Below, piece after piece: positions 1-64,000 of a stretch of DNA of 64,000 nt. This DNA comes from Pseudozyma flocculosa PF-1 (Eukaryota; Basidiomycota; Ustilaginomycetes; Ustilaginales; Ustilaginaceae). A program made the position numbers and the translations under genes. Position 1 is the stretch's first letter; each line of letters starts with the position of its first letter. The notes below the pieces were generated by a model. That model was not told the origin of the DNA. It saw only the letters and a list, made by a program, of their open reading frames with translations, and made no database searches. The DNA lies in contig NW_006920873.1 in NCBI RefSeq assembly GCF_000417875.1, positions 749,177 through 813,176 of the forward strand, in the 5' to 3' direction.

Positions 1-220
1 TTGCATTTTTGCGTGTGATCTAAACCCTGGCCAATGTGTGTAAAGTTCAGATTGCACTTGTACAAGAAATGTCAAATCATAACTTGCACAGCCTGTGCAA
101 CTGGGGAAATTGATAATTTCTCTTGCTTTCAGCTGTGAGGTCAGGACTCCACCATCTGTCAAGAAATTCTACAGAAACATCAACCTTTTCTTAGTTGACA
201 TCATAGCTAGCAGCAAAATG

Positions 221-790
221 AATTCATAGCTAGCGTCAAAGGGCAGGTGAATTTGGGCCGTAGGCCACCCTACGGCATGTGATTGGGAGATCGGGGGTCA
301 TATACGCTAAAAATGGCTGTAGGCCTGCCTACGGCCAAAATCGGCAATCTCCTACGGCAATTTGGGGCCGTAGGGCTGCCTACGGCCATTTTTCGAAGGG
401 GCCCTACAGCATTCTTGGCCGTAGGCCTCCTACGGCCCTTGGCCGACCCTGACCTGCGCAGAAAATGGCCCTTTCTGCTTATGTCAGCTCAGCTGGCCCG
501 GCAGTTAGGATCCAGGATCTCAGATCGCACCTAATTCATAGCTAGCGTCAAAGGGCAGGTGATTTTGGCCGTACGCCAGCCTACGGCCTGAAATCGGGAA
601 ATCGGGGGTCATCTATGCTAAAAATGGCTGTAGGGCCACCTACAGCCGGAAAATTGGGGCGGTAGGGCTACCTACGGCCATTTTCTGAGGGGCAGCTACG
701 GCATTTCCAGCCATAGGGCCTCCCACAGCCTGACGACCCTACCCTGCGCAGGAAAATGGCCCTTTCTGCTTACATCAGCTCAGGAGGCCC
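221..790. repeat. Tandem duplication with CCGTAGG/CCTACGG palindromes
   Basis: Two related units begin with the same string AATTCATAGCTAGCGTCAAA, at 221 and at 533. Both run through the same order of landmarks: GGGCAGGTGA, a GGGGGTCAT, a CTAAAAATGGCTGTAGG, and a closing GGCCCTTTCTGCTTA. The second unit is diverged by many point changes. Inside each unit are several short inverted repeats of the form CCGTAGG-short loop-CCTACGGC, able to form small hairpins. No coding signal is visible, so this looks like an old non-coding repeat family. Confidence 0.8.
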
Positions 791-839
791 TGCGCACGCG
801 CGCTGGCCCCTTTGCTACCTGGCCCTTTGCAAAATCCAT

Positions 840-1425
840 CCGCTGCCCGCCTGCCTCTCCTGCCCTCCTACCACCACCACCCGGTGCCAGCCGCCATCAC
901 CTGGTGCCAGCTGCCACCACTTGCCAGCAGCCGCCACCACCCGCCAGCATCCGCCAGCCAGCCGTCAGCCAGCCGACAGCGCAGCCAGCAGCCAGCCAGC
1001 CCGCCAGCCGCCAGCCGCCAGCCGTCAGCCCTGCCTGCCGCCCAGCGCAGCCACCTGCCCGCCAGCATCCGCCAGCCAGCGTCAGCCAGCCGTCAGCCCA
1101 GCGCAGCCACCCGCCAGCCCAATCCAGCCCCCTGGCCCAGCCAGCACCCGCCAGCCGCTCGCCAGCCCAGCCCAGCCGCGTGACTCAGCTGGTACCTGAG
1201 CCAGCCAGCCAGCCAGCAGCCACCCAAGCCGTCAGGCCAGCCAGCCGTCAGGCCAGCCAGCCGCCAGCCAACAGCCAGCCGCCCATCCAGCGCAGCCGCC
1301 CACCCAGCGTACCCGCCAGCCAAGCGCAGCCGCCGCTCAAGCCAGCCAGCCAGCCAGCTGCCAGCCAGCTGCCCGAGCCAGCCGCCAGCCGGCCCAGCCA
1401 GCCACCCGGTGAGCTGCCAGCTGCT
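840..1425. repeat. CAGCC-type low-complexity block
   Basis: This is nearly 600 bases built from irregular repeats of CAGCC, GCCAGC and CCGCCAGC on the plus strand. Open frames exist in it on both strands, but they only encode Pro/Ser/Ala/Gln-rich or Gly/Trp/Leu-rich repeats. I read it as an expanded simple repeat and not as a gene. Confidence 0.85.
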
Positions 1426-2599
1426 GCTGCTCCGCACTGCTTGCTTTCCGCCCCGCTGCCGCCGTCAATCATCGGAGACTTCGGAGAGGCCCTCTCCGGC
1501 GTCTCCGATGATTGAGACCACTAACCGCTCTGCTCTGCTCCGCCTGTGCACAGCTCACCTTGCCGATGCCTGCTGGTGTTGCCGCTCTGGTGAGTTGACA
1601 GTTGCCGCTCTTCTTCTGCCGCTCCGCTGCGCGCAGTTGCTGACTCCTTTGCTCCCCTCTACTTGCCTGCTCCTCCCTCATCCCCTTGCTTTGCTGCTGC
1701 CGCCCCGTCGCCGCACGCAATCACCTGCCTTCCTGCCTCCTTGCCCTGCAACCCACCAATGCTGTTGCTGTGCCGCCGCACATCAGTGTAACTAGATTTT
1801 GCAATACAATGCCGGTAGAATACATACGGCTGTGGGTGCGAGGGAGGGCCTACGGTAGGCAGGGCGTAGGGTGCCTACGGCATCTGGGTGCCGTAGGGGA
1901 TTAACGATCTCCTACGGCACTGCCATATCGTACAAGATCTACGATATCTGAAATCGTAGCCTAAAGCCTGCCCCTAGCTATGATTGCACGTTTTGTGCGC
2001 TTTTGGGGAATCACACAAGCTGGCTGCATCTGGATTTCCAAATGCTTGTACATGTGCGATTTTTTCGGACCAGATCCTGCTGCTAGCTATGAATGGTGGA
2101 ACTGTAAACATGGCTATGCATGCGTGCTTTACCTGCGGATATGGGGATTGTTGGTGTCCTACGGCCCTGCGGTGCGTAGGGGTCCCACGGCCCAAAGTTC
2201 GAAGTGGTAGACCGTCTGAGTACGACCGTGGGGGTGCGAAGGAGATCCCAGCTATGTTTGCTTCTTCATACGACGTGCCGGCATGAAGGGAGTATCCGAG
2301 TCGGGCCGCGTTTCCGCTCTAGCTTGGTTTCACGGGCGTGCTCGTTGATGCAACTTCCTGACTGATGTCGATCATTGACCCCAAGTTTCCTCCTCGTGAC
2401 CGTCCATCCCACCGGTGCGCTTCAAGGGCACGGCAGCACTCCCTCCTAGCAGCTCTGAGCTGATATGATCGCGAGCCAACGGCGCGATCTATGTGGTGCC
2501 TTTTCGGGGAGGATGGGTGCGTGCAACGGACCAAAAATATACATGCATCCTTCAACGATGCGAGTTGGGAGCTGCGGGGACGGGCCGATGCGAGAGCGC
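1426..2599. other. Gene-free stretch with further CCTACGG motifs
   Basis: No convincing gene is present. At 1830-1920 and 2155-2195 the CCTACGGC / GCCGTAGG motif of the left repeat recurs. Bases 1-220 are also gene-free and AT-richer than the rest of the window, and include a doubled CATAGCTAGC. Bases 2200-2599 form the 3' flank of the isocitrate dehydrogenase gene. Confidence 0.6.
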
Positions 2600-5268
2600 C
2601 TAGAGCTTGCCGGCCTCGATGCCCTGCTTCTTGAGCGCGTTGGTCAGGCGGTCGCGGACGGCGTCAAGGAACTCCTCGGTGCTGTAAACGGGCAAAGGAT
2701 AGGGCGGGGACAAGAGACGAGGGGAGTAGAAGATCAGTCAGACCAAGGAGTCGAAAGACACGTCCTTGCACAGGCTCGAGGGCAGGGCGAGGGACGCACC
2801 TGAGGTAGTGCTCGCGCTTGAGGTTCTTGCCGTGCAGGCTGAGGGCGAGGTCCTTTGTGAGCTGGTTGTTGTTGACGCAGTCGATGCACGCCTTCTCGAG
2901 CTCCTTGGCAAAAGTGACGAGCTCCTCGTTCTGGTCGAGCTTGCCACGGTGGGCGAGACCGCGGGTCCAGGCGTAGATCGACGCAATCGAGTTGGTCGAC
3001 GTCTCCTGTCCCTTCTGGTGCTGGCGGTAGTGGCGGGTGACGGTGCCGTGAGCGGCTTCGGACTCGCAGATCTCGCCGTCGGGCGTGAGGAGGACCGAGG
3101 TCATGAGGCCGAGGCTCCCGAAGCCCTGGGCAACAATGTCGGACTGGACGTCGCCGTCGTAGTTCTTGCACGCCCACACCATGCCGCCGTCACCCTTGAT
3201 GATCTGTGCGACGGCGTCGTCGATGAGGCGGTGCTCGTACCAGATGCCCTTGGCGTCAAACTCCTTCTTGTACTGGGTGTCGTAGATCTCCTGGAAGACG
3301 TCCTTGAACTTGCCGTCGTAGGCCTTGAGGATGGTGTTCTTGGTCGAGAGGATCATGGGGTAGCCCGACGAGAGCGCCATCTTGAAGCAGGCATGGGCGA
3401 ATCCGGTGATGGACTCGGTCGTGTTGTACATGCCCATACCAACGCCTCCGCCCTCGGGGAAGTTGAAGATGTCAAAGTGCTGGGCGGGCTGCGACGAGTC
3501 TTCGGGCTGGAAGGTCATGGTGAACTTGCCCTTGCCCGGGGCGACAAAGTTCTGGCAGCGGTACTGGTCGCCAAAGGCGTGGCGTCCGATGATGATGGGC
3601 TTGGTCCAGCCGGGGACGGGGCGGGGAATGTTTTCGACGACGATGGGCTCGCGGAAGACGGTACCGCCAAGGATGTTGCGGATGGTGCCATTGGGGCTGA
3701 GCCACATCTTCTTGAGGCCAAACTCCTTGACGCGCGCCTCGTCGGGCGTGATGGTGGCGCACTTGACGCCGACCTTGTACTTCTTGATGGCCTCTGCGGC
3801 CTCGACGGTGACCTTGTCGTCGGTGGCGTCGCGGTGCTCCATGCCGAGGTCGTAGTACTTGAGGTCAATGTCGAGGAAAGGCAGGATGAGCTCCTCGCGG
3901 ATCTTGTGCCAGATGATGCGGGTCATCTCATCGCCATCGAGCTCGACGACGGGGTTGGCCACCTTGATCTTGGCTGCGGAGCGGAAGGACATGGTGGGCG
4001 GTGGGCGCGGAAGTGGCGAGGGGCGGACGAGGGGGGAGGCAAGGTAGCGCGAGACGGTGGCGAGCGAGATGGAGCAACTCAAGTTGTCAGTGGCAGGGCG
4101 AGACGGAGACGGAGACGGAGCAAGGTGGTGGTCGCGATGACGAAAGAGGGGCGTCGTGGTGAGTGGTGGGGCGATGAGAACCCAGTGGGGAGCGGGCTAG
4201 ATGTACCTAGCACTCGGGCGAGGAGGGGGGGCTGCCGCGCCGCTGGGACGAGGGGGCGGCGCGGAGGAAGAAAAGCCGACCGACCGAGGGGAACGGAGGT
4301 CTCCGGCCGCGACAAGCGGGTTGGGGACGGGGGGCGCCAGAGGGCAAGCAAGCGGGCGTCCGTGCGGGCGGGCTGCACCCTCCCTCCGGCTGGCTGGCTG
4401 ACTGGCTGACTGGCTGGGAATTACGGCCTGCTGCTTCTCTGCCCCGTGGCCAATCAAGCGGCCGAAAAAAATGGCGAGCGCCGTTTTGAAATGCGGGGCG
4501 CCAGGCCAGGGCCAGCCGGGCGCGCGGGGCAACGACGAGGGCGGCGGCGGGGGCAGCGCAGCGAGGAGGAACCGCAGAGAGCGGATCAGGGATTAACCCT
4601 GCCTGGCTGGCAGCCTCTCTTCCCCCACGCTCTACGCTCTGCGCTCTGGCCAGCCAAGGCCAAGCAAGGACAGGCTGGCCAAAGTTTGGAAGAAATCAAG
4701 CAGGCAGGGAGCGTCCGTCCGTCCGTCCGTCTTCCCGATGGCCTCGGCCGGCCGGCCGGCCTCCTGCCCGGCCTCTGGCCCTCGCCTTGCTGGGCTGTCC
4801 CCCCACCCCAGCCAGTCCCGCCTCTGGTCACCCGCCGACGGCAAAAAAGGCGCGATCTCCGAACCGAGCAGTAGTCGCCCTTAATCCGCCTTGGCCCTTG
4901 CTGGGTTCTCGAGGACCTCCCTAAAGCCGGTGCCGATATCAAGCGAATCGGATGCGAAACGGGGCGTGACATCGGGCAGCGACACCGCTCCAAGGACACT
5001 CACCGGCAGTCATGGTCGACGAGAAGCTCCGCATGGCGAGCGCCTGGTGGAAGCTTGAGGCCGGGCCCGACGCCGATGCGGCAGGAGCGTAGGCAGCGGC
5101 GGCGCCCCGAGACGCCAGAAGCGGCGAGTGGGACGCACGACCGAGTTCCAACATCGGGCGATGGGGGCGGGCCAGATGGGCAGCCGCAGACGACGTCGTC
5201 GAGAAGCCACGCGACCCGAGCTGGAGGCCGCGGCTGGCGGCTGTGGTGGCGATGCGGCAAGAGGGCAT
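2600..5268 (-). CDS. IDP1: NADP-dependent isocitrate dehydrogenase (mitochondrial isoform model)
   Basis: The enzyme oxidatively decarboxylates isocitrate to 2-oxoglutarate with NADP+. Model: exon 1 5268-5004, exon 2 3973-2800, exon 3 2681-2600, giving 506 residues. The core starts [19 protein letters not shown] and carries the family signature around [15 protein letters not shown] and the metal-binding [12 protein letters not shown]. It ends in EAGKL, which is not a standard peroxisomal signal. Exon 1 encodes an 88-residue Ser/Ala/Arg-rich leader ending RSFSSTMTA, typical of a mitochondrial presequence. It joins in frame (G|CC) through donor GTGAGT at 5003 and a pyrimidine-rich acceptor ending at 3974. 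The last intron (2799-2682) joins [11 protein letters not shown] shorter cytosolic form could start at 3992 ([11 protein letters not shown], 424 residues). The catalytic identity is certain; use of exon 1 is inferred. Confidence 0.9.
3974..5003 (-). promoter_or_regulatory. Long first intron of IDP, probable internal promoter and alternative start
   Basis: This 1030-nt intron is far longer than others in the window, most of which are near 60-200 nt. Its 3' end contains an in-frame ATG at 3992 that gives [12 protein letters not shown] further in-frame ATG at 4082 would add a basic leader beginning [20 protein letters not shown]. The TCCTTCCGCTCCGCAG ending serves either as a good 3' splice site or as coding sequence. 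The layout fits two transcripts from two promoters giving mitochondrial and cytosolic enzyme, as known for some other fungal NADP-IDHs. No core-promoter motif was proven. Confidence 0.45.
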
Positions 5269-6298
5269 CTGATTTGGACGTCACAGAGGGGCACGGAGCA
5301 GCGGAGGAGGGCTGGTTAGCAACATCATCTTCCAGGAACGAAAGGATGGCCAGCTCGAACCACGGCGCCGCACAGGCACGGCAGAGCGAAAGCAGCATGC
5401 GAATGAAGACGAGGTCGCACAGGCAGCCGGAAATCGAAAGCACCGTTAAGCGCAATATGCCAGACGAGGGAGCACGGTCGGTGTTGGGACCGCTGCGACG
5501 AGCTGAACTGGGTCGTAGGCGGGCCGGCTCGCAGATGTGAGCGACCAAGCGAAGCAGCGGTAGTCGTTGTGATGTCGGGTAGCCCATATTCGGCCAGCCG
5601 GGGTCGACGGTGCCGCAGAGATGGTGAGCCTGACGACGTAAAGCGTGCGATGCCTCCGCGTCGGCGAGATATTGATGGATCTTTGCTGGTCGCAGGTCCA
5701 TGCACCTCGACCATGAACTGTCCAGCGTGGACGGCTGAGGGCGATCTGGCTGCGGTCGAGTCCGCGATGCGGTCGACGAAGCTTGCTGGGGATGGAGCGC
5801 AGCGAGCAGACCACCAGCCTGGGCTCACCTTGGGTTCTTGCTACGTTTGGTTGGGCCAAGGTCAAGGACGTGGAGTGGTAGAGAGGTAAGTCGGGACGAG
5901 ACAAGCTGCCGATTGCGAGCTGGACAAGCAAGGAGAATAGGGGCACGGCGGTTGGTGGTGGGGATGACAGCGGGCCGACCTCGTCAGGAAGAAGTAGTGG
6001 ACGTGCGTCTGGGTCGCTTGCAGCAGCAGCCCGGATGGCCGCCAGGCTGGAAGAGGCCATAAAGGGCCCGCGGGGGCCACGGCCGTGAAACTGAAAACAG
6101 CGGCCTGCTCCACTTTGCACCTGTCCTAGTCACCGCTTCGTCCCGGCCACAGTCTCGGCCGGCAGGGGGCGTGTGTCGCACCGCAGGCATGCCACCTCGC
6201 CAGGCCTGGCGAGGCAGCGCTCGTCGTGATGGGATAAGAGGGGCTGCGATGGCCAGGGCGATACAAGTACAGGAGGGATAGAGAGATGGAACTACCGC
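5269..6298. other. Intergenic, no gene seen
   Basis: The stretch lies between the IDP leader exon and the stop of the kinase gene, both on the minus strand. Long frames exist on both strands, but they lack family resemblance, plausible introns and sensible composition. It presumably carries the IDP distal promoter and the kinase 3' end. Confidence 0.5.
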
Positions 6299-7882
6299 TC
6301 AGATGACGGTGTTGCTGAGCTCAATGTGTCGGGGCAGCTTGACAAACGTGTCGCACCCGTGGCCGTACAGGCTGACCAGGTCGAGCGAAGACTGATTCTT
6401 CCAGTACTCGCAGTAGATCTTGGCCATGGGAAGGCCGTAGCCCAGCCCCGCCAGCGTACCCAGCCCGGAAGCGAGCCCCATCTTGCCCATCTCGGCCAGC
6501 GCATCGCCCCCGGTGCCACCCACCGCCTGCATCGCGTACGGCCCGCCTCCCGTCTCCTCGGCCTCGTCTTCTTCGCTCCTGCTGCCGTCCGACGACCCGG
6601 CAGTGGTAAAGGCGTAGGAGAAGATGTGGGGCAGGTTGCTGGGCGAAATTCCGCCACCCTGGTCGCGGATCCGCAGCGAGATGTGCGAGGCGCTCTGGGC
6701 AATCGTGACAATCACGGGCGGCATCTCGCCCGGCGACTTGGAGCGCAAGTGAGCCTCGGTAGTGGCGCGGTACGAGTTCTTGAGCAGCTCCGTCATGACG
6801 TACTCGAGGTGCACGGGAACGCCCGTGTACGTGGCCTCGAGGTCGCCTTCGAGCTGCAGCTCCGGCGCCGACCCTAGTGTGGCCTCGCACAGATCCCGGA
6901 CAAAGTCGGCGCACATCCTCGTCATGCGCGCCGGCGAGAGCTGCGTCTCGATGATGCCGATGGCCGTGGGCGATCCGTAGGCGTGCGCGCTCAAATCCTC
7001 GGGCGACGAGGGAGATGGCAGGTCTGGGTCGAGCTGGTGCAGGTTGTTGGAGAGCGCCGGGCGGATGTGTTCCATGCCCTGCGAGGTGGCCGAGAGGGCA
7101 AGGTGCTGCTCGGCGATCATGCGGATCGCGACGCGGCTGTGGATCGCCCCGTCGAGGAAGGAAGAGATCTGACGAGCGTCCATGTAGCGCTTCGACTCTT
7201 GGAACCCTGCGGGGGTGGCAGATGTTGCAAGACGAAATGGGGGGCGTGTCAGTCTCGCCTGGTCCGCTGCTGCTGGCTCGAGCCTCGCTCGCGGCGACTC
7301 ACCTCGGGCCAGCGTCGGGATGTTTTGGGCGTGGGCACTGACGAGGTCCTCGAGGACCGCGGTGAACTTGACATTGTCCTCCTGCGTCTGGATGGGCCCG
7401 AACTTGGCAATGGTCTCGAAGCTGCCAGCGTACAGCCTGGCAATCTTTGAGATAAAAGGATTGCTGCCTACGATGAAGGGAAGCGCCCTGAAGCCGCCGA
7501 CGCGGCGGGCGAGGCGGATGGGCAGCTCGCGCTGCGTGTGCTGCGCCGAGGCGAGGAGCTGCTGGGGCGTCGGAGGCTGACCAGGCTTGCCGCCCTGCGC
7601 CATCAGCTGTCGCAGCGTCAGCGGTGCCGGTGAGAGGTTGAGGTAGCGGGAGAGGAGGTCTGGCGAGGCGCCAAACGTGGAGAAGGAGGATGGTGGTGGG
7701 TATAAGGGCTCTGCGTCTGCGCTGCTGGATGGGGGCAGGAAAGGTTCTGGCGGCGGGAAGTAGCTGGCTTGAGGGGTGGTCGACGTCGATACGAGACGAG
7801 TCGCTGCTGGCAGTCGCCGTCGACTGGCTCGCAGCAGCAGCGGCGGCGCTTGCCGTGCGGCTGCGAAGATGATGCGCGGCAT
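6299..7882 (-). CDS. Mitochondrial pyruvate dehydrogenase kinase family protein
   Basis: The family consists of GHKL-fold protein kinases that phosphorylate and inactivate pyruvate dehydrogenase E1 (or branched-chain ketoacid dehydrogenase) in the mitochondrial matrix. Model: 7882-7303 joined to 7206-6299, 495 residues. The start MPRIIFAAARQ opens an Arg/Ala/Ser-rich leader. The N-terminal helical domain includes FIVGSNPFISKIARLYAGSF. The ATP site shows the N-box ELLKNSYRATTE, the G1 box DQGGGI and the G2 box GLGYGLPMAK, all intact. An acidic, Gly-rich insertion of about 40 residues lies in the ATP-lid region between G1 and G2. The 96-nt intron is a multiple of three without a stop, so retention would simply add 32 residues. 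Whether pyruvate or branched-chain dehydrogenase is the target cannot be told here. Confidence 0.9.
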   Translation of the reverse strand: MPRIIFAAARQAPPLLLRASRRRLPAATRLVSTSTTPQASYFPPPEPFLPPSSSADAEPLYPPPSSFSTFGASPDLLSRYLNLSPAPLTLRQLMAQGGKPGQPPTPQQLLASAQHTQRELPIRLARRVGGFRALPFIVGSNPFISKIARLYAGSFETIAKFGPIQTQEDNVKFTAVLEDLVSAHAQNIPTLARGESPRARLEPAAADQARLTRPPFRLATSATPAGFQESKRYMDARQISSFLDGAIHSRVAIRMIAEQHLALSATSQGMEHIRPALSNNLHQLDPDLPSPSSPEDLSAHAYGSPTAIGIIETQLSPARMTRMCADFVRDLCEATLGSAPELQLEGDLEATYTGVPVHLEYVMTELLKNSYRATTEAHLRSKSPGEMPPVIVTIAQSASHISLRIRDQGGGISPSNLPHIFSYAFTTAGSSDGSRSEEDEAEETGGGPYAMQAVGGTGGDALAEMGKMGLASGLGTLAGLGYGLPMAKIYCEYWKNQSSLDLVSLYGHGCDTFVKLPRHIELSNTVI

Positions 7883-8727
7883 CGCCGTGGCGCTCAAGGT
7901 GCTAATCGAGGCTGCCAACGAACAGCAGCGATCGCAGAAATTGTTCCGTTGCGTTTGGTGGAGCGGCGACTCTGGCGCAGTGTAGGGCGGCCTCTTTGGT
8001 GAGTGCGATGCAAGCAACGGCGGGTCGAGCAGTGCTGGGTGGCCGTGTCGTTGCTGGAAGCGGCAGAGGTGGTGATGGGGCAAACGAAAGCGACGAGTCA
8101 GACATTCCCTTTGGATTGGCTCGGGCGACAGGAGACGACGAGTGGAGGGCACGCACGGACGTGCCTCTGAGGGGGAAACTGCTGCAGCAGCAGCGGCAAT
8201 CCTACTGAGCAGCATGCTCAACAGCTTGCTCGTGGCGACTTGATCGCTGCTCAAGCCGCCTTGACACCATGTTGCAAGGTGTGAAGATGTGTGTGCAGCT
8301 GAAATGGCACTTGCAGCACTGCGGTAAAGCTGCAGCAAGTCGGCAGCCGGCACGGAGCCAGCGCGGGATCGCCGCAGCCCTTGCAAATGGAAACCGCTAG
8401 ACACAACCCATACTCACCAGCAAGCGTCTGGCCTGATTGATAGCGCAGGTAAGATTAAGCCAAGTCGGAAACAAGCACACCAGGTGTTGCCCTGTTGCCT
8501 ACTTTGCCCATCCACCGCCGGACGCTGGAACCGCCAGCGCCGCGCCAAGTCAAAATCACGCGCACAATCTGCAGGCCGATGAAAACGATGGCATTACTAC
8601 CGATGGTATGGAAATCAGGACAGAGCAGGAAGAAGGGGGTAGTCGAGCCCCTACGACAAAGAGGGGGCGGGAGTCGAGGGACGAAAAAAGGAAAGAGAGT
8701 GGGTGTGATGACGGGGCGATTGCACAT
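7883..8727. other. Intergenic, no gene seen
   Basis: This is the promoter side of the kinase gene and the 3' side of the transporter gene. The kinase frame stays open upstream to 8404, but the added residues look like translated promoter sequence and precede a good presequence start. I therefore do not extend the gene. No RNA gene or repeat of note is visible. Confidence 0.5.
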
Positions 8728-10272
8728 CTAACGCTGCGACTTGGGTGCGAGCGAGATGACGGGCAGGGTAAAGTACGAGTTGTTCTTGGTCAACATCGAG
8801 GCCGTTCCGAGGTAGAAACCAAACGCAGCCGTGATGATGCCCCAAGCTGCGGCGGTGGCACAAAAGCGAGTGCAACAAGGGGGGATTGTCAGCTCGACAT
8901 CGTTCGGGAGATGGTAAACAAGAGCGAAGTGACAGCAGTGAGCACTCACCACCGCCGGCGATCTTGAGAGTGTGGTTGTCGAGGTAGTAGTGCAGTCCGA
9001 GGAGGATGAACGTGATCCAGAGCGCGAAGATGAGCGCGAACAGAGCGACGGATCCGCGGAGGGACGCAATCTGTCACACGCGGCGAGTCGAGGACCAAGG
9101 GGATTCGGAAGTCAGTTCGTGGCAGGAAACGTATCCTCCTCGCTCACGCTTCGCACTCACGAGGTACACGGTCGTGATACCGAACCAGATCCAGAGGTAA
9201 AGGCCGATCGCGTCCGCCTCCTCGCCCGCGAAAGGCGATCCCGTAGCGTAAACACCGGGGCGACCGTTGTAGGTTCCCGTGATGCCAAAGAACGGAATCT
9301 GAAGGAGGGAAAAGGCGGGGATGGTCCGGAGCGGCCGTCAGCACCCCGAACACCATCCCAAGTCATCGCAGAACCATCTTTGGACGCCGGCAACATCACA
9401 AACGTACCAATATCATCGAGAAGCCCCACCAAAAGAGGCCTGTATGACACGGGAAAAGCGAATCAGAGCATGTCAGGGATGTGTAGCGGGTGTAGGAGGT
9501 GCAGGAGGGGTGATGTTGAGCAAGGGGGCGAAGGGGGACGCGACGCGGCGGTAGCAGCTCGCGGGTGGCGGCGACAACGACGACGGCGTCGGGAATGTGG
9601 AGGCAGGTCGAGTAGTGGATGCTTACCGAAGCTGCAGAAGACGGTGGCGCCAAAGGTGTTGCCGCAGGCAAACTCCCACAAGCCGGCGAGGTACTGGGCG
9701 CCACCACCGAAGCTGTTTTCGAGGTCGACGAGGCAAGAGGAAGTGCCGATCAGCATGTTGCTGTCCTGCTGGCGACAGGACATCGCGGCATGGTAGGATG
9801 AGACACTCACACGAGGGCGTAGGAGAGAATGGCGTTGGGGACCTGGACACCGGCGGCCTCGACGTTGTACAGCGAAAGGAGAAGCGTCGTGGTCGAGAAG
9901 CCAAAGACTGTCGAAGCACGGAATAGAACAGCAACGGGCCGGCCGTCAGCGGAACGAGTCTTTCAGGGAATTCCAAGGGCCATGGAACTCACCTCCGAGT
10001 GGCAGCGGGTTGGCGATCCTGCGGTGTGCGTTGCCGATGGCGATCAGGTCGTCGTCGGCGAGATGTCCGCCGGCGGTGAGCTGGCGCTTGAGCGAGTAGC
10101 CCTGGGCGTGGTACTGGGGAGCCTGGTGCGCGATGGTGCCGTTCCCATTGGCGGCGTGCTTCTCGTTGTGGAGCGAGCCAGAGTTGTTGCCGTTGACTTC
10201 GGTGCCCACGGCGGTGTGGTTGCCGTTGGCGGCGGCGGTGTTGGGCTCCGTCATCGCGTAGCCGGAAGACAT
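8728..10272 (-). CDS. Acetate transporter family protein (GPR1/FUN34/YaaH, Ato type)
   Basis: This is a plasma-membrane protein of the family that carries acetate or ammonium. Seven exons: 10272-9993, 9907-9811, 9760-9627, 9439-9408, 9298-9161, 9070-8950 and 8846-8728. They total 306 residues and the phases match at every join. The hydrophilic N-terminus MSSGYAMTEP leads to the family signature NPLPLGVFGF, then about six membrane segments. Typical blocks include LAGLWEFACGNTFGAT, FWWGFSMILIPFFGITGTY and IASLRGSVALFALIF. Exon 4 is only 32 nt. An upstream in-frame ATG at 10320 would add MSPPPIPLPVNDRAPN. A second family member lies divergently at 13938. Confidence 0.92.
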
Positions 10273-13200
10273 GTTGGGCGCGCGGTCGTTCACTGGTAGC
10301 GGAATAGGTGGCGGACTCAAGGGAGGACGGAGGTGGTGGTGGTGGTGAATGAGGAGGATGGGATGGAAGGGGAGGGGAGGGGACCGATGGAGAACAAGAG
10401 TAGTGAAAGGACCAACGGACGATGGCCAGGATGGTCGACAAGGGGTTGCGGGGGGCGGTCAGGTCGTTGTCCTCGTCGGACTGTGGGTTGTTTGGCAACG
10501 GCCACTCGCTTCTCGTCTGTCCTAGAGCGCGGTACTTACCTGGGACTGCACCACGGAGAGCTCGAGGGCCTTTGCCCCGCCAAAGGGGGGCCCCGCCGCT
10601 TCGTCAGACGTATGTGCCTGGCACTGGGTTGCGCTGGCGAACTCCCGACTAGAGCCCTCATTCCTGTTACTCAGAGTAGTGCCCCCGACGGCACATCCAC
10701 CGCTGGGACCGGATCTCGTGGGTCTTGGTCCGTCTGGTCTCGGCAAGTCTCGAAGCGATTGCAGGACGGCGTGTACCGGTAGCCGGGAAGAGTGCCGGGT
10801 CAGCCTGCCATAGGCGGACAAAAAAAGGGGAAGTCTTGCGATGTCTGCCCGCCATCTCCGGAACGAGCGAGCGGAAAGTCAACAGAACCTGGTGGTGACA
10901 CACACCACGCACGATGCGGTGCCTGGAGAGTGAGCTGATGCGAAGTGCGTACACGAACAAAGGTGGCCAGAGCGTCTCGGGGTGGACGGTGGTCGGGCCA
11001 CGGACGAGGCCGAGAAGCGACGACGAAGACGAAGACGACGACGACGACGACGACGACGGCAACAAATGCGGGGTATGTAGGCAAGCGAGCGGGCAGGCAG
11101 GCAGGCACGCAGGCAGGCAGGCAGGCACCGCGGGCTGCGTTAGCGTGGAAAGGCTGGAAAAAGGAAGGTTTTCCACTCCAGCGGGGCATGCTGGCTGCCA
11201 TGCTGCGCCGCCGATAGGCGGGGGACCAGTTGGTGTCATCGACCGGGTGTTTCATAAACCAGCAGCTGTGCACGCTCACACTACTCCTGCTTTGCACTCT
11301 GATCGAGCAGTGCCGCTTATGATCGAGTACAGTAGGAATCCCTCTCGCCGAGGTGGCCTCATGACCTACCGTTCTCGGCAGAGCGGTGACGGCGTGTTTA
11401 CGATGTCTTGATGCCGCGCCGCACGCGGAGAGCCGGGGGGGAGTCGGCGGGTGTCACTCAAGGGAGGCCCGTGGTCCTCGAGATGCGGGGAATGGGCGTC
11501 TACGGTGCTTTAGCCGTGTGCGACACCCTAGCCTGCCGGTCCAAGCGAGCCCATCCAATGGTTCGGCAAGCCACCTTTTCTCCATCATCGCGCGGCGGCG
11601 ACGGCGGCCGGGGAAGCAGAAAAACACGCGCCCCCCCGCCCCCCCGCCCCCCCCGCCTCCTGTGTGTGGCTTGGCTGCGCGTCGTCCACCCGGCTGGCCT
11701 TCCGTATCTGACCTCTAAATCGAGCCACTTCGATCCACTCAGCGCACAAGCGGCGATGGAGCTGGATATTCTTGGCGTGGACGAGAGGGGGTAGGCGAAG
11801 ATGATGAGCAACGATCGACGCTCGGCGGTGGCGCTCCGAGTGGCATCCTACACTATTGTACAGAATATTTCTCTATGCATCCATTCATGACGGAAAGCGG
11901 AGAGAGGCCAGAAGTCGACAGACGGTGCTCACTACTGTATCTGTCACACTACTGATTTCCTGCCTGCTAGGATTACCGTCAGAGTATCGGCATACAGATC
12001 AGCTGGCCGTCTGCCAGGCACAGTACGTAGTAACCAGGAGACAAATTGGCCGCGATGGAGCGTCGCAAGTCCAACTTCCGACGCCGCCGGGCATCGGCAC
12101 GTCGCCGTTCCAAAAAGAAAAAAGCGACGAAGGCCGCGCGTCAATAATTTTGCTCGGCTTGACGACCGGATGGTTGACACTCCGCCTTCCACGAGGAAAG
12201 GGGGGCCGAAAGCAAGTGAGACCTGGCCAGGCACCCACCGGTCCCTACGCAAGTCCCCCTCCCCTCGGGACAACAACTCCGTTTGCCGTGCCGTATTGAG
12301 ACCTCTGAAGTCCGTGACTCGGTCGTCGCCGCCGTCGGGTCCAAGCACAGCGCAGAAACACCTTTGGCTTCACCTACAGTAGGTACCTACGTAGCGAGAT
12401 CTCGCTCCTCGAGGAGGGGGAGATCAAATCAATAAGAGAAAAGCTACGCGGTAATCGCCAAGGTGCGTCGGTAGCGGGGAGAAGCGTCGCTTGACTGCGA
12501 TCGGCGGAGTTGGCAGGCCTCGCAGACCCGCGAGCATGTGCCGTTGCAGCAGTTACGTGGAGACGAGGCATGCGTTGCAGCTAGCCATGCCATGACGAGT
12601 GCCAAGCAGAGGTGAGCGCCGCCGCGCCTTTTTTGGCGCTACCGTACGCTCTCGAAATCAGACGAGAAACGAGCGTGGATGGAATACGGACGGCGGACCA
12701 GGACGAGCCGAACAAGCGGGAGGCTGACCCACCAACGTATGTACACACACTTTGGCATGCTGGATGCCGTGGTTGGACTTTGCTGGGGCGGATGTACATA
12801 CACAGGCCGCACGTTGGTGGCGGGGGGGGGGATGCGATGGTGGTGGGGCTTTGCGTTGACTTTGTGCGCGCGCTGGCGGTGGCCTGCGCTTTGGATGTTG
12901 CGTGCGTCTGCGCGGGGCGTGCAACGCTCAGAGGCAGGTACAGACGAACCTCCGCGGCGACGGCGGGTCAATGCATGCATGCAGAAGCGGGCGGGCGCGC
13001 AGGTGGACCGGAGGCAGGCAGGCAGGCAGTGAGGCAGGCCTCGGGCATGCCGGCCTAACTAGAGCCTCTGACACAGACAGACACGAGTCGAAATGCGGGG
13101 GTCACCGGTACGCGACTGCCGAACCTCGCCCAGCACCTGGCTGGCTCCATACCGGCTTGGCTTTGCCTGGCACGCCCTTTGGTGCCTCTTCTTCCACCTG

Positions 13201-13937
13201 GACAGAGGATCGCAATTTGGTTGAGCCGGAACCATCATTGCCGAGTCTCGGTGCCACCTTGTAACCGTGTCCCATATGAGTACACCATGCCTACCGCGCC
13301 ACCTGACGGGCTAAGCGCCCGTGCCGTGACCTGGAGTCATGAGAGAGTACGAGTGCGGTGGTACGGTACTCTGTAGGTAGGTACTCTGTAGGTACCTAAC
13401 CGCAAGACGCCCGCTAGGCGTCCCGCCGTCTCGATCTTCGGCATCGCCCTGACGGGCAACACATACAGATGAGCTGAAGCTCAAGACCGCCGCTCCTCGG
13501 CTCGCTGATGTCGCCCGTCGACCAGCCGTGTGTCACCCCCGCATCGGTCACCGTTCTGCCCCTCGTTGGTGTCATACCGTGTCTACCGTATCCCCGCACC
13601 AGAGTCCCGCCCGTTCTTTGTGGAGCCCCGACGCACGCCTTGCCCTTATTCCCCCGTGGGTGTTTACCCCCAAAGCCCGGCTACGCCCGCCCCCGTCTGT
13701 CTGGACTGTTTCGTCTCCTTGGTCGTTCGCAAGCTTGCACGACCCCCTCTCTCTAACCCTCCCCCTTTCCCCTCGACCTGACCATTTTCTACTCTACGGA
13801 CCCGCAACCCACCTGCTCCTCGCCCCTACCGTCGCCACCACCACCACCACCACCACCCTCCCTGCCCTGGCCATCCGTCCGCCCCCTTCCTACACCAACC
13901 GACCACCAACGCTCACGCACAACTGCGAACCGCGACC
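10273..13937. promoter_or_regulatory. Shared spacer between two divergent Ato-family genes
   Basis: This 3.7-kb gap is among the longest in the gene-rich part of the window and separates two divergent transporter genes. It contains a CAG|GTAAGT donor on the minus strand at 10539 and a matching acceptor at 10481, compatible with a spliced 5' leader. It also has a GAC run at 11026-11060, GCAG runs at 11090-11130 and 13012-13030, and repeated palindromic GTAGGTACCTAC-like motifs at 12379-12392 and 13371-13399. No convincing coding gene was found. The 140 bases before the 13938 start are strongly pyrimidine-rich. Confidence 0.45.
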
Positions 13938-15426
13938 ATGACCACCCCTTACCGTGTGCCATCGCTCAAGGCCCAGTTTGGCCTGGCCGAGGACCCCAAT
14001 GCCCCAGCCCACATCACCACTTCGGCCGGCCACAAGCTCACCCGCACAATCACACCCGGCGGCCATGAGCTCGACTCGACCCAGCCCGGTTTCCCTGTGT
14101 ACCACCGCAGGATCGCAAAGTGAGTCACAGCGTCGTGGAGCCATTGCTGAACAAGCGTATGAGTGGGAGCGAGAAGGCTGACTGCCCCGCTGCCTTGATC
14201 ATCCTCGCATCACAGCCCCGTCCCGTTGATGTCGATCGCCACAGGTGCCTCTCTCATGATCCTGGTGCGTGTCGGACAGGCCACTATTGGCTTGCCTCCG
14301 GCCAGCATCCTCTTTGACGTCCTTCTGACCCTTTGTGCCGCTTGTCGATCGCCTTTCTGCCGCTATGCAGGGCTTCGGTCTTTGCAAGATCCGCAACATT
14401 GAGAACTACACCATCTGTGAGTTGCTGACCGCCCAACACAGTTCCGCCTCTGTAGTCTCGACGTGTGCACTTACACGTCCCCTGCGTACCTGCCCCCATC
14501 GCAAACAGGGTACACCGTCGGTCTCCCCCTTGGCATGGTGGGCAACTTTACTGCCTGTGAGTGCCTGCGTGCGGTGCCGTGCCTGTCGTGCCGTAGGATC
14601 GGACAAGGTGGCTGACATCGGATCGCATTCCCTGCCCCGCCCACATTGTGTAGCCATGTTCGCCTTCGCCGAGGGTTCCACCTTCCTTGCCACCCTCGCC
14701 GGCACCCTCGCTGGCCTGCTCGGAGGTCTTGCCATCTGCTGTGAGTCGTCGGATGTGTCGCGTGTCGAAACAGAACCGAGACTGATCCAGGACCTCGCCT
14801 TCCCCGCCACACTCCTTCTTTGGCGCAGTCCTTCCCTGGGCCGGTGTCCAGGCCTCGTACGTCGTCGGAGCGGCCGGTAACATTCAGCAGGGAACTCTCG
14901 ACTTTTACACTGCTGTGAGCGGCCAGATAGCGGTGTTGCTCCGTCCCGGTTTCCTGATGGTATGGTCTACAGCGCTGTTGCTGACAACGTGTGAGCTCTT
15001 CACCCGCTGCATCCCCTGGTCTTGCGTCCCCAACAGGTTTCGATGGTGACGCTGGTTGGAATGGTCCCGCTCTTCTGCATCCTGCTGGCTTCGCTGCGCT
15101 CGTCGGTCCCTGTGACGCAGTCGATCACGCTCATCATCATCGCGCTCATCCTCGAGGGCGTAAACAACCTCCAGTACCCGCGTCCCGCGCTCCAGACGGC
15201 AGGCGGCGTCATCTTTATCATCGTTGGCGTGACGCTCGAGTACCTGGCAGTCGCCGTCATGCTCCAGGAGGAGGGCCTCAAGCTTGTGAGTCCACTGTGC
15301 AGCCCGCACTAAAAAGAAAACGGAGGGGCGACTGAAAAGCTGACCGCGTTGCTCTGTTCGTCTCGTTGCTTCTGCGCCACTGCCCCTTTTCAGCTCCCCG
15401 TCATGCCCCTTCCTCGCGTCGAATGA
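13938..15426 (+). CDS. Divergent GPR1/FUN34/YaaH (Ato-like) membrane protein
   Basis: Eight exons: 13938-14119, 14216-14264, 14371-14416, 14509-14556, 14654-14740, 14829-14914, 15037-15285 and 15394-15426. They give 259 residues with consistent phases. The N-terminus MTTPYRVPSLKAQFG is followed by RRIANPVPLMSIATGASLMI, a variant of the NPxPLGL family signature. Then come five or six hydrophobic segments, including FAFAEGSTFLATLAGTLAGL (aligned to the WEFxxGNTFGAT block) and LLASLRSSVPVTQSITLIII. The key Gly and Asn of the signature blocks are partly replaced, so transport specificity may differ from the canonical paralog at 8728-10272. It could be a distant member with another substrate. The membrane topology is clear and the family assignment is moderately sure. 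Confidence 0.78.
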
Positions 15427-16141
15427 GCGGCCGAGTTGGTATACCTACCGACGGCCAGGAGAAGTTGGCCTGTCATTCACTTTCTTTGCTTTAGTAGCTG
15501 GCTGCGGGCGAGGGCTACGGCGTCGCAAGGCGTGCCAGCTTCGTCGCAAGTCGCCTCGTCCGCACCTATTCCCTCTGACCCTCTTTCTCTTCTTCACTTG
15601 GCGCTCTTGTCCTACCCAACTGTTGCTGCACGTCCGCGCCTGCTCACGTCGTTGGTGGCGGTCCAAGGGCCTCGTGCGCCTAGCGACCCTTCTGTTTCAC
15701 CTCATCTGCTGCCTTCGTAATCTATCACCTGGAGTTGTTCAAGTGGCACATTGTGGCGCTCACTGCTGCCCCTGGATGTTTGGTGGCACGGTGATGGTGC
15801 GAGAGTGTGTGTACGAAAGGTCATGTCGGCCGCTGCCAACGTGAGGACAAAGAACGCGCTCGGGCCTACTTTAGAGGCTGGTGAAACCCGAATTAATTGA
15901 ATGGCGGTGCTGGTCCCGACTCCCGAACTCGGCTTCGGCCTCCGCACAGCCCCCCCCACCCGCGGACGGATCAAGGGGCGACGGAGTCTAGTCGACCTGC
16001 TGGCATACCGCACCTTTGGCCTCCTCCTCTTCCCCTCTTCGCACCACCGTGCCTTCTCCTTATCATCATCAAATATCGTCATCTTCTTCTCATATCCGCC
16101 TCCCCCTCTTCACCCCGATCGACCGAAAACGACAGCCAACA
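15427..16141. other. Intergenic, no gene seen
   Basis: This is the 3' flank of the Ato-like gene and the promoter of the CUE gene. The last 130 bases before the CUE start are rich in CT with TCATC runs, a common leader composition in these fungi. Nothing else is supported. Confidence 0.5.
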
Positions 16142-18200
16142 ATGTCCGAACCGGTGCAAACCGACAAGCTCGACCTGACGGAACTCGACCACGCACTCAA
16201 CGAAGAGGGCGCCGCGTCCACCTCCCGCAAGGACAATTCCTTGGCAAGCCACTCCGAGACACTGTCCCAACCACCGGCTGATGCCACTGCTGCACAGGTA
16301 GTGGACAAAGACAAGGAGGAGCCCAAGAGGGAAGGCTCGCCAGATACCCTGTCGCCCAACTCGGCTCGATCCCTCTCGCCCGTTCCCGCTGCGAAACCCG
16401 AGATGGCTTCCACGTATACGGCAGCCCCTTCGCCGCCGAAGACGACGACGACGACGACGACGAAGACGACGACAGCGACGAAGGATCAGCAGCAGCAATC
16501 GAAGAACGACGAGCAGAGAGATCGGATCGCGACGCCGGTACAGGAACTCAAGGCCATGTTCCCCGACTTTGACCCAGAGACTATCGCTGCCGTCCTCGCA
16601 TCTTCCGCCGGCAACCAGGAGGCTGGTGAGTGTTCCCTCCGGTCACGGCCATTCTTCTTCGTGAAAGACTGACACTGACGCCGTGGATCGGTCGGATCGA
16701 ACTCGCGAAACACTGCAGCGGTCAATGCGCTCCTGCAGATGTCCGATCCATCCTACCGCCCTGCGCCGTCTTCGACCGGCAGTCAAACCGACTCGGATGC
16801 ATTGTTGGCTCAGACACTCGCAGCGGAAGAGGAGCGCAACCACCAACTTCGCCAACGTCAGTTCCAGCAGCAGCAAGCAGCTGCCGCAGCTGGAGGGAGA
16901 GGAGGTGGCGGGTCGGGGGCGTTCTTCAGCGAGCTCACCTCGCTGATTGGTGGAGGTGCCGGTGGTGGCGGTTCGCAGCCCACGACGCCGAGCTACGACG
17001 CCAACAACCTCACATATCAGCCACGAGTGCGTCGTCAACCCGCATCGGCTTCCGCAAGAGCTGCCTACGCCGCCCCTTCTCCCGGCAGCGGACTGGGCGC
17101 TGGTGGCAACACGAACCAGAGCGTCGTTCCGGGCATGCCCGGACCCAACGAGGCAAAGCAGTGGCAGGACGGCATCAACCGGATGGCTGAGAGTGGGTAC
17201 TGGCTTGGTCCGCATTTCACGCGAGCAAGCCCGAAAACTCATCGACCATCCATCCCGCTTCGCCCCGCTCTGTCCGCTTCCCACACTCTCTGCAGCCGGA
17301 CTGGCGCGGGCAGCCTCGACCTTTTCATCCCTCAAGCAACGCGCCGAGGCTGCGCTTGCTAACAGCCAAACTCCAAGCCCAGGCGGTCAGTCGACTCCGA
17401 CCGGCTCATCCCCCAGCGGCGCCGGCAGCGGCAACGGCGGAGGAGGAGGATTCTGGCGCGGCGGCGGAAGTGGAGGCAACAACCCAACAACGGGCCGGGG
17501 CGGAGGTGGCGCATCGAGCTACCTGCACAACCTAAGCGGTGCCTTTGCCGGACACCCTCGTGGCGGCGCAAGCGGAGGGAGCGAAGACTCGGTGGGCGGG
17601 CTGGCATCGCCCAAGTCGCCCCAGATGGGAGACTACGACCGCGACCCGTCGCCAGTGGGTGACAACGAGCTGGCAAAGATCCTCGCACGGGGCCGCGGCA
17701 ACGGCAGCCAGTCGTTCTCGGCTGGTCGCAGCGCGGTCGACAACGGCAAGAATCGCGCACTCGCTGACCGATACAACACTAGCACCGGCGGTGGACGTGG
17801 TGCTGCCAGCGGCGCCGGTGCCGGTGCGGGCGATGTATCGACGGACGGATATTCGGGATGGGATCAAGCCGGCCGGACCCCGATCCGCATCAATGATCAC
17901 TCCCAGTTCGCCGCGAGCGCCCAAGGTACGGGTGCGGATGCGGCCGCGGGTACGGGAACGGCCAAAGTCAAGGACAGCATCGCAATGATGGATTCGGCCG
18001 GGGGCAGGGGCGTCACGTCTTCGGCGCCCGCTGCTTCGACCGCTTCGACCGCAGCGGCTGCGGGCGCAGGTGCAGGGCTTGGACTCGCTGCGGCCGCTGG
18101 GGCTGGTGCGACATCGTCTTCGAGCAGCGCAGGAGGAGACGATGGGTCGGATTCCGACGACCTCGAGTATGTCAGCAACCCGTTCGAGGACGAGGACTGA
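16142..18200 (+). CDS. CUE-domain ubiquitin-binding protein (Cue5-like)
   Basis: Three exons: 16142-16625, 16719-17192 and 17296-18200, 620 residues. The only recognisable fold is a CUE domain at about residues 134-175, with LKAMFPDFDPETIAAVLASS and, across the first splice, QEAAVNALLQMSDP. The MFP and final LL motifs that contact ubiquitin are present. The rest is low-complexity: a Thr/Lys run, a Gln run, and long Gly/Ser/Ala stretches with an amphipathic segment TGLARAASTFSSLKQRAEAA. The C-terminus is acidic. The architecture resembles fungal Cue5/Don1-type adaptors that link ubiquitinated cargo to autophagy or endosomes, but I see no sure Atg8-interacting motif. Exon 2 uses donor GTGGGT. 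The gene converges on Swd2, with only 114 nt between the stops. Confidence 0.82.
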
Positions 18201-18314
18201 GGCACTGCTGTTGTTGTGTATCTATCGACCGACAGTCATGGACAGGCGAGATGAGAAGCCAAGCCGTAGTGTGGTATCATCGTGGTCGTTGCTTTGTTTA
18301 TGCGACTGTGGCAC

Positions 18315-19760
18315 TCAGATGTCTGACGGCGGCTCGGGAAGCCAGAGGACGAGTTGGGACGATCCGGTGGTCAATTCTTGGCGGCGGGCGGGATTGCGAG
18401 GGCGTGGTTGGAAGAACGAGGAGCGAGGATGGTCAGATGGTGGTCGGAGAAGGGCAAGGGTCAGGGCGCGCGGCCGATCCGACTCACGAGCCAGCCTCGG
18501 GCTGAAGGCGAGACAGCGGACGGGGCCTTCGTGGCCCGGGATGACGGTGGTGGGGTTGAGGTTGGGTATGTCGCCACCCGCCGGGTATCCCTGCTGCCCC
18601 TGTTGCTGTTGTTGTTGCGGCTCGTCGGGGATCTTCCAGACGACAATCTGGCCATTGGCCGAGCCGGCGAGGACCAGCTTGCCGTCCGACGTCCAGCAAA
18701 CTTCGGCACCACTGATGCCGGCCTCTGGAACCATGCCGATGGGGGCGCCCGATGCGTTTTCCAGGCCAGAGTGTCCGACGAGGCGATGCAGGATGGCGCC
18801 GGAGAACGAGTCGACGACGTAGTGGACGTCGCCCGAGGTGCCGACGAGGAGGTGACCGCCCTCGTTGTTGAACTCGAGCGAGGTGATGATGGGGTACCGC
18901 GGCGGCATCGATATCTGCGACAGAGCGCGGGTGTCGTCGAGGTGGATGGTGAGGAACGGGGCCTGCGCGGAGGGGCAAAGTCAGGAGGGGAGGCATGGGG
19001 AAGGGGTCAACACCGAGCATGTACTCTCAACAAAGCGCATCGACGAGGTGGGCCGGCTGCCACCCACCTGGTCAAACTTGCGCGTGTCGTAGAGGAGGAT
19101 GGCGCTGCGCTGGTTGAGTGCGATGGCAAAGACCTTTCCGGTGAGGTCGTAAGCGACGACGGGGTGGCCTTTGAGGTTGAGGTGGCCCTGGCTGGTGGGC
19201 GAGCGGAGGTCCCAGAGGCGTACCGAGTCGTCGACGGCGGCCGAGAGGAAGGTGTCGTCGACGGGGCTCATTTCGAGGCCGACGACCTTGCCGGTGTGGC
19301 CGCGAAAGTACTGGAGGTAGGAGTTGTGGTGTACCGAGTGGTAGCGGATGGTTTCGTCCTGCTTTGTGCTGGCGTAGATGACCGAGGACGAGTGGTGGGT
19401 GAACCTGGCGAGGTGGCAGCCGTACTTGTTGCTGACGGTCTCGTGGACGTGCTTGCCCGTGATGCAGTCGTAGATGTGGAGCGTCTCATCGCTCGACGAC
19501 GAGAGGACGAGCTGACCGCGGTCGTCGTAGCATAGCGATGTGATCTGCGAGTCTGGCTTGCGGGAGTAGGAGTAGACTTTGGCGGGTCTGAACGTGGCGA
19601 GGTAGGGCGCGGTGAGGGTGACGGGTTCCGAGAGCGCGGGTGCTGCCTTGGACGACGACGACGGCGACGACGACGATGATGGGCCTTTGGTGGATGGCAA
19701 AGAGGACGAGGAGGATGCCGCGGCGTTGGAATGTGTCGCCGCGGAGGAGGTGGCTGCCAT
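18315..19760 (-). CDS. SWD2: WD40 protein Swd2 / WDR82 homologue
   Basis: In other fungi Swd2 serves both the COMPASS histone H3K4 methyltransferase and the cleavage/polyadenylation factor. Model: 19760-19068, 18962-18488, 18376-18315, 409 residues. After a Ser/Ala-rich head the WD repeats begin at about residue 50 with FRPAKVYSYSRKPDSQITSL. They include SSSSDETLHIYDCITGKHVH, the highly typical YFRGHTGKVVGLEMSPVDD, FLSAAVDDSVRLWDLR and LVAGSANGQIVVWKIP-like blades. A Gln run sits in a loop near residue 345. The last intron ends in AAG instead of CAG or TAG, and the joined tail SPRLAQLTTGSSQLVLWLPE fits the family end. An in-frame ATG at 19898 is an alternative start, disfavoured by its composition. 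Confidence 0.88.
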
Positions 19761-20138
19761 TGCGTTGTGTGACGGTGGCGACGGTGGCGACGGAGGCGAT
19801 GGTGGCGATGGTATTGACGATGATGGTGGTGTTGGGGACAGGTCAAGGTGGAGCGGGCGTTGGGGCCCACCCGGGCTTTTGGTCGGCGCAATTTTCAAAG
19901 TGGGACGGGTGGCAAGGTGGCCGTCGGACCCTTTTTACATATTTTCGCGCATTTGGAAGAGGGTCGCCCCACCGGCCAATTTGGACGCCGCTCGTTTTGG
20001 GGGGTTGGGTCCTCGACGCCCGGTTGCTCGTCGTCGTCCATCAACTTCAACTTCAACTTCAACTTCACCATCACCATCCGCCACCGGCCACCGCCCGCGC
20101 TGCTGCTCAGCTCGCAAGACTGACCTGCACATCTCGTC
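19761..20138. promoter_or_regulatory. Divergent promoter, Swd2 and Zn2Cys6 factor
   Basis: This 378-bp spacer serves two divergently transcribed genes. It contains a repeated CGACGGTGG tract near 19775-19830, which is the Swd2 leader, and a CAACTTCAACTTCAACTTC tandem hexamer at 20041-20068, just upstream of the transcription-factor start. No binding site can be named. Confidence 0.4.
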
Positions 20139-23100
20139 ATGTCGGCTCGCTCACCTCCACCACCATCGTCAGCGGTCACGTCGGCCGCATCGTCGCAGCT
20201 CGTCCCCTCCCACACCTCGCCAGCGTCCACCTCGGTCTCGGCATCGTCTCCACCACCGCCGCCCCGCTCCTCGGCAGCTGCCGATCCACAACACCCATCG
20301 ACAGCCATCTCTTCCACAGCCGCCACTCCAGCTCACGACACCAAAAAGGTGTCCTGCCTCGAATGCCGCGCCAGCAAGGTAAAGTGCAGCGGCGGTTCCA
20401 CCTGCTCCCGCTGCAAGCGTCTCAAGCGCTCCTGCGAGTACCGCTCCCACAAACGAGGCAGAAAGTCCGACAACAGCAAGATACAGAGGCTCGAGAGCAC
20501 CGTATCATCCCTCACGCACGCGCTCAACCAGATCAACGCCCAGTACGCAGGCGGCCGGCCACCATCCCAAGTCCACCCGCCAGCCCACTACTGGCATCAG
20601 CCTGCCCCTTCTGCAGCCAACGCCTTGGCAAGCAACAGTCGCAGCCCACATCCTCACAACCAGCCAGGAACCTATCCCCATCAGCAGCAAGCGCCTCGCT
20701 CACCACAACAGCACCATCACGATCACCATCGTCATCGCCACCACCACGCCCAGCAAAACTCCTCGGCCGACCATGCCTCCCGCAGCGCAAGCTGCTCGTC
20801 GTCCATCGCAACCCCTACCGCCGAAGACCCAGACCAGCCAGACAACCTCGGCCTGCCCACCCTCAGCAATCCGCTCAAACTCCTAGCACAGGCCAGCGAC
20901 TCGGCACGCGACCGCGACCTCCTCCTCCTCCAGACTCAGTCCTCGTCCCTCGGCAACCGGCCCTCGCCCTCGACCGCCTCCCGCAAGCGCAAAGCGTCCA
21001 TCAACGCGGCTCGCCCATTCCATGGCGGCCATGGCAGCGGCGGCGACGACGACAACGACGACAACGACGACGACCACGACGAGCACTGCCATCATCTTCG
21101 CTCCCGGTCTCAGGAGCAGCACCACACTCGCCCGCCTCGCAACCATGCTTCCCCGCGCTCAATGACCCTCTCGACGCACCCTTCCTCGTCAACCCGCCCC
21201 TTTGGGCCCGCGCGCGGCAAAAACTACTTTGCCAACGGCCTCTATGTGCCAAAGCTCGATCTCGACCCGCTCTTCGACCCCATCGCCCAGCGCGTCCTCG
21301 ACCACGCCCAGGCGGCGCGCCTCTTTGACTTTTTCATGCTCGAAATCAACCCGCAGCTCACCCTCCTGGATCCGCACCTGCACACTTTTGCCCACGTCCG
21401 CAACACGTCGCTGCTCCTGCTCAGCGCGACGTGCTGGATTGCTGCAAAGTTTCTGCCAGACTGTGCCAAGGCCGCCACAGAGCTCGAGGCTCGGATGCGC
21501 GACGTCCTCCTCCCCTCGATCCTCCTCGACGGCTACCGCTCCGCCGAGATCGCCCAGGCCTTCATCATCCTCGCCACCTATCACCCGCCCACCGATACCC
21601 TGGCCGAGGACCGCTCCTGGACGTACATCGGCTTCGGCATCCGCGTCGCCTCGGAACTTGACATGAACAGCAATCTCCTGCACCTCCCACCGGCGCGCGC
21701 CGCCGACGAGAACCTGGCGCGCAGGCTGCGCAACCGCGAGCGCACCTGGCTCAACCTCTGGCTGTCAGAGACGAGCCTGAGCCAGCATATGGGTCGACGT
21801 CCCACACTGGCCATTGACCCCGTCGTCAAGGGCTGCCGCCACTGGCACTTGGATCAGTTCGCGCTGCCCGAGGACAAGGCCATTGTCGCCGTCGTCCAGC
21901 TGCGCCTCCTCCTCTCGCGCAACATCGAGCTCTTCGACACCCTCGACGTCGCCCTGCCGCCGCCGCCATCGCGGGGCACTTGCGACGAGCGCGATCGCCA
22001 ACGGACGCGGAGCCTGTCGCAGCTCGACTTCTTCCGCAGGACGATCTCGACCGATCTCGACAGCTGGCTAGCCATCTGGACCGACCGTCATGTACCGTCC
22101 CCGTCCTCTTCTCATTCAAATCCAGCAGTCGCAACGTCGGCGGACGGCGCGCCGCAGCGGTTGAAGAAGGCCAAGCTCTACTATTGGTACGCCCGGCTGA
22201 TGCTCAACACGCTGCCGCTCAAATGCTCGCACCTGCCGCGCTCGGCGCTGCTGCCCGTCTACCGCGACGCCTACCTGGCCGCGACGTCCTATCTCGACCT
22301 CTTCCTGACGACCATGGTGCCGCACAACCTGCGCTTCGGCCACAACTCGACCATCGTCACGCCGACCTATTGCGCCATCTTTGCGCTCCGTCTCGTCAGC
22401 AGCAGCAGCGCTGCCGCCGCCGCCAACAGCGACAATCGAGGTCAGCGACAGGGGTCCGAGGTCGACGTCGAGGTGGATGCAGAGGCGGCGTTCGAGCTCG
22501 TGTCGCGCTATGTCGGCGCGCTGGAGGAGGCGGGCAATGTGACGGCGCATCGCCAGGGTGCGGCAGGGAGCTATGCGCCCTATCTGCAGACGGTGCTGGC
22601 GAGGGTCAGGGACTCGGTCGGTCGATCGCAACGGCAGCAACAGCAGCAGCAGCATCCTCAATCCCGTTTTCGACCATCCACGGTTCGGCAAGACGGAGTT
22701 GACATAGAAATGACGGAGCGAGCGCAGGCCTTCTGGCCGCGCAGCGCGGGCGAGCCGAGCGGCCTAGCGTCAACGAACGACGAGTTGACGAACACGGGTC
22801 CTCAGACGCCGTACCCTGCCGTTGTGGCGACGGCATTCCAGGCCGGCCAAGGCGGCACGCCCTACCCGGCGTTTGCGGACAGCGACGATCCGATCCTGCA
22901 CAACCTGTTTCACTTCCAGGCTGGCCCGTCTGGCGTCCAGACTGTCTCGAGCCAGCCAACGAATGGGTCGGGCGTCACGGTGAGCGAAAGGGGGTGCAGT
23001 CCTGACTTGCAAACTTGCGAGCCGGCCATACTGAATCTCTATCCAACTCTCTGTGCCATGCGACAACGACGACGATGGCAGGACATCTCGTATGCCGAAC

Positions 23101-23322
23101 TGTTCAACAGCACAGGAGACTTCGTCGGGCTCGGTGAGTGTGGCTTGTGGTCTGTCTTGTTTCCTCATCGACGCGTACTGACAAGGCCGCTCTGATGTTG
23201 CGTTCCGATGGTGCGACAATGACGTGGCGACAGAGGAGGGACTGCTGAACGAGTCCATCTTCGGCGACATGTCGTTGCCCTTTGATGGGAGCGCAGGGGG
23301 TATATGGAGCAGGACGGCGTAG
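20139..23322 (+). CDS. Zn2Cys6 fungal transcription factor
   Basis: Two exons, 20139-23133 and 23234-23322, 1027 residues. The zinc cluster is complete: C73, C76, C83, C89, C92 and C99, spaced C-x2-C-x6-C-x5-C-x2-C-x6-C (CLECRASKVKC then CSRCKRLKRSC). It is followed by a basic linker and a short coiled-coil-like segment KIQRLESTVSSLTHALNQIN, as expected for a dimerising regulator. A long His/Gln/Asp-rich spacer precedes a fungal-specific transcription-factor middle homology region from about residue 390, which includes TSLLLLSATCWIAAKFLPD. The final exon supplies an acidic, aromatic tail (EEGLLNESIFGDMSLPFDG) that could activate transcription. The regulated pathway is not evident from the neighbours. 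Confidence 0.9.
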
Positions 23323-23403
23323 AGGCCGCGGCGCACGGAGAGGATCACCGCGCGCGCTGGCCCCGTGAGGCTGGCGGAGGGGCGGAGTAAGCGCTGGTAC
23401 TGT

Positions 23404-25012
23404 CTACCAGAGCATACGAAACGCTCCCATGATGAGGCTATCGGGGACAGGACCCGTCAAGGTCGTGGGAACTTCAGCGACTGCATCGCCTCTTGTCGCA
23501 ACGGCAGCCAGGATGGCCGATGGGGGGCCCCGCACTCACTTTGCAAACAGTCCGCAGACGACGGCGATCTGCATGCCCTTGCTGAGGGTGACATTCCGGG
23601 CATGCACCATGTTCATGTCCTCCTCATCATGCTCCTCGTCTTCCTCGTTCAACTCCCCCCCAGCTCGGGATGGGTTGACGATCCTACCCGCCGCCGCCGT
23701 CTCGGAGGGAAAGGCAGAGGGCCACGCGCCCTCTCGAAAGAAAAAGAGGGGGAGGAGGGGAAGAAAGAAGCCCACCATGAGACCTTCCAGGACTGTTTGG
23801 TAGGCTCCGCTCCTTCCGTTCGCCGATCCGGTGACAGACGCTGCCGGATCCTGGGAAAACGAGTCGAACCACGCATCTTCGAGGGCGCGTGCGTGTTCCT
23901 CTTCCTCCCTCTGCCGCAGCACATCGCCCGAGACGGGCAGGGCGGAGGAGCGGAACTGAGCGCGGATCGAAGCCACCTCTTCGGGCGTCAGACCCGTCGA
24001 GAGGAGTCGGTCGAATCCTTGTGCGGGCGGCGCTGATCGGTCCTGGTCCGCTGATGAGGGCGAAGGCCCGGTATCGTCGATGTCGAGGTGGGGAGGTGAT
24101 GAGGGTGCGACGTCGATCAACCCGCGTTCGCGCGCCTCTTCCTCACTGTCCATGACATCCCCGACCGAGCACTGGACATAGATGCGTTCGTGTAGCTTTC
24201 GAGCGACGCAGACTTGCACCCCGCCCAGATCGCCACTGCCATCCTCGCCGCCGCTGACGTCGCCGTCGTCGTCGTCGTCGTCGTCGCTGCTTGCTTTTGC
24301 CTTTCCCTTTCCCTTGCCGCCGCCGCTACTATTGGGGAGCGACTGCCAGTAGTCTGGCAGCAGCTCTCGTAGGGGTACGACTTCTGTGGTCGTTCGGGCA
24401 GCATGCCCGTCCTCGTCATCCTCGGCCCGATCCTCCCCGTCGTTGTCGTCGTCGCCGAGGGCGAGTGAGGAGCCGAGAGAGCGTACGGACGCCTTGCGGT
24501 GGGAGTCGAGTTGGTCAAAGTAGGAGACGAGGCGGATGCCGTCGCGGAGGATGCGGCCGGCATGGATGAGTCGAATACGACGGCGGTGTATGGCGGGGCG
24601 GTCGGAGCGCACCTGCATGTCGAGCGAGGTTGCGGAATGAATCGCGAAATGAGCATCTTAGCGTTGAGGAGCTGACGGGAACATGGGGGGAAGGGGAGGG
24701 GACTCTACTCACGATGCGTTTGACATCCCTTACCGTCTCTTGCGCTCTTGCTTCGATCAGGGCGCGCGCTCTCTGTTCCCTCGAACGCTTTGCATCGGAT
24801 CCGACGCTGTGCTTGCGCTGCGGATGTGCGTTCTGCTCAACGACGACGTCAAAGAGGACGGGATCGACTGGTACGGCGTCGTCGGGGTCGTGGATGTCGG
24901 TCGAGGTGCGGACGTGGGTGAAGCTGTTGAGGTCGAGGCTGAGGTCTGCGACGCCCGGCTCTGTGAATCGTATCGTGAGTGGGCGTAGGACGTGTGTGAG
25001 ATAGAGGGGCAT
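23404..25012 (-). CDS. DSC3: Dsc E3 ubiquitin ligase complex subunit 3 (DUF2407 family)
   Basis: Dsc3 is a subunit of the Golgi/endosomal Dsc ubiquitin ligase that acts in SREBP cleavage and membrane-protein quality control in fungi. Model: 25012-24713, 24612-23540, 23437-23404, 468 residues. The N-terminus MPLYLTHVLRPLTIRF and the segment RRRIRLIHAGRILRDG make up the ubiquitin-like domain, which is split by an acidic insert and an intron. A KGKGKAKASSDDDDDDD linker follows, then the C-terminal DUF2407 block with GLTPEEVASIRAQF. Two membrane segments lie near the end (LEGLMVGFFLPLLPLFFF and GMQIAVVCGLFANLIMGAFR). The last exon is 34 nt and ends in RMLW. The gene is divergent from the neighbour at 25290. 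Confidence 0.85.
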
Positions 25013-25289
25013 CGTGGGCCGCGATAATGGTGGCGGCAGTGTTGGTGGTGGTGGTGGCAGTGGTGGCAGTGGTGGTGGTGGGTGGTGGTGGTGGGTGGTG
25101 GTGGTGGTGAGAAGAAGCAAAGGGTCGAGGCCAACAATGTGGAGGAGCGAGGCGCTGTCGCACGGACCAGTTCTTCCGCGTTGGCCGCCGCTGTCGTCGT
25201 CGTTGCTCTGAAGTGATGCTCCCACCCTCGCTCTTCGACCCCATCCTCTTCTCCCCCAACGCCACCCCAAGTGCAGTTTACCACCCATC
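25013..25289. promoter_or_regulatory. Divergent promoter with GGT/TGG run
   Basis: This 277-bp spacer between DSC3 and the dehydrogenase-like gene has a long imperfect TGG repeat at 25029-25111. That run is a purine/pyrimidine-asymmetric stretch likely to behave as an open promoter region. No defined site is recognised. Confidence 0.4.
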
Positions 25290-26348
25290 ATGATCCCGAA
25301 AACATCCAGCACGACATCCAAGACTATCCTACTCAACTCGTGCGGTGCAATGGGCGCACCCCTCGGCGCGCTCCTCGTCCACGCAGGCCACCGCGTACTC
25401 ACACCCGCCGCCGGCAGATCCCGCGCTACCCTGGACCGCGCTTCCCAGTACGGCATCATCGCCGTCCCAAAGACGCTGCCCGAACTCCTCGTATCGCAAC
25501 AGGCCGACGAGATCGACATCTTCTTGTCCGTACTCGCGCCCTCTGATGCGTTGCCGCTCGCAAAACAGGTGGCATCGGCCATGGCCGCAAGAACCACCGC
25601 GGGCTCCCTCTCCAAACGGCGGACCTACATCGACCTCAACGCCGTATCGCCCTCGACAGCCTCAGAAATAGATGCGGCGCTCACGGGCAACAACGAACGG
25701 GGTGCCGCCGACTTCACCTACCTCGACGGGAGCATCATTGGCGCCACTCCGCGCTGGACGACGCACACCCGCGAAACCCTCTCCTTTTGTCCGACCATCT
25801 ACCTCTCCCACTCGGCGTCGTCCTCTGCTCACCACCCCGAGGCGATAGACGAACTGACGCAGCTCCTCGCCTCTGCACAATGGAAGGTCCGATCGGTGCA
25901 TGACGCCAGGGTGGGCAGTGCAAAGGCGCTCAAGCTGTGCTACACGGCCATCGCAAAGGGACTCATGGGCCTCGCATCGACCGCCTTCCTCACCGCCTCG
26001 TCCTTCTCGCCCTCGACGGCTCGCGCGCTCGCCACAGAGCTCATGGAATCGCAGCGCGGCAGCATGGACTTTCTCAATGCCAACTGGAGACACGTCGTGC
26101 CAAAGAGCGCTAGGTTCGTGGGCGAGATGCAAGAGGTGCGCACCCTCATGTCCCAACAAAGCGCCGCCACCGACGGCAGCGGCGCCGGATTTGCCGAGAT
26201 GGCCGATCTCTTCTCGGCCTTTGCTGAGGTCTACCGATCCATCGATGAGGCAGAGAAGCGGGCCAAGGCATCACGGCAGGCGGGACAGGAGGCGACGCTC
26301 GTCAGCGAACGGATGCTCGAATTTGAGCGGCTGGCCAGGCATGGGTAG
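25290..26348 (+). CDS. 6-phosphogluconate-dehydrogenase-like oxidoreductase with DUF1932
   Basis: An uninterrupted frame of 352 residues. The N-terminal Rossmann fold is of the beta-hydroxyacid dehydrogenase type: GAMGAPLGALLVHAGHRV carries the GxMG dinucleotide loop, followed by PSDALPLAKQVA and YIDLNAVSPSTASEI. A segment DFTYLDGSIIGATP matches the substrate loop. The C-terminal half looks like DUF1932, with GSAKALKLCYTAIAKGLMGL containing the likely catalytic Lys, then helical segments. The first glycine of the usual GxGxMG is replaced (NSCGAMG), so cofactor binding may be altered. The substrate is unknown. The start at 25290 is the only sensible ATG before the fold. Confidence 0.82.
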   Translation: MIPKTSSTTSKTILLNSCGAMGAPLGALLVHAGHRVLTPAAGRSRATLDRASQYGIIAVPKTLPELLVSQQADEIDIFLSVLAPSDALPLAKQVASAMAARTTAGSLSKRRTYIDLNAVSPSTASEIDAALTGNNERGAADFTYLDGSIIGATPRWTTHTRETLSFCPTIYLSHSASSSAHHPEAIDELTQLLASAQWKVRSVHDARVGSAKALKLCYTAIAKGLMGLASTAFLTASSFSPSTARALATELMESQRGSMDFLNANWRHVVPKSARFVGEMQEVRTLMSQQSAATDGSGAGFAEMADLFSAFAEVYRSIDEAEKRAKASRQAGQEATLVSERMLEFERLARHG

Positions 26349-26633
26349 CGACATTAGCATATCGAGCGGAACGACGAGGTCTCGTTATTATCGAAGCGGA
26401 TACAGATAGATGCGGGCGACACTGGATGGCTTGGGTGGTCGTCTACCGGCGTCAAGGAGGTAGAAATAAGAGGAGATAGAAGAGAAGTCGTGGTGCGTGC
26501 TCTCAGGCAAAGCTCTGGCAGCTTCGTCCGAGGCCAGGGTCAAGGATCCATTGCCTGGGTCAATAATACACAGGCAGCGAGTCCAAGTCAGTCACGCTAG
26601 AACAGCAAAGACTCCAAAACACCACTGCGGTGC

Positions 26634-27827
26634 TCACGTAGCGGCGGTATAGCCGTAGGCCACATCGTAGTTGAAGCGGTCGCGGGTCGTGGGCACTTCC
26701 ACTGGTCGGCGAGGAGCGTTGCAACGAGGCAGCGCGGAGCGCCAGATCGGGAAACAGCAGACAGGGTCAGTCGTGCGAACCTCCCCCGTGTGGCCGGGTC
26801 AGAAGACGTAGCGTCCGCCCCTACTCACACTGCAAGGCACCCTCTACGAAAGAAGGGTTGGCGTCGGGGAAGGTGTAGAGGTAGGTGATCTTGTAGCAGC
26901 TGTCGGTGATCTCGGTCAGGTCCGAGACAAAGTAAGGCTGCAGCGAGAAGAAGAGGCAGGGACAGGAGTGGATGAGCCTCTGTGGCCGCGCAGTCCAAGG
27001 GCAAGCGCACGTTGCAGGGCGCTTAATCAGGACCCACCTGTCCGATGATGCCTCTCAGCACGTCCTCGCGAATCGGCCCGCGCGTCGTCTTGCGGAAGCT
27101 GGCGGTGATGGCGGCTCGCTGGATGCCGATCCCGGCGATCGACAGTCCCTGGAACACCGAGGTGGTCAGTCGACCGCCCTGCTCCTTGTACGCAGCGCGG
27201 GGAGGATCGAACGACGCGAGTCGGTTGTCGATCAAGCCCGTCAGCCTCGAGACGATGACGGGCACCAGCTCGTCCTGCAGCGTCACGACGCTGCGCGCAA
27301 ACGGCCGGCCCGTTCCGATCCGATCGACAAAGGGGATGTAGAACGACGCCGCCCGCAGCCGGTCGATGCGGATCGGGAGCAGACCCACCACGTCCTGCCG
27401 CAGATCGCTGAAGTAGCCCACGTGCACCATAAGCGGGTGCATGCCGGCGGGGACGACGGACGAAGGGAGACCATGAGGGAGAAGGGGGAAGGGTCCCGCC
27501 AGCTTGGCTGCGTCCGCCGTCGGAATAGGCACGATAAAGGCCGTCAGGTTGAACGCACCCGTCTGGACGGCTTCGTTGCCTGTGTGTAGCCGGAAAACAG
27601 GGAAGGCATGTCTTGTCGCGTCAGCGGTCACAAACATGGCGAGGGTACGGATCCGTAGCGACGCAGTCGGACGCACCGGGGTAGACGAGATTGGGACCCT
27701 GTCGCCTGTCCAGGGCGGCTTCGACCGGAAGGCGGGGCAGACTGGCGGCGCTGCAAACAGTCGCAAGGACTGCCACTGCCACTGTGGCGATGGACACGAT
27801 GGCGCGAGGGGAAGAGAAGTGCATCAT
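26634..27827 (-). CDS. Secreted protein of unknown function
   Basis: Four exons: 27827-27677, 27579-27038, 26937-26829 and 26701-26634, 289 residues with matching phases. The start MMHFSSPRAIVSIATVAVAVL is a clear signal peptide, with cleavage expected near VCSAA and a possible Kex2-like site DRR shortly after. The mature part has one predicted N-glycosylation site (NLT), blocks such as GPFPLLPHGLPSSVVPAGMH, SFYIPFVDRIGTGRPF and YKITYLYTFPDANPSF, and very few cysteines. The block pattern recalls uncharacterised secreted fungal proteins, distantly like acetoacetate-decarboxylase folds, but I cannot assign a function. The last acceptor is ambiguous: a second AG 6 nt downstream would remove two residues. 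Confidence 0.7.
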
Positions 27828-29514
27828 AGAGGGTCGTGAGAGGTGTGAGAACAGTGGAGGGAGATCCTGGCGCAGGAGAAGGTTGGCTTGGGAAAGTGTG
27901 GGCTCGGCATCGCTGTGACTCATGACTGGGCCTATTTGTACCTTTTGCTCGTTGCTCGTCATCGAGCGGGACTGTGTGATGGCCTCCTCATCACTAGTCA
28001 GGTACAGAGCAAGCGCCGGTGCTGAAGCGGAGCTGGAGCCGTGACTAGGGCCTGAGATTGGCTGCTTCGAGAAATGTGGCCACCGTTGCGACCAGCGACA
28101 GACGGGGCGAGGTCCCACGGAGCAGCTGGCCGGGGCGCCTGCTTGCTAGCGACGCCACAGGACGAACGAAGGCGCGTTTCTTGCCCTTGACGACCTGAAT
28201 TTGCTACGGCAGCGAGCCGCTAGTCGACCAAAGTCTGGTCCCGTGCGGTCTGGCGGCCTGGCTCGCCGACAGCCGCGGCGCCATGGCACAAAAAGCACGC
28301 ACGAGATCTCAGGCTGACGGTAAAAGGTAGCCGCTGTATACCCGCTGCCGTGTGCAAGGCACGCCGGAGCTGAACATGCCGCGACGAGATGGGAAACGAG
28401 ATCAGGCAAGATGAGATGAGACGAGATGCTTGCAAGCGGGGACGTCAGGGGTGACGGGATCTCTGAAAGCTTAACCTTGTCGGAGCACCTGACGGCTCGG
28501 CACGCTTCGACAGGGGAGCGAGGCACAGTTGCCGGGCCGGTGATGTCTCTTGGGTGCGCCGGGAGCAAGGCAAGGGCCTGTCGAACGCGCAACGACGTGG
28601 CTGGGCCTAAGGCGCGGGGCCAAGCAAGGTGCGTCGTTGGCTCGCGCGCGACGCAGATGACCTCTCTGACGACGGGCATTTAAAGACGACAGGGACACGG
28701 CAGCATCTTCTCGCCTTGCTTGCTTTTGGTGCTGCCCCCCCCTCCCGGAGGTCGTCTGGTCCTGCCATGAAGCGCATAATGCAGGCCAGCATGCACCGTA
28801 TCATGGCGCTAAATCCAGGGCTCCGTGCTTGCTTCAAGCCACAAAATCCGCGCGGCCTCAGTCCAAGGCCTGCCTGCCTCGTCAATCAGCTGGGCCTTCA
28901 CCTACGTCGGCTGTTGCAAGATTCGGCCAGCAGCTGGAAGCGGTATCCCCCCTTCTTTGCTTCCTTGCTTCCTCAGCTTGCTTGCTTGCTTGCTCTCGCT
29001 CTTGGGCCGCGATGTAGACGAGCAACGTGGGCGGTCCTCGTCTGCCTCGCTCGGCGACAGAGACCCCTCCGCGAGTGCACGCCGCAGCCAGATCCATGAC
29101 CGCCGTATCCCTGCCCCTCGGCCTCGGTCCACCGCCCCTTGCTTCGGTCTCGACCTTTGGCCAACCCGTTCCGTACGACGGGACCGGAGACACGGCCAAG
29201 GCACGCCTGTATCGATGCCAAACGCCCGGCACCGTAAGCAGACCGGGTACTTTATCGGGCGCATAACAGCAGGGCTAGCCAAGCAAAGATAGCATAGATG
29301 GCACTCGCATGCCCCTGCCGCGGCACGTCTAAACGTTTGTATGTAGCTGCAAAGCAGCAGGAGTAATGGCTAGTGGTGAGCGGCTGCCTGCCCTATCTGG
29401 CAGCGTTCCCCTGCAGCCCTCCTCCGACGCGCCCCTTTCCCATCCCCGACCCCACTTCACCGAGACGGTCCGCATGTGGTCGTGAAAGGCCCCGTCGCCA
29501 TCAACGCTCACCAC
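27828..29514. other. Intergenic, no gene seen
   Basis: A 1.7-kb gap between two minus-strand genes. Frames of up to about 180 codons occur but have shuffled Arg/Ser/Pro composition and no splice logic. A GCTTGCTTGC run at 28977-28994 and CT-rich patches are the only local repeats noticed. Confidence 0.5.
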
Positions 29515-32457
29515 CTACCGCCTCTTGCCCTTTTTCTTCTTCCCGCCCGCCCCGCCTGCATCCTCGTCGTCGGCGATCGCGGCACCCGTTGCTAGCGCGT
29601 GACCCGTCTCACGGATGTGGTTGAAGAGCTTGGAGCGGGAGTCGAACGACGTCGAGCACACGTTGCACCGCTCGCCCGCGGCGCCTCCCTGCTTGCGGTC
29701 CTTCTTGGCACGTCGCCCCTTTTTGCCTGCCGCTGCCCCAGCCTCGGGCGCATCGTCGCCCTCTTCGACCGAGGCCTCAGCTCGCCCGCTCCCATCGCCG
29801 CTCTGAGATCGCAGCTCGAGGACCAGCCGCTCGAGCTCAAACAGGTGCGCATCGACGCTCTGCGGCGCCAGGTTGCGGATCGCCTCGGCCAGGTTGAGCA
29901 GGTACTCGTCGTTGCGGCCAGAGGGGCCCTGGCAGCTGTGGATGCGCCGCGCCAGCTGCGCCAGCGGCTGTGGGCCCACGAATGCCGGGTTGCTTGGCAG
30001 GCCGACGTAGACGAGCGCGTCCTTGACGATCACGACCTCCTCTTCCTCGTCCTCCCCAGTACGGGTTGGCCCGCCGTTTGCCGTCGGATGCGGCGAGTCG
30101 GCATTGCCCAGGCCTGCCTCTTCGATGCTGCTTATGGCACCCTGGCCCCGCTTGCGAACGCCCCAGATGTCGACTGATTGCGCCGTGTATCCGTTCTTTT
30201 CCCGGTAGTCGAGGTAGGCGCGCACAGTCGCGGCGTGCTCCGGGGCGATGGTATAGCTGACACCCCACACGATGTCGCCCTCGGGCGCATCGTCGGCATC
30301 CTTGAACCGGTGCCAGTCCTCGGCCGACACGAGCGTGGCCACGCGCCCGGGCCGCTTCGGCGTGCCGCGATGATCGATCGAGCTCTGCGCGAAGCGCCGA
30401 GCGAAGCCCTTGATGAACCCTGGCGTCGCCCCGATGATGTAGGGCGGCGGCTTGAAGATCAGCGAGCCGTAGCCAAAGATGTCAAACGAGCCCGCTGGGC
30501 GCTCGCCGGGCGCGAGCGGGCCGGGTACCGTCTTGACAAACGCCTCCGGCGGGATCACCGGGTCCACCAAATCCCCCCAGTCCGGCTTCAGCTCCGGCTC
30601 CTCTGCTGCGGCGTCGGCTGACAGGGCCGCACCGTTGCTTAGGTGGTGGACATCGTCACCGCCTCGGCCGTCGTCTTGATCGTCGTCGTCGGCATCGTCG
30701 TCGTCGCTCAACCCTGGCGCGCCCTGTTTCTTGCCACGACGCGACCTTTGCTGCGCCTCGTTGAGGTCCTGGACAAAGTATCCGTCCTCGTCCATCCCCA
30801 TCCCGGCTGCAGCGCCCTGCATCTCCCTGCGCTTCTTGTCCTTTTTCTTCTGCTTCTTGCTCTTGCTGCCGCCGCTTGCGGCAGCCGCAGCCCCCGCCGC
30901 AGCGCTGAGCGACGGTATTGAGAAGCCTGCGGAAAACTGCTGACCATCCTCAGCGGTATCGCCGGCCAGGGCCGCCTGCGCCTTGGCCTGCTGCTTCTTG
31001 GCGGCTTTCGTCTTCTTTTTGGAGCCAGGTGCCGGCATAGCTCCAAGGCTGGCGTCGTCATCTTCGTCGCCGTAGTCCTGCAGGCCCATCGCCCTGACGT
31101 CCTCTGCCAACGGCACGCCGTCGCCGTCGTCGTCGCTATCGATGCCTAGGCCGAGCTCGTCCTCCTCTGCCTGCATCTGCCGTCGCAGAGCGGCCACCGC
31201 CTTCCGGTGCTTGGCACTGCGCTCATGGTTGCGGAAGGCGGCCTCCGACCGAAAGAATTTGTCGCAGGCCACGCAGTCCCAGGCGTCCGTCTGCATGCCG
31301 TCCGCGCCGCCGCCATCGCTGTCTATCCCCTCGCCAGCCTCTCCTCCGTCCTGTGATCCGTACTCGCCTTCGGCGTCGTCCTCTTCGCCGCCTTCCGCTT
31401 CGTCCTCGTCTTCGTCGTCGCCGCCGGAGAACTCGGAATCGCTGTAGACGGCGGTATTGGCCATCTGCCAGCTCTGCGCCTGGAACGACTTGGCGCGGTC
31501 CTCACGCTCCTGCCGGATGCGGTCCGCCTCGGCCTGCCTGCGCGCGATGCCGGCGGCCGAGTTGGGCCCGTTTTCGTTCTGGTACTGCTGCCACGCCTTG
31601 TAGCGCGGGTCGCGCTTGCGCACGAAGGCGGCCAGCGAGCGAATCGTGTCGTTGTACTCGCGGCGTGCGGCGTCGCGGCCCTTTTTGTTCTCCTTTTCCA
31701 TCCAGCGCTTGACCCTGCGCTCGGGAGCGTCGCGGAGGTCGTGCTGGTCCATCCAGCCGAAGCTCTTACGCGATTGAAAGTTGAGATAGACGGCGTAGAA
31801 GTCCTTGACGGGGATCTGATGGACGGCGACGTCGTCATGAGAGTAGGGCGTGTGCGAGTAGCCAAACGTGGGGAAGGCGTCGTCGGCGGGAAAGGGGAAG
31901 AGCAGCTCCTCGCCCGGGTACGGTGCGGCCACCTTTTCCTCTTGGGCAAGGCGCTCAAAGAGGCGGCGATAGGTACCAAAGAAGCCGTTGTCATCGTCCG
32001 AGAGGTCCTTTGCGAGCCCCGGGTCAAAGAAGCGGAGCAAGGTCTTGGCCGTGATGCCGCGGGCCGACGAGGTGGCGGGCGGGGGTGCCGATGCGCCGGA
32101 GCGGAAGGCGTCGAAAGCCTCCTCGTCTTCGAAGTCGGGACCATCGCCATTGATGAGGCGGTCGCGGTTCTGGTCGTACCATGCGCGCTCCTGGTCGTCG
32201 GAGAGGATCTCGTAGGCCTCCTGCAGCTTGTGGAAGATCTTGTTGGCGCGCTCTACGTTGTCGGGGTTCTTGTCCGGGTGGTGTTTGAGCGCGAGCTTGC
32301 GGTACGACTTGCGGATCTCGTCGACGGTCGCAGTCTGCTCTACCTGGAGCAGTTCATAATAGTCGAAGAAGGCATCGTCTCCGGCATCGCCTGCTGCTGC
32401 CCGAGACCCTCCAGCTGCGCCGGCCCCGCCGGCCGACGACGACTGGTTGGCGCCCAT
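29515..32457 (-). CDS. Jjj1-type J-domain/zinc-finger protein with an inserted ChaC domain
   Basis: A single uninterrupted frame of 980 residues. The N-terminal J domain at about 30-100 carries HPD at 60-62, so it should stimulate Hsp70. After a basic region, a C2H2 finger of the JAZ type starts at C395 (CVACDKFF, then [10 protein letters not shown]). A Lys-rich acidic linker follows. Residues about 655-875 form a complete ChaC gamma-glutamylcyclotransferase: the YGSL substrate loop at 663-666, [22 protein letters not shown], and the catalytic-type Glu at 753 in [10 protein letters not shown]. The protein closes with the second Jjj1 finger from C931 ([18 protein letters not shown]) and a Lys/Arg tail. 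Yeast Jjj1 and human DNAJC21 act in late 60S ribosome assembly. ChaC enzymes cleave glutathione to 5-oxoproline and Cys-Gly. Each domain is certain; their joint function is unknown. Confidence 0.93.
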
Positions 32458-33142
32458 TCGGTCGTTGAAAGGATGTGCCTGCCGTTAGCCGTCGCGGGAG
32501 ATGTAGCGGTGGCCAGCGGACGCCTGGGCGAGCGTAAGGCTTGGGCAAAGAGGTTGGACACGAGGCAGGCGGAGTCGGTGGTGGTCGTCGATGTGGTGGT
32601 CGTGGTCGAGGTCGAGGTCGAAGTCGAGTGCCGTGGTGGCGAAGGCTTCCTGGCTGGCCAGGCTGCTCCACTTGACTGTGCTGAGCCCAGGGCCCTGCGA
32701 GCCCGTTGCCGCCAGCAGGCACTCGAAAAGCCAGAAGAAACTTGAATCCAAGGCGAGAAATCGCAGCCTCGGCACTCGGATCTCGACATGTGGGCCAGAG
32801 AGGGATGGCGGTCTGGCCTGCCGCCCTCCCGCGCAGCACATCTCCCGGCCAGGCAGCAGCCAGGCAAACCTCTGACGCTCCCTCTTGCACCATCGCCACC
32901 ACCACCATCACAAGCACCACCACCACCACCGACAGCAGCTGCCACAATTTCTCAGGCTAGGGCCGTACCTGCATCGAAACTGCTGTCACGCTCCGGATTG
33001 CGCGCCTCGCTCCAACCTTGCGCCATCACGGACTCCAGCGCACCGTCCATCTTCCCAGCCCGCCGCTGTACCCGCATCCAGTCCCGCTTCGCCTCTCGTC
33101 GCCTGGCAGCTCGCACCTTCGTCGACCCACAGCACTGGCAAC
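32458..33142. promoter_or_regulatory. Divergent promoter, Jjj1-ChaC and Luc7
   Basis: A 685-bp spacer between divergent genes. It contains a GTCGAGGTCGAGGTCGAAGTCG tract near 32607-32628 and a CACCACCACC-rich stretch at 32890-32935. The Luc7 frame is open upstream without a better start, so the leader is probably untranslated. Confidence 0.4.
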
Positions 33143-34334
33143 ATGGGACGCAAGGCCGAGGTGCAGCGCATGCTGCTCGAGCGGCTCATGGGGCCCGAGG
33201 CGTTTGGCAGCGCTACGGCCACGCTCCACTTCACCGATCCAAAGGTCTGCCGCAACTTTCTCTGCGGCACCTGCCCGCACGACCTCTTTAGCAACACAAA
33301 AGTCGACCTCGGGGTGTGCCCCAAGTCACACACGCCAAAGTACAAGGACGAGTACCAGGCGGCGCTGCTCAAGGGCGAGCGCTTCCCGCAGTTTGAAAAG
33401 GAGCACGAACAGAACATCTTTTCCTTCATCTCGGACATCGACCGCAAGATCAACGCCAACAAGCGCAGGCTCGAGCAGACGCCCGAGGAGATCGCACGCT
33501 TCGCCAACATGAACCGCGAGATCAGCGAGATCGAGGCCGCACTCGCCGCCGCCATGGCAGAGGTCGAGAGCCTCGGAGAGCAGGGCATGATTGACGAATC
33601 GCTCGCCGAGCTGCAGAAGGCAGAGGCGCTCAAGGAGGAAAAGGCGGCAAAGGAACGGGAGCTCCACCAGCTCCAGGAGAACAGCGGCGCCAGTGGACAT
33701 CAGAAGTTGCGCGTCTGCGACATCTGCGGTGCCTACCTCAGTATCCTCGACTCGGACAGGCGCCTGGCCGACCACTTCGGAGGAAAGGTGAGCACGCCGT
33801 CTCCGTACGACCGCCGTCTCTGCCCCTGCTTCGTCCCATTCACACGCCTCTCTCCCTGTTCATCCCTCTCACCTCTTCTCGTCTCGTCCGTCTTTTCGCC
33901 TCGCAGATGCACCTGGGCTACCTCAGATTGCGAGAAATGATCCGCGAGTTTGAAGACAGGAGGCGCGATCCCAACGCACCACCGATGGGCGCACCCGCCA
34001 AGATGCTCAACGGCACCAAGGCCTCGGCGTCCTCGACGACAGCGCCGATGGACCTCAGCAACGGTGGGCCGCTGGAGGAGGGCGAGACGAGGCCAGATCG
34101 CCAGCACGACATCGACCAGGAGCGGTACAAGCGCGACGAGCAGAGGCGCGAGAGCCGCCTGTCGAGGTGAGTCCTCGCCCTTCGTTGGCAGGTCGAAGGC
34201 TCCGACACGCGCTAACTTCTCCCATCTGCTCCCTCTGTCCTGACCTCCCCTTCTGTCTTGACTGCAGGGACGACCATCTCGATGGCAGGCGAGACGACGA
34301 AGGGCGGAAACGGGGCATCGCCTCCGTGTCTTAG
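33143..34334 (+). CDS. LUC7: Luc7 family U1 snRNP protein
   Basis: Luc7 helps U1 snRNP select 5' splice sites. Three exons: 33143-33787, 33907-34166 and 34268-34334, 323 residues. The start MGRKAEVQRMLLERLMGPEA is typical. The first zinc finger is CCCH (CRNFLCGTCPHDLF to CPKSH). A helical, Glu-rich coiled-coil region precedes the second, C2H2-like finger CDICGAYLSILDSDRRLADH, whose GGK ends exon 1 before MHLGY in exon 2. The tail is Arg/Asp/Glu-rich (QRRESRLSRDD), as in other family members. An open frame extends upstream to 32885 but has no family match, so 33143 is chosen. Confidence 0.95.
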
Positions 34335-34823
34335 CGAGCTTGCGCAAAGATTCCATCACCCCGCAATCCGAACCCCATCGTCCTTGCCTCTGTAACATTA
34401 GTATTCTCGATGTCTTTTGACTCCCAACAGGCGGTCTCTTCCCTGTGCGCTTCGTGCACCAGTGCTTCTGCTGTAGCCGCTCATGTGCAGCCAGGTCAAC
34501 TGCAGCAGCAGCAGCAGCAACTGCGCACACCGTTGCTGCTAGATGCAGCCGCTTGCAGCAGGCCTCCGTGCAAGGGCAGCTTGGGCCTGATCCTTGATGC
34601 ACACAGTGGGACAAGGCATAAACTGGTTTGAGGATGGTGCAAGCCCCAGAGGCCAGGGTTGGGCAGCACACAAATTTGGTCCGCAAGACTCTGCAAGCAT
34701 GTGTGTGAGCTTTTGATCTTGCTCTTACCCTCTTGCGCATCAGCAGCAGTGCCAGCATCCGCATCATCAGCAGCATCAGCAGCATCTGCAGCATCAGCAG
34801 CATCAGCAGCATCAGCAGTGCCC
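34335..34823. other. Low-GC flank with GCATCA repeats
   Basis: No gene is supported. The sequence becomes AT-richer than the neighbouring genes and contains CAGCAG runs at 34501-34521 and a GCATCAGCA microsatellite at 34735-34822. It is continuous in character with the disrupted antisense frame that follows. Confidence 0.5.
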
Positions 34824-35166
34824 CTACTCCAAGCCTTGTCCCATCTTTATCTCCCTTTCAGCCTTATTTGGCTGGTCTGAAGCAGTTTGGACCCGAACAT
34901 GCATGTGCTCCTTGTCAACCTGTGCCTTTGGGCTGCATGGGTGTGGATGAAGCAGAGCTGCTGGCCTCTTGTTCACAAAGACTGCATGGTCCTTGAGCTC
35001 CTGTTTGCACTTGAAGGTGATACCAAGAATTGCAGGGTTGCACTGTTTGGCCCTTGCAGCCTCAGATGCCAAGGGTGGGGCCTTTGGCAGTGCAGCTTGA
35101 AGCATCATGCAACCAGCTTGAGGGTCAACAATGGTGGTGCACAGGTCAGGGCCAAAGGCGCCCTGC
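34824..35166 (-). pseudogene. 3' part of an antisense frame split by the retrotransposon
   Basis: On the minus strand the reading frame from 35159 runs without a stop to TAG at 34824. It includes MMLQAALPKAPPLASEAARA and ends KMGQGLE. Skipping the whole element and one CCTGC copy joins it exactly in frame to the frame at 42290-42662: CTG CAG G then GC GCC TTT GGC. The composition differs from the surrounding genes, and I do not recognise the family. It may be an old mobile-element gene. Confidence 0.55.
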
Positions 35167-35293
35167 TGTCGCGCGCAGCTCGGTTCCGAGTCTTGGCGCG
35201 CGCGGCATCTTTTTCCCTCTCCGCGGCGCGCCTCCCTCCTTGATTGGAAACCATCACTTCACTCGCTCACTTCCTGCCCGCTACGCTGGCACA
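35167..35293 (+). repeat. 5' LTR (127 bp)
   Basis: Begins TG and ends CA and is identical base for base to the copy at 42163-42289. It contains the imperfect palindrome GCGCGCAGCTCGG..TTGGCGCGCGCGG near its start. It should hold the element promoter, but no TATA-like box is obvious. Confidence 0.95.
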
Positions 35294-35311
35294 TGGTGAC
35301 AAGAGTGTCGA
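35294..35311 (+). other. Candidate primer-binding site
   Basis: TGGTGACAAGAGTGTCGA lies directly after the LTR's terminal CA. The TGG start is what a tRNA 3' CCA end would pair with. The tRNA species was not identified, and I found no complementary stretch in the LTR that would suggest self-priming. Confidence 0.45.
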
Positions 35312-35398
35312 GCTCCTCTCTCTTCTTCTCACATTGTCTTCACCACCGAGCTCTGTACCGCACCGACGCCCACCGCATCCCCTTCCCACCTCGCCATC

Positions 35399-37168
35399 AT
35401 GCCACCCAAGACCAAAGCCGACGACGACGCCTCGCCATCCGCGGGCGGCGCCGTTTCGCCCCTGCCCGAGCCCTCCTCCTCCTCGTCGAACATCACCACC
35501 ACACCGCTGCCAGGCATACAGACACGCTCTGCGACCTCTGACGCGGGTAAGACGGTCACGATGTCCGACCTCATGGAAGCCCTCGGCAAGGCCCTGGCCA
35601 AACAGAAGACGGACATCACCAAGTCGGTGAATGCAGCCATCCGCCCGCTCTCCGAACGCCTGACCGCCCTCGAGACGGACTCCGACCCCGCGCACTCGCC
35701 CACTGTACCGAGCGCCGTCGAACGCCGTCAAGCTGCCCAGCGCGAACTCGAAGCTGAACGTCGCCGCTTCAACGAGTCCCGCCTCGAGATCCTGGCCCGC
35801 CACAACCTCCAGGCGACGGACGAGGAAACGGACGACCTCAATCCCCATGACCCCGCCACCATTCCCTATCGTGACAGGCCTCTTCCGCCGCACCTCAAGC
35901 CGGTCGGCCGCGACACCTCCAATCATGGCCGAGAAACAACCCCGGCACCAAGGTACAGCACCCGCTCGCCGGGCCCAGGCCTGGCCCGTCCGGAAAGGAC
36001 TGCATCCACGCCAGCGTTCCGCTACGACTCCGCGGCCGCGGCCGGCTACCCCAGCCGCTCAGCGCATTTCGTCGACGAGGACGACGACGACGAGATCGCT
36101 GCACAGCCGAGCATACAGCCGACCCGCGCCGCCTCAGCCTCGACCATCGCGCCCTCATCAGGCCGCAGGTTCAACGTCAAGGCCGAGCAGATCGGAACCT
36201 TCGACGGAGCGCCCGAGAACCTCGATTACTTTGTCAACCGCGTCGAGAGCCTCCTCGCGCACCACGACTACGACCCAGACTACGTCTTGGCCATCATCGA
36301 CGTGCTGCCGCTCTGCTTCAAAGACTCCGCGGCCGAATGGTTCCAGTACATGCCGATATCGCAGCGTTCCGGCATGCGGCTGGGCTGGTACCAGTGGAAG
36401 GACGCGCTTAGCAAGGCGTTCCGCCAGGACTACGACGCCGCCCGTCTACGTGCCAGCGAGCGCGCTTGGGACTGGCAGTCGGAGCCGGCCCCGCGCTACT
36501 ACTTCAACAAGCTCGCGCTGCTAAAGGCCGCCCACCCCGAGTGGCGAGATGCCGACCTCGTCTTCGAGCTCATGAACGGCCTGCCACCGACGCTGAAGTG
36601 CCTGATGCGCACCAAGATCGACTCCAACTCCACGCCGGAGGAATTCCTCATCCAGCTCCGCGCCCAAGAGAGCCCCTGGAAGGAAGCCGAGGCAGACCGG
36701 ATGGCGTTGAAGAAGCGTCAGCAGTCGACGCCACAGCAACTGGGGTCCGCCCCCTCTCAGCCCACGACGCCGAGACGATCACCGCCCTCGTCGCAGTCGT
36801 CCAACGCCTCCCCGTCGTCGGTCGCACGCCAGTCCATCATGCTCGACTACGACCCAAAGAACGTCTTTTACAAGAGCGTCGGAGGCAAGCAGACACGTCA
36901 CTACCGCCTCCCACAGTCTGGCCGCGAGGTGCAACTCAAGTGGCCGTGCAAGAGGTGCGGAGAAGATCACTTCGACTTCGAGCACGTCCAGCTCACGAGG
37001 CCCACCACGCCGGGAGAGCGAGCGGCCGCAGAGATCCGCGCGATGAAGGCATACGGATTCAACCTCCTCAGCGTAGACGACGACGAGGAAACGGAGCCCA
37101 GCACGAGTGACCACGACCTCACCGCGTCGGACGAGGGGGGCGACGAGACCGCGAAGTCTCTAAACTAG
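35399..37168 (+). CDS. gag: Gag polyprotein of the LTR retrotransposon
   Basis: A frame of 589 residues. The first 150 or so are Ser/Thr/Pro-rich with a helical stretch, followed by a Retrotrans_gag-like capsid domain at about residues 265-420 (ENLDYFVNRVESLLAHHDYD, SAAEWFQYMPISQRSGM, LVFELMNGLPPTLKCLM). A candidate nucleic-acid knuckle follows: PCKRCGEDHFDFEH, spaced C-x2-C-x3-H-x4-H. This differs from the usual C-x2-C-x4-H-x4-C. The C-terminus is acidic. The gag stop lies inside the open region of the pol frame, so Pol is probably made by frameshifting near 37135. Confidence 0.93.
   Translation: MPPKTKADDDASPSAGGAVSPLPEPSSSSSNITTTPLPGIQTRSATSDAGKTVTMSDLMEALGKALAKQKTDITKSVNAAIRPLSERLTALETDSDPAHSPTVPSAVERRQAAQRELEAERRRFNESRLEILARHNLQATDEETDDLNPHDPATIPYRDRPLPPHLKPVGRDTSNHGRETTPAPRYSTRSPGPGLARPERTASTPAFRYDSAAAAGYPSRSAHFVDEDDDDEIAAQPSIQPTRAASASTIAPSSGRRFNVKAEQIGTFDGAPENLDYFVNRVESLLAHHDYDPDYVLAIIDVLPLCFKDSAAEWFQYMPISQRSGMRLGWYQWKDALSKAFRQDYDAARLRASERAWDWQSEPAPRYYFNKLALLKAAHPEWRDADLVFELMNGLPPTLKCLMRTKIDSNSTPEEFLIQLRAQESPWKEAEADRMALKKRQQSTPQQLGSAPSQPTTPRRSPPSSQSSNASPSSVARQSIMLDYDPKNVFYKSVGGKQTRHYRLPQSGREVQLKWPCKRCGEDHFDFEHVQLTRPTTPGERAAAEIRAMKAYGFNLLSVDDDEETEPSTSDHDLTASDEGGDETAKSLN
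37135..37141 (+). promoter_or_regulatory. Candidate -1 ribosomal frameshift heptamer
   Basis: The sequence GGGGGGC reads G GGG GGC in the gag frame, which fits the X XXY YYZ slippery rule. It lies 27 nt before the gag stop. The pol frame, -1 relative to gag, is open from 37111 onward, so a slip here enters pol directly. A GC-rich downstream region could form the stimulatory structure, which was not modelled. Confidence 0.5.
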
Positions 37169-37242
37169 GCAGCGCCAAGCAGACGCCAGACGTCGACCGC
37201 AGGCCGGTCGACACGTCCGATGTCAACGACGCCAGGCAGACG

Positions 37243-40200
37243 ATGACCGTTGATCGCTGGTCGACCAACTCCTCGCCCGCCGACGACGTCGACGGACACA
37301 ACGACCCGATAGACGAGCCCGAAAGATCCACCAAGAACAAGTTCCGCACAGACGACAAGAACCAGAAGACACCACCACAGACTCGTCCCGCCCGCAGACG
37401 CGCCCTAAGCGCCCCGTACGTCCACAAAGAAAGACCAGCCTGGCTCGCCGCAGGCCACCGGAAGAGCGATCAACCCCAAGAACTCGTTAATAGGAACGGC
37501 TCGTACAAGCCGGAGCTCATCAGACGCCTTTCAAACTCTTCCCGCGCAAGACCCAGACCCTCAGCATTCCACATGGATCCGCAAGTTTCCAACCTCACAG
37601 TCGCCAGCCGCCACAAAGGTCTCGACGCTACCGCACCTGTCATCGAGGTCCCTCCCCCCGTCGACACGGGCCGAGGCCGCGCCCACGAGCGACATCTACC
37701 CCTCACCGCATACGTCGCCCTGGACAACGGCGACGCACAACTTTCACTCCTCGATACCGGAGCGAACCTCTCCGTCATCGACGAGGCACTTGCACACAAG
37801 CTCGGCCTGGCGCCCTTCAACGGCCCGACGCTCCACATCGACGGCGTCGGCTCCGGACACACGTCAGGCTGGGTGACCTCTCGGTTGATCATTCCCGCTA
37901 CAAGGCACGGACGACCGGTGCAACTGGCGACCGAGGCCGACTTCCACGTCCTCCCCGACTTCGGCCCGGGCCTTTGTCTCGGTCTAGACGTAGTCACCGC
38001 CCTGAATGCAGTGCTCGACGTCCCTTCCGCCTCCGCAGAGGCGTTCGGCGCAACGTTCCCTATCTTCGACACAAAAGGGAGGCCGCTGACCTCGAAACGC
38101 GCCGGACGTGCTCTGACGGCGAAGAGCAACACGACCATTCCACCGCGATGTCACGCGTGGGTTCCTTTCGACGCCCATCTCCGGCCGGCGACCGACTACG
38201 TCATCCAGAGCAGTGTGTGGACCGACGCCGAGGAGACCACCAACCTCGCCCTCCCGTCGGCCGTGATCGACGACGTAACCGTCGCTATCATGGTAACCAA
38301 CTTCGGCGACGACCCCGTCACGATCAGGAGCAACACACGCCTCGGCACCGCCTTGCCCCTCGTCGCCGGCGGCGCAGGAGTCGGCGCAGGATCGTTCACC
38401 CTCCAGAGTCGCCAGACGCCCGACGGCTCCCCAAGCAGCTCGGCCACGTGCCACACCAGCACTGGGGGTCCCGCACCTAGCGGCGGTGTAGGCGAGACGC
38501 CCGATGAACAAGAAGGGAGATCGCCTCCAACCGACTCCGCAACAGATGACGCACCAGAGGAGGAAGTCATGGCGGACCCCAGCATCGCGCCAACGCCGAT
38601 CGACTTTGCGGAGGATCCCCTCGCCAGACTCGCACCCGATCCGACGGCGACGCAGAAGATCGATGGCGCGTTCAACGTTGGTCTCAACCAGGATGGCAAA
38701 CCGCATCCAGAGATCGTCAGCCTGCTCAGACGCCACCGCCAAGCCTTCTCGCTCGACGGCAGACCAGGTCGCGTCACGCTGCCGGGCACCGCGATGCCGA
38801 TACCACTGCTCGAAGGCAAGGAGATAACGCCAGAAGCCCCAAGGCGCTCCAGCCCCGAGAAGCGCAAGATAGAGAGCGCGCAGATCGAGCAGCTACGCGA
38901 CTGGGATGTGATCGAACCGTCCACCTCACCCGCATCCTTCCCAGTCCTACTCGTAAAGCAAGGCGCCAAATGGAGATTCTGCGTCGACTACCGGGGACTC
39001 AACAAGGTGTCCAAAGACGACCGGTACCCCCTGCCGCGCATCGACGACATCTTCGAAGCGCTCGCCGGCAACAGATGGTTCTCCGGCCTGGACGCCATCC
39101 GCGGATACCATCAGCTCGACATCGAGGAGGCCGACAGGTGGAAAACGGCCTTCATCTGCTCCGCTGGCCTTTTCCAGTACAAACGCGTCCCCTTCGGCCT
39201 CAAAGGCGCGCCCGCGTGGTTCCAACGCTTCATGGATCGGATCCTCGGAAGGCTACGATGGATCCACGCCGTCGTCTACCTCGATGACGTCGTCGTCTTC
39301 TCCAAGACGATCGAACAGCACGTCGAAGCCCTGGACACCCTCCTCACCGCGGCGACGCAAGCCGGCCTCCGCTTCTCGCCTGACAAGTGCCACTTCGGCC
39401 TCCGCTCGCTCGCGCTCCTCGGGCGACAACTGTCCAGCGCCGGCGTGTCAGTGCAGCAAAGGAAGACGCAGGCGGTGCGGGACATCGCAGCTCCGAAGAC
39501 GCTTCAGGACCTCTATCACGTCCTAGGGCTCTTCAACTACTACCGCGAGTTCATACCGAGGTACGCCCAGCGCGCCCTACCGATGACGCGACTGCTCAAA
39601 GGGCACCGGTACAAGCGGGTGGGCGACAGAGACAAGAAGTGGTCACTGGTCGACGAGCACGATCAGCGCACGACGGCCTCACGCGTGGCTCTACAGTGGG
39701 GTCCCGAACAGCAAGCCGCCCTCGATGACCTAAAGGACGCTCTGAGCTCGCCACCAACCCTCGCCTTCCCCGACTACACGCGACCTTTCATCCTCTACAC
39801 CGACGCCTCTCAAACAGCGTTCGCAGCCGCCCTCCATCAGGACACCACCGCCCAGGCTTTTCCGCTGTCGTCAATCACCCCTGCCACCACCGTGCCACTA
39901 TCGCTCGAGCGCATCCGACAGGGCCAAGCGAGCGACACCGCTATACGCGCCATCCGGGCTCGCCTACAGGGTCGGTTCGACTCAGACACGCCGAGCGCGA
40001 GCGACGACGAGGACACCGACAGCGAGACAGACACGTCAGACGCAGTCGAAGCACCAACTGTCCTGACCGGGGGAGGCGGAAGCGCGCCACCCACGGCTCA
40101 ACTCGAGGCACCGCACGATGAGGAACACCCCGCGCCCGACACGACTCCGACAACGTCAGGCCGCAGCCGACCACGACCAGACGATCACTTCGCCCTCCAA

Positions 40201-41991
40201 GATGGCCTGGTAGTCTACGTCGGACCGCATCGCACTCAGCGCAAGGTCTACCTTCCGTCAGCACTGCTCCACGACGCCCTTGCTGCGGCGCACGACCAAG
40301 GACATTTCGGTCTAGCGAAAACGCTCCCCAGACTCGACGGACTCTACTACCCTCGACTCGCCACGCTTCTCCGCACCTACATCGACAACTGTCCCCCGTG
40401 CTTGCGCACGAAAGCCAAGCCCCGGACCGGCCAGCTTTCCCTCGAGCGCACCGACGAGGCGTGCAAGCACGCGTTCCACTCGCTATCGATGGATCTCGTC
40501 CTCGGGCTGCCCGTCATCGACGGCCTGGACGCCATCCTCGTAATCGTCGATATGTTCTCCAAAACGCTGCTGACCGCCGCGTGTACCTCTACGATCACGG
40601 CGGACGGCGTCTACCGCCTCTTCTCTCGCCTCGTCCTACGGCGCGGGTGGAACCCCAAAGTCATCGTCACCGACTCCGACACCAGGTTCATCGGCGAATA
40701 CGGTCGAGCATTCGCCGCCCGCATCGGCGCCGTCCTCCAACCATCGGCGCCTTACCACCAGCAAGCCAACCCCGTCGAACGACACATCCAAACGCTCAAA
40801 CGCGTCCTGCGCACCCTCGCTCTGCAGTCGACGGGCACCTGGGTGGACGATCTCGACGTGGCAGAGCCGGCGATCAACGCCACTCCCTCGCTAGCCACCG
40901 GCTTCTCGCCGGACGACCTACTCTACATCCACAAGCCCAACAGCGTCGAGCTTCCGTCAACCGCAGCCCTTGACGACCGACGCGTCGAGGCACGCGCGAG
41001 AGTCGAGGAGGCCGTACGGAACCTTCTCTCGTCACAGACCGCCGCCAAGGAACGCTTCGATCGTCGCCACCAACCCCTGCCCGACCTCAGAGAGGGCGAC
41101 AGAGTCTTCATACGTCTGAAGGACAGACCCGTCCCGATGGCAGGCACCGAACACCGCCTAGACCCCACCCTTCTCGGACCCTTCCCGGTCGAACAGGTCC
41201 TCTCCGACCACAGAGTCCGACTCGCCCTACCTCCGACTCTACGACTCGATCCACACTTCGACCGTTCCCACCTTCAACCATGCCCGCGGGACCCGGATCC
41301 CTTTGGCAGACCGCTCGAGAGCTCGGCCGTCGACAACAGCGAAGATGACGCTTCCGACACCCCCAGCCCAGCGCCACAATGGGAGCTCGAACGAATCGTC
41401 GGAACGAGAAACTACCGAGGCTACAAGCAGTATCGAGTCCTGTGGAAGAACGACCCGATGCCGACGTGGGAGTTCGAGGATGACCTGCGTGAGGACAAGT
41501 GCGATCAAGCCATCTCCGACTTCCACGCCAACCTTGACGCCCTCCCAGCGCGACGGCGCAAGCGCAACGCCCGTCAAGCCTACACCCTTGTCGCCCAAGA
41601 TCTCGCCGTGTCCGACGCCGAGCTTTTGATCCGCCACGATCAGGCGCACCCCAGCCCCACGGAGCGCCCGATCGCGTTCATCTCCACACCCACCTCCGCG
41701 TCCGAGTCCAAACTCCTTGGCCTCGAACTCGAGATGTCCTGCTTGGCGTGGGCGCTGCACCAACTCCGCCATTACCTCGAGGGCGCCCCGGAGATCATCG
41801 TCGTAACGGACCACGCTCCTCTCGGCGCCGTCCTCAAAGCGTCCTCCAAGTCTCGCCGCCTCTTCACACCCCGCATCGAGCGCCTACGCACATACCTCCT
41901 TCCGTTCCTCGACTCACTCTCCTTCGTCCATCGCGCTGGCAAGGCCCACGGCAACGTCGACGCCCTGTCCCGTCTGCCACACTCATCCTAG
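37243..41991 (+). CDS. pol: Pol polyprotein: protease, RT, split RNase H, integrase, chromodomain
   Basis: A frame of 1582 residues from the first ATG, and open from 37111 if entered by frameshift. Order: aspartic protease (LLDTGANLSV, D171); reverse transcriptase with YLDDVVVF (D681, D682); one RNase H strand, LYTDASQTAFAAALHQ (D854); an acidic linker; integrase with HHCC zinc-binding motif (HDQGHFG, CPPC) and catalytic D1084, D1144, E1179; a GPY/F-like module (LLGPFPVEQV); a chromodomain from W1380 (WELERIVGTRNYRGYKQYRV). The remainder of RNase H lies at the C-terminus (ELEMSCLAWALHQLRHYLEG with E1497, TDHAPLG with D1523, NVDALSR with D1573). In ordinary Ty3/Gypsy elements these RNase H parts are contiguous and precede integrase. 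No stops interrupt it. Confidence 0.95.
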   Translation: MTVDRWSTNSSPADDVDGHNDPIDEPERSTKNKFRTDDKNQKTPPQTRPARRRALSAPYVHKERPAWLAAGHRKSDQPQELVNRNGSYKPELIRRLSNSSRARPRPSAFHMDPQVSNLTVASRHKGLDATAPVIEVPPPVDTGRGRAHERHLPLTAYVALDNGDAQLSLLDTGANLSVIDEALAHKLGLAPFNGPTLHIDGVGSGHTSGWVTSRLIIPATRHGRPVQLATEADFHVLPDFGPGLCLGLDVVTALNAVLDVPSASAEAFGATFPIFDTKGRPLTSKRAGRALTAKSNTTIPPRCHAWVPFDAHLRPATDYVIQSSVWTDAEETTNLALPSAVIDDVTVAIMVTNFGDDPVTIRSNTRLGTALPLVAGGAGVGAGSFTLQSRQTPDGSPSSSATCHTSTGGPAPSGGVGETPDEQEGRSPPTDSATDDAPEEEVMADPSIAPTPIDFAEDPLARLAPDPTATQKIDGAFNVGLNQDGKPHPEIVSLLRRHRQAFSLDGRPGRVTLPGTAMPIPLLEGKEITPEAPRRSSPEKRKIESAQIEQLRDWDVIEPSTSPASFPVLLVKQGAKWRFCVDYRGLNKVSKDDRYPLPRIDDIFEALAGNRWFSGLDAIRGYHQLDIEEADRWKTAFICSAGLFQYKRVPFGLKGAPAWFQRFMDRILGRLRWIHAVVYLDDVVVFSKTIEQHVEALDTLLTAATQAGLRFSPDKCHFGLRSLALLGRQLSSAGVSVQQRKTQAVRDIAAPKTLQDLYHVLGLFNYYREFIPRYAQRALPMTRLLKGHRYKRVGDRDKKWSLVDEHDQRTTASRVALQWGPEQQAALDDLKDALSSPPTLAFPDYTRPFILYTDASQTAFAAALHQDTTAQAFPLSSITPATTVPLSLERIRQGQASDTAIRAIRARLQGRFDSDTPSASDDEDTDSETDTSDAVEAPTVLTGGGGSAPPTAQLEAPHDEEHPAPDTTPTTSGRSRPRPDDHFALQDGLVVYVGPHRTQRKVYLPSALLHDALAAAHDQGHFGLAKTLPRLDGLYYPRLATLLRTYIDNCPPCLRTKAKPRTGQLSLERTDEACKHAFHSLSMDLVLGLPVIDGLDAILVIVDMFSKTLLTAACTSTITADGVYRLFSRLVLRRGWNPKVIVTDSDTRFIGEYGRAFAARIGAVLQPSAPYHQQANPVERHIQTLKRVLRTLALQSTGTWVDDLDVAEPAINATPSLATGFSPDDLLYIHKPNSVELPSTAALDDRRVEARARVEEAVRNLLSSQTAAKERFDRRHQPLPDLREGDRVFIRLKDRPVPMAGTEHRLDPTLLGPFPVEQVLSDHRVRLALPPTLRLDPHFDRSHLQPCPRDPDPFGRPLESSAVDNSEDDASDTPSPAPQWELERIVGTRNYRGYKQYRVLWKNDPMPTWEFEDDLREDKCDQAISDFHANLDALPARRRKRNARQAYTLVAQDLAVSDAELLIRHDQAHPSPTERPIAFISTPTSASESKLLGLELEMSCLAWALHQLRHYLEGAPEIIVVTDHAPLGAVLKASSKSRRLFTPRIERLRTYLLPFLDSLSFVHRAGKAHGNVDALSRLPHSS

Positions 41992-42144
41992 CCCAACCAC
42001 ACCCAACGTCTTCCACACAGCCCCGTCGCATGTCCGCCCCTTCATTCCCGTCTCACGCACATACCCTCCACTCTTCACGCCGCCTCCTGTAGTACCACCA
42101 CCTCTTCGCGCCCATTCCTGTACCGTAGTCCAGACGCCCGCATC

Positions 42145-42162
42145 GAAGGGGGGAGGGGGGGA
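42145..42162 (+). other. Polypurine tract
   Basis: GAAGGGGGGAGGGGGGGA directly abuts the 3' LTR start TGTC. This is the expected primer for plus-strand DNA synthesis in LTR elements. Confidence 0.88.
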
Positions 42163-42289
42163 TGTCGCGCGCAGCTCGGTTCCGAGTCTTGGCGCGCGCG
42201 GCATCTTTTTCCCTCTCCGCGGCGCGCCTCCCTCCTTGATTGGAAACCATCACTTCACTCGCTCACTTCCTGCCCGCTACGCTGGCACA
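42163..42289 (+). repeat. 3' LTR (127 bp)
   Basis: Identical to 35167-35293, with TG and CA termini, and followed by the CCTGC target duplication. The identity implies insertion too recent for LTR divergence, or gene conversion. Confidence 0.95.
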
Positions 42290-43272
42290 CCTGCAGGATG
42301 CCGAGGAGGACAATGATAGCAGCAAGGTCCTTGATGAGCCAGCCGTCCTTGCAGCTGGGAATTGCAATGCGCGCAGGCTGCTCTTCACCGATGCAGTTGC
42401 ATAGCTTGCAGCCCGTTGCCTGACCCCAGACGAGGAAGGCTGGGTTGCTGTCGTTGTTGTATCCTGTAAGCTGGATTGTCAGCTGACGCCAGCGCAGGAA
42501 TGGCGCATTGTCCTGTGCCTTGCCCTCCTCCATCAGCCACAATGGCAGGCAGGTGCCCTGGCAGTCAAGGCTGAGGAGGACGGCGCTGGATGAGAGGACC
42601 GAGAGGGGTGGGCAAAAGACGTTTGCGGCCATGCCCCTTAGGGCTCGCCCACAGCGCCGCAAGGACAGCGTTGATCTGGGTATCGGTCACCCAAAACTTC
42701 TCCAGCACTCCGACGGGATACCAGCGTAGCGCACACGCATTGAAACAAATAATGGGTTGGATTAACTTGAGCATGTCAGGTGCAATAAGCTGGCCTTGTT
42801 CCTCAAACCACGTGGCAAGGGAGTGGGTGCTGTGGAGGATGGTGGCAAGCGCCAGGGGCGTTGCATCGTTGCCCAGCGGCAGGAGAGAGCGCACTGCATT
42901 GGCCTTGTGTTCTGGAAGCTCCTCTGTATTGGCCCCATCATTGTCGGCTGCTGTTTGCTTTGGAAAATGACAGAAGGTATGCATCACTTCCTTATCCAGA
43001 TGCATTGCAGGAGGCATGCATATGCATTGGCTGCCAAGTCCGAAGCCGCAGTTGAGACCACTTACCAGGTTTGTGGGCCTGCATGCAGCCATCTGGACCC
43101 AGACCAGGGCATCAATAGCTCCATTGCCTTGTCTGCCTCTTTGATGGTTCCTGCTGCAAGCACCTTCTTGCTTGTTGTGCCACGCTAGCAGTCTGGCAGC
43201 CTCTTCTGCAGACATGCCCATCTCAGCAGCCACCTCAATCTCATCTTTTGCAATGTTCCCTTTGAGTCCCAT
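42290..43272 (-). pseudogene. 5' part of the antisense frame split by the retrotransposon
   Basis: The minus-strand frame from 43272 (MGLKGNIAKDEIEVAAEMGM) reads to about 42632. There a GGGG run appears to carry one extra base and shifts into the frame that continues GMAANVFCPPLSVLSSS to 42290. It then resumes at 35161 beyond the element. The predicted product is Cys- and His-containing (CICMPPAMHLDKEVMHTFCH, GCKLCNCIGEE) with no family I recognise. The lower GC content and simple-repeat flanks suggest an old transposable-element or horizontally acquired gene, now broken twice. Confidence 0.5.
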
Positions 43273-43329
43273 AGTGTTGCACAGGTGGTGGCAGAGGGTG
43301 TGCAGAGCATGTCACTCCAATTGCCTTGG

Positions 43330-43463
43330 TGTGGGCCTGATGCCTTAGCCACTGCTGATGCTGTTGCTGAAGCTGATGCCACTGCTGATGCTGATGCTGA
43401 TGCTGATGCTGATGCTGATGCTGATGCTGATGCCAGAGCCACTGATGATGCTGATGCCTTCAT
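43330..43463. repeat. GCTGAT microsatellite
   Basis: Imperfect (GCTGAT)n / (GATGCT)n with a core at 43380-43430. A related GCATCA repeat lies on the other side of the retrotransposon at 34735-34822. The two presumably flanked the split antisense frame before the insertion. Confidence 0.8.
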
Positions 43464-43793
43464 CTTTTCTTGCAGCAGGGGGGTCCTGCATCTCTCGCCT
43501 GCCTCAGCGCGTCTGTAGCACCCAGCCAGGTGGAGGTTGAGGTGCGAGAAGATGGGAGCGCACAGAAGCCTTTTGCTGCCAAGTCCAACCTCGCGCCTTC
43601 CACCGCCGTCCTCGCCATCATCACCATCATCTCGACACCTCTTTTCTTCAAAGACCTAGGACCTCGGCGACGGGTTTGCGGCACCAACTGAACAGTCTAC
43701 TCGGATCGCACTGCGGCAGGCAACCAGCGTCCCCTGTCCAGAGCGAGGCACGACATCACCTGAGCGTTCCGAGGTCGCGAGCCCGCAAGCAGC
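43464..43793. other. Promoter region of the Dib1 homologue
   Basis: No gene is seen. The composition returns to that of the gene-rich part of the window, and the region directly precedes the Dib1 start. Confidence 0.4.
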
Positions 43794-44782
43794 ATGTCGT
43801 ACCTGCTTCCTCACTTGCCCTCCGGTGAGCATTCGATGAGCTGTGGCGATGTCCGCGCGCATGTCGGCGCATTCACTGATCACCCCGATCCCCCCCTTCG
43901 CCATCTTCATCCGCCGCAACCGCAGGCTGGCACGTCGACCAGGCGATCCTGTCGGAAGAGGACCGGGTGGTCGTCATCCGCTTTGGCCACGACCACGTGA
44001 GGCGCCGCGCGATCTTCTACCCGGGACCGTGCGATGGCCGTCTGAAGCGAGTGCTGACGTTCAGATCTCGTCTGCTCCCTTGACGCTCCGCAGGACCCGG
44101 TGTGCATGCAGATGGACGAGACACTGTACAAGATCTCGACGGCGGTGCAGAACTTCGCCGTCATCTACCTGGTCGACATTACGCAGGTGCCAGACTTCAA
44201 CAAGGTGAGCATGCGGGCGCATCTTGGCGGGCCATTGGCAATGGGGCTCCAACAGAATACCGCGGCGACGAGAGGGGGCGGCTACTGACCGCCTACCGAC
44301 GACCGGCGAGTGCGGCGCTCCTCCAGATGTACGAGCTGTACGACCCCTGCGCCGTCATGTTCTTCTACCGCAACAAGCACATCATGATCGACCTCGGGAC
44401 GGGCAACAACAACAAGATGTGAGCAGTCCCGTGCCCGTTGGGGATGTCGAAGCGCGCTGGGAGAGCTAACCCGTATCAACTCCTCGACCTGCCTCTGGCC
44501 GTTGTCATACTCGACCCCGCCCTGGCAGCAACTGGGCCATGACGGACAAGCAAGAGCTGATCGACATTGTCGAGGTCGTTTATCGCGGTGCGAGCAAGGG
44601 TCGCGGTCTGGTCGTCAGCCCCCGAGGTGAGCATCGTGCGCGGTGGCGTGCCATGTCTGCCCGTCGTCTCGTCATGCCGCTTCGATGGCATCGCTGACAC
44701 TGCTGGCCAACCGCTATATCCGCCTGTGCTGCTGGTTTCCTGTCGCCGCTCGTCAGACTACTCGACAAGGCAAAAGTACTGA
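43794..44782 (+). CDS. DIB1: Dib1 / TXNL4A U5 snRNP thioredoxin-fold protein
   Basis: Dib1 is part of U4/U6.U5 tri-snRNP and blocks premature spliceosome activation. Six exons: 43794-43824, 43926-43996, 44094-44204, 44327-44418, 44529-44626 and 44757-44782. They encode 142 residues, the usual length. Near-invariant family stretches are present: MSYLLPHLPSG, WHVDQAILSEEDRVVVIRFG, NFAVIYLVDITQVPDFNK, RNKHIMIDLGTGNNNKINWA and GRGLVVSPRDYST. The usual HDWDP is read here as HDHDP across a splice, with His replacing Trp. Five introns in so short a gene illustrate the intron density of the genome. Confidence 0.97.
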
Positions 44783-45789
44783 GGTCGCTCCGCTTCGACC
44801 GCTCGTCATTCTGTAATTGTAACCTCCATCTTGGCGTCGACATTCGAAAAGCCTCTTCTACGTCGAGCAGGCCTGGTGCGAAGTGTGATCGCACGTAGGC
44901 CAGCAGCTACGGTGTAGGGGCGGCGAAGATGGCGTCGAGCTGGCCATGCCTTTTCGAGCTGGGAAAGGCCGATCGGGAACCGAAGGAGGGGCGGAAGGGC
45001 GAGGCATGCTGGCCGGAAAGATGAAGCTGGGCGGGCAGCAGGCCGTCATGAAGCTGGCAGAGGCAGGCGGGCGGTTGGAGCGAAAAAGGTGCCTGCCCGA
45101 CGCGGCGCGAGCCTCGTCTCTGGCTGACATGCAGGCGGCCAGAGTCAGAGAGAGCGAGAAGGAGAAGAGAGGGTGCGGCGCTGCTCATGGGCCGACAGAC
45201 CATCATCGGCCAGGTTTGCACCTCAGCCGCCCAACCCGGAGCAAGCTGGGCTCGAGCGGAGCACCGCTGCCACGCCACGCCACCCAACGCAACGCAACCC
45301 AACGCCTGCCGCTATCGCTATCACCATCACCATCATCACCACTGCTCTGAACCCGGCCCGCGCTCCCTCTCCCCCACCTCGACACCGGCTGCACCCGCCC
45401 TCGGCAGCTCTCGCAGGATCGCATCGCCTGCGCTACACTGCCTCCTCCCGACCGCCGCTCCCTCAGTCGCCTGCTACCCATCCAGCTCCGCCCCGCTGCG
45501 CTCCGCTCTGCTCTGGTCTGCTGCCCATCCTGGACACCGCCCGTCCGATCCGCGCCGACTGCCGTCCTCTCGAGCCGGCCTCGTCTGTCCTGACCCGTCC
45601 GTAGCAACAGCGCACCACTCAGAGGGCATCGCTCTCGCCGAGGCAAAGTCGGCTTAGTCGCCCGTCATCTCAGGCCGGATCGACTTAGCCAGTCCGAGAT
45701 AGCGTGCAGCGAACCACCGGTGCTCGCGGCCTACCTCTCTCCGCCTGCACTCCTTCCACGCCTAAGCACGCCCGGCCACGCCCGCCACC
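44783..45789. other. Intergenic, no gene seen
   Basis: A 1-kb gap. Open frames on both strands are Arg/Pro/Ser-rich artefacts. Repeats include ACGCAACGCAACC near 45287 and CACCATCACCATCATCACC at 45321-45341. The pyrimidine-rich end is the leader of the downstream gene. Confidence 0.5.
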
Positions 45790-47467
45790 ATGAAGGTCAA
45801 GCTTAGGGTCCCGCTCGCCTCGACACCTCGCCAGACGGCCTCTCCGCTCTCCAACGCCAGAGGGCCAGACGAGATGGACGAGGACGACGCAGCATCCCCA
45901 CAGCAGCTGCAGCTGCACCAGCAGCAAGCAGCTCTTGCCGGAACCTCGGAACCAGCGTCCGAAGACGATGACGACGAAGACGATGAGGAGGTCGATGAGG
46001 AAGACGAGGGCGACGAGCTCGACGGTGAGTAGCGGCCGGCGAGGATCATCACCAAATCGCTCCACGTCCACTCCGTCTCTGACCACCACGACCTGCCCAC
46101 TCCTGCCCACCTCTCCTACGCTCTTACCTGCTTCCACGTTGCAGAGCTCGACGAGCTGGAAGACGAGATGCCCGCACCGCCCGCCACCACGTCCAACCAG
46201 GTATCGCCCAAGCGCAGCCGGATCACCGTCAAGCCAAGAGCACCAAAAGGCCACGCTGACGCCGCCTCGCCCTCGCCAACACCTTCGTCGAACGCCAGGG
46301 AAGGCGGATCAACCGAGAGCCCGCGCGGCACGCCCTCGGAACGGGCCAGGATCCTCACGGGCAAGAGGGCGGCGGCAGCGCGCCAGGAAGAGGCGGCGCG
46401 CATGACAAAGGAGGAGCTCGATGCGCTGCCCGCCGCCAAGCGGCGCAAGAGCCACAAGGCGCGAGGTGCTCCTGGTCCGGGACGAGGATGGAGAAAGGGC
46501 CTGACAAAGTGAGTGGCAGTCGCCCGCGGCGGGCACATTATGTTTGATGCTCGAAAAGTGAGCGACCTGACCGGCTCGACTGACGTCTCGGCCATCGCCG
46601 TGCCTTTCGCCGCATCGCAACAGGGGACAGAAGCCGGTCTACGAGCTGCCGGCAAGCGCACTGCCAGAAGCAGGGTCGACGCCGACGACGTTTGGCAACA
46701 CCACGTCCTCGGCTAGAGCCTCGCCGCAGGTGGGCAGGTCGGGCGGCGAGGGCTCTGGCAAGCGGGCGGCGCAGTCGGCGGCCGTGGCCACGGTCAAGAT
46801 CCAGGACGCCAGCGGCACGCGCACCCACGTCAGCGACCTGTCTGCCAAGGCGGGCACGGCCAAGAACCCAGGCTTCCGCTACCCGCCCCTGCCCAGCAGC
46901 CGTGGCGGCCCTCCGATCCTGCCCATCTCCAAGATCCCCATCACCTTCCAGGCGTCGGCGTCGATGGACAAGAAGAAGGAGCCGCGCACCTGGAACAAGG
47001 GCAAGCGTGAGTTCCTCAGCCTCGGTGGGCGGCTCTGGAGCGTGCCGACGTGGTACGGCGGCGAAGACAGGGGCTTTGAGAAGAAGATTGATCCGACGAT
47101 AGCGCCGCTGCTGGCGCAGTCGACGACAACCAACGCATCGCTGCTCGCCGCCGCCAACGCGGCCAAGGGCACGCCGACGCCGACGCCGGCACCGGGACAA
47201 GCGGCGCCGAGCACACCGAGCGCGGGCCGGAAGACTGGGGCGACCTCCGCGACGACTGCGTCGGCCGCGGCCGCCGCGTCGAGGCTCTCGCCGGACAAGG
47301 CGACCGAGCGTTCTGAGACGCCGCTGAGCAACGCTGGCGGGGCGAGGCGCGCCACGACGACGACGGGCACCGTCTCACCGCTGCCGCCGCCGCGCCACAT
47401 TGGTGCGGTCAGGGAGGACGTGAGCTGGAGAGGTCAGAGCCCGGCGTTCTTGGCCGGGGGTCGGTGA
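45790..47467 (+). CDS. Nuclear basic/acidic protein, possibly INO80 subunit Ies4-like
   Basis: Three exons: 45790-46024, 46145-46508 and 46624-47467, 480 residues with consistent phases. The start MKVKLRVPLASTPR is followed by a Gln run and a strongly acidic stretch. Exon 2 then carries ARMTKEELDALPAAKRRKSH and the basic GAPGPGRGWRKGLTKG, a pattern I associate with fungal Ies4 of the INO80 chromatin remodeller. The third exon holds a conserved-looking block RYPPLPSSRGGPPILPISKI with REFLSLGGRLWSVPTWYGG, then a low-complexity Ala/Thr/Pro tail. The coding call is firm. The Ies4 identity rests on the short basic motif and is tentative. Confidence 0.7.
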
Positions 47468-47747
47468 TGGGCGGCGAGGCCAACAAAGAGGCTGCAGCGA
47501 CTGAATTGGCCCGCACACAGCCAGGCAGACAGACGGGCAGGAAGACGCCTGCGTCCGGATGATGGGAGGAGCGACAGACGATGGGTGGCGGGCGGACCAC
47601 GTAGCACCGTAGCTCGGCGAGCAAGTGAACAGGGGCAATGATTGCACGGGCCAGACGGCCAGTCGCTTCTACTGCAGAACCAAAGCGTGGCGTGGCGGCG
47701 TGGCGTGCGACCGAGCGAGGTTGACAGGAGCCGAGCCGCAAGGGCGT

Positions 47748-48770
47748 TCAGAGCACTGCAGAAAGGGGCGGCGAGTGGACGATGACAGACGGTCAGCACA
47801 CCGGGCACCCTCTGACCACGGCGACAATGGAGAGCTGCAACTCACTTCTCCGCTTCTTGGGACGGACGCCGCCGACCTTGACGGGCGTCTTGTCGGTCAT
47901 TTTGAGCACGAGCTGCCGGGTGGCCTGGCCCTCGCCGGCGAGCAGGGCGCGATAGACGGCCTCCCTGCCCTGTCCGAAGCCGTTCCAGAAGACCTCGAGG
48001 TTGAGAATGCCCCAAGCGTCGCGCTTTTCGCCAATCTTTGCAAACATGTTGAAGGCGGCGCGGTAGCCGGCCTCGTAGCCGCTGCGGGCAGCCTTTTTGA
48101 AGCCGACGCTGCCGCCCGACGACGAGGCCAGCGGCTCGCCCTCGGGGTTGGTGAGGGTGAGGATGGTGTTGTTGCGCGAGGTGCGCACGTGCAGCTTGTG
48201 CGCCGGCGTGTCGGCGTAGCGCGAGCGGATCTCGGCGCGCAGCGCACCACCCCTGAACCCGCGAGATTCTTCTGACGTCGCCGTCGTCGTCGTTCCCTCC
48301 GGCGTCGTCGTGGAGGAAGCGTCCATTCCGGGCAGAGACATGGCCGACGAGCCGGCGGAGGCGAGGATGTCGTCGAGGCTGGCAGAGGGGGCCGGTCGGC
48401 CTGCCGGTGCGGTGGATGAGGTGACGGCAGATGCCAGCTCCGGTGTCGATGCGGATGCTTCGGACGCCGGTGCGGAACCGGGTGCGCCTGCGACAGCGTC
48501 GGCGGCCGTTGGTGCGTCTGCGGGCGACTTTGGTGTGGGCATCGATGCGGCATCGATCTGTGCGGTGGCAGGTGGCGTCGGAGCGTCATCGCCACCGCTG
48601 CTGTTCCCACCTTCCTTGTTCGGACGGATCGCGGAGGAGGAGATGTGGCGGTGCGCGGCGTTGACGAGGTACGAAGTCGAGGCTGTCGATGGCCCGCTGG
48701 TGCTGACGGCCTGGCCGAGTCGAGCCGTGGCGGGCCGAAGCGCCGCCGTGTTGAAGAGCTGTCGCAGCAT
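47748..48770 (-). CDS. Mitochondrial small-subunit ribosomal protein uS11m
   Basis: Two exons, 48770-47846 and 47755-47748, 310 residues. The N-terminus MLRQLFNTAALRPATARLGQ is a presequence, followed by an unusually long Ser/Ala/Thr-rich spacer of about 130 residues. The uS11 core covers roughly the last 130: KLHVRTSRNNTILTLTNPEG, SVGFKKAARSGYEAGYRAAF, and the end GGVRPKKRR. It fits 15S rRNA in the platform of the mitoribosome. The main frame would read on through the intron. I favour splicing at GTGAGT to a tiny last exon of 8 nt giving RRML. The gene converges on the Ies4-like gene. Confidence 0.88.
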
Positions 48771-49695
48771 GGTGTCGCGTGCTGTGGTGTCGCCGAGGTA
48801 AGGCGAGGAGTTGCACGGGGAGCGAAGAAGGAGAGGTGACCTTGTACGCAGTGGAGGCCCCGAGTCGATGCGATGGGATGGTGTCAGCTAGCCAGTAGGA
48901 GCGCCGGGCTGCAGCCGTCCTGATGGCCTCGGAAGAACGCAGCGCAGAGGAGCGGTGGGTTAGGGCGCACGAAAAAATGGCCGCCAGCCCAGCCCGCCAA
49001 CCGCCAGCTCGAGTTTCGGTTCCGCAGCGACCCTGACCTTTCTCGCACGGGATCGATGAGTTGGGCCTAGACCGTGGCCTGACGCGCGTGGCCGTGGCGC
49101 CGGCCAGCCGAGGGCGTCTCAGGGGCTGTTGATGTTGGCGGTCGGGCCGGTGTTGGTCTACTAGCTGTAGCCAGACAGGCAGGCAGGCAGGTCCTCCTGG
49201 CTGCTTGCCCTTTGCTGACCTCCTTTTCGCCAGCGCGGCGAGCCAGGAACGAGTCGAGGCCTGGTCTGCAGGCGGGCCTCATCCTGCTTGCTCTAGCTGT
49301 GCCGCAGACCAAAGGCAGGCAAGCAGGCTGACCTGCCTGTTTGGTGCTGCTGCTGCTGCTGCTGCTGCTGCTTCCTGGACCAGGGTTGAACATCCAAAGC
49401 CAGGCCAACGCCTTAGCCGGCGGCCGAAGCGTGGGCGTTGCAGGATGTCGGGCCCGCTCGATCTCATTCACTTCAATCCAGCATCCTTGCCTGCCCACCA
49501 CGTCCTCTATCCACGACTCCATAACGACCGCAGCAACGAAACGACGAACAGCGACGAACGACCAAACAATCGGCCAGCATCTTCTACCGGATTGCGTATC
49601 GGACCGTTCACGACGACTTGCTCCTCTTGCTAGACGCACCGACGTATCGTCAGGACCCCCTTTCTCCTAGCCAGCACGCCAGGCCGGAGACCAGC
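48771..49695. other. Divergent spacer, no gene seen
   Basis: This region lies between uS11m (leftward) and the GH17 gene (rightward). It contains an AGGCAGGCAGGCAGG run at 49173-49190 and a (TGC)n run at 49346-49371. The frames here encode only homopolymeric Leu or Ala-rich translations of these repeats. Confidence 0.5.
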
Positions 49696-52600
49696 ATGCC
49701 ACCCCGGCCGCTATCGCACGATGCCGATGACGAGACTCGCGCACTCACCGGGCCTCCGGAGCTCCTCGATGCCGACACCACCGATTACTGGGATGACGCA
49801 CAGGGTGAGTGGTGTGGCGTGGAGTCGCTGTCGCTGTCGCCGCACCGGCTCTGTATCTGCAGCGCATCGTCCAGACTGTCTGTGCAGAGGCAGCGCGGAT
49901 GAACGGCTAGGCCGAGGGCCAACGGGTTCGATCGCAGCACGCGGCGTCGCATCGACTGCCAGAGGTGGTTTAGATCCCTGCCTACGGTACCTACCACGCC
50001 GCCTGTGCCGCAGCAGGACGAACTACGAGCGGCGAGGAGAGATGAAGCGTACGCGACCACGCGCAGTCGCTTGCCGGCCTTGGTCGACGACAGCAGCAGC
50101 GGCGTCGGCGGCCGCGTCTTGTCCGCCAAGAACGCGGCCCCTGTTGCCGGCGCTTGGCAGCGTCGGTCGGCACAGCCCCCGTTCGCTCGTCCTTCGACCT
50201 TCGCACCGCGGTCGCCCTGCCTGCCCCTTCTCCACGGTCTATTCTCGGACGCCTCTTGGCCTCGCCTTGGCTTGGCTTGAGCTGGCTACCGCAGTCTTGC
50301 CTGCCTGCTGCTTGCTTGTCTGACCCCTTGGCCGTGGAATTTCTGGGCGGCGGCGGTACCTGGCAGCGTCTTAGCCTGACCGGCCGGGCGCATCTTGCTG
50401 AGCCCGTTGGCTAGACGTGCTCGCCACCCACTCCCTCGGCGTGCCACCTCTAAGGCCGGCGTGCGTGCTTCGACGGCCCGTCTAGTCCTTCTTGGCGCTA
50501 CCGCATGTCGTCTTCGCCGCTCCTGGTCCGGTCCTGGCCTCTGCTGGCTTGCCGCGCTGGTGCCATGACGCCGGGTCGCTGCACCGGCCAGCGTGGTCGG
50601 AGCATCGGCTAGGCTAGGGTCCACACGTCTTCGCCGACTTTGGCGCAGTCGGCGCGCAGCAACACCGTACCACCGTACTTGCTTGGCCTGGCCTGCACCA
50701 TCCCCCCGCCTCGCTGGCCACACCTCTCTGGCTTGGTCGTGATACGGCTGGATGGCCGGATCGCTCGTCGGCCAGCCAGGCATGTCCACCAGCCTTGGGC
50801 CGGCCACCCCCGCCTGCCGCAGCTGACCGTCTGCTGCCATCCTCGTCCTCCTTGCACGGACGCTGACCTGCACGCTGTCCTTGCACCTCCCTTAACCTCC
50901 CCATCGTCGACCTCGTCTGCGACCCCATCCCCTTTGCCCCCACTGCCCTCGTCTCAACGTCCCCCTGCCATCGACGACAGGCCTCCCTCCCCCTCACCGC
51001 CTCTCGACCCACCACTCGCCCTCGCCCTACCCCAACTCGTTTGAGAGTCTTCCGATCGCGCCGCCGCGCCCCTCGACGAGCGCCTACATCGACCCCTTTG
51101 CCAACGGCCACCGCACCAGCACCTACGCGCTCGACGACGAGACGCCCCGCGCATCCATGTCGTATCCCGATCACCACGACTACTACCCGCCCCCCACCGA
51201 CGTCTACAGCACCGGCGGCCCCAAGGGCTACATGCCCGCCATGGACTCGACCGACTCGCTCACGGGCCGACGCGGCGGCGAAAAGGACTACGACAGCGAC
51301 GCCTGGGGCATGAGCGCGTCGGGCTNNNNNNNNNNNNNNNNNNNNNNNNNNNNNNNNNNNNNNNNNNNNNNNNNNNNNNNNNNNNNNNNNNNNNNNNNNN
51401 NNNNNNNNNNNNNNNNNNNNNNNNNNNNNNNNNNNNNNNNNNNNNNNNNNNNNNNNNNNNNNNNNNNNNNNNNNNNNNNNNNNNNNNNNNNNNNNNNNNN
51501 NNNNNNNNNNNNNNNNNNNNNNNNNNNNNNNNNNNNNNNNNNNNNNNNNNNNNNNNNNNNNNNNNNNNNNNNNNNNNNNNNNNNNNNNNNNNNNNNNNNN
51601 NNNNNNNNNNNNNNNNNNNNNNNNNNNNNNNNNNNNNNNNNNNNNNNNNNNNNNNNNNNNNNNNNNNNNNNNNNNNNNNNNNNNNNNNNNNNNNNNNNNN
51701 NNNNNNNNNNNNNNNNNNNNNNNNNAGCAGCCACCGGCGCCGGCAGCGGTGGCGGCTACTACAGCGGCGACAGCAGCGCGTACTACCGCTCCGGCGCCCC
51801 TCACAAGGGCCGCAAGAAGATGTGGTGGATCATCGGCGCCGTCGCCCTCGCCGTCATCGGAATCGGCGCAGGCGTCGGCATCTACCTCGCCAAGCGCGGC
51901 GACAACTCCTCGTCCGGCTCAGCCTCGGGCGCAGTCAAGTCGGACCCCAACGACCCCAGCAAGTTCGACAAGGATCCGAGGCTTCACCAGTCCCTCTACG
52001 GTCTCTGCTATACCCCGCTAAACTCACAGCTACCGTCCTGCGGCGATACGCTGGAGCAGGTGATCGAGGACGTGCAGATCATGTCGCAGCTGACGAAGCG
52101 GATCCGCACGTACGGTGCCGACTGCGACGTGCCGGCGCTGGTGCTCGAGGCGATTGCCAAGACCAAGGTCGACATGGAGGTCTTCCTCGCCGTGTGGGTC
52201 GACGACAACGCCGTCACCTACAAGCGCCAGGTCGACTCGCTCACGGCGGCACTCAAGCAGCACGGCGCCGACCACGTCGCCGGTGTCATCGTAGGCAATG
52301 AGGTCTTGCTGAACGGCGGCTCGGTGTCGGACCTGGTGTCCAAGATGTCGGACATGCGCACGACGCTGGCCGGTCTGGGGCTGAGCAAGACGCCGCCTGT
52401 CGGCACGTCGGACGCCGGCTCGATGATGACGGCGGCGCTGGGCGAAGGCTCCGACTTTGTCTTTAGCAACACGCACCCGTGGTTTGGCGGCACGCTCGTC
52501 AGCGACGCAGCCGGTTGGACGTGGAGCTACACGCACAACCAGGAGCCCTCGACGGTGCTGTCGGCGCCCAACAAGCCTACGGTCTACGTCGGCGAGGTCG

Positions 52601-52872
52601 GCTGGCCGACGGGCGCCAACGAGACGCGCCTCGAGACGTACGAGGGCGCCGTGGCCGGCGTGCCGCAGCTCCAGACGTTCCTCGACACGTTTGTCTGCGA
52701 GTCCAACACCAACATCACCGCCGGCACGGGTCAGCCCTACTTCTACTTTGAGGCATTCGACGAGCCCTGGAAGGACGCCCAGTTTGGCGGCGTCGAGGCG
52801 CACTGGGGCCTGTTTACCAAGGACAAGAAGCTCAAGGACGGCATCACCATCCCCACGTGCATCTCGCCTTGA
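49696..52872 (+). CDS. Membrane-anchored GH17 beta-1,3-glucanase/transglucosylase-like protein
   Basis: Acts on cell-wall beta-1,3-glucan. Exon 1 49696-49804 (MPPRPLSHDADDETRALTGP) joins in phase (G|GC) to 50981-52872. The model has 666 residues if the 400-N gap is sized correctly. The protein has a cytoplasmic Tyr/Pro/Ser-rich head, one membrane anchor (MWWIIGAVALAVIGIGAGVG) and an outside catalytic domain starting LYGLCYTPLNSQLPSC. The GH17 acid/base Glu lies in GVIVGNEVLLNGG and the nucleophile Glu in YVGEVGWPTGAN. FYFEAFDEPWK and HWGLF close the barrel. The architecture matches fungal type II GH17 proteins such as BtgC/EglC. The first intron (1176 nt) is unusually long and might hide a small exon. 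Confidence 0.88.
51326..51725. other. Assembly gap (400 N)
   Basis: A run of 400 undetermined bases within the GH17 coding exon. The frame is preserved across it at the nominal length. The flanks encode Gly/Ser-rich sequence (WGMSASG before, AATGAGSGGGYYSG after), so a repeat-rich linker probably caused the gap. Confidence 0.99.
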
Positions 52873-53860
52873 GGGGCGCGCCGTCTTGCTTGCTCGCTTG
52901 TCGCTTGTTTCGCAATCCCGTCTCGCGTCCTCATCCAGGCCTCCGAGCCCGCACTAGGCCCGCTCTTCCTCGTCTGCGTTCAGCTTGCACGGGTCGAGCT
53001 GGGCCGCGCTGCGCCGGGCCACGCCTCGCCACGCCACGCCTACGGACGATTGTCGCCATGGACTTCTCGTTGTTTCTTGTAATCTATCCGCCTCGTCCCC
53101 GCCTGTATCCATGTGTCCGAATGTCTAGCCTCAGCCACGTCGACAAACGCGATCCATCTCCGTCGTCGCGGTCGCCGTATCTTTGTACCTGCGAGACGGA
53201 CTGTGATGCCACACCGCCTCTCCTAGTCTCATCTCACTTGTAATCACATCGATCCTCTCTCGAAGCTGCTCTGAGGGAGGGTAAGAGAAGGTGGCAAGAC
53301 AACCTAGCAGAGACGGCGAGGTTCGAGGAGGGTGCAGGATGTAACGGTAGGGCAGGAGGGCACGACAGAGGACGGAATCGACCATCGGCCCCCTCGACAT
53401 CGTCGTCGGGCAGAGAGAGAGACAAGATCGGACCTGGAATCGAGAACTAGACAGACATGTGTGCGTGGATGCGAGCGAGGGGCGATGAAGGCGGTGGTGG
53501 CGGTCGAGGTGGTTGTTGGTGTGGGCGTGGGCATGGTGGAGGTGTTGGTGTTGGCGGATCGGGTGTCCGTGCCCTGGCCAACGTCTGCGCTGCTGTCACT
53601 AAGACCCAGGCGAAACTGGCAGCTGCCAGCTGGCACAAGGCAAGACTCTCGCTCCTCCGCCCCCCACTTTCCGAGTTGGCAGCACGTCGACCTTTTTCCT
53701 TCCGCCTGCCTTTCCGCCTCCATCTCGACCAGTCTGCGACCACCATCCCAAGCGCCACCAGTGTCAGACCTCCTACCTCCTACCTCCATCCCATCGACTG
53801 CGATCTCGCACAGTACCTCTGGCCATTCCCACCGCAACCCCGCCTTGAACGCCTTACAGG
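52873..53860. other. Intergenic, no gene seen
   Basis: About 1 kb with CCACGCC and GGTGGTGGTG-like runs (53480-53560). A minus-strand frame at 53304-53885 has no recognisable content. It holds the 3' flank of the GH17 gene and the promoter of SPC2. Confidence 0.5.
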
Positions 53861-55009
53861 ATGCCCGCATTGACCAAGCAGGCATCGGGCTCGTCGACGG
53901 CGGCCGACCAGGCCTCTAAGCCGGAGCGCATCTACGTCAACAACGCCGATCTGGGAGAGCTCAAACTGACGTGCGATGAGGCCGTCGAACGCGTGAGTCG
54001 GCCCGGTCAGGAGCCCCGCTGCCGCACCAGGTCGTACTGCACGCTGACCACCGACGCCTCCCTCGACCCGCCCCTGCAGATCCTCACGCGAGACCACAGC
54101 AGCAGCTCTACGACGACCACGACCTCCTCAGGTGCCTCAAACGATGGCAGCGCTGCGCCGGCCGACTTTCCGGCCTTCAAGGCGAGCCACTTTCATACCG
54201 ACCTCCGCCTCGCGCTCGGGTACACGGCCGCCGTCGTGATGATTGGCACCACCCTCTGGGCCTACTTTATCGAGAAGGAGTGGGAGAACAACAAGCGCGC
54301 CTGCGGGTTCGCCGTTGCCGTGTGAGTATCGAGGTCAAGGGGGTCGGCCAGCGTTGGCCGGGCAGAGACGAGAAGCCATTCGAACTTCCGGCTGACCGCC
54401 CTCGCTGCCCCTTCCTGCGACGCAGCTACGCCGTCCTGTCGGCCGTCCAAGCCGTCGACTCCTACCTTCAGGGCAACACAATCTTTGTCGGCAAGCGGAG
54501 GATGCTCTCCAAGCGGGTGCGTTTGCGGTCCTCGCCAGGTACGACTGCCGACCGCCGACATGTGACGTCTCACCTTGTCACCCTGCTTCCGCACCTACTC
54601 TCCGTGCCTCGCCTTGCAGATCGAGACCGAGAACCTGAAGATCGTCTCGCCTGCGTTGGGCCGCTCGCAGGAGACCGAGTACCTCTCGCGCGAGGGCAAA
54701 CCCGTGCTTGCGCCGCCCAACTACTCGCTCAAGATCGACTACACGCGCAAGAGCAACGGCGGCAAGAGCCTGCTCGGCAGCAAGAAGGACACGTTCGTGC
54801 TGGGCCATCTCGGTGAGTAGAGTCGCCGCACGACAGACCGCGCTCTCTGCACGACGCCCTGTTGTGCCTGAATCCATGCTGACCGTTGCGGACCGGCCTC
54901 GCTCTTCGACGCCCCGCCAGGCGAGTGGTTCACCGAGGATGGCGAGTTTATCGAGTCGATATTCGAGGAGCGGCTCATCTCGGGCCTGCAGAAGGCGTTC
55001 GGCCAGTGA
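53861..55009 (+). CDS. SPC2: Signal peptidase complex subunit 2 (Spc2/SPCS2)
   Basis: Spc2 is an ER-membrane subunit that links signal peptidase to the Sec61 translocon. Five exons: 53861-53992, 54080-54321, 54426-54516, 54620-54812 and 54921-55009, 248 residues. Family marks: the lead-in IYVNNADLGELKLTCDEAVE, FHTDLRLALGYTAAVVMIGT as the first membrane segment, YFIEKEWENNKRA, and a second segment GFAVAVYAVLSAVQAVDSYL crossing the second splice. The cytosolic end has PNYSLKIDYTRKSNGGKSLL and GEWFTEDGEFIESIFEERL. A Ser/Thr run (STTTTTSS) sits in exon 2. Confidence 0.92.
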
Positions 55010-55286
55010 AGCGAGGGAGGGGCGAAAGAAAAGGCACGACGACGTGCCGAGGAGTAGTTGAGAGACGAGAGTCGACATTCGAGGCAGGCAGGAAGGTTTA
55101 GAGTCTTGCGGAGGAATCAGGAAGATGGGGCCAGAAAGGGGTAGGCGGAGGCCGAGGACGCGGCGGCGATGCCGTCCATTTGCGATACCCTGCACTCAAT
55201 CCAACACGCGCTTCCTCTGACGACGTGCGAGCCAGGTCACTGATGCTGCTGCTGCTGCCGTGGAGGTTGTGCGCGCCTAAGGCGCT

Positions 55287-55318
<32 letters not shown>

Positions 55319-56952
55319 TGCCGCCATCACAGACTTGGCCAGGCAAGGCGAGCAGGATCCGCGGCATCTGAGGCAGGGACTGCTTACGTGGTGCTGACGC
55401 GTGCGAAGAGCCGGCTGGGGGAGCCAGCATGCGGCCACGTCGGCGTAGATGTCTCAAGCGCGCGCGCGAGGCCAGATAGAGGGCGGCGCTGGCTTGCCAG
55501 GCCAGGCCAGGCCAGGCCTAGGCCTGCTTTTGTCTGGAGGCGGCCAGCAGCGCGCTTGCTTGCTTCCTTGGAAGAAGGGGGAGGCTGCACCACCGACAGC
55601 TCGGCAAGCGGCTGGGCGCCTTTGTGCTGCTGGCGGTTGCAGCTGCTGCTGGGTTGCGCAGCCTGGCCCCGCTGGCCCCGGGAGCTGCTGGCTGGCCTTG
55701 GCTGCCCTACCCGCTGCAGCCACCACGCCTCCATCATCAGCGCGCCACGTACGCGGAGCTGTAGACGCACGGCCGGGCCTGGCGCGGCCACACACACCAG
55801 CACAAACCAGGCAGGCTCCCAAAACGTCGGTCATAGCCCCGGCATCGGCTTTCCTGGGGACGGGACCCAATGCTCCACCTCCTGATGCGCAGGGACCGAG
55901 CGGTGGAGAAAGAGCCAGGCTAGGCTACGCTGAGCTAGCAGGTCTTGAGAAGAAGACCGCGCGCGCCGGTGGCCACCTCTCGTGCTGAGCCACCAGTCCC
56001 GCGCATCAAAGGGAGCGCACGCTAGACTGCATGCAATCTTCCACCCGGCTCGCTGGCTGACTGACCGGCTGGCCCCAGGGTGGCACGGTGCGGCAGGCAC
56101 GGCCCCTCGGCGCCACTCTACACGCGCGTAGAGTATGTACAAGCCAAGCCGCCTGGTCTGGTCGGCAGCACCGTATCGCTTGGTGGTATGATGGCAGAGG
56201 CCCAGAGGCGGCGCGGTGGAAGCGAGGAGGCCGGCTGCTCGCCGTTGGTGCGTCGAGCTCCGCTCCGCTGGGCGCGGGTGTGCGTGCGTGCGTGGGTGCG
56301 TGGGTGCGCGTGCGCCTGGGTGCGTGTGTGTGTGCAGCAGAGAACAGATAGAGGGCCAGGTCGAGAGCCTAAGCAAGGATAGACTACTGGGCAGGCTAGG
56401 GGTCAAAGGGGAGGCCTAGGGATGGAAGGGCCCGCCAACCCCGACCTACACTCGCTCGCTCGTCTTTCATGCTCCCTCGCCCGCCCGCACCGCCGCACGC
56501 CCCTCTTGAGCAGAAGCCTCTTGGCCGGCCGTGAGAGCGCAGATGGACACATCAGATGCTTTCCCGACCCGCGGCGGCTCCCTTGGCCACCTCGACGCTG
56601 CGGTTGGCTACTACTACCTGCTCCTGCTCCCCTTTGCTTCCCGCCACCACTCTCTTGATCCTCACTCGAGCCCACCACCATAGCCCCGCCCCCACACAGC
56701 TTCACTCGCCCTCGCTCGCTCTCTTGACACTTCTCTCACAGCGCACGGCAGCGGCCACACCTTGGCCAAGCGTCCGAGGCCTGTCCCCGTCGACTTTGCT
56801 CCTCGGAGCGCCTGCCGTCCCGCCATACAGCGGTCACGCCACGCGCTCTCGCTCTCACCTCCGACCCCCTTGCCTTGCCGGCCAGTTGCCTCTCCCTCTC
56901 GCGCGCCCCATCACTCCTTCCGCCACGCACCACGGAGCAGACGACAGACGGC
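55010..56952. other. Intergenic, no gene seen
   Basis: A 1.9-kb gene-free stretch. It has a GTCGTC run at 55287-55318, GGCCAGGCCAGGCCAGGCC at 55500-55519 and a GTGCGTGCGTGGGTGCGTGG-like tract at 56281-56330. The last 500 bases are CT-rich and act as the Msb1-gene leader. Confidence 0.5.
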
Positions 56953-59647
56953 ATGGCAGCCGTCCTCAATAGACAGCATCCCACCATGGGCGCCCAGCAC
57001 GGCATCGCCGCATTCCGCTCCAAGTTTAAAAAGGCCAGCCCCCAACAGCCAGCCTCTGGCGGCCCCGCGGCCGCTTACACGGTCGGCAACCAGTCCAGCA
57101 TCGCCCTCGGCGAATCGGGTCAGAGCAGAAAGAGGGGCTTCTCCCTCCGCAGCAAGATGCGCCTGGGCAAGGTGAGTGCCACCACTCTCTCGCATCCCTA
57201 TCAGCACCGCCTCTTTCCCCTGACACCCGACCACCTGATTGTGCCTCCCCCATCGCGTCTTTCCTCGTCCCACGACGCTACAGCCCCAACGGGCGCCCGC
57301 GGTGCCGCAGCTCCCACCCGCCCTCGAACTCGACTTTGATCGCCCGGCTCTCGATGCGCCGAGCCAGCCAGAGATCGGAGCACATGCCCGCCCTTCCCCC
57401 ACACCTGGCGCCGCTCAACCGCCCACCGCCGCCGCCCTCGTTGCGGCCGAGGCCATCGCCTCTTCCTCTTCGGCCACCAAGCACGTCCCCAGGGCCCGCC
57501 AGCTCGTAAAGGCCCTCGAGGCCATGGCCAACGCCAGGCTCGACGTCGCTCAGGTGCGCGACCTGGCCAGCCTGTGCGCCGAACAGATCAAGCAGCGCGG
57601 CCTCGACACGACCGGCCTCTTCCGGTCCTTCCGCGTCGCCCAGTCCCAGGACGACATCGACCGCCTCATCCAGCTGTTCCTCGTCCACATCAACCCCACC
57701 GCCTACGCCAGCGTCTTTGCCGTGCTGCCCGACGACGCGCTGGCGAGGCTCTGGCAGCGCCCCGAAGAAGCCCCCGACAAGTCCAGGGCGGCACTCGACG
57801 AGCTCGAAAAGGAACTGCGCTACACCTCGATCCACAACGTCGTCGCGCTGCTCAAGTGGGGTCTGCGCCATCTGCGCCTGCGTACGACCGACTTCAACTC
57901 GTCCGACCCTTACGGCTGGTACGACGCCTTTGTCGCTGCCGAGAAGAAGTCGGGCTACCACCCGCGAGCCATTGCCGACCTCCTGCACCCGACCCTGCCC
58001 CAGGAGACGGCCGAGCTGCTCGTACAGATGCTCGAGCTCATGGCCAGGGTGGCGGCCCACCACAACCACATGCCTGCGTCGGAGATCTGCAGCATCCTGG
58101 GCTTCTGGCTGTTTGGGAGGATCGGCGTTGCCCACCCGCCGCCGACGTTCCCGGAGCTGCAGGCCGCCTGGCAGACGGCAACGTCTGTGGCCGAGCACCT
58201 CCTGCTCGCCCACATTCGCTCGCAGGCCGTCGTCACCTTTGCCATGCCCCTGCGCCTGACCGAGCTGGTCCAGGACTATCCGTCCATCAAGGACGGCTCG
58301 CACTCGCCTGGCTTCCCGCCCGCGTATGCGCGGAGGCAGGTCAGCACCCTCAGGATCGATCTGCGGTCCGAGAACCTCGTCGTGTCGCCGATGCGACCGC
58401 GCCTGCCTTCGGCCACCTTGGCCTCTGCCCTCGACGCCTCGGCCTCCGAGCAGCTCGAGGGAGGCCGCGGGGAGACGTGGGCTGCTGTGATCGGTCAGCT
58501 CGCCTCCGACGCCACGGAAGGCGACAAGGGCAAAGAGCTGCTGATCCCGGAGCACGCCCGGATCCTGGACCTGGTCGATGCTCAGATTGCCGCCAGGATC
58601 AAGCATCAGGAACAGGCCGAGGAGGCGTCTCGGCCGCCGGCTTTCGGAATTTCGCCATCGTCCGCCGAAGGCGACCGAGACTCCCTCTCTCCTCAGTCGA
58701 CGTATCGCAGGTTCTCGCGGTCTTACAGCGACCTGCGTTCGACCAAGCCCCTGGCTACGCTGAGCGAGGACGAGGGTCCCGGCGGCGCCAGTAGGGAGCG
58801 TCGCCCGCGACCTCCTCCTCTCGCTGCCTCGGCTGCCAGCGCGGCTCGTGTCAGCCGTGATGCTTCGGTCTCGCAGCAGAGCACAGAGGGGGGCCCTCCC
58901 CCGGCCACCAGCACCGACAGTGCTAAGTTCAAGCGCCTCTCGACGGAGTGGCGTTCCTTTTCCGAAGGAGGCTTCAGTTCCGAGGCCACGGCCGTCGAAT
59001 TGTCGCTCGACGAGTTTGATCTCAAGCCGGTCAGCTCGAACAACTCGCAGACGCTGCCCTCGCGCAAGGGAGCCGCCCGCCGATCGGGTTACTCGGGCGG
59101 CTCGCTGGGCCGCCGACGCTCCAACCGCGGAGAGCTGCCCGCCTTCGGCCTCGCCGATGCTGCGCCGGCAAAGCCTCCGCCGCCACCCGCCTTTGTCGTC
59201 ACCTCGGTCGCAATGACGGCGATGGACACGTCGCTGACGACGCTGTGGCAAGACTCTCTGCTCGACAACTCGCTCTGCTCGACGCTGCCTCCGCTCGTGC
59301 TGGTGCAGCTCGACGAAAAGGTCGCGGCCGAGGCCGACCTGCTCGGCGGCTACGCAAAGGACGAGCGGCCCTGGCTCCTGGTCGTCGAGACGGTCCTCCC
59401 ACCGCGGCCGCCTACGCCCACCGACGACGGCAACAAGGGCCGCGGCGGGCGGGGCGACGGCCACAGCATCTCCGACAGCCGCAGCATCTTTGCGCCCAGC
59501 ATCCGCAGCGTCAAGCTCCACCTCCAGCGCAGGATGAGCATGCTCTCGTCCAAGTCGCGCACCAAGCGAGCCGAGGCCAACGACGTGGCCGAGGTCCAAG
59601 AGCCGCCCGTGCCAAAGACTCCGGTCATGCCCGGCGGATGGACCTAG
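56953..59647 (+). CDS. Msb1/Mug8 domain morphogenesis protein
   Basis: Two exons, 56953-57171 and 57284-59647, 860 residues. The short first exon (MAAVLNRQHPTMGAQHGIAA, ending KRGFSLRSKMRLGK) is basic. The second opens with PALELDFDRPA and then the RhoGAP-like Msb1/Mug8 region at about residues 160-420: DVAQVRDLASLCAEQIKQRG, LDTTGLFRSFRVAQSQDDI, EICSILGFWLFGRIGVAHPP. The N-terminal fold resembles RhoGAP. Msb1 proteins promote polarity and budding with Cdc42/Rho1 pathways in yeast. The C-terminal half is Ser/Pro/Arg-rich and probably phosphoregulated. The C-terminus contains HLQRRMSMLSSKSRTKR, a basic stretch that could bind membrane. Confidence 0.85.
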
Positions 59648-60261
59648 GGCCTCGCTCGCTTTGCCGACCCGGGCTTGATCTGCATCGTCCAGACTCTGCC
59701 GTCACCGCCTCAAGCACCACGCTCCCACGCCGGAACGTTTCGGCCCCCTCACACTCTCACACTTCCGCACTCCCACACTCCTTTGCACGGTCGAATACTG
59801 CCTCGAATTCGTCGACGGACGGGCCTTCTTGTGGCCTCGTCACCTAGGTACCGGGCGGTGCTGCGTTACGAGTCGGATCCTGACCTCGATTCCTGGCGTC
59901 GCTGTTGCGCGGCCATCGCGCTCGCGCTGTGCGGCCGGCCGGCCGCCTAGACTACTCTCATTTTCTCGCTCGCGCTACGGCGATGTTGTACTATCCTCGC
60001 TCCTTTGCCTCTCCCTGCCTCGTCAATGCCCGATACCCCCATTGCTGCGCTGCTCCGTGTCGTGTCGTGTCGTGTTTGGCTGCAGGCCGCTGGTGCGCGA
60101 TCTCGTGGTAGAAGTCGAGTGCATCCGCGACGGTGTGAGGCGGGCGCGGTTGGTGTTGCAAGATTTGTCGGGTCGGCCGTATCCGAACGGGTCGATCCTG
60201 GAACGTCGTGACGGATCCCGGCGACGGGGCGGGACGGGGAGGGGCGGTGGGCCCGGCAGGC
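59648..60261. other. Convergent 3' spacer, no gene seen
   Basis: This region lies between the stop codons of the Msb1-type gene (plus) and glutamate decarboxylase (minus). It contains a CACACTCTCACACTTCCGCAC tract near 59750 and a CGTGTCGTGTCGTG repeat at 60057-60071. It presumably holds both polyadenylation regions. Confidence 0.5.
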
Positions 60262-62604
60262 TCAGCACTGCTTGGCGTATCCGCGGGCCTTTACGCCGCT
60301 TCCCTTGGCGAGGGAGCCGTGGTGCTTGTCGTGTGCGACGTTGTGGTGGCCGGCGCTCTTTCCCTTTTCCTGCGGGTGGTGCTCGGTGGGGTCAAGCTTG
60401 TCGAGGTCGGCCTTGGACGTGTGGTTGCCGCTCGACGCGGCGCCGTGGCTGGCGAGCTTGGCGAGGCTGTGGTCCTGCTCGAGGCCCTCGGTGATTGAGA
60501 GGATGTCGACGAGGAGCTGCTCGACCATGGTCTCGCTGAGGTTCTCGCGCACCACGACGCGCAGGATGTCGATCTGCTCCAGGTCGGGCGACAGGCCGTA
60601 GTTGGGCACGATCCAGCCCTTGGCGCGCAGCAGCGTCTGCACCCACCTCTGCTCGAGGTTGGGGTTGCGCTCGCGGTACGCCTTGCTCCAGCGGAATGAC
60701 ACGACGGGCAGGCCGGGCGTGTAGTGCTCCGCCTTGGACTCGTCCGGGTCGCCCCCCTCGATGGGGTGGTGGATGTCGCTCAGCACCTCGTACATGCCCG
60801 ACATGTCGAGCGCTCGCGCCAGCAGGCGCGCATTCTGCAGGTCGCCCTGCATCACGCGTCGGTAGCCCTCGAAGCCCAGGTTGATGAAGTTGAACAGCTG
60901 GCCGATGACTGTCGAAGAGGCGGGTCGTGAGACGGTGCAGTGCCGGGGGGATGTCGCAGGCGTGGTCAGCGTGGCCGGTCGATGACTTTAGCGCTGACCA
61001 CTTTAGCAGGCCGCTAAAGTGGGCGACTTTAACGCGTCGCTAAAGTGGGCCGCGCGAGCGAGGGGCACGGCGCGCCAACCCTCCTCCTCTCTCTCCACTC
61101 ACCGGGATGGGCGGGCCTCGAGAAGTTGAGACCGAAGCTGTACTCGACAGAGCCGAGGTAGTGCAGCTCAAAGATGAGCTCCTTGGGCACCATTTCCTCG
61201 GAACGGAAGAGGATCCATCCAAGGCCTGCGGGCCGACGCGGAGCGGGGCGGGATGGGGCGAGGCCAGACAGGGCGAGCAAGCGGCGGCAGCAGCGGTACG
61301 GTGGCAGAGGCAGGCGACAACATCAGTCAGCAACAAGATCTCGCCAGGGCGGGCGCAGGCAGCCGCCTGGCAGGTCTCGGCAAGCTGCAGGGTCGGTGAC
61401 ACGTGCTCCCGGAGGTCGGAGGGGACGGACAGGCCGCCGATGCTCACCGGGGTAGACCATGCCGAACTTGTGGCCGCTCGTGTTGATGCTCTTGACGCGC
61501 GGCAGCTCAAAGCTCCACTTGAGGTTGGGCGTGGCAAAGGGGGCCACCATGGCGCCCGACGCGCCGTCGACGTGGATGGGGATGTCGATGCCTGTCTTCT
61601 TCTCGTACTCGTCGAGCAGCTTCGACATGCCCTCGACGTCCTCGTAGTGGCCCGTGTAGGTCGAGCCAAGGATCACGACGACGCAGATGGTGTTCTCGTC
61701 GACCATGTCCATGGCCTTGTGGATGTCGAGGCAGTAGCGCGACTTTTCGCTGCGGCGCGGGCAAAGAAAAAAGGCGGGAGGTCGGTCGGCCGGTCAGCTC
61801 GCGCGTCGCGCCCGTCGCGCGTCCGCTCCCGCTCATTTCACACGCACCTGATGGGAACCAGCCTCTCCTCGACGTCAAAGTAGCGCGCAAACTTCTCAAT
61901 CGCAACCTGCGCGTTGGATCCAAACACCATGTTCGGGCCAGGCTCCTTGAAGCTCTTGCCGGCCGCCTTCATGCGGTGCTGCCAGCGCTTCTTGGCCGCA
62001 AGGCATCCGAGCATGATCGCCTCCGAAGATCCCGTCGTCGCAACGCCCATCGCCGACTTGCGCTTGCCGTTCTCGTCGTACTCTTTAGGCATCTTCCACA
62101 GGTCCGCCAACATGCTTACACAGCGCGTATGTATAGCTTGGGTCGCAGGATATTCGTCTTGGTCGCACAAATTTACGTTGAGAGTGTCTTGGACGAGCTT
62201 GGTAGCGAGTGGGGGCATCCAGGTATGCACAAACGACGCCAGATTGAGCGTGGGCTTCCCGTCGAGGCTCAGCTCCGAGCTGAGTAGCTGTTCCGGGTCA
62301 AGGGGATCGGGGGAGGGTCGAGGGGAAAGAAAGGAGCGACGCGGGGTCAAGACTTACTCTGTGGTCGCGTCCAGGTATCCGCTGCTGGCGTCGGCGTACT
62401 CACCTCGTAGGTGGCCTCGGCGGATGTTCCTCGCTGGGGCAGCGTGTACTTGGGGATGGGCTCAGTCGTGTAGCGTCCGGCATGGACGCCCGAATAGAAC
62501 TTGCGGTCATTGTGGCCGCCGGGACGCTTGACGAGGCCAACGAAGGGATGGTCGGCGGCCTGCTGGACCAGCTCGTCCGGGTCGATGTGCTTGGAAAGAG
62601 ACAT
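60262..62604 (-). CDS. Glutamate decarboxylase (PLP-dependent)
   Basis: Converts glutamate to GABA and CO2. Five exons: 62604-62404, 62287-61848, 61749-61448, 61225-61103 and 60908-60262, 570 residues. [20 protein letters not shown] starts the protein. The PLP fold includes [49 protein letters not shown] and [13 protein letters not shown], where the Lys of SGHKFG forms the Schiff base. [21 protein letters not shown] and [20 protein letters not shown] follow. The His/Lys-rich tail ([13 protein letters not shown]) may be a regulatory extension. GABA-shunt activity would connect to 2-oxoglutarate made by the IDP at the other end of the window, but they are not clustered. Confidence 0.93.
60984..61050. 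repeat. ACTTTAGC/GCTAAAGT inverted repeats inside a GAD intron
   Basis: The last intron of the decarboxylase gene (61102-60909) holds five copies of an ACTTTA/TAAAGT core within 67 bases. Two form a perfect 10-bp stem, CCACTTTAGC at 60998-61007 and GCTAAAGTGG at 61013-61022, with loop AGGCC. A second arm pair lies at 61026-61048. This is unlike other introns here. Confidence 0.7.
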
Positions 62605-64000
62605 GTCGAGGTTGGTTGGTCGAGAGGGGTCCTGGGGGAGGATGTAGGGTGGTGTGAGGGAATGGGGGGGACGAGGGCAATGGGGAGGGTCGCCCGCTAT
62701 ATAGGGCGGCACCCGGCAGAGTGGCCGCCCGCTGTCAAGGCACCGGCGTCCGAAGGGCCCAACGCTCGTCGGGGCATCGAAAGCAGCCGTGCACCGTACC
62801 CTCACGGAGATGCAGTGGATGGGCAGACGGCGGCTCGATCGGGAGCAGACCCTGAATCATCGCCCAAAGCGGCGTGAGCCACAAGCAGGCAAGGCAGGCA
62901 GGCAGACAGGCGGCAGACGGCTAGGCGCGGCATGGCCCGGCCGTACAGACTGGCCATCTTGCTTTGGCCTGCGAATGGCCTGCCTGGGCACACGGCGTGG
63001 CCGGCGAGATCAGGCGGGCACAGGCCAGGCCAGGCCGAGCCAGGCCGAGCGACGCTCGTTCAGCAGCGCGCATGGGCCGCAAGCAGCCTTTGTCACGACG
63101 GCAGGCACACACACAGGCCGGTAGGCGGCAGTCAGCGTCGACGCTTCGGGACGCAGCCGGTCTACCGTGCCTAGCCTGCTGCCTGCCTGGCTTTCGCTGG
63201 CTTCGCCGGCACGCAGGGTCCACGGCACGAGCGCGCGTGCGTGCGTCGGTCGCGGGGCTCAACCCAAAGCAAGCCGCCGGTTGACCCCATCCCCCCGCCG
63301 CCATCCGGGTGCGTCATGCCACAGGGTCCTGCCAGATCGGCGGGCACAGTCGGTGCACAGACCCATGCCAGAGTGTCTGCCATCCTGCTGAGAGATCATC
63401 ACTCGAGCATGGGCAATCAGAAGCAGCCCTCAGCACAACCAACCTGGGGAATTTGGAGGCAGCATTGATTCCCTCAAACATTCAATATCAGCAGAGAGCA
63501 CCAAGAGCTGAACCACATTCACATGTCACATTCAACTGCTTGTGTAAAAGTGGTTTTCAATATGGTCTTCTGAGCACCTCATCCTGAAGCCCAGTCCCAG
63601 CTGAGCACTACCATGTTGGCATCTTGTGAGGCTCAGCAAGGAGGTTGAAGGCTTTCTCGGACCCGTTCTGTCAGGTCTCGCGAATCGACGTTCCTGTGCA
63701 GAGCGTTGTCAGAGAGCTGCGTAAGGCATCAAGGCTTGTGTTGGCAGACGATCCTACCGCACGACAAGGGAAGAGCCGGTTTGAGAGGTCTTGCAGAGCG
63801 ACTGTAATCCGGGCGGACGGCCGGACGGACGGGCGGCGTCGCTGCGTTGGTTGGTAGCACAGGTTGCTCTGCTTGTCGCCGCGACGTGCAGCCGGCGACG
63901 TCCACGTTCCTCTTCTGACGAGGCGACCAAGGTCGGCTAGCCGAAAACCGCCCTCGACGTCGACGTCTTCGCCACCACCACGTGCCATCCTTTCCCTGTT
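62605..64000. other. Right edge: GAD promoter and gene-free sequence
   Basis: No gene is supported. Repeats of GGCAGGCAGGCAG (62895-62915) and GGCCAGGCCAGGCCGAGCC (63021-63040) occur. A notably AT-richer, non-coding stretch of about 230 bases at 63400-63640 resembles the low-GC blocks at 1-220 and 42300-43300. A minus-strand frame at 63988-63671 could be a first exon running off the window, but has no recognisable content. Confidence 0.45.

Follow-up and report, generated by a model that had tools for sequence, protein, structure and literature searches.

A Ty3/Gypsy element of Pseudozyma flocculosa with an RNase H domain apparently interrupted by integrase

The window, a stretch of 64,000 nucleotides from Pseudozyma flocculosa PF-1 (contig NW_006920873.1), harbors a complete LTR retrotransposon at positions 35167-42289, the features of which are collected in Table 1. 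The gag and pol genes of the element are in different frames, which overlap across 37111-37168, from the start of the open pol frame to the gag stop. A G run is found inside the gag/pol overlap of this element (six G) and of the second element described below (seven G, L011:3805-3823). On this reading of the sequence, the overlap possibly contains a −1 frameshift site. A scan of the genome with one tRNA-like pattern for the 3′ end that corresponds to TGGTGACAAGAG returned no match for a primer tRNA, and no RNA families or tRNAs were found within the window.

Table 1. Features of the LTR retrotransposon, in window coordinates (pol numbers are residues)
Feature	Position	Strand	Remarks
Left target-site duplication CCTGC	35162-35166	.	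Read from sequence; matches 42290-42294
5′ LTR, 127 bp, TG...CA	35167-35293	+	100% identical to 42163-42289
Putative primer-binding site TGGTGACAAGAG	35294-35305	+	Directly 3′ of LTR; same 12 bases after C10 LTR
gag ORF, 589 aa	35399-37168	+	0 Pfam families
Six-G run in gag/pol overlap	37135-37140	+	Candidate −1 frameshift site
pol ORF, 1582 aa, intact	37243-41991	+	
Aspartic protease motif LLDTGAN	37747-37767	+	Asp_protease_2 E 2.8e-4, 22.0 bits, cut-off 24.3
Reverse transcriptase core (RVT_1, pol 572-727)	38956-39423	+	Pfam E 1.3e-32
RNase H first piece (strands 1-2): LYTDAS, AFAAALHQ	39772-39849	+	PF17917 positions 1-26; PF17919 1-51 (from pol 819)
Variable acidic linker, RNase H first piece to integrase	39850-40254	+	Low identity to C10
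Integrase zinc-binding domain H2C2 (pol 1005-1058)	40255-40416	+	Pfam E 1.1e-8
Integrase core rve (pol 1079-1172)	40477-40758	+	E 5.5e-6, 27.0 bits, cut-off 32.6
Integrase C-terminal SH3, Tf2-1 type (SH3_Tf2-1, pol 1285-1347)	41095-41283	+	27.4 bits, cut-off 30
Chromodomain-like segment	41380-41526	+	PF00385 E 5e-4, 20.4 bits, cut-off 25.1
Linker to second RNase H piece	41527-41643	+	Little or no similarity to C10
RNase H second piece (strand 3 to last helix), end of Pol	41644-41988	+	PF17917 23-95
E1497	41731-41733	+	Second RNase H piece
D1523	41809-41811	+	Second RNase H piece
D1573	41959-41961	+	Second RNase H piece
Polypurine tract, 17 bases, directly before 3′ LTR	42146-42162	+	
3′ LTR	42163-42289	+	100% identical to 5′ LTR
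Right target-site duplication CCTGC	42290-42294	.	Read from sequence

The identical LTRs and the target-site duplication support recent mobility of the element, as the earlier note had proposed from the LTRs and the intact pol frame. An LTR query against the whole 23-Mb genome matches the element's own two LTRs only, and this genome-wide search found no solo LTR. The DNA of 39790-41991 returns its own copy and two short matches of 72% identity on contig C10; the element is therefore single copy. The empty site (33800-35166 joined to 42295-43800) lies in a stop-to-stop open frame of 244 codons on the minus strand, and the insertion may thus interrupt a gene. The phenylalanine ammonia-lyase of the host occupies a single open frame and has 1y2m and 1t6j (Rhodosporidium) as its best matches among solved structures, which points to a basidiomycete as the likely host.

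The features common to Ty3/Gypsy elements (Metaviridae) are present, including a Ty3-type RT, LTRs bounded by TG...CA, a short target-site duplication, a putative primer-binding site, and a polypurine tract. The best PDB sequence match of the RT is the Ty3 RT itself (4ol8, E 9.2e-57). With Ty3 of Saccharomyces and the fungal chromoviruses the element also shares the aspartic protease motif, the H2C2-integrase-SH3 arrangement, and a chromodomain-like segment after integrase. A weak dUTPase-like match lies between protease and RT at pol 296-375 (Herpes_ORF11, E 0.001, 18.4 bits, cut-off 27). In Ty3 and fungal chromoviruses, RNase H is contiguous and precedes integrase. In contrast, the RNase H of the window element is interrupted, and Pol ends with the second RNase H half; the order PR-RT-RNH-IN with a contiguous RNase H is absent both here and in the element on contig C10.

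The two halves are complementary. When the whole Pol is scanned with Pfam, RT_RNaseH_2 matches residues 819-869 with profile positions 1-51 of 100, and RT_RNaseH matches residues 1468-1540 with profile positions 24-95 of 105 (E 1.4e-18 for the whole protein). Scanned separately, the piece at 39700-40050 covers positions 1-26 of PF17917 and the piece at 41500-41988 covers positions 23-95; PF17919 is divided likewise, with positions 1-51 in the first piece and 50-97 in the second. The Pfam order and this tiling bear out the claim that the order RT-RNaseH-integrase-chromodomain is broken and RNase H split. The same scan of Pol revealed no second complete RNase H, the presence of which the earlier note had named as counting against its reading. 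The element is likewise distinct from those with two complete RNase H domains, because each piece is a different part of one profile.

The acidic residues of type I RNase H (D-E-D-D) are all present and in order as D854, E1497, D1523, and D1573. The codon of D854 (39802-39804) lies within LYTDAS, which aligns with the TDAS motif of the Ty3 reverse transcriptase. The other three residues are found where they had been placed, in a segment that follows the chromodomain and ends the polyprotein, and 643 residues separate the first from the second, close to the 640 estimated earlier. A piece of RNase H does remain after RT, but it is larger than the single strand first described, comprising both strand 1 (LYTDAS) and strand 2 (AFAAALHQ). 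The strands are assigned here from the established architecture of type I RNase H and from the succession of elements seen in a model of the second half (RNHc).

The domain order between the halves is clear from the sequence, although several of the individual matches are weak (Table 1); the C10 copies of rve and SH3 exceed their Pfam cut-offs. The chromodomain reported earlier has a counterpart at the expected place, but the match is weaker than had been stated and stays below the PF00385 threshold. PF00385 is absent from the scan of the whole window Pol and is found in the whole C10 Pol at E 0.02, under the cut-off; the C10 segment scanned alone matches no family. Since the linker, integrase, SH3, and chromodomain-like segment appear to be nested in the turn between strands 2 and 3, the RNase H domain is best described as interrupted and not permuted. 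The earlier reading of split and order is thereby supported and, as far as the strand assignment allows, refined.

When the 23-Mb genome is searched with the RNHc protein, PF17917, and PF17919, a second split element emerges on contig C10 (L011). It is a full element, harboring 124-bp LTRs that are 99% identical (one position different), a 5-bp duplication read from the sequence (ACTTG), a gag frame, and a pol frame of 1538 aa. Its putative primer-binding site (L011:1803-1814) consists of the same 12 bases, TGGTGACAAGAG, as that of the window element. Tandem repeats lie shortly downstream of it (L011:9110-9343). The two Pol proteins are well diverged, with identities of about 60% (63%) in RT, 48% in H2C2 and integrase, and 35% in the N-terminal part, and dS is near saturation. 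The break in the C10 RNase H falls at the same place, giving profile positions 1-27 and 28-105, and the aligned equivalents of D-E-D-D are present. Order, profile tiling, and the four acidic residues are thus observed together with the same layout in a diverged second element.

This second element bears directly on whether the arrangement is an artifact. That the window element is single copy would be compatible with a misassembly or a one-off rearrangement of this copy. However, a diverged element elsewhere in the genome, on contig C10, has this order too, which argues strongly against either, and Pol, the target-site duplication, and the LTRs of the window element are intact, such that this explanation is scarcely credible. 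The earlier note had called for a comparison with other genomic copies, where a contiguous RNase H in all of them, together with read evidence of misassembly at this locus, would have spoken against it; the only other copy found of this lineage has the same split.

The C10 copy also calls for caution on function. Its RNHc half lies in a different frame from the upstream pol, with the change of frame between the chromodomain and strand 3 and a run of eight C at the junction (L011 about 8320-8380). The copy is either broken, mis-sequenced, or frameshifting, which weakens it as evidence for present function. The shared ancestral layout stands despite the frame change, because the RNHc frame of C10 is conserved and runs without a stop from a point upstream of strand 3 through to its end.

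A frame change of this kind could be bridged by splicing, as could the split itself. If integrase were removed from some transcripts, a contiguous RT-RNase H would result, with unspliced RNA providing integrase, and the joining points do fall at the right places. The splice signals argue otherwise. No GT[AG]NG[TC] donor is found in window positions 39700-40200, and the corresponding C10 interval (6649-7149) has a single one (GTATGC, L011:7030), located about 240 bases beyond the break. Window 41450-41700 and C10 8200-8420 both lack a CT[AG]A[CT] branch site. The required intron would measure about 1.8 kb, which is long for a fungus. Splicing is therefore considered a very improbable explanation.

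Comparison of the two elements defines the borders of the split. Identity is 14/22 before the first border, falls to 6/34 after strand 2, and returns to 11/18 at strand 3. Successive blocks of the linker from pol 867 show 6/34, 4/40, 7/40, and 6/24 identical residues. The dN/dS ratios rank from about 0.17 (connection plus the first half, RNHn) through about 0.27 (RNHc), 0.28 (RT), and 0.30 (integrase) to 0.68 (linker); only this ranking is meaningful, because dS is near saturation. Taken with the conservation, this ranking suggests that both RNase H halves behave more like a working enzyme than like debris.

The stretch directly upstream of strand 3 is relevant to whether the C-terminal half could be a complete RNase H with a new first strand (YTLVAQD...), which would leave the piece after RT as a connection remnant only. 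In the window element, about 46 residues, several Asp included, separate the chromodomain from strand 3, and several structural matches of the RNHc model, that of Ty3 RT included, start within this stretch, at model residues 27-32. Additional RNase H domains have precedent in other Gypsy elements and in retroviruses (PMC5348765). In C10, however, the stretch amounts to about 27 Pro-rich codons, and no residue of pol 1443-1472 is identical in alignment A4 (0/30); alignment A6 is more favorable, matching 4/11 of the upstream C10 residues that it aligns. Pfam finds no strand 1-2 match in the upstream stretch, and in the model it is helical or of low confidence (block pLDDT 36-41), the sole bridge there spanning two residues. 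D854 and strand 2, which would no longer be needed, remain conserved between the window and C10. A new first strand is thus regarded as improbable. The earlier note had offered it beside assembly from two segments; assembly is now favored, though not decisively, given the difference between A4 and A6.

A joint AlphaFold model of both RNase H halves from an eight-row alignment has a pLDDT of 45.9, too low to carry any structural claim. Searched against the PDB, the RNHc sequence returns 68 chains at E ≤1 (best E 0.028), the best 60 of the 68 being Aurora-type kinases, and a two-row RNHc profile has no match among PDB sequences. No relatives of the element outside this genome were found in viral and prokaryotic contig collections, which say little about fungi.

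The other retroelements of the genome provide a comparison and a possible source of RNase H. Among at least seven RT matches, those listed include two of this lineage (window and C10), both split, and three of another Gypsy lineage (L012:3205-4719, L013:4698-6212, and L014:4591-6105), in which RNase H is contiguous after RT. The last two listed, judged by eye, are a non-LTR-like element (C22) and a telomerase-like gene (C10:379101). Pfam scans of L012 and L014 place RNase H before integrase as usual; the frame of L013 ends soon after RNase H. The matches listed for an integrase search comprise both split elements and, for the other lineage, two sites on C5, of which one has an internal TGA; C13 is not among them. 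The RT of this other lineage reads WMDD where YxDD is usual. Its RNase H resembles that of the window element in that the turn between strands 2 and 3 is occupied, here by about 40 residues, but differs in being contiguous, in preceding integrase (L012 and L014), and in having His instead of the fourth Asp in 3/3 copies (AHGLSH or AHSLSH versus VDALSR in the window, DALSR being the usual form).

It is conceivable that the split RNase H is inactive or not needed and that the element moved with RNase H supplied in trans by another element or the host. The presence of a Gypsy lineage with contiguous RNase H, the out-of-frame second half in C10, and the single copy of the window element with no solo LTR found are all in keeping with this. 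However, both split elements retain all four acidic residues, and both halves have low dN relative to the near-saturated dS, evolving at rates like that of RT. The three resident contiguous copies may also be poor helpers because they carry His for the fourth Asp. Supply in trans is on balance unlikely.

Altered Pol arrangements are known in other Gypsy elements. In Gmr1-like elements, which likewise depart from the usual domain order, integrase lies upstream of RT; the passage on Gmr1 describes a changed position of a whole domain and does not mention a cut one (PMC3587641), and in the window element integrase follows RT. The plant Tat elements, the oomycete elements Chronos and Archon, and retroviruses gained a second fully catalytic RNase H, the original having lost residues (PMC5348765). 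These share with the window element a remodelling of RNase H in the course of Gypsy evolution, but differ from it in that the window element has one RNase H in two pieces that jointly hold the four acidic residues. No description of an RNase H interrupted by integrase was found in the open-access papers searched, in line with the earlier statement that no described element with such an order was known; the novelty of the interrupted order in Ty3/Gypsy is limited to this scope.

The RNase H of this chromovirus-like Ty3/Gypsy element is probably assembled from two Pol segments as a discontinuous domain. Strands 1 and 2, with the first catalytic Asp, would stay fused to RT, and the C-terminus of Pol would supply the remainder, from strand 3 through the last helix, along with the other three acidic residues; the linker, integrase, SH3, and chromodomain would be an insertion at the strand 2-strand 3 turn. 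In type I RNase H, the two ends at this turn are neighbors in the fold, and thus the halves could come together as a single RNase H of the ordinary kind. We infer that such assembly takes place and yields RNase H activity, by either of two routes. The halves may close within the polyprotein with integrase looped out, or, in a proteolytic step, the protease may free an RT-RNHn piece and an RNHc-bearing piece, which would then bind each other. The wider proposal is that a lineage of fungal LTR elements has an RNase H that is split by nature, its fold enclosing integrase and chromodomain, and that RNase H activity needs both ends of Pol to be brought together; this proposal is about as likely to be right as wrong.

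In LTR elements, RT and RNase H are regarded as a unit that moves and functions together (PMC3248453, PMC5348765). A split lineage with recent insertions would show that RNase H can be built from two Pol segments. Annotation that relies on domain order can miss or mislabel such elements. If the proposal is true, bringing the ends of Pol together could couple the completion of reverse transcription to the state of integrase, and the lineage would provide a natural system in which to ask whether RT, RNase H, and integrase share one complex during reverse transcription.
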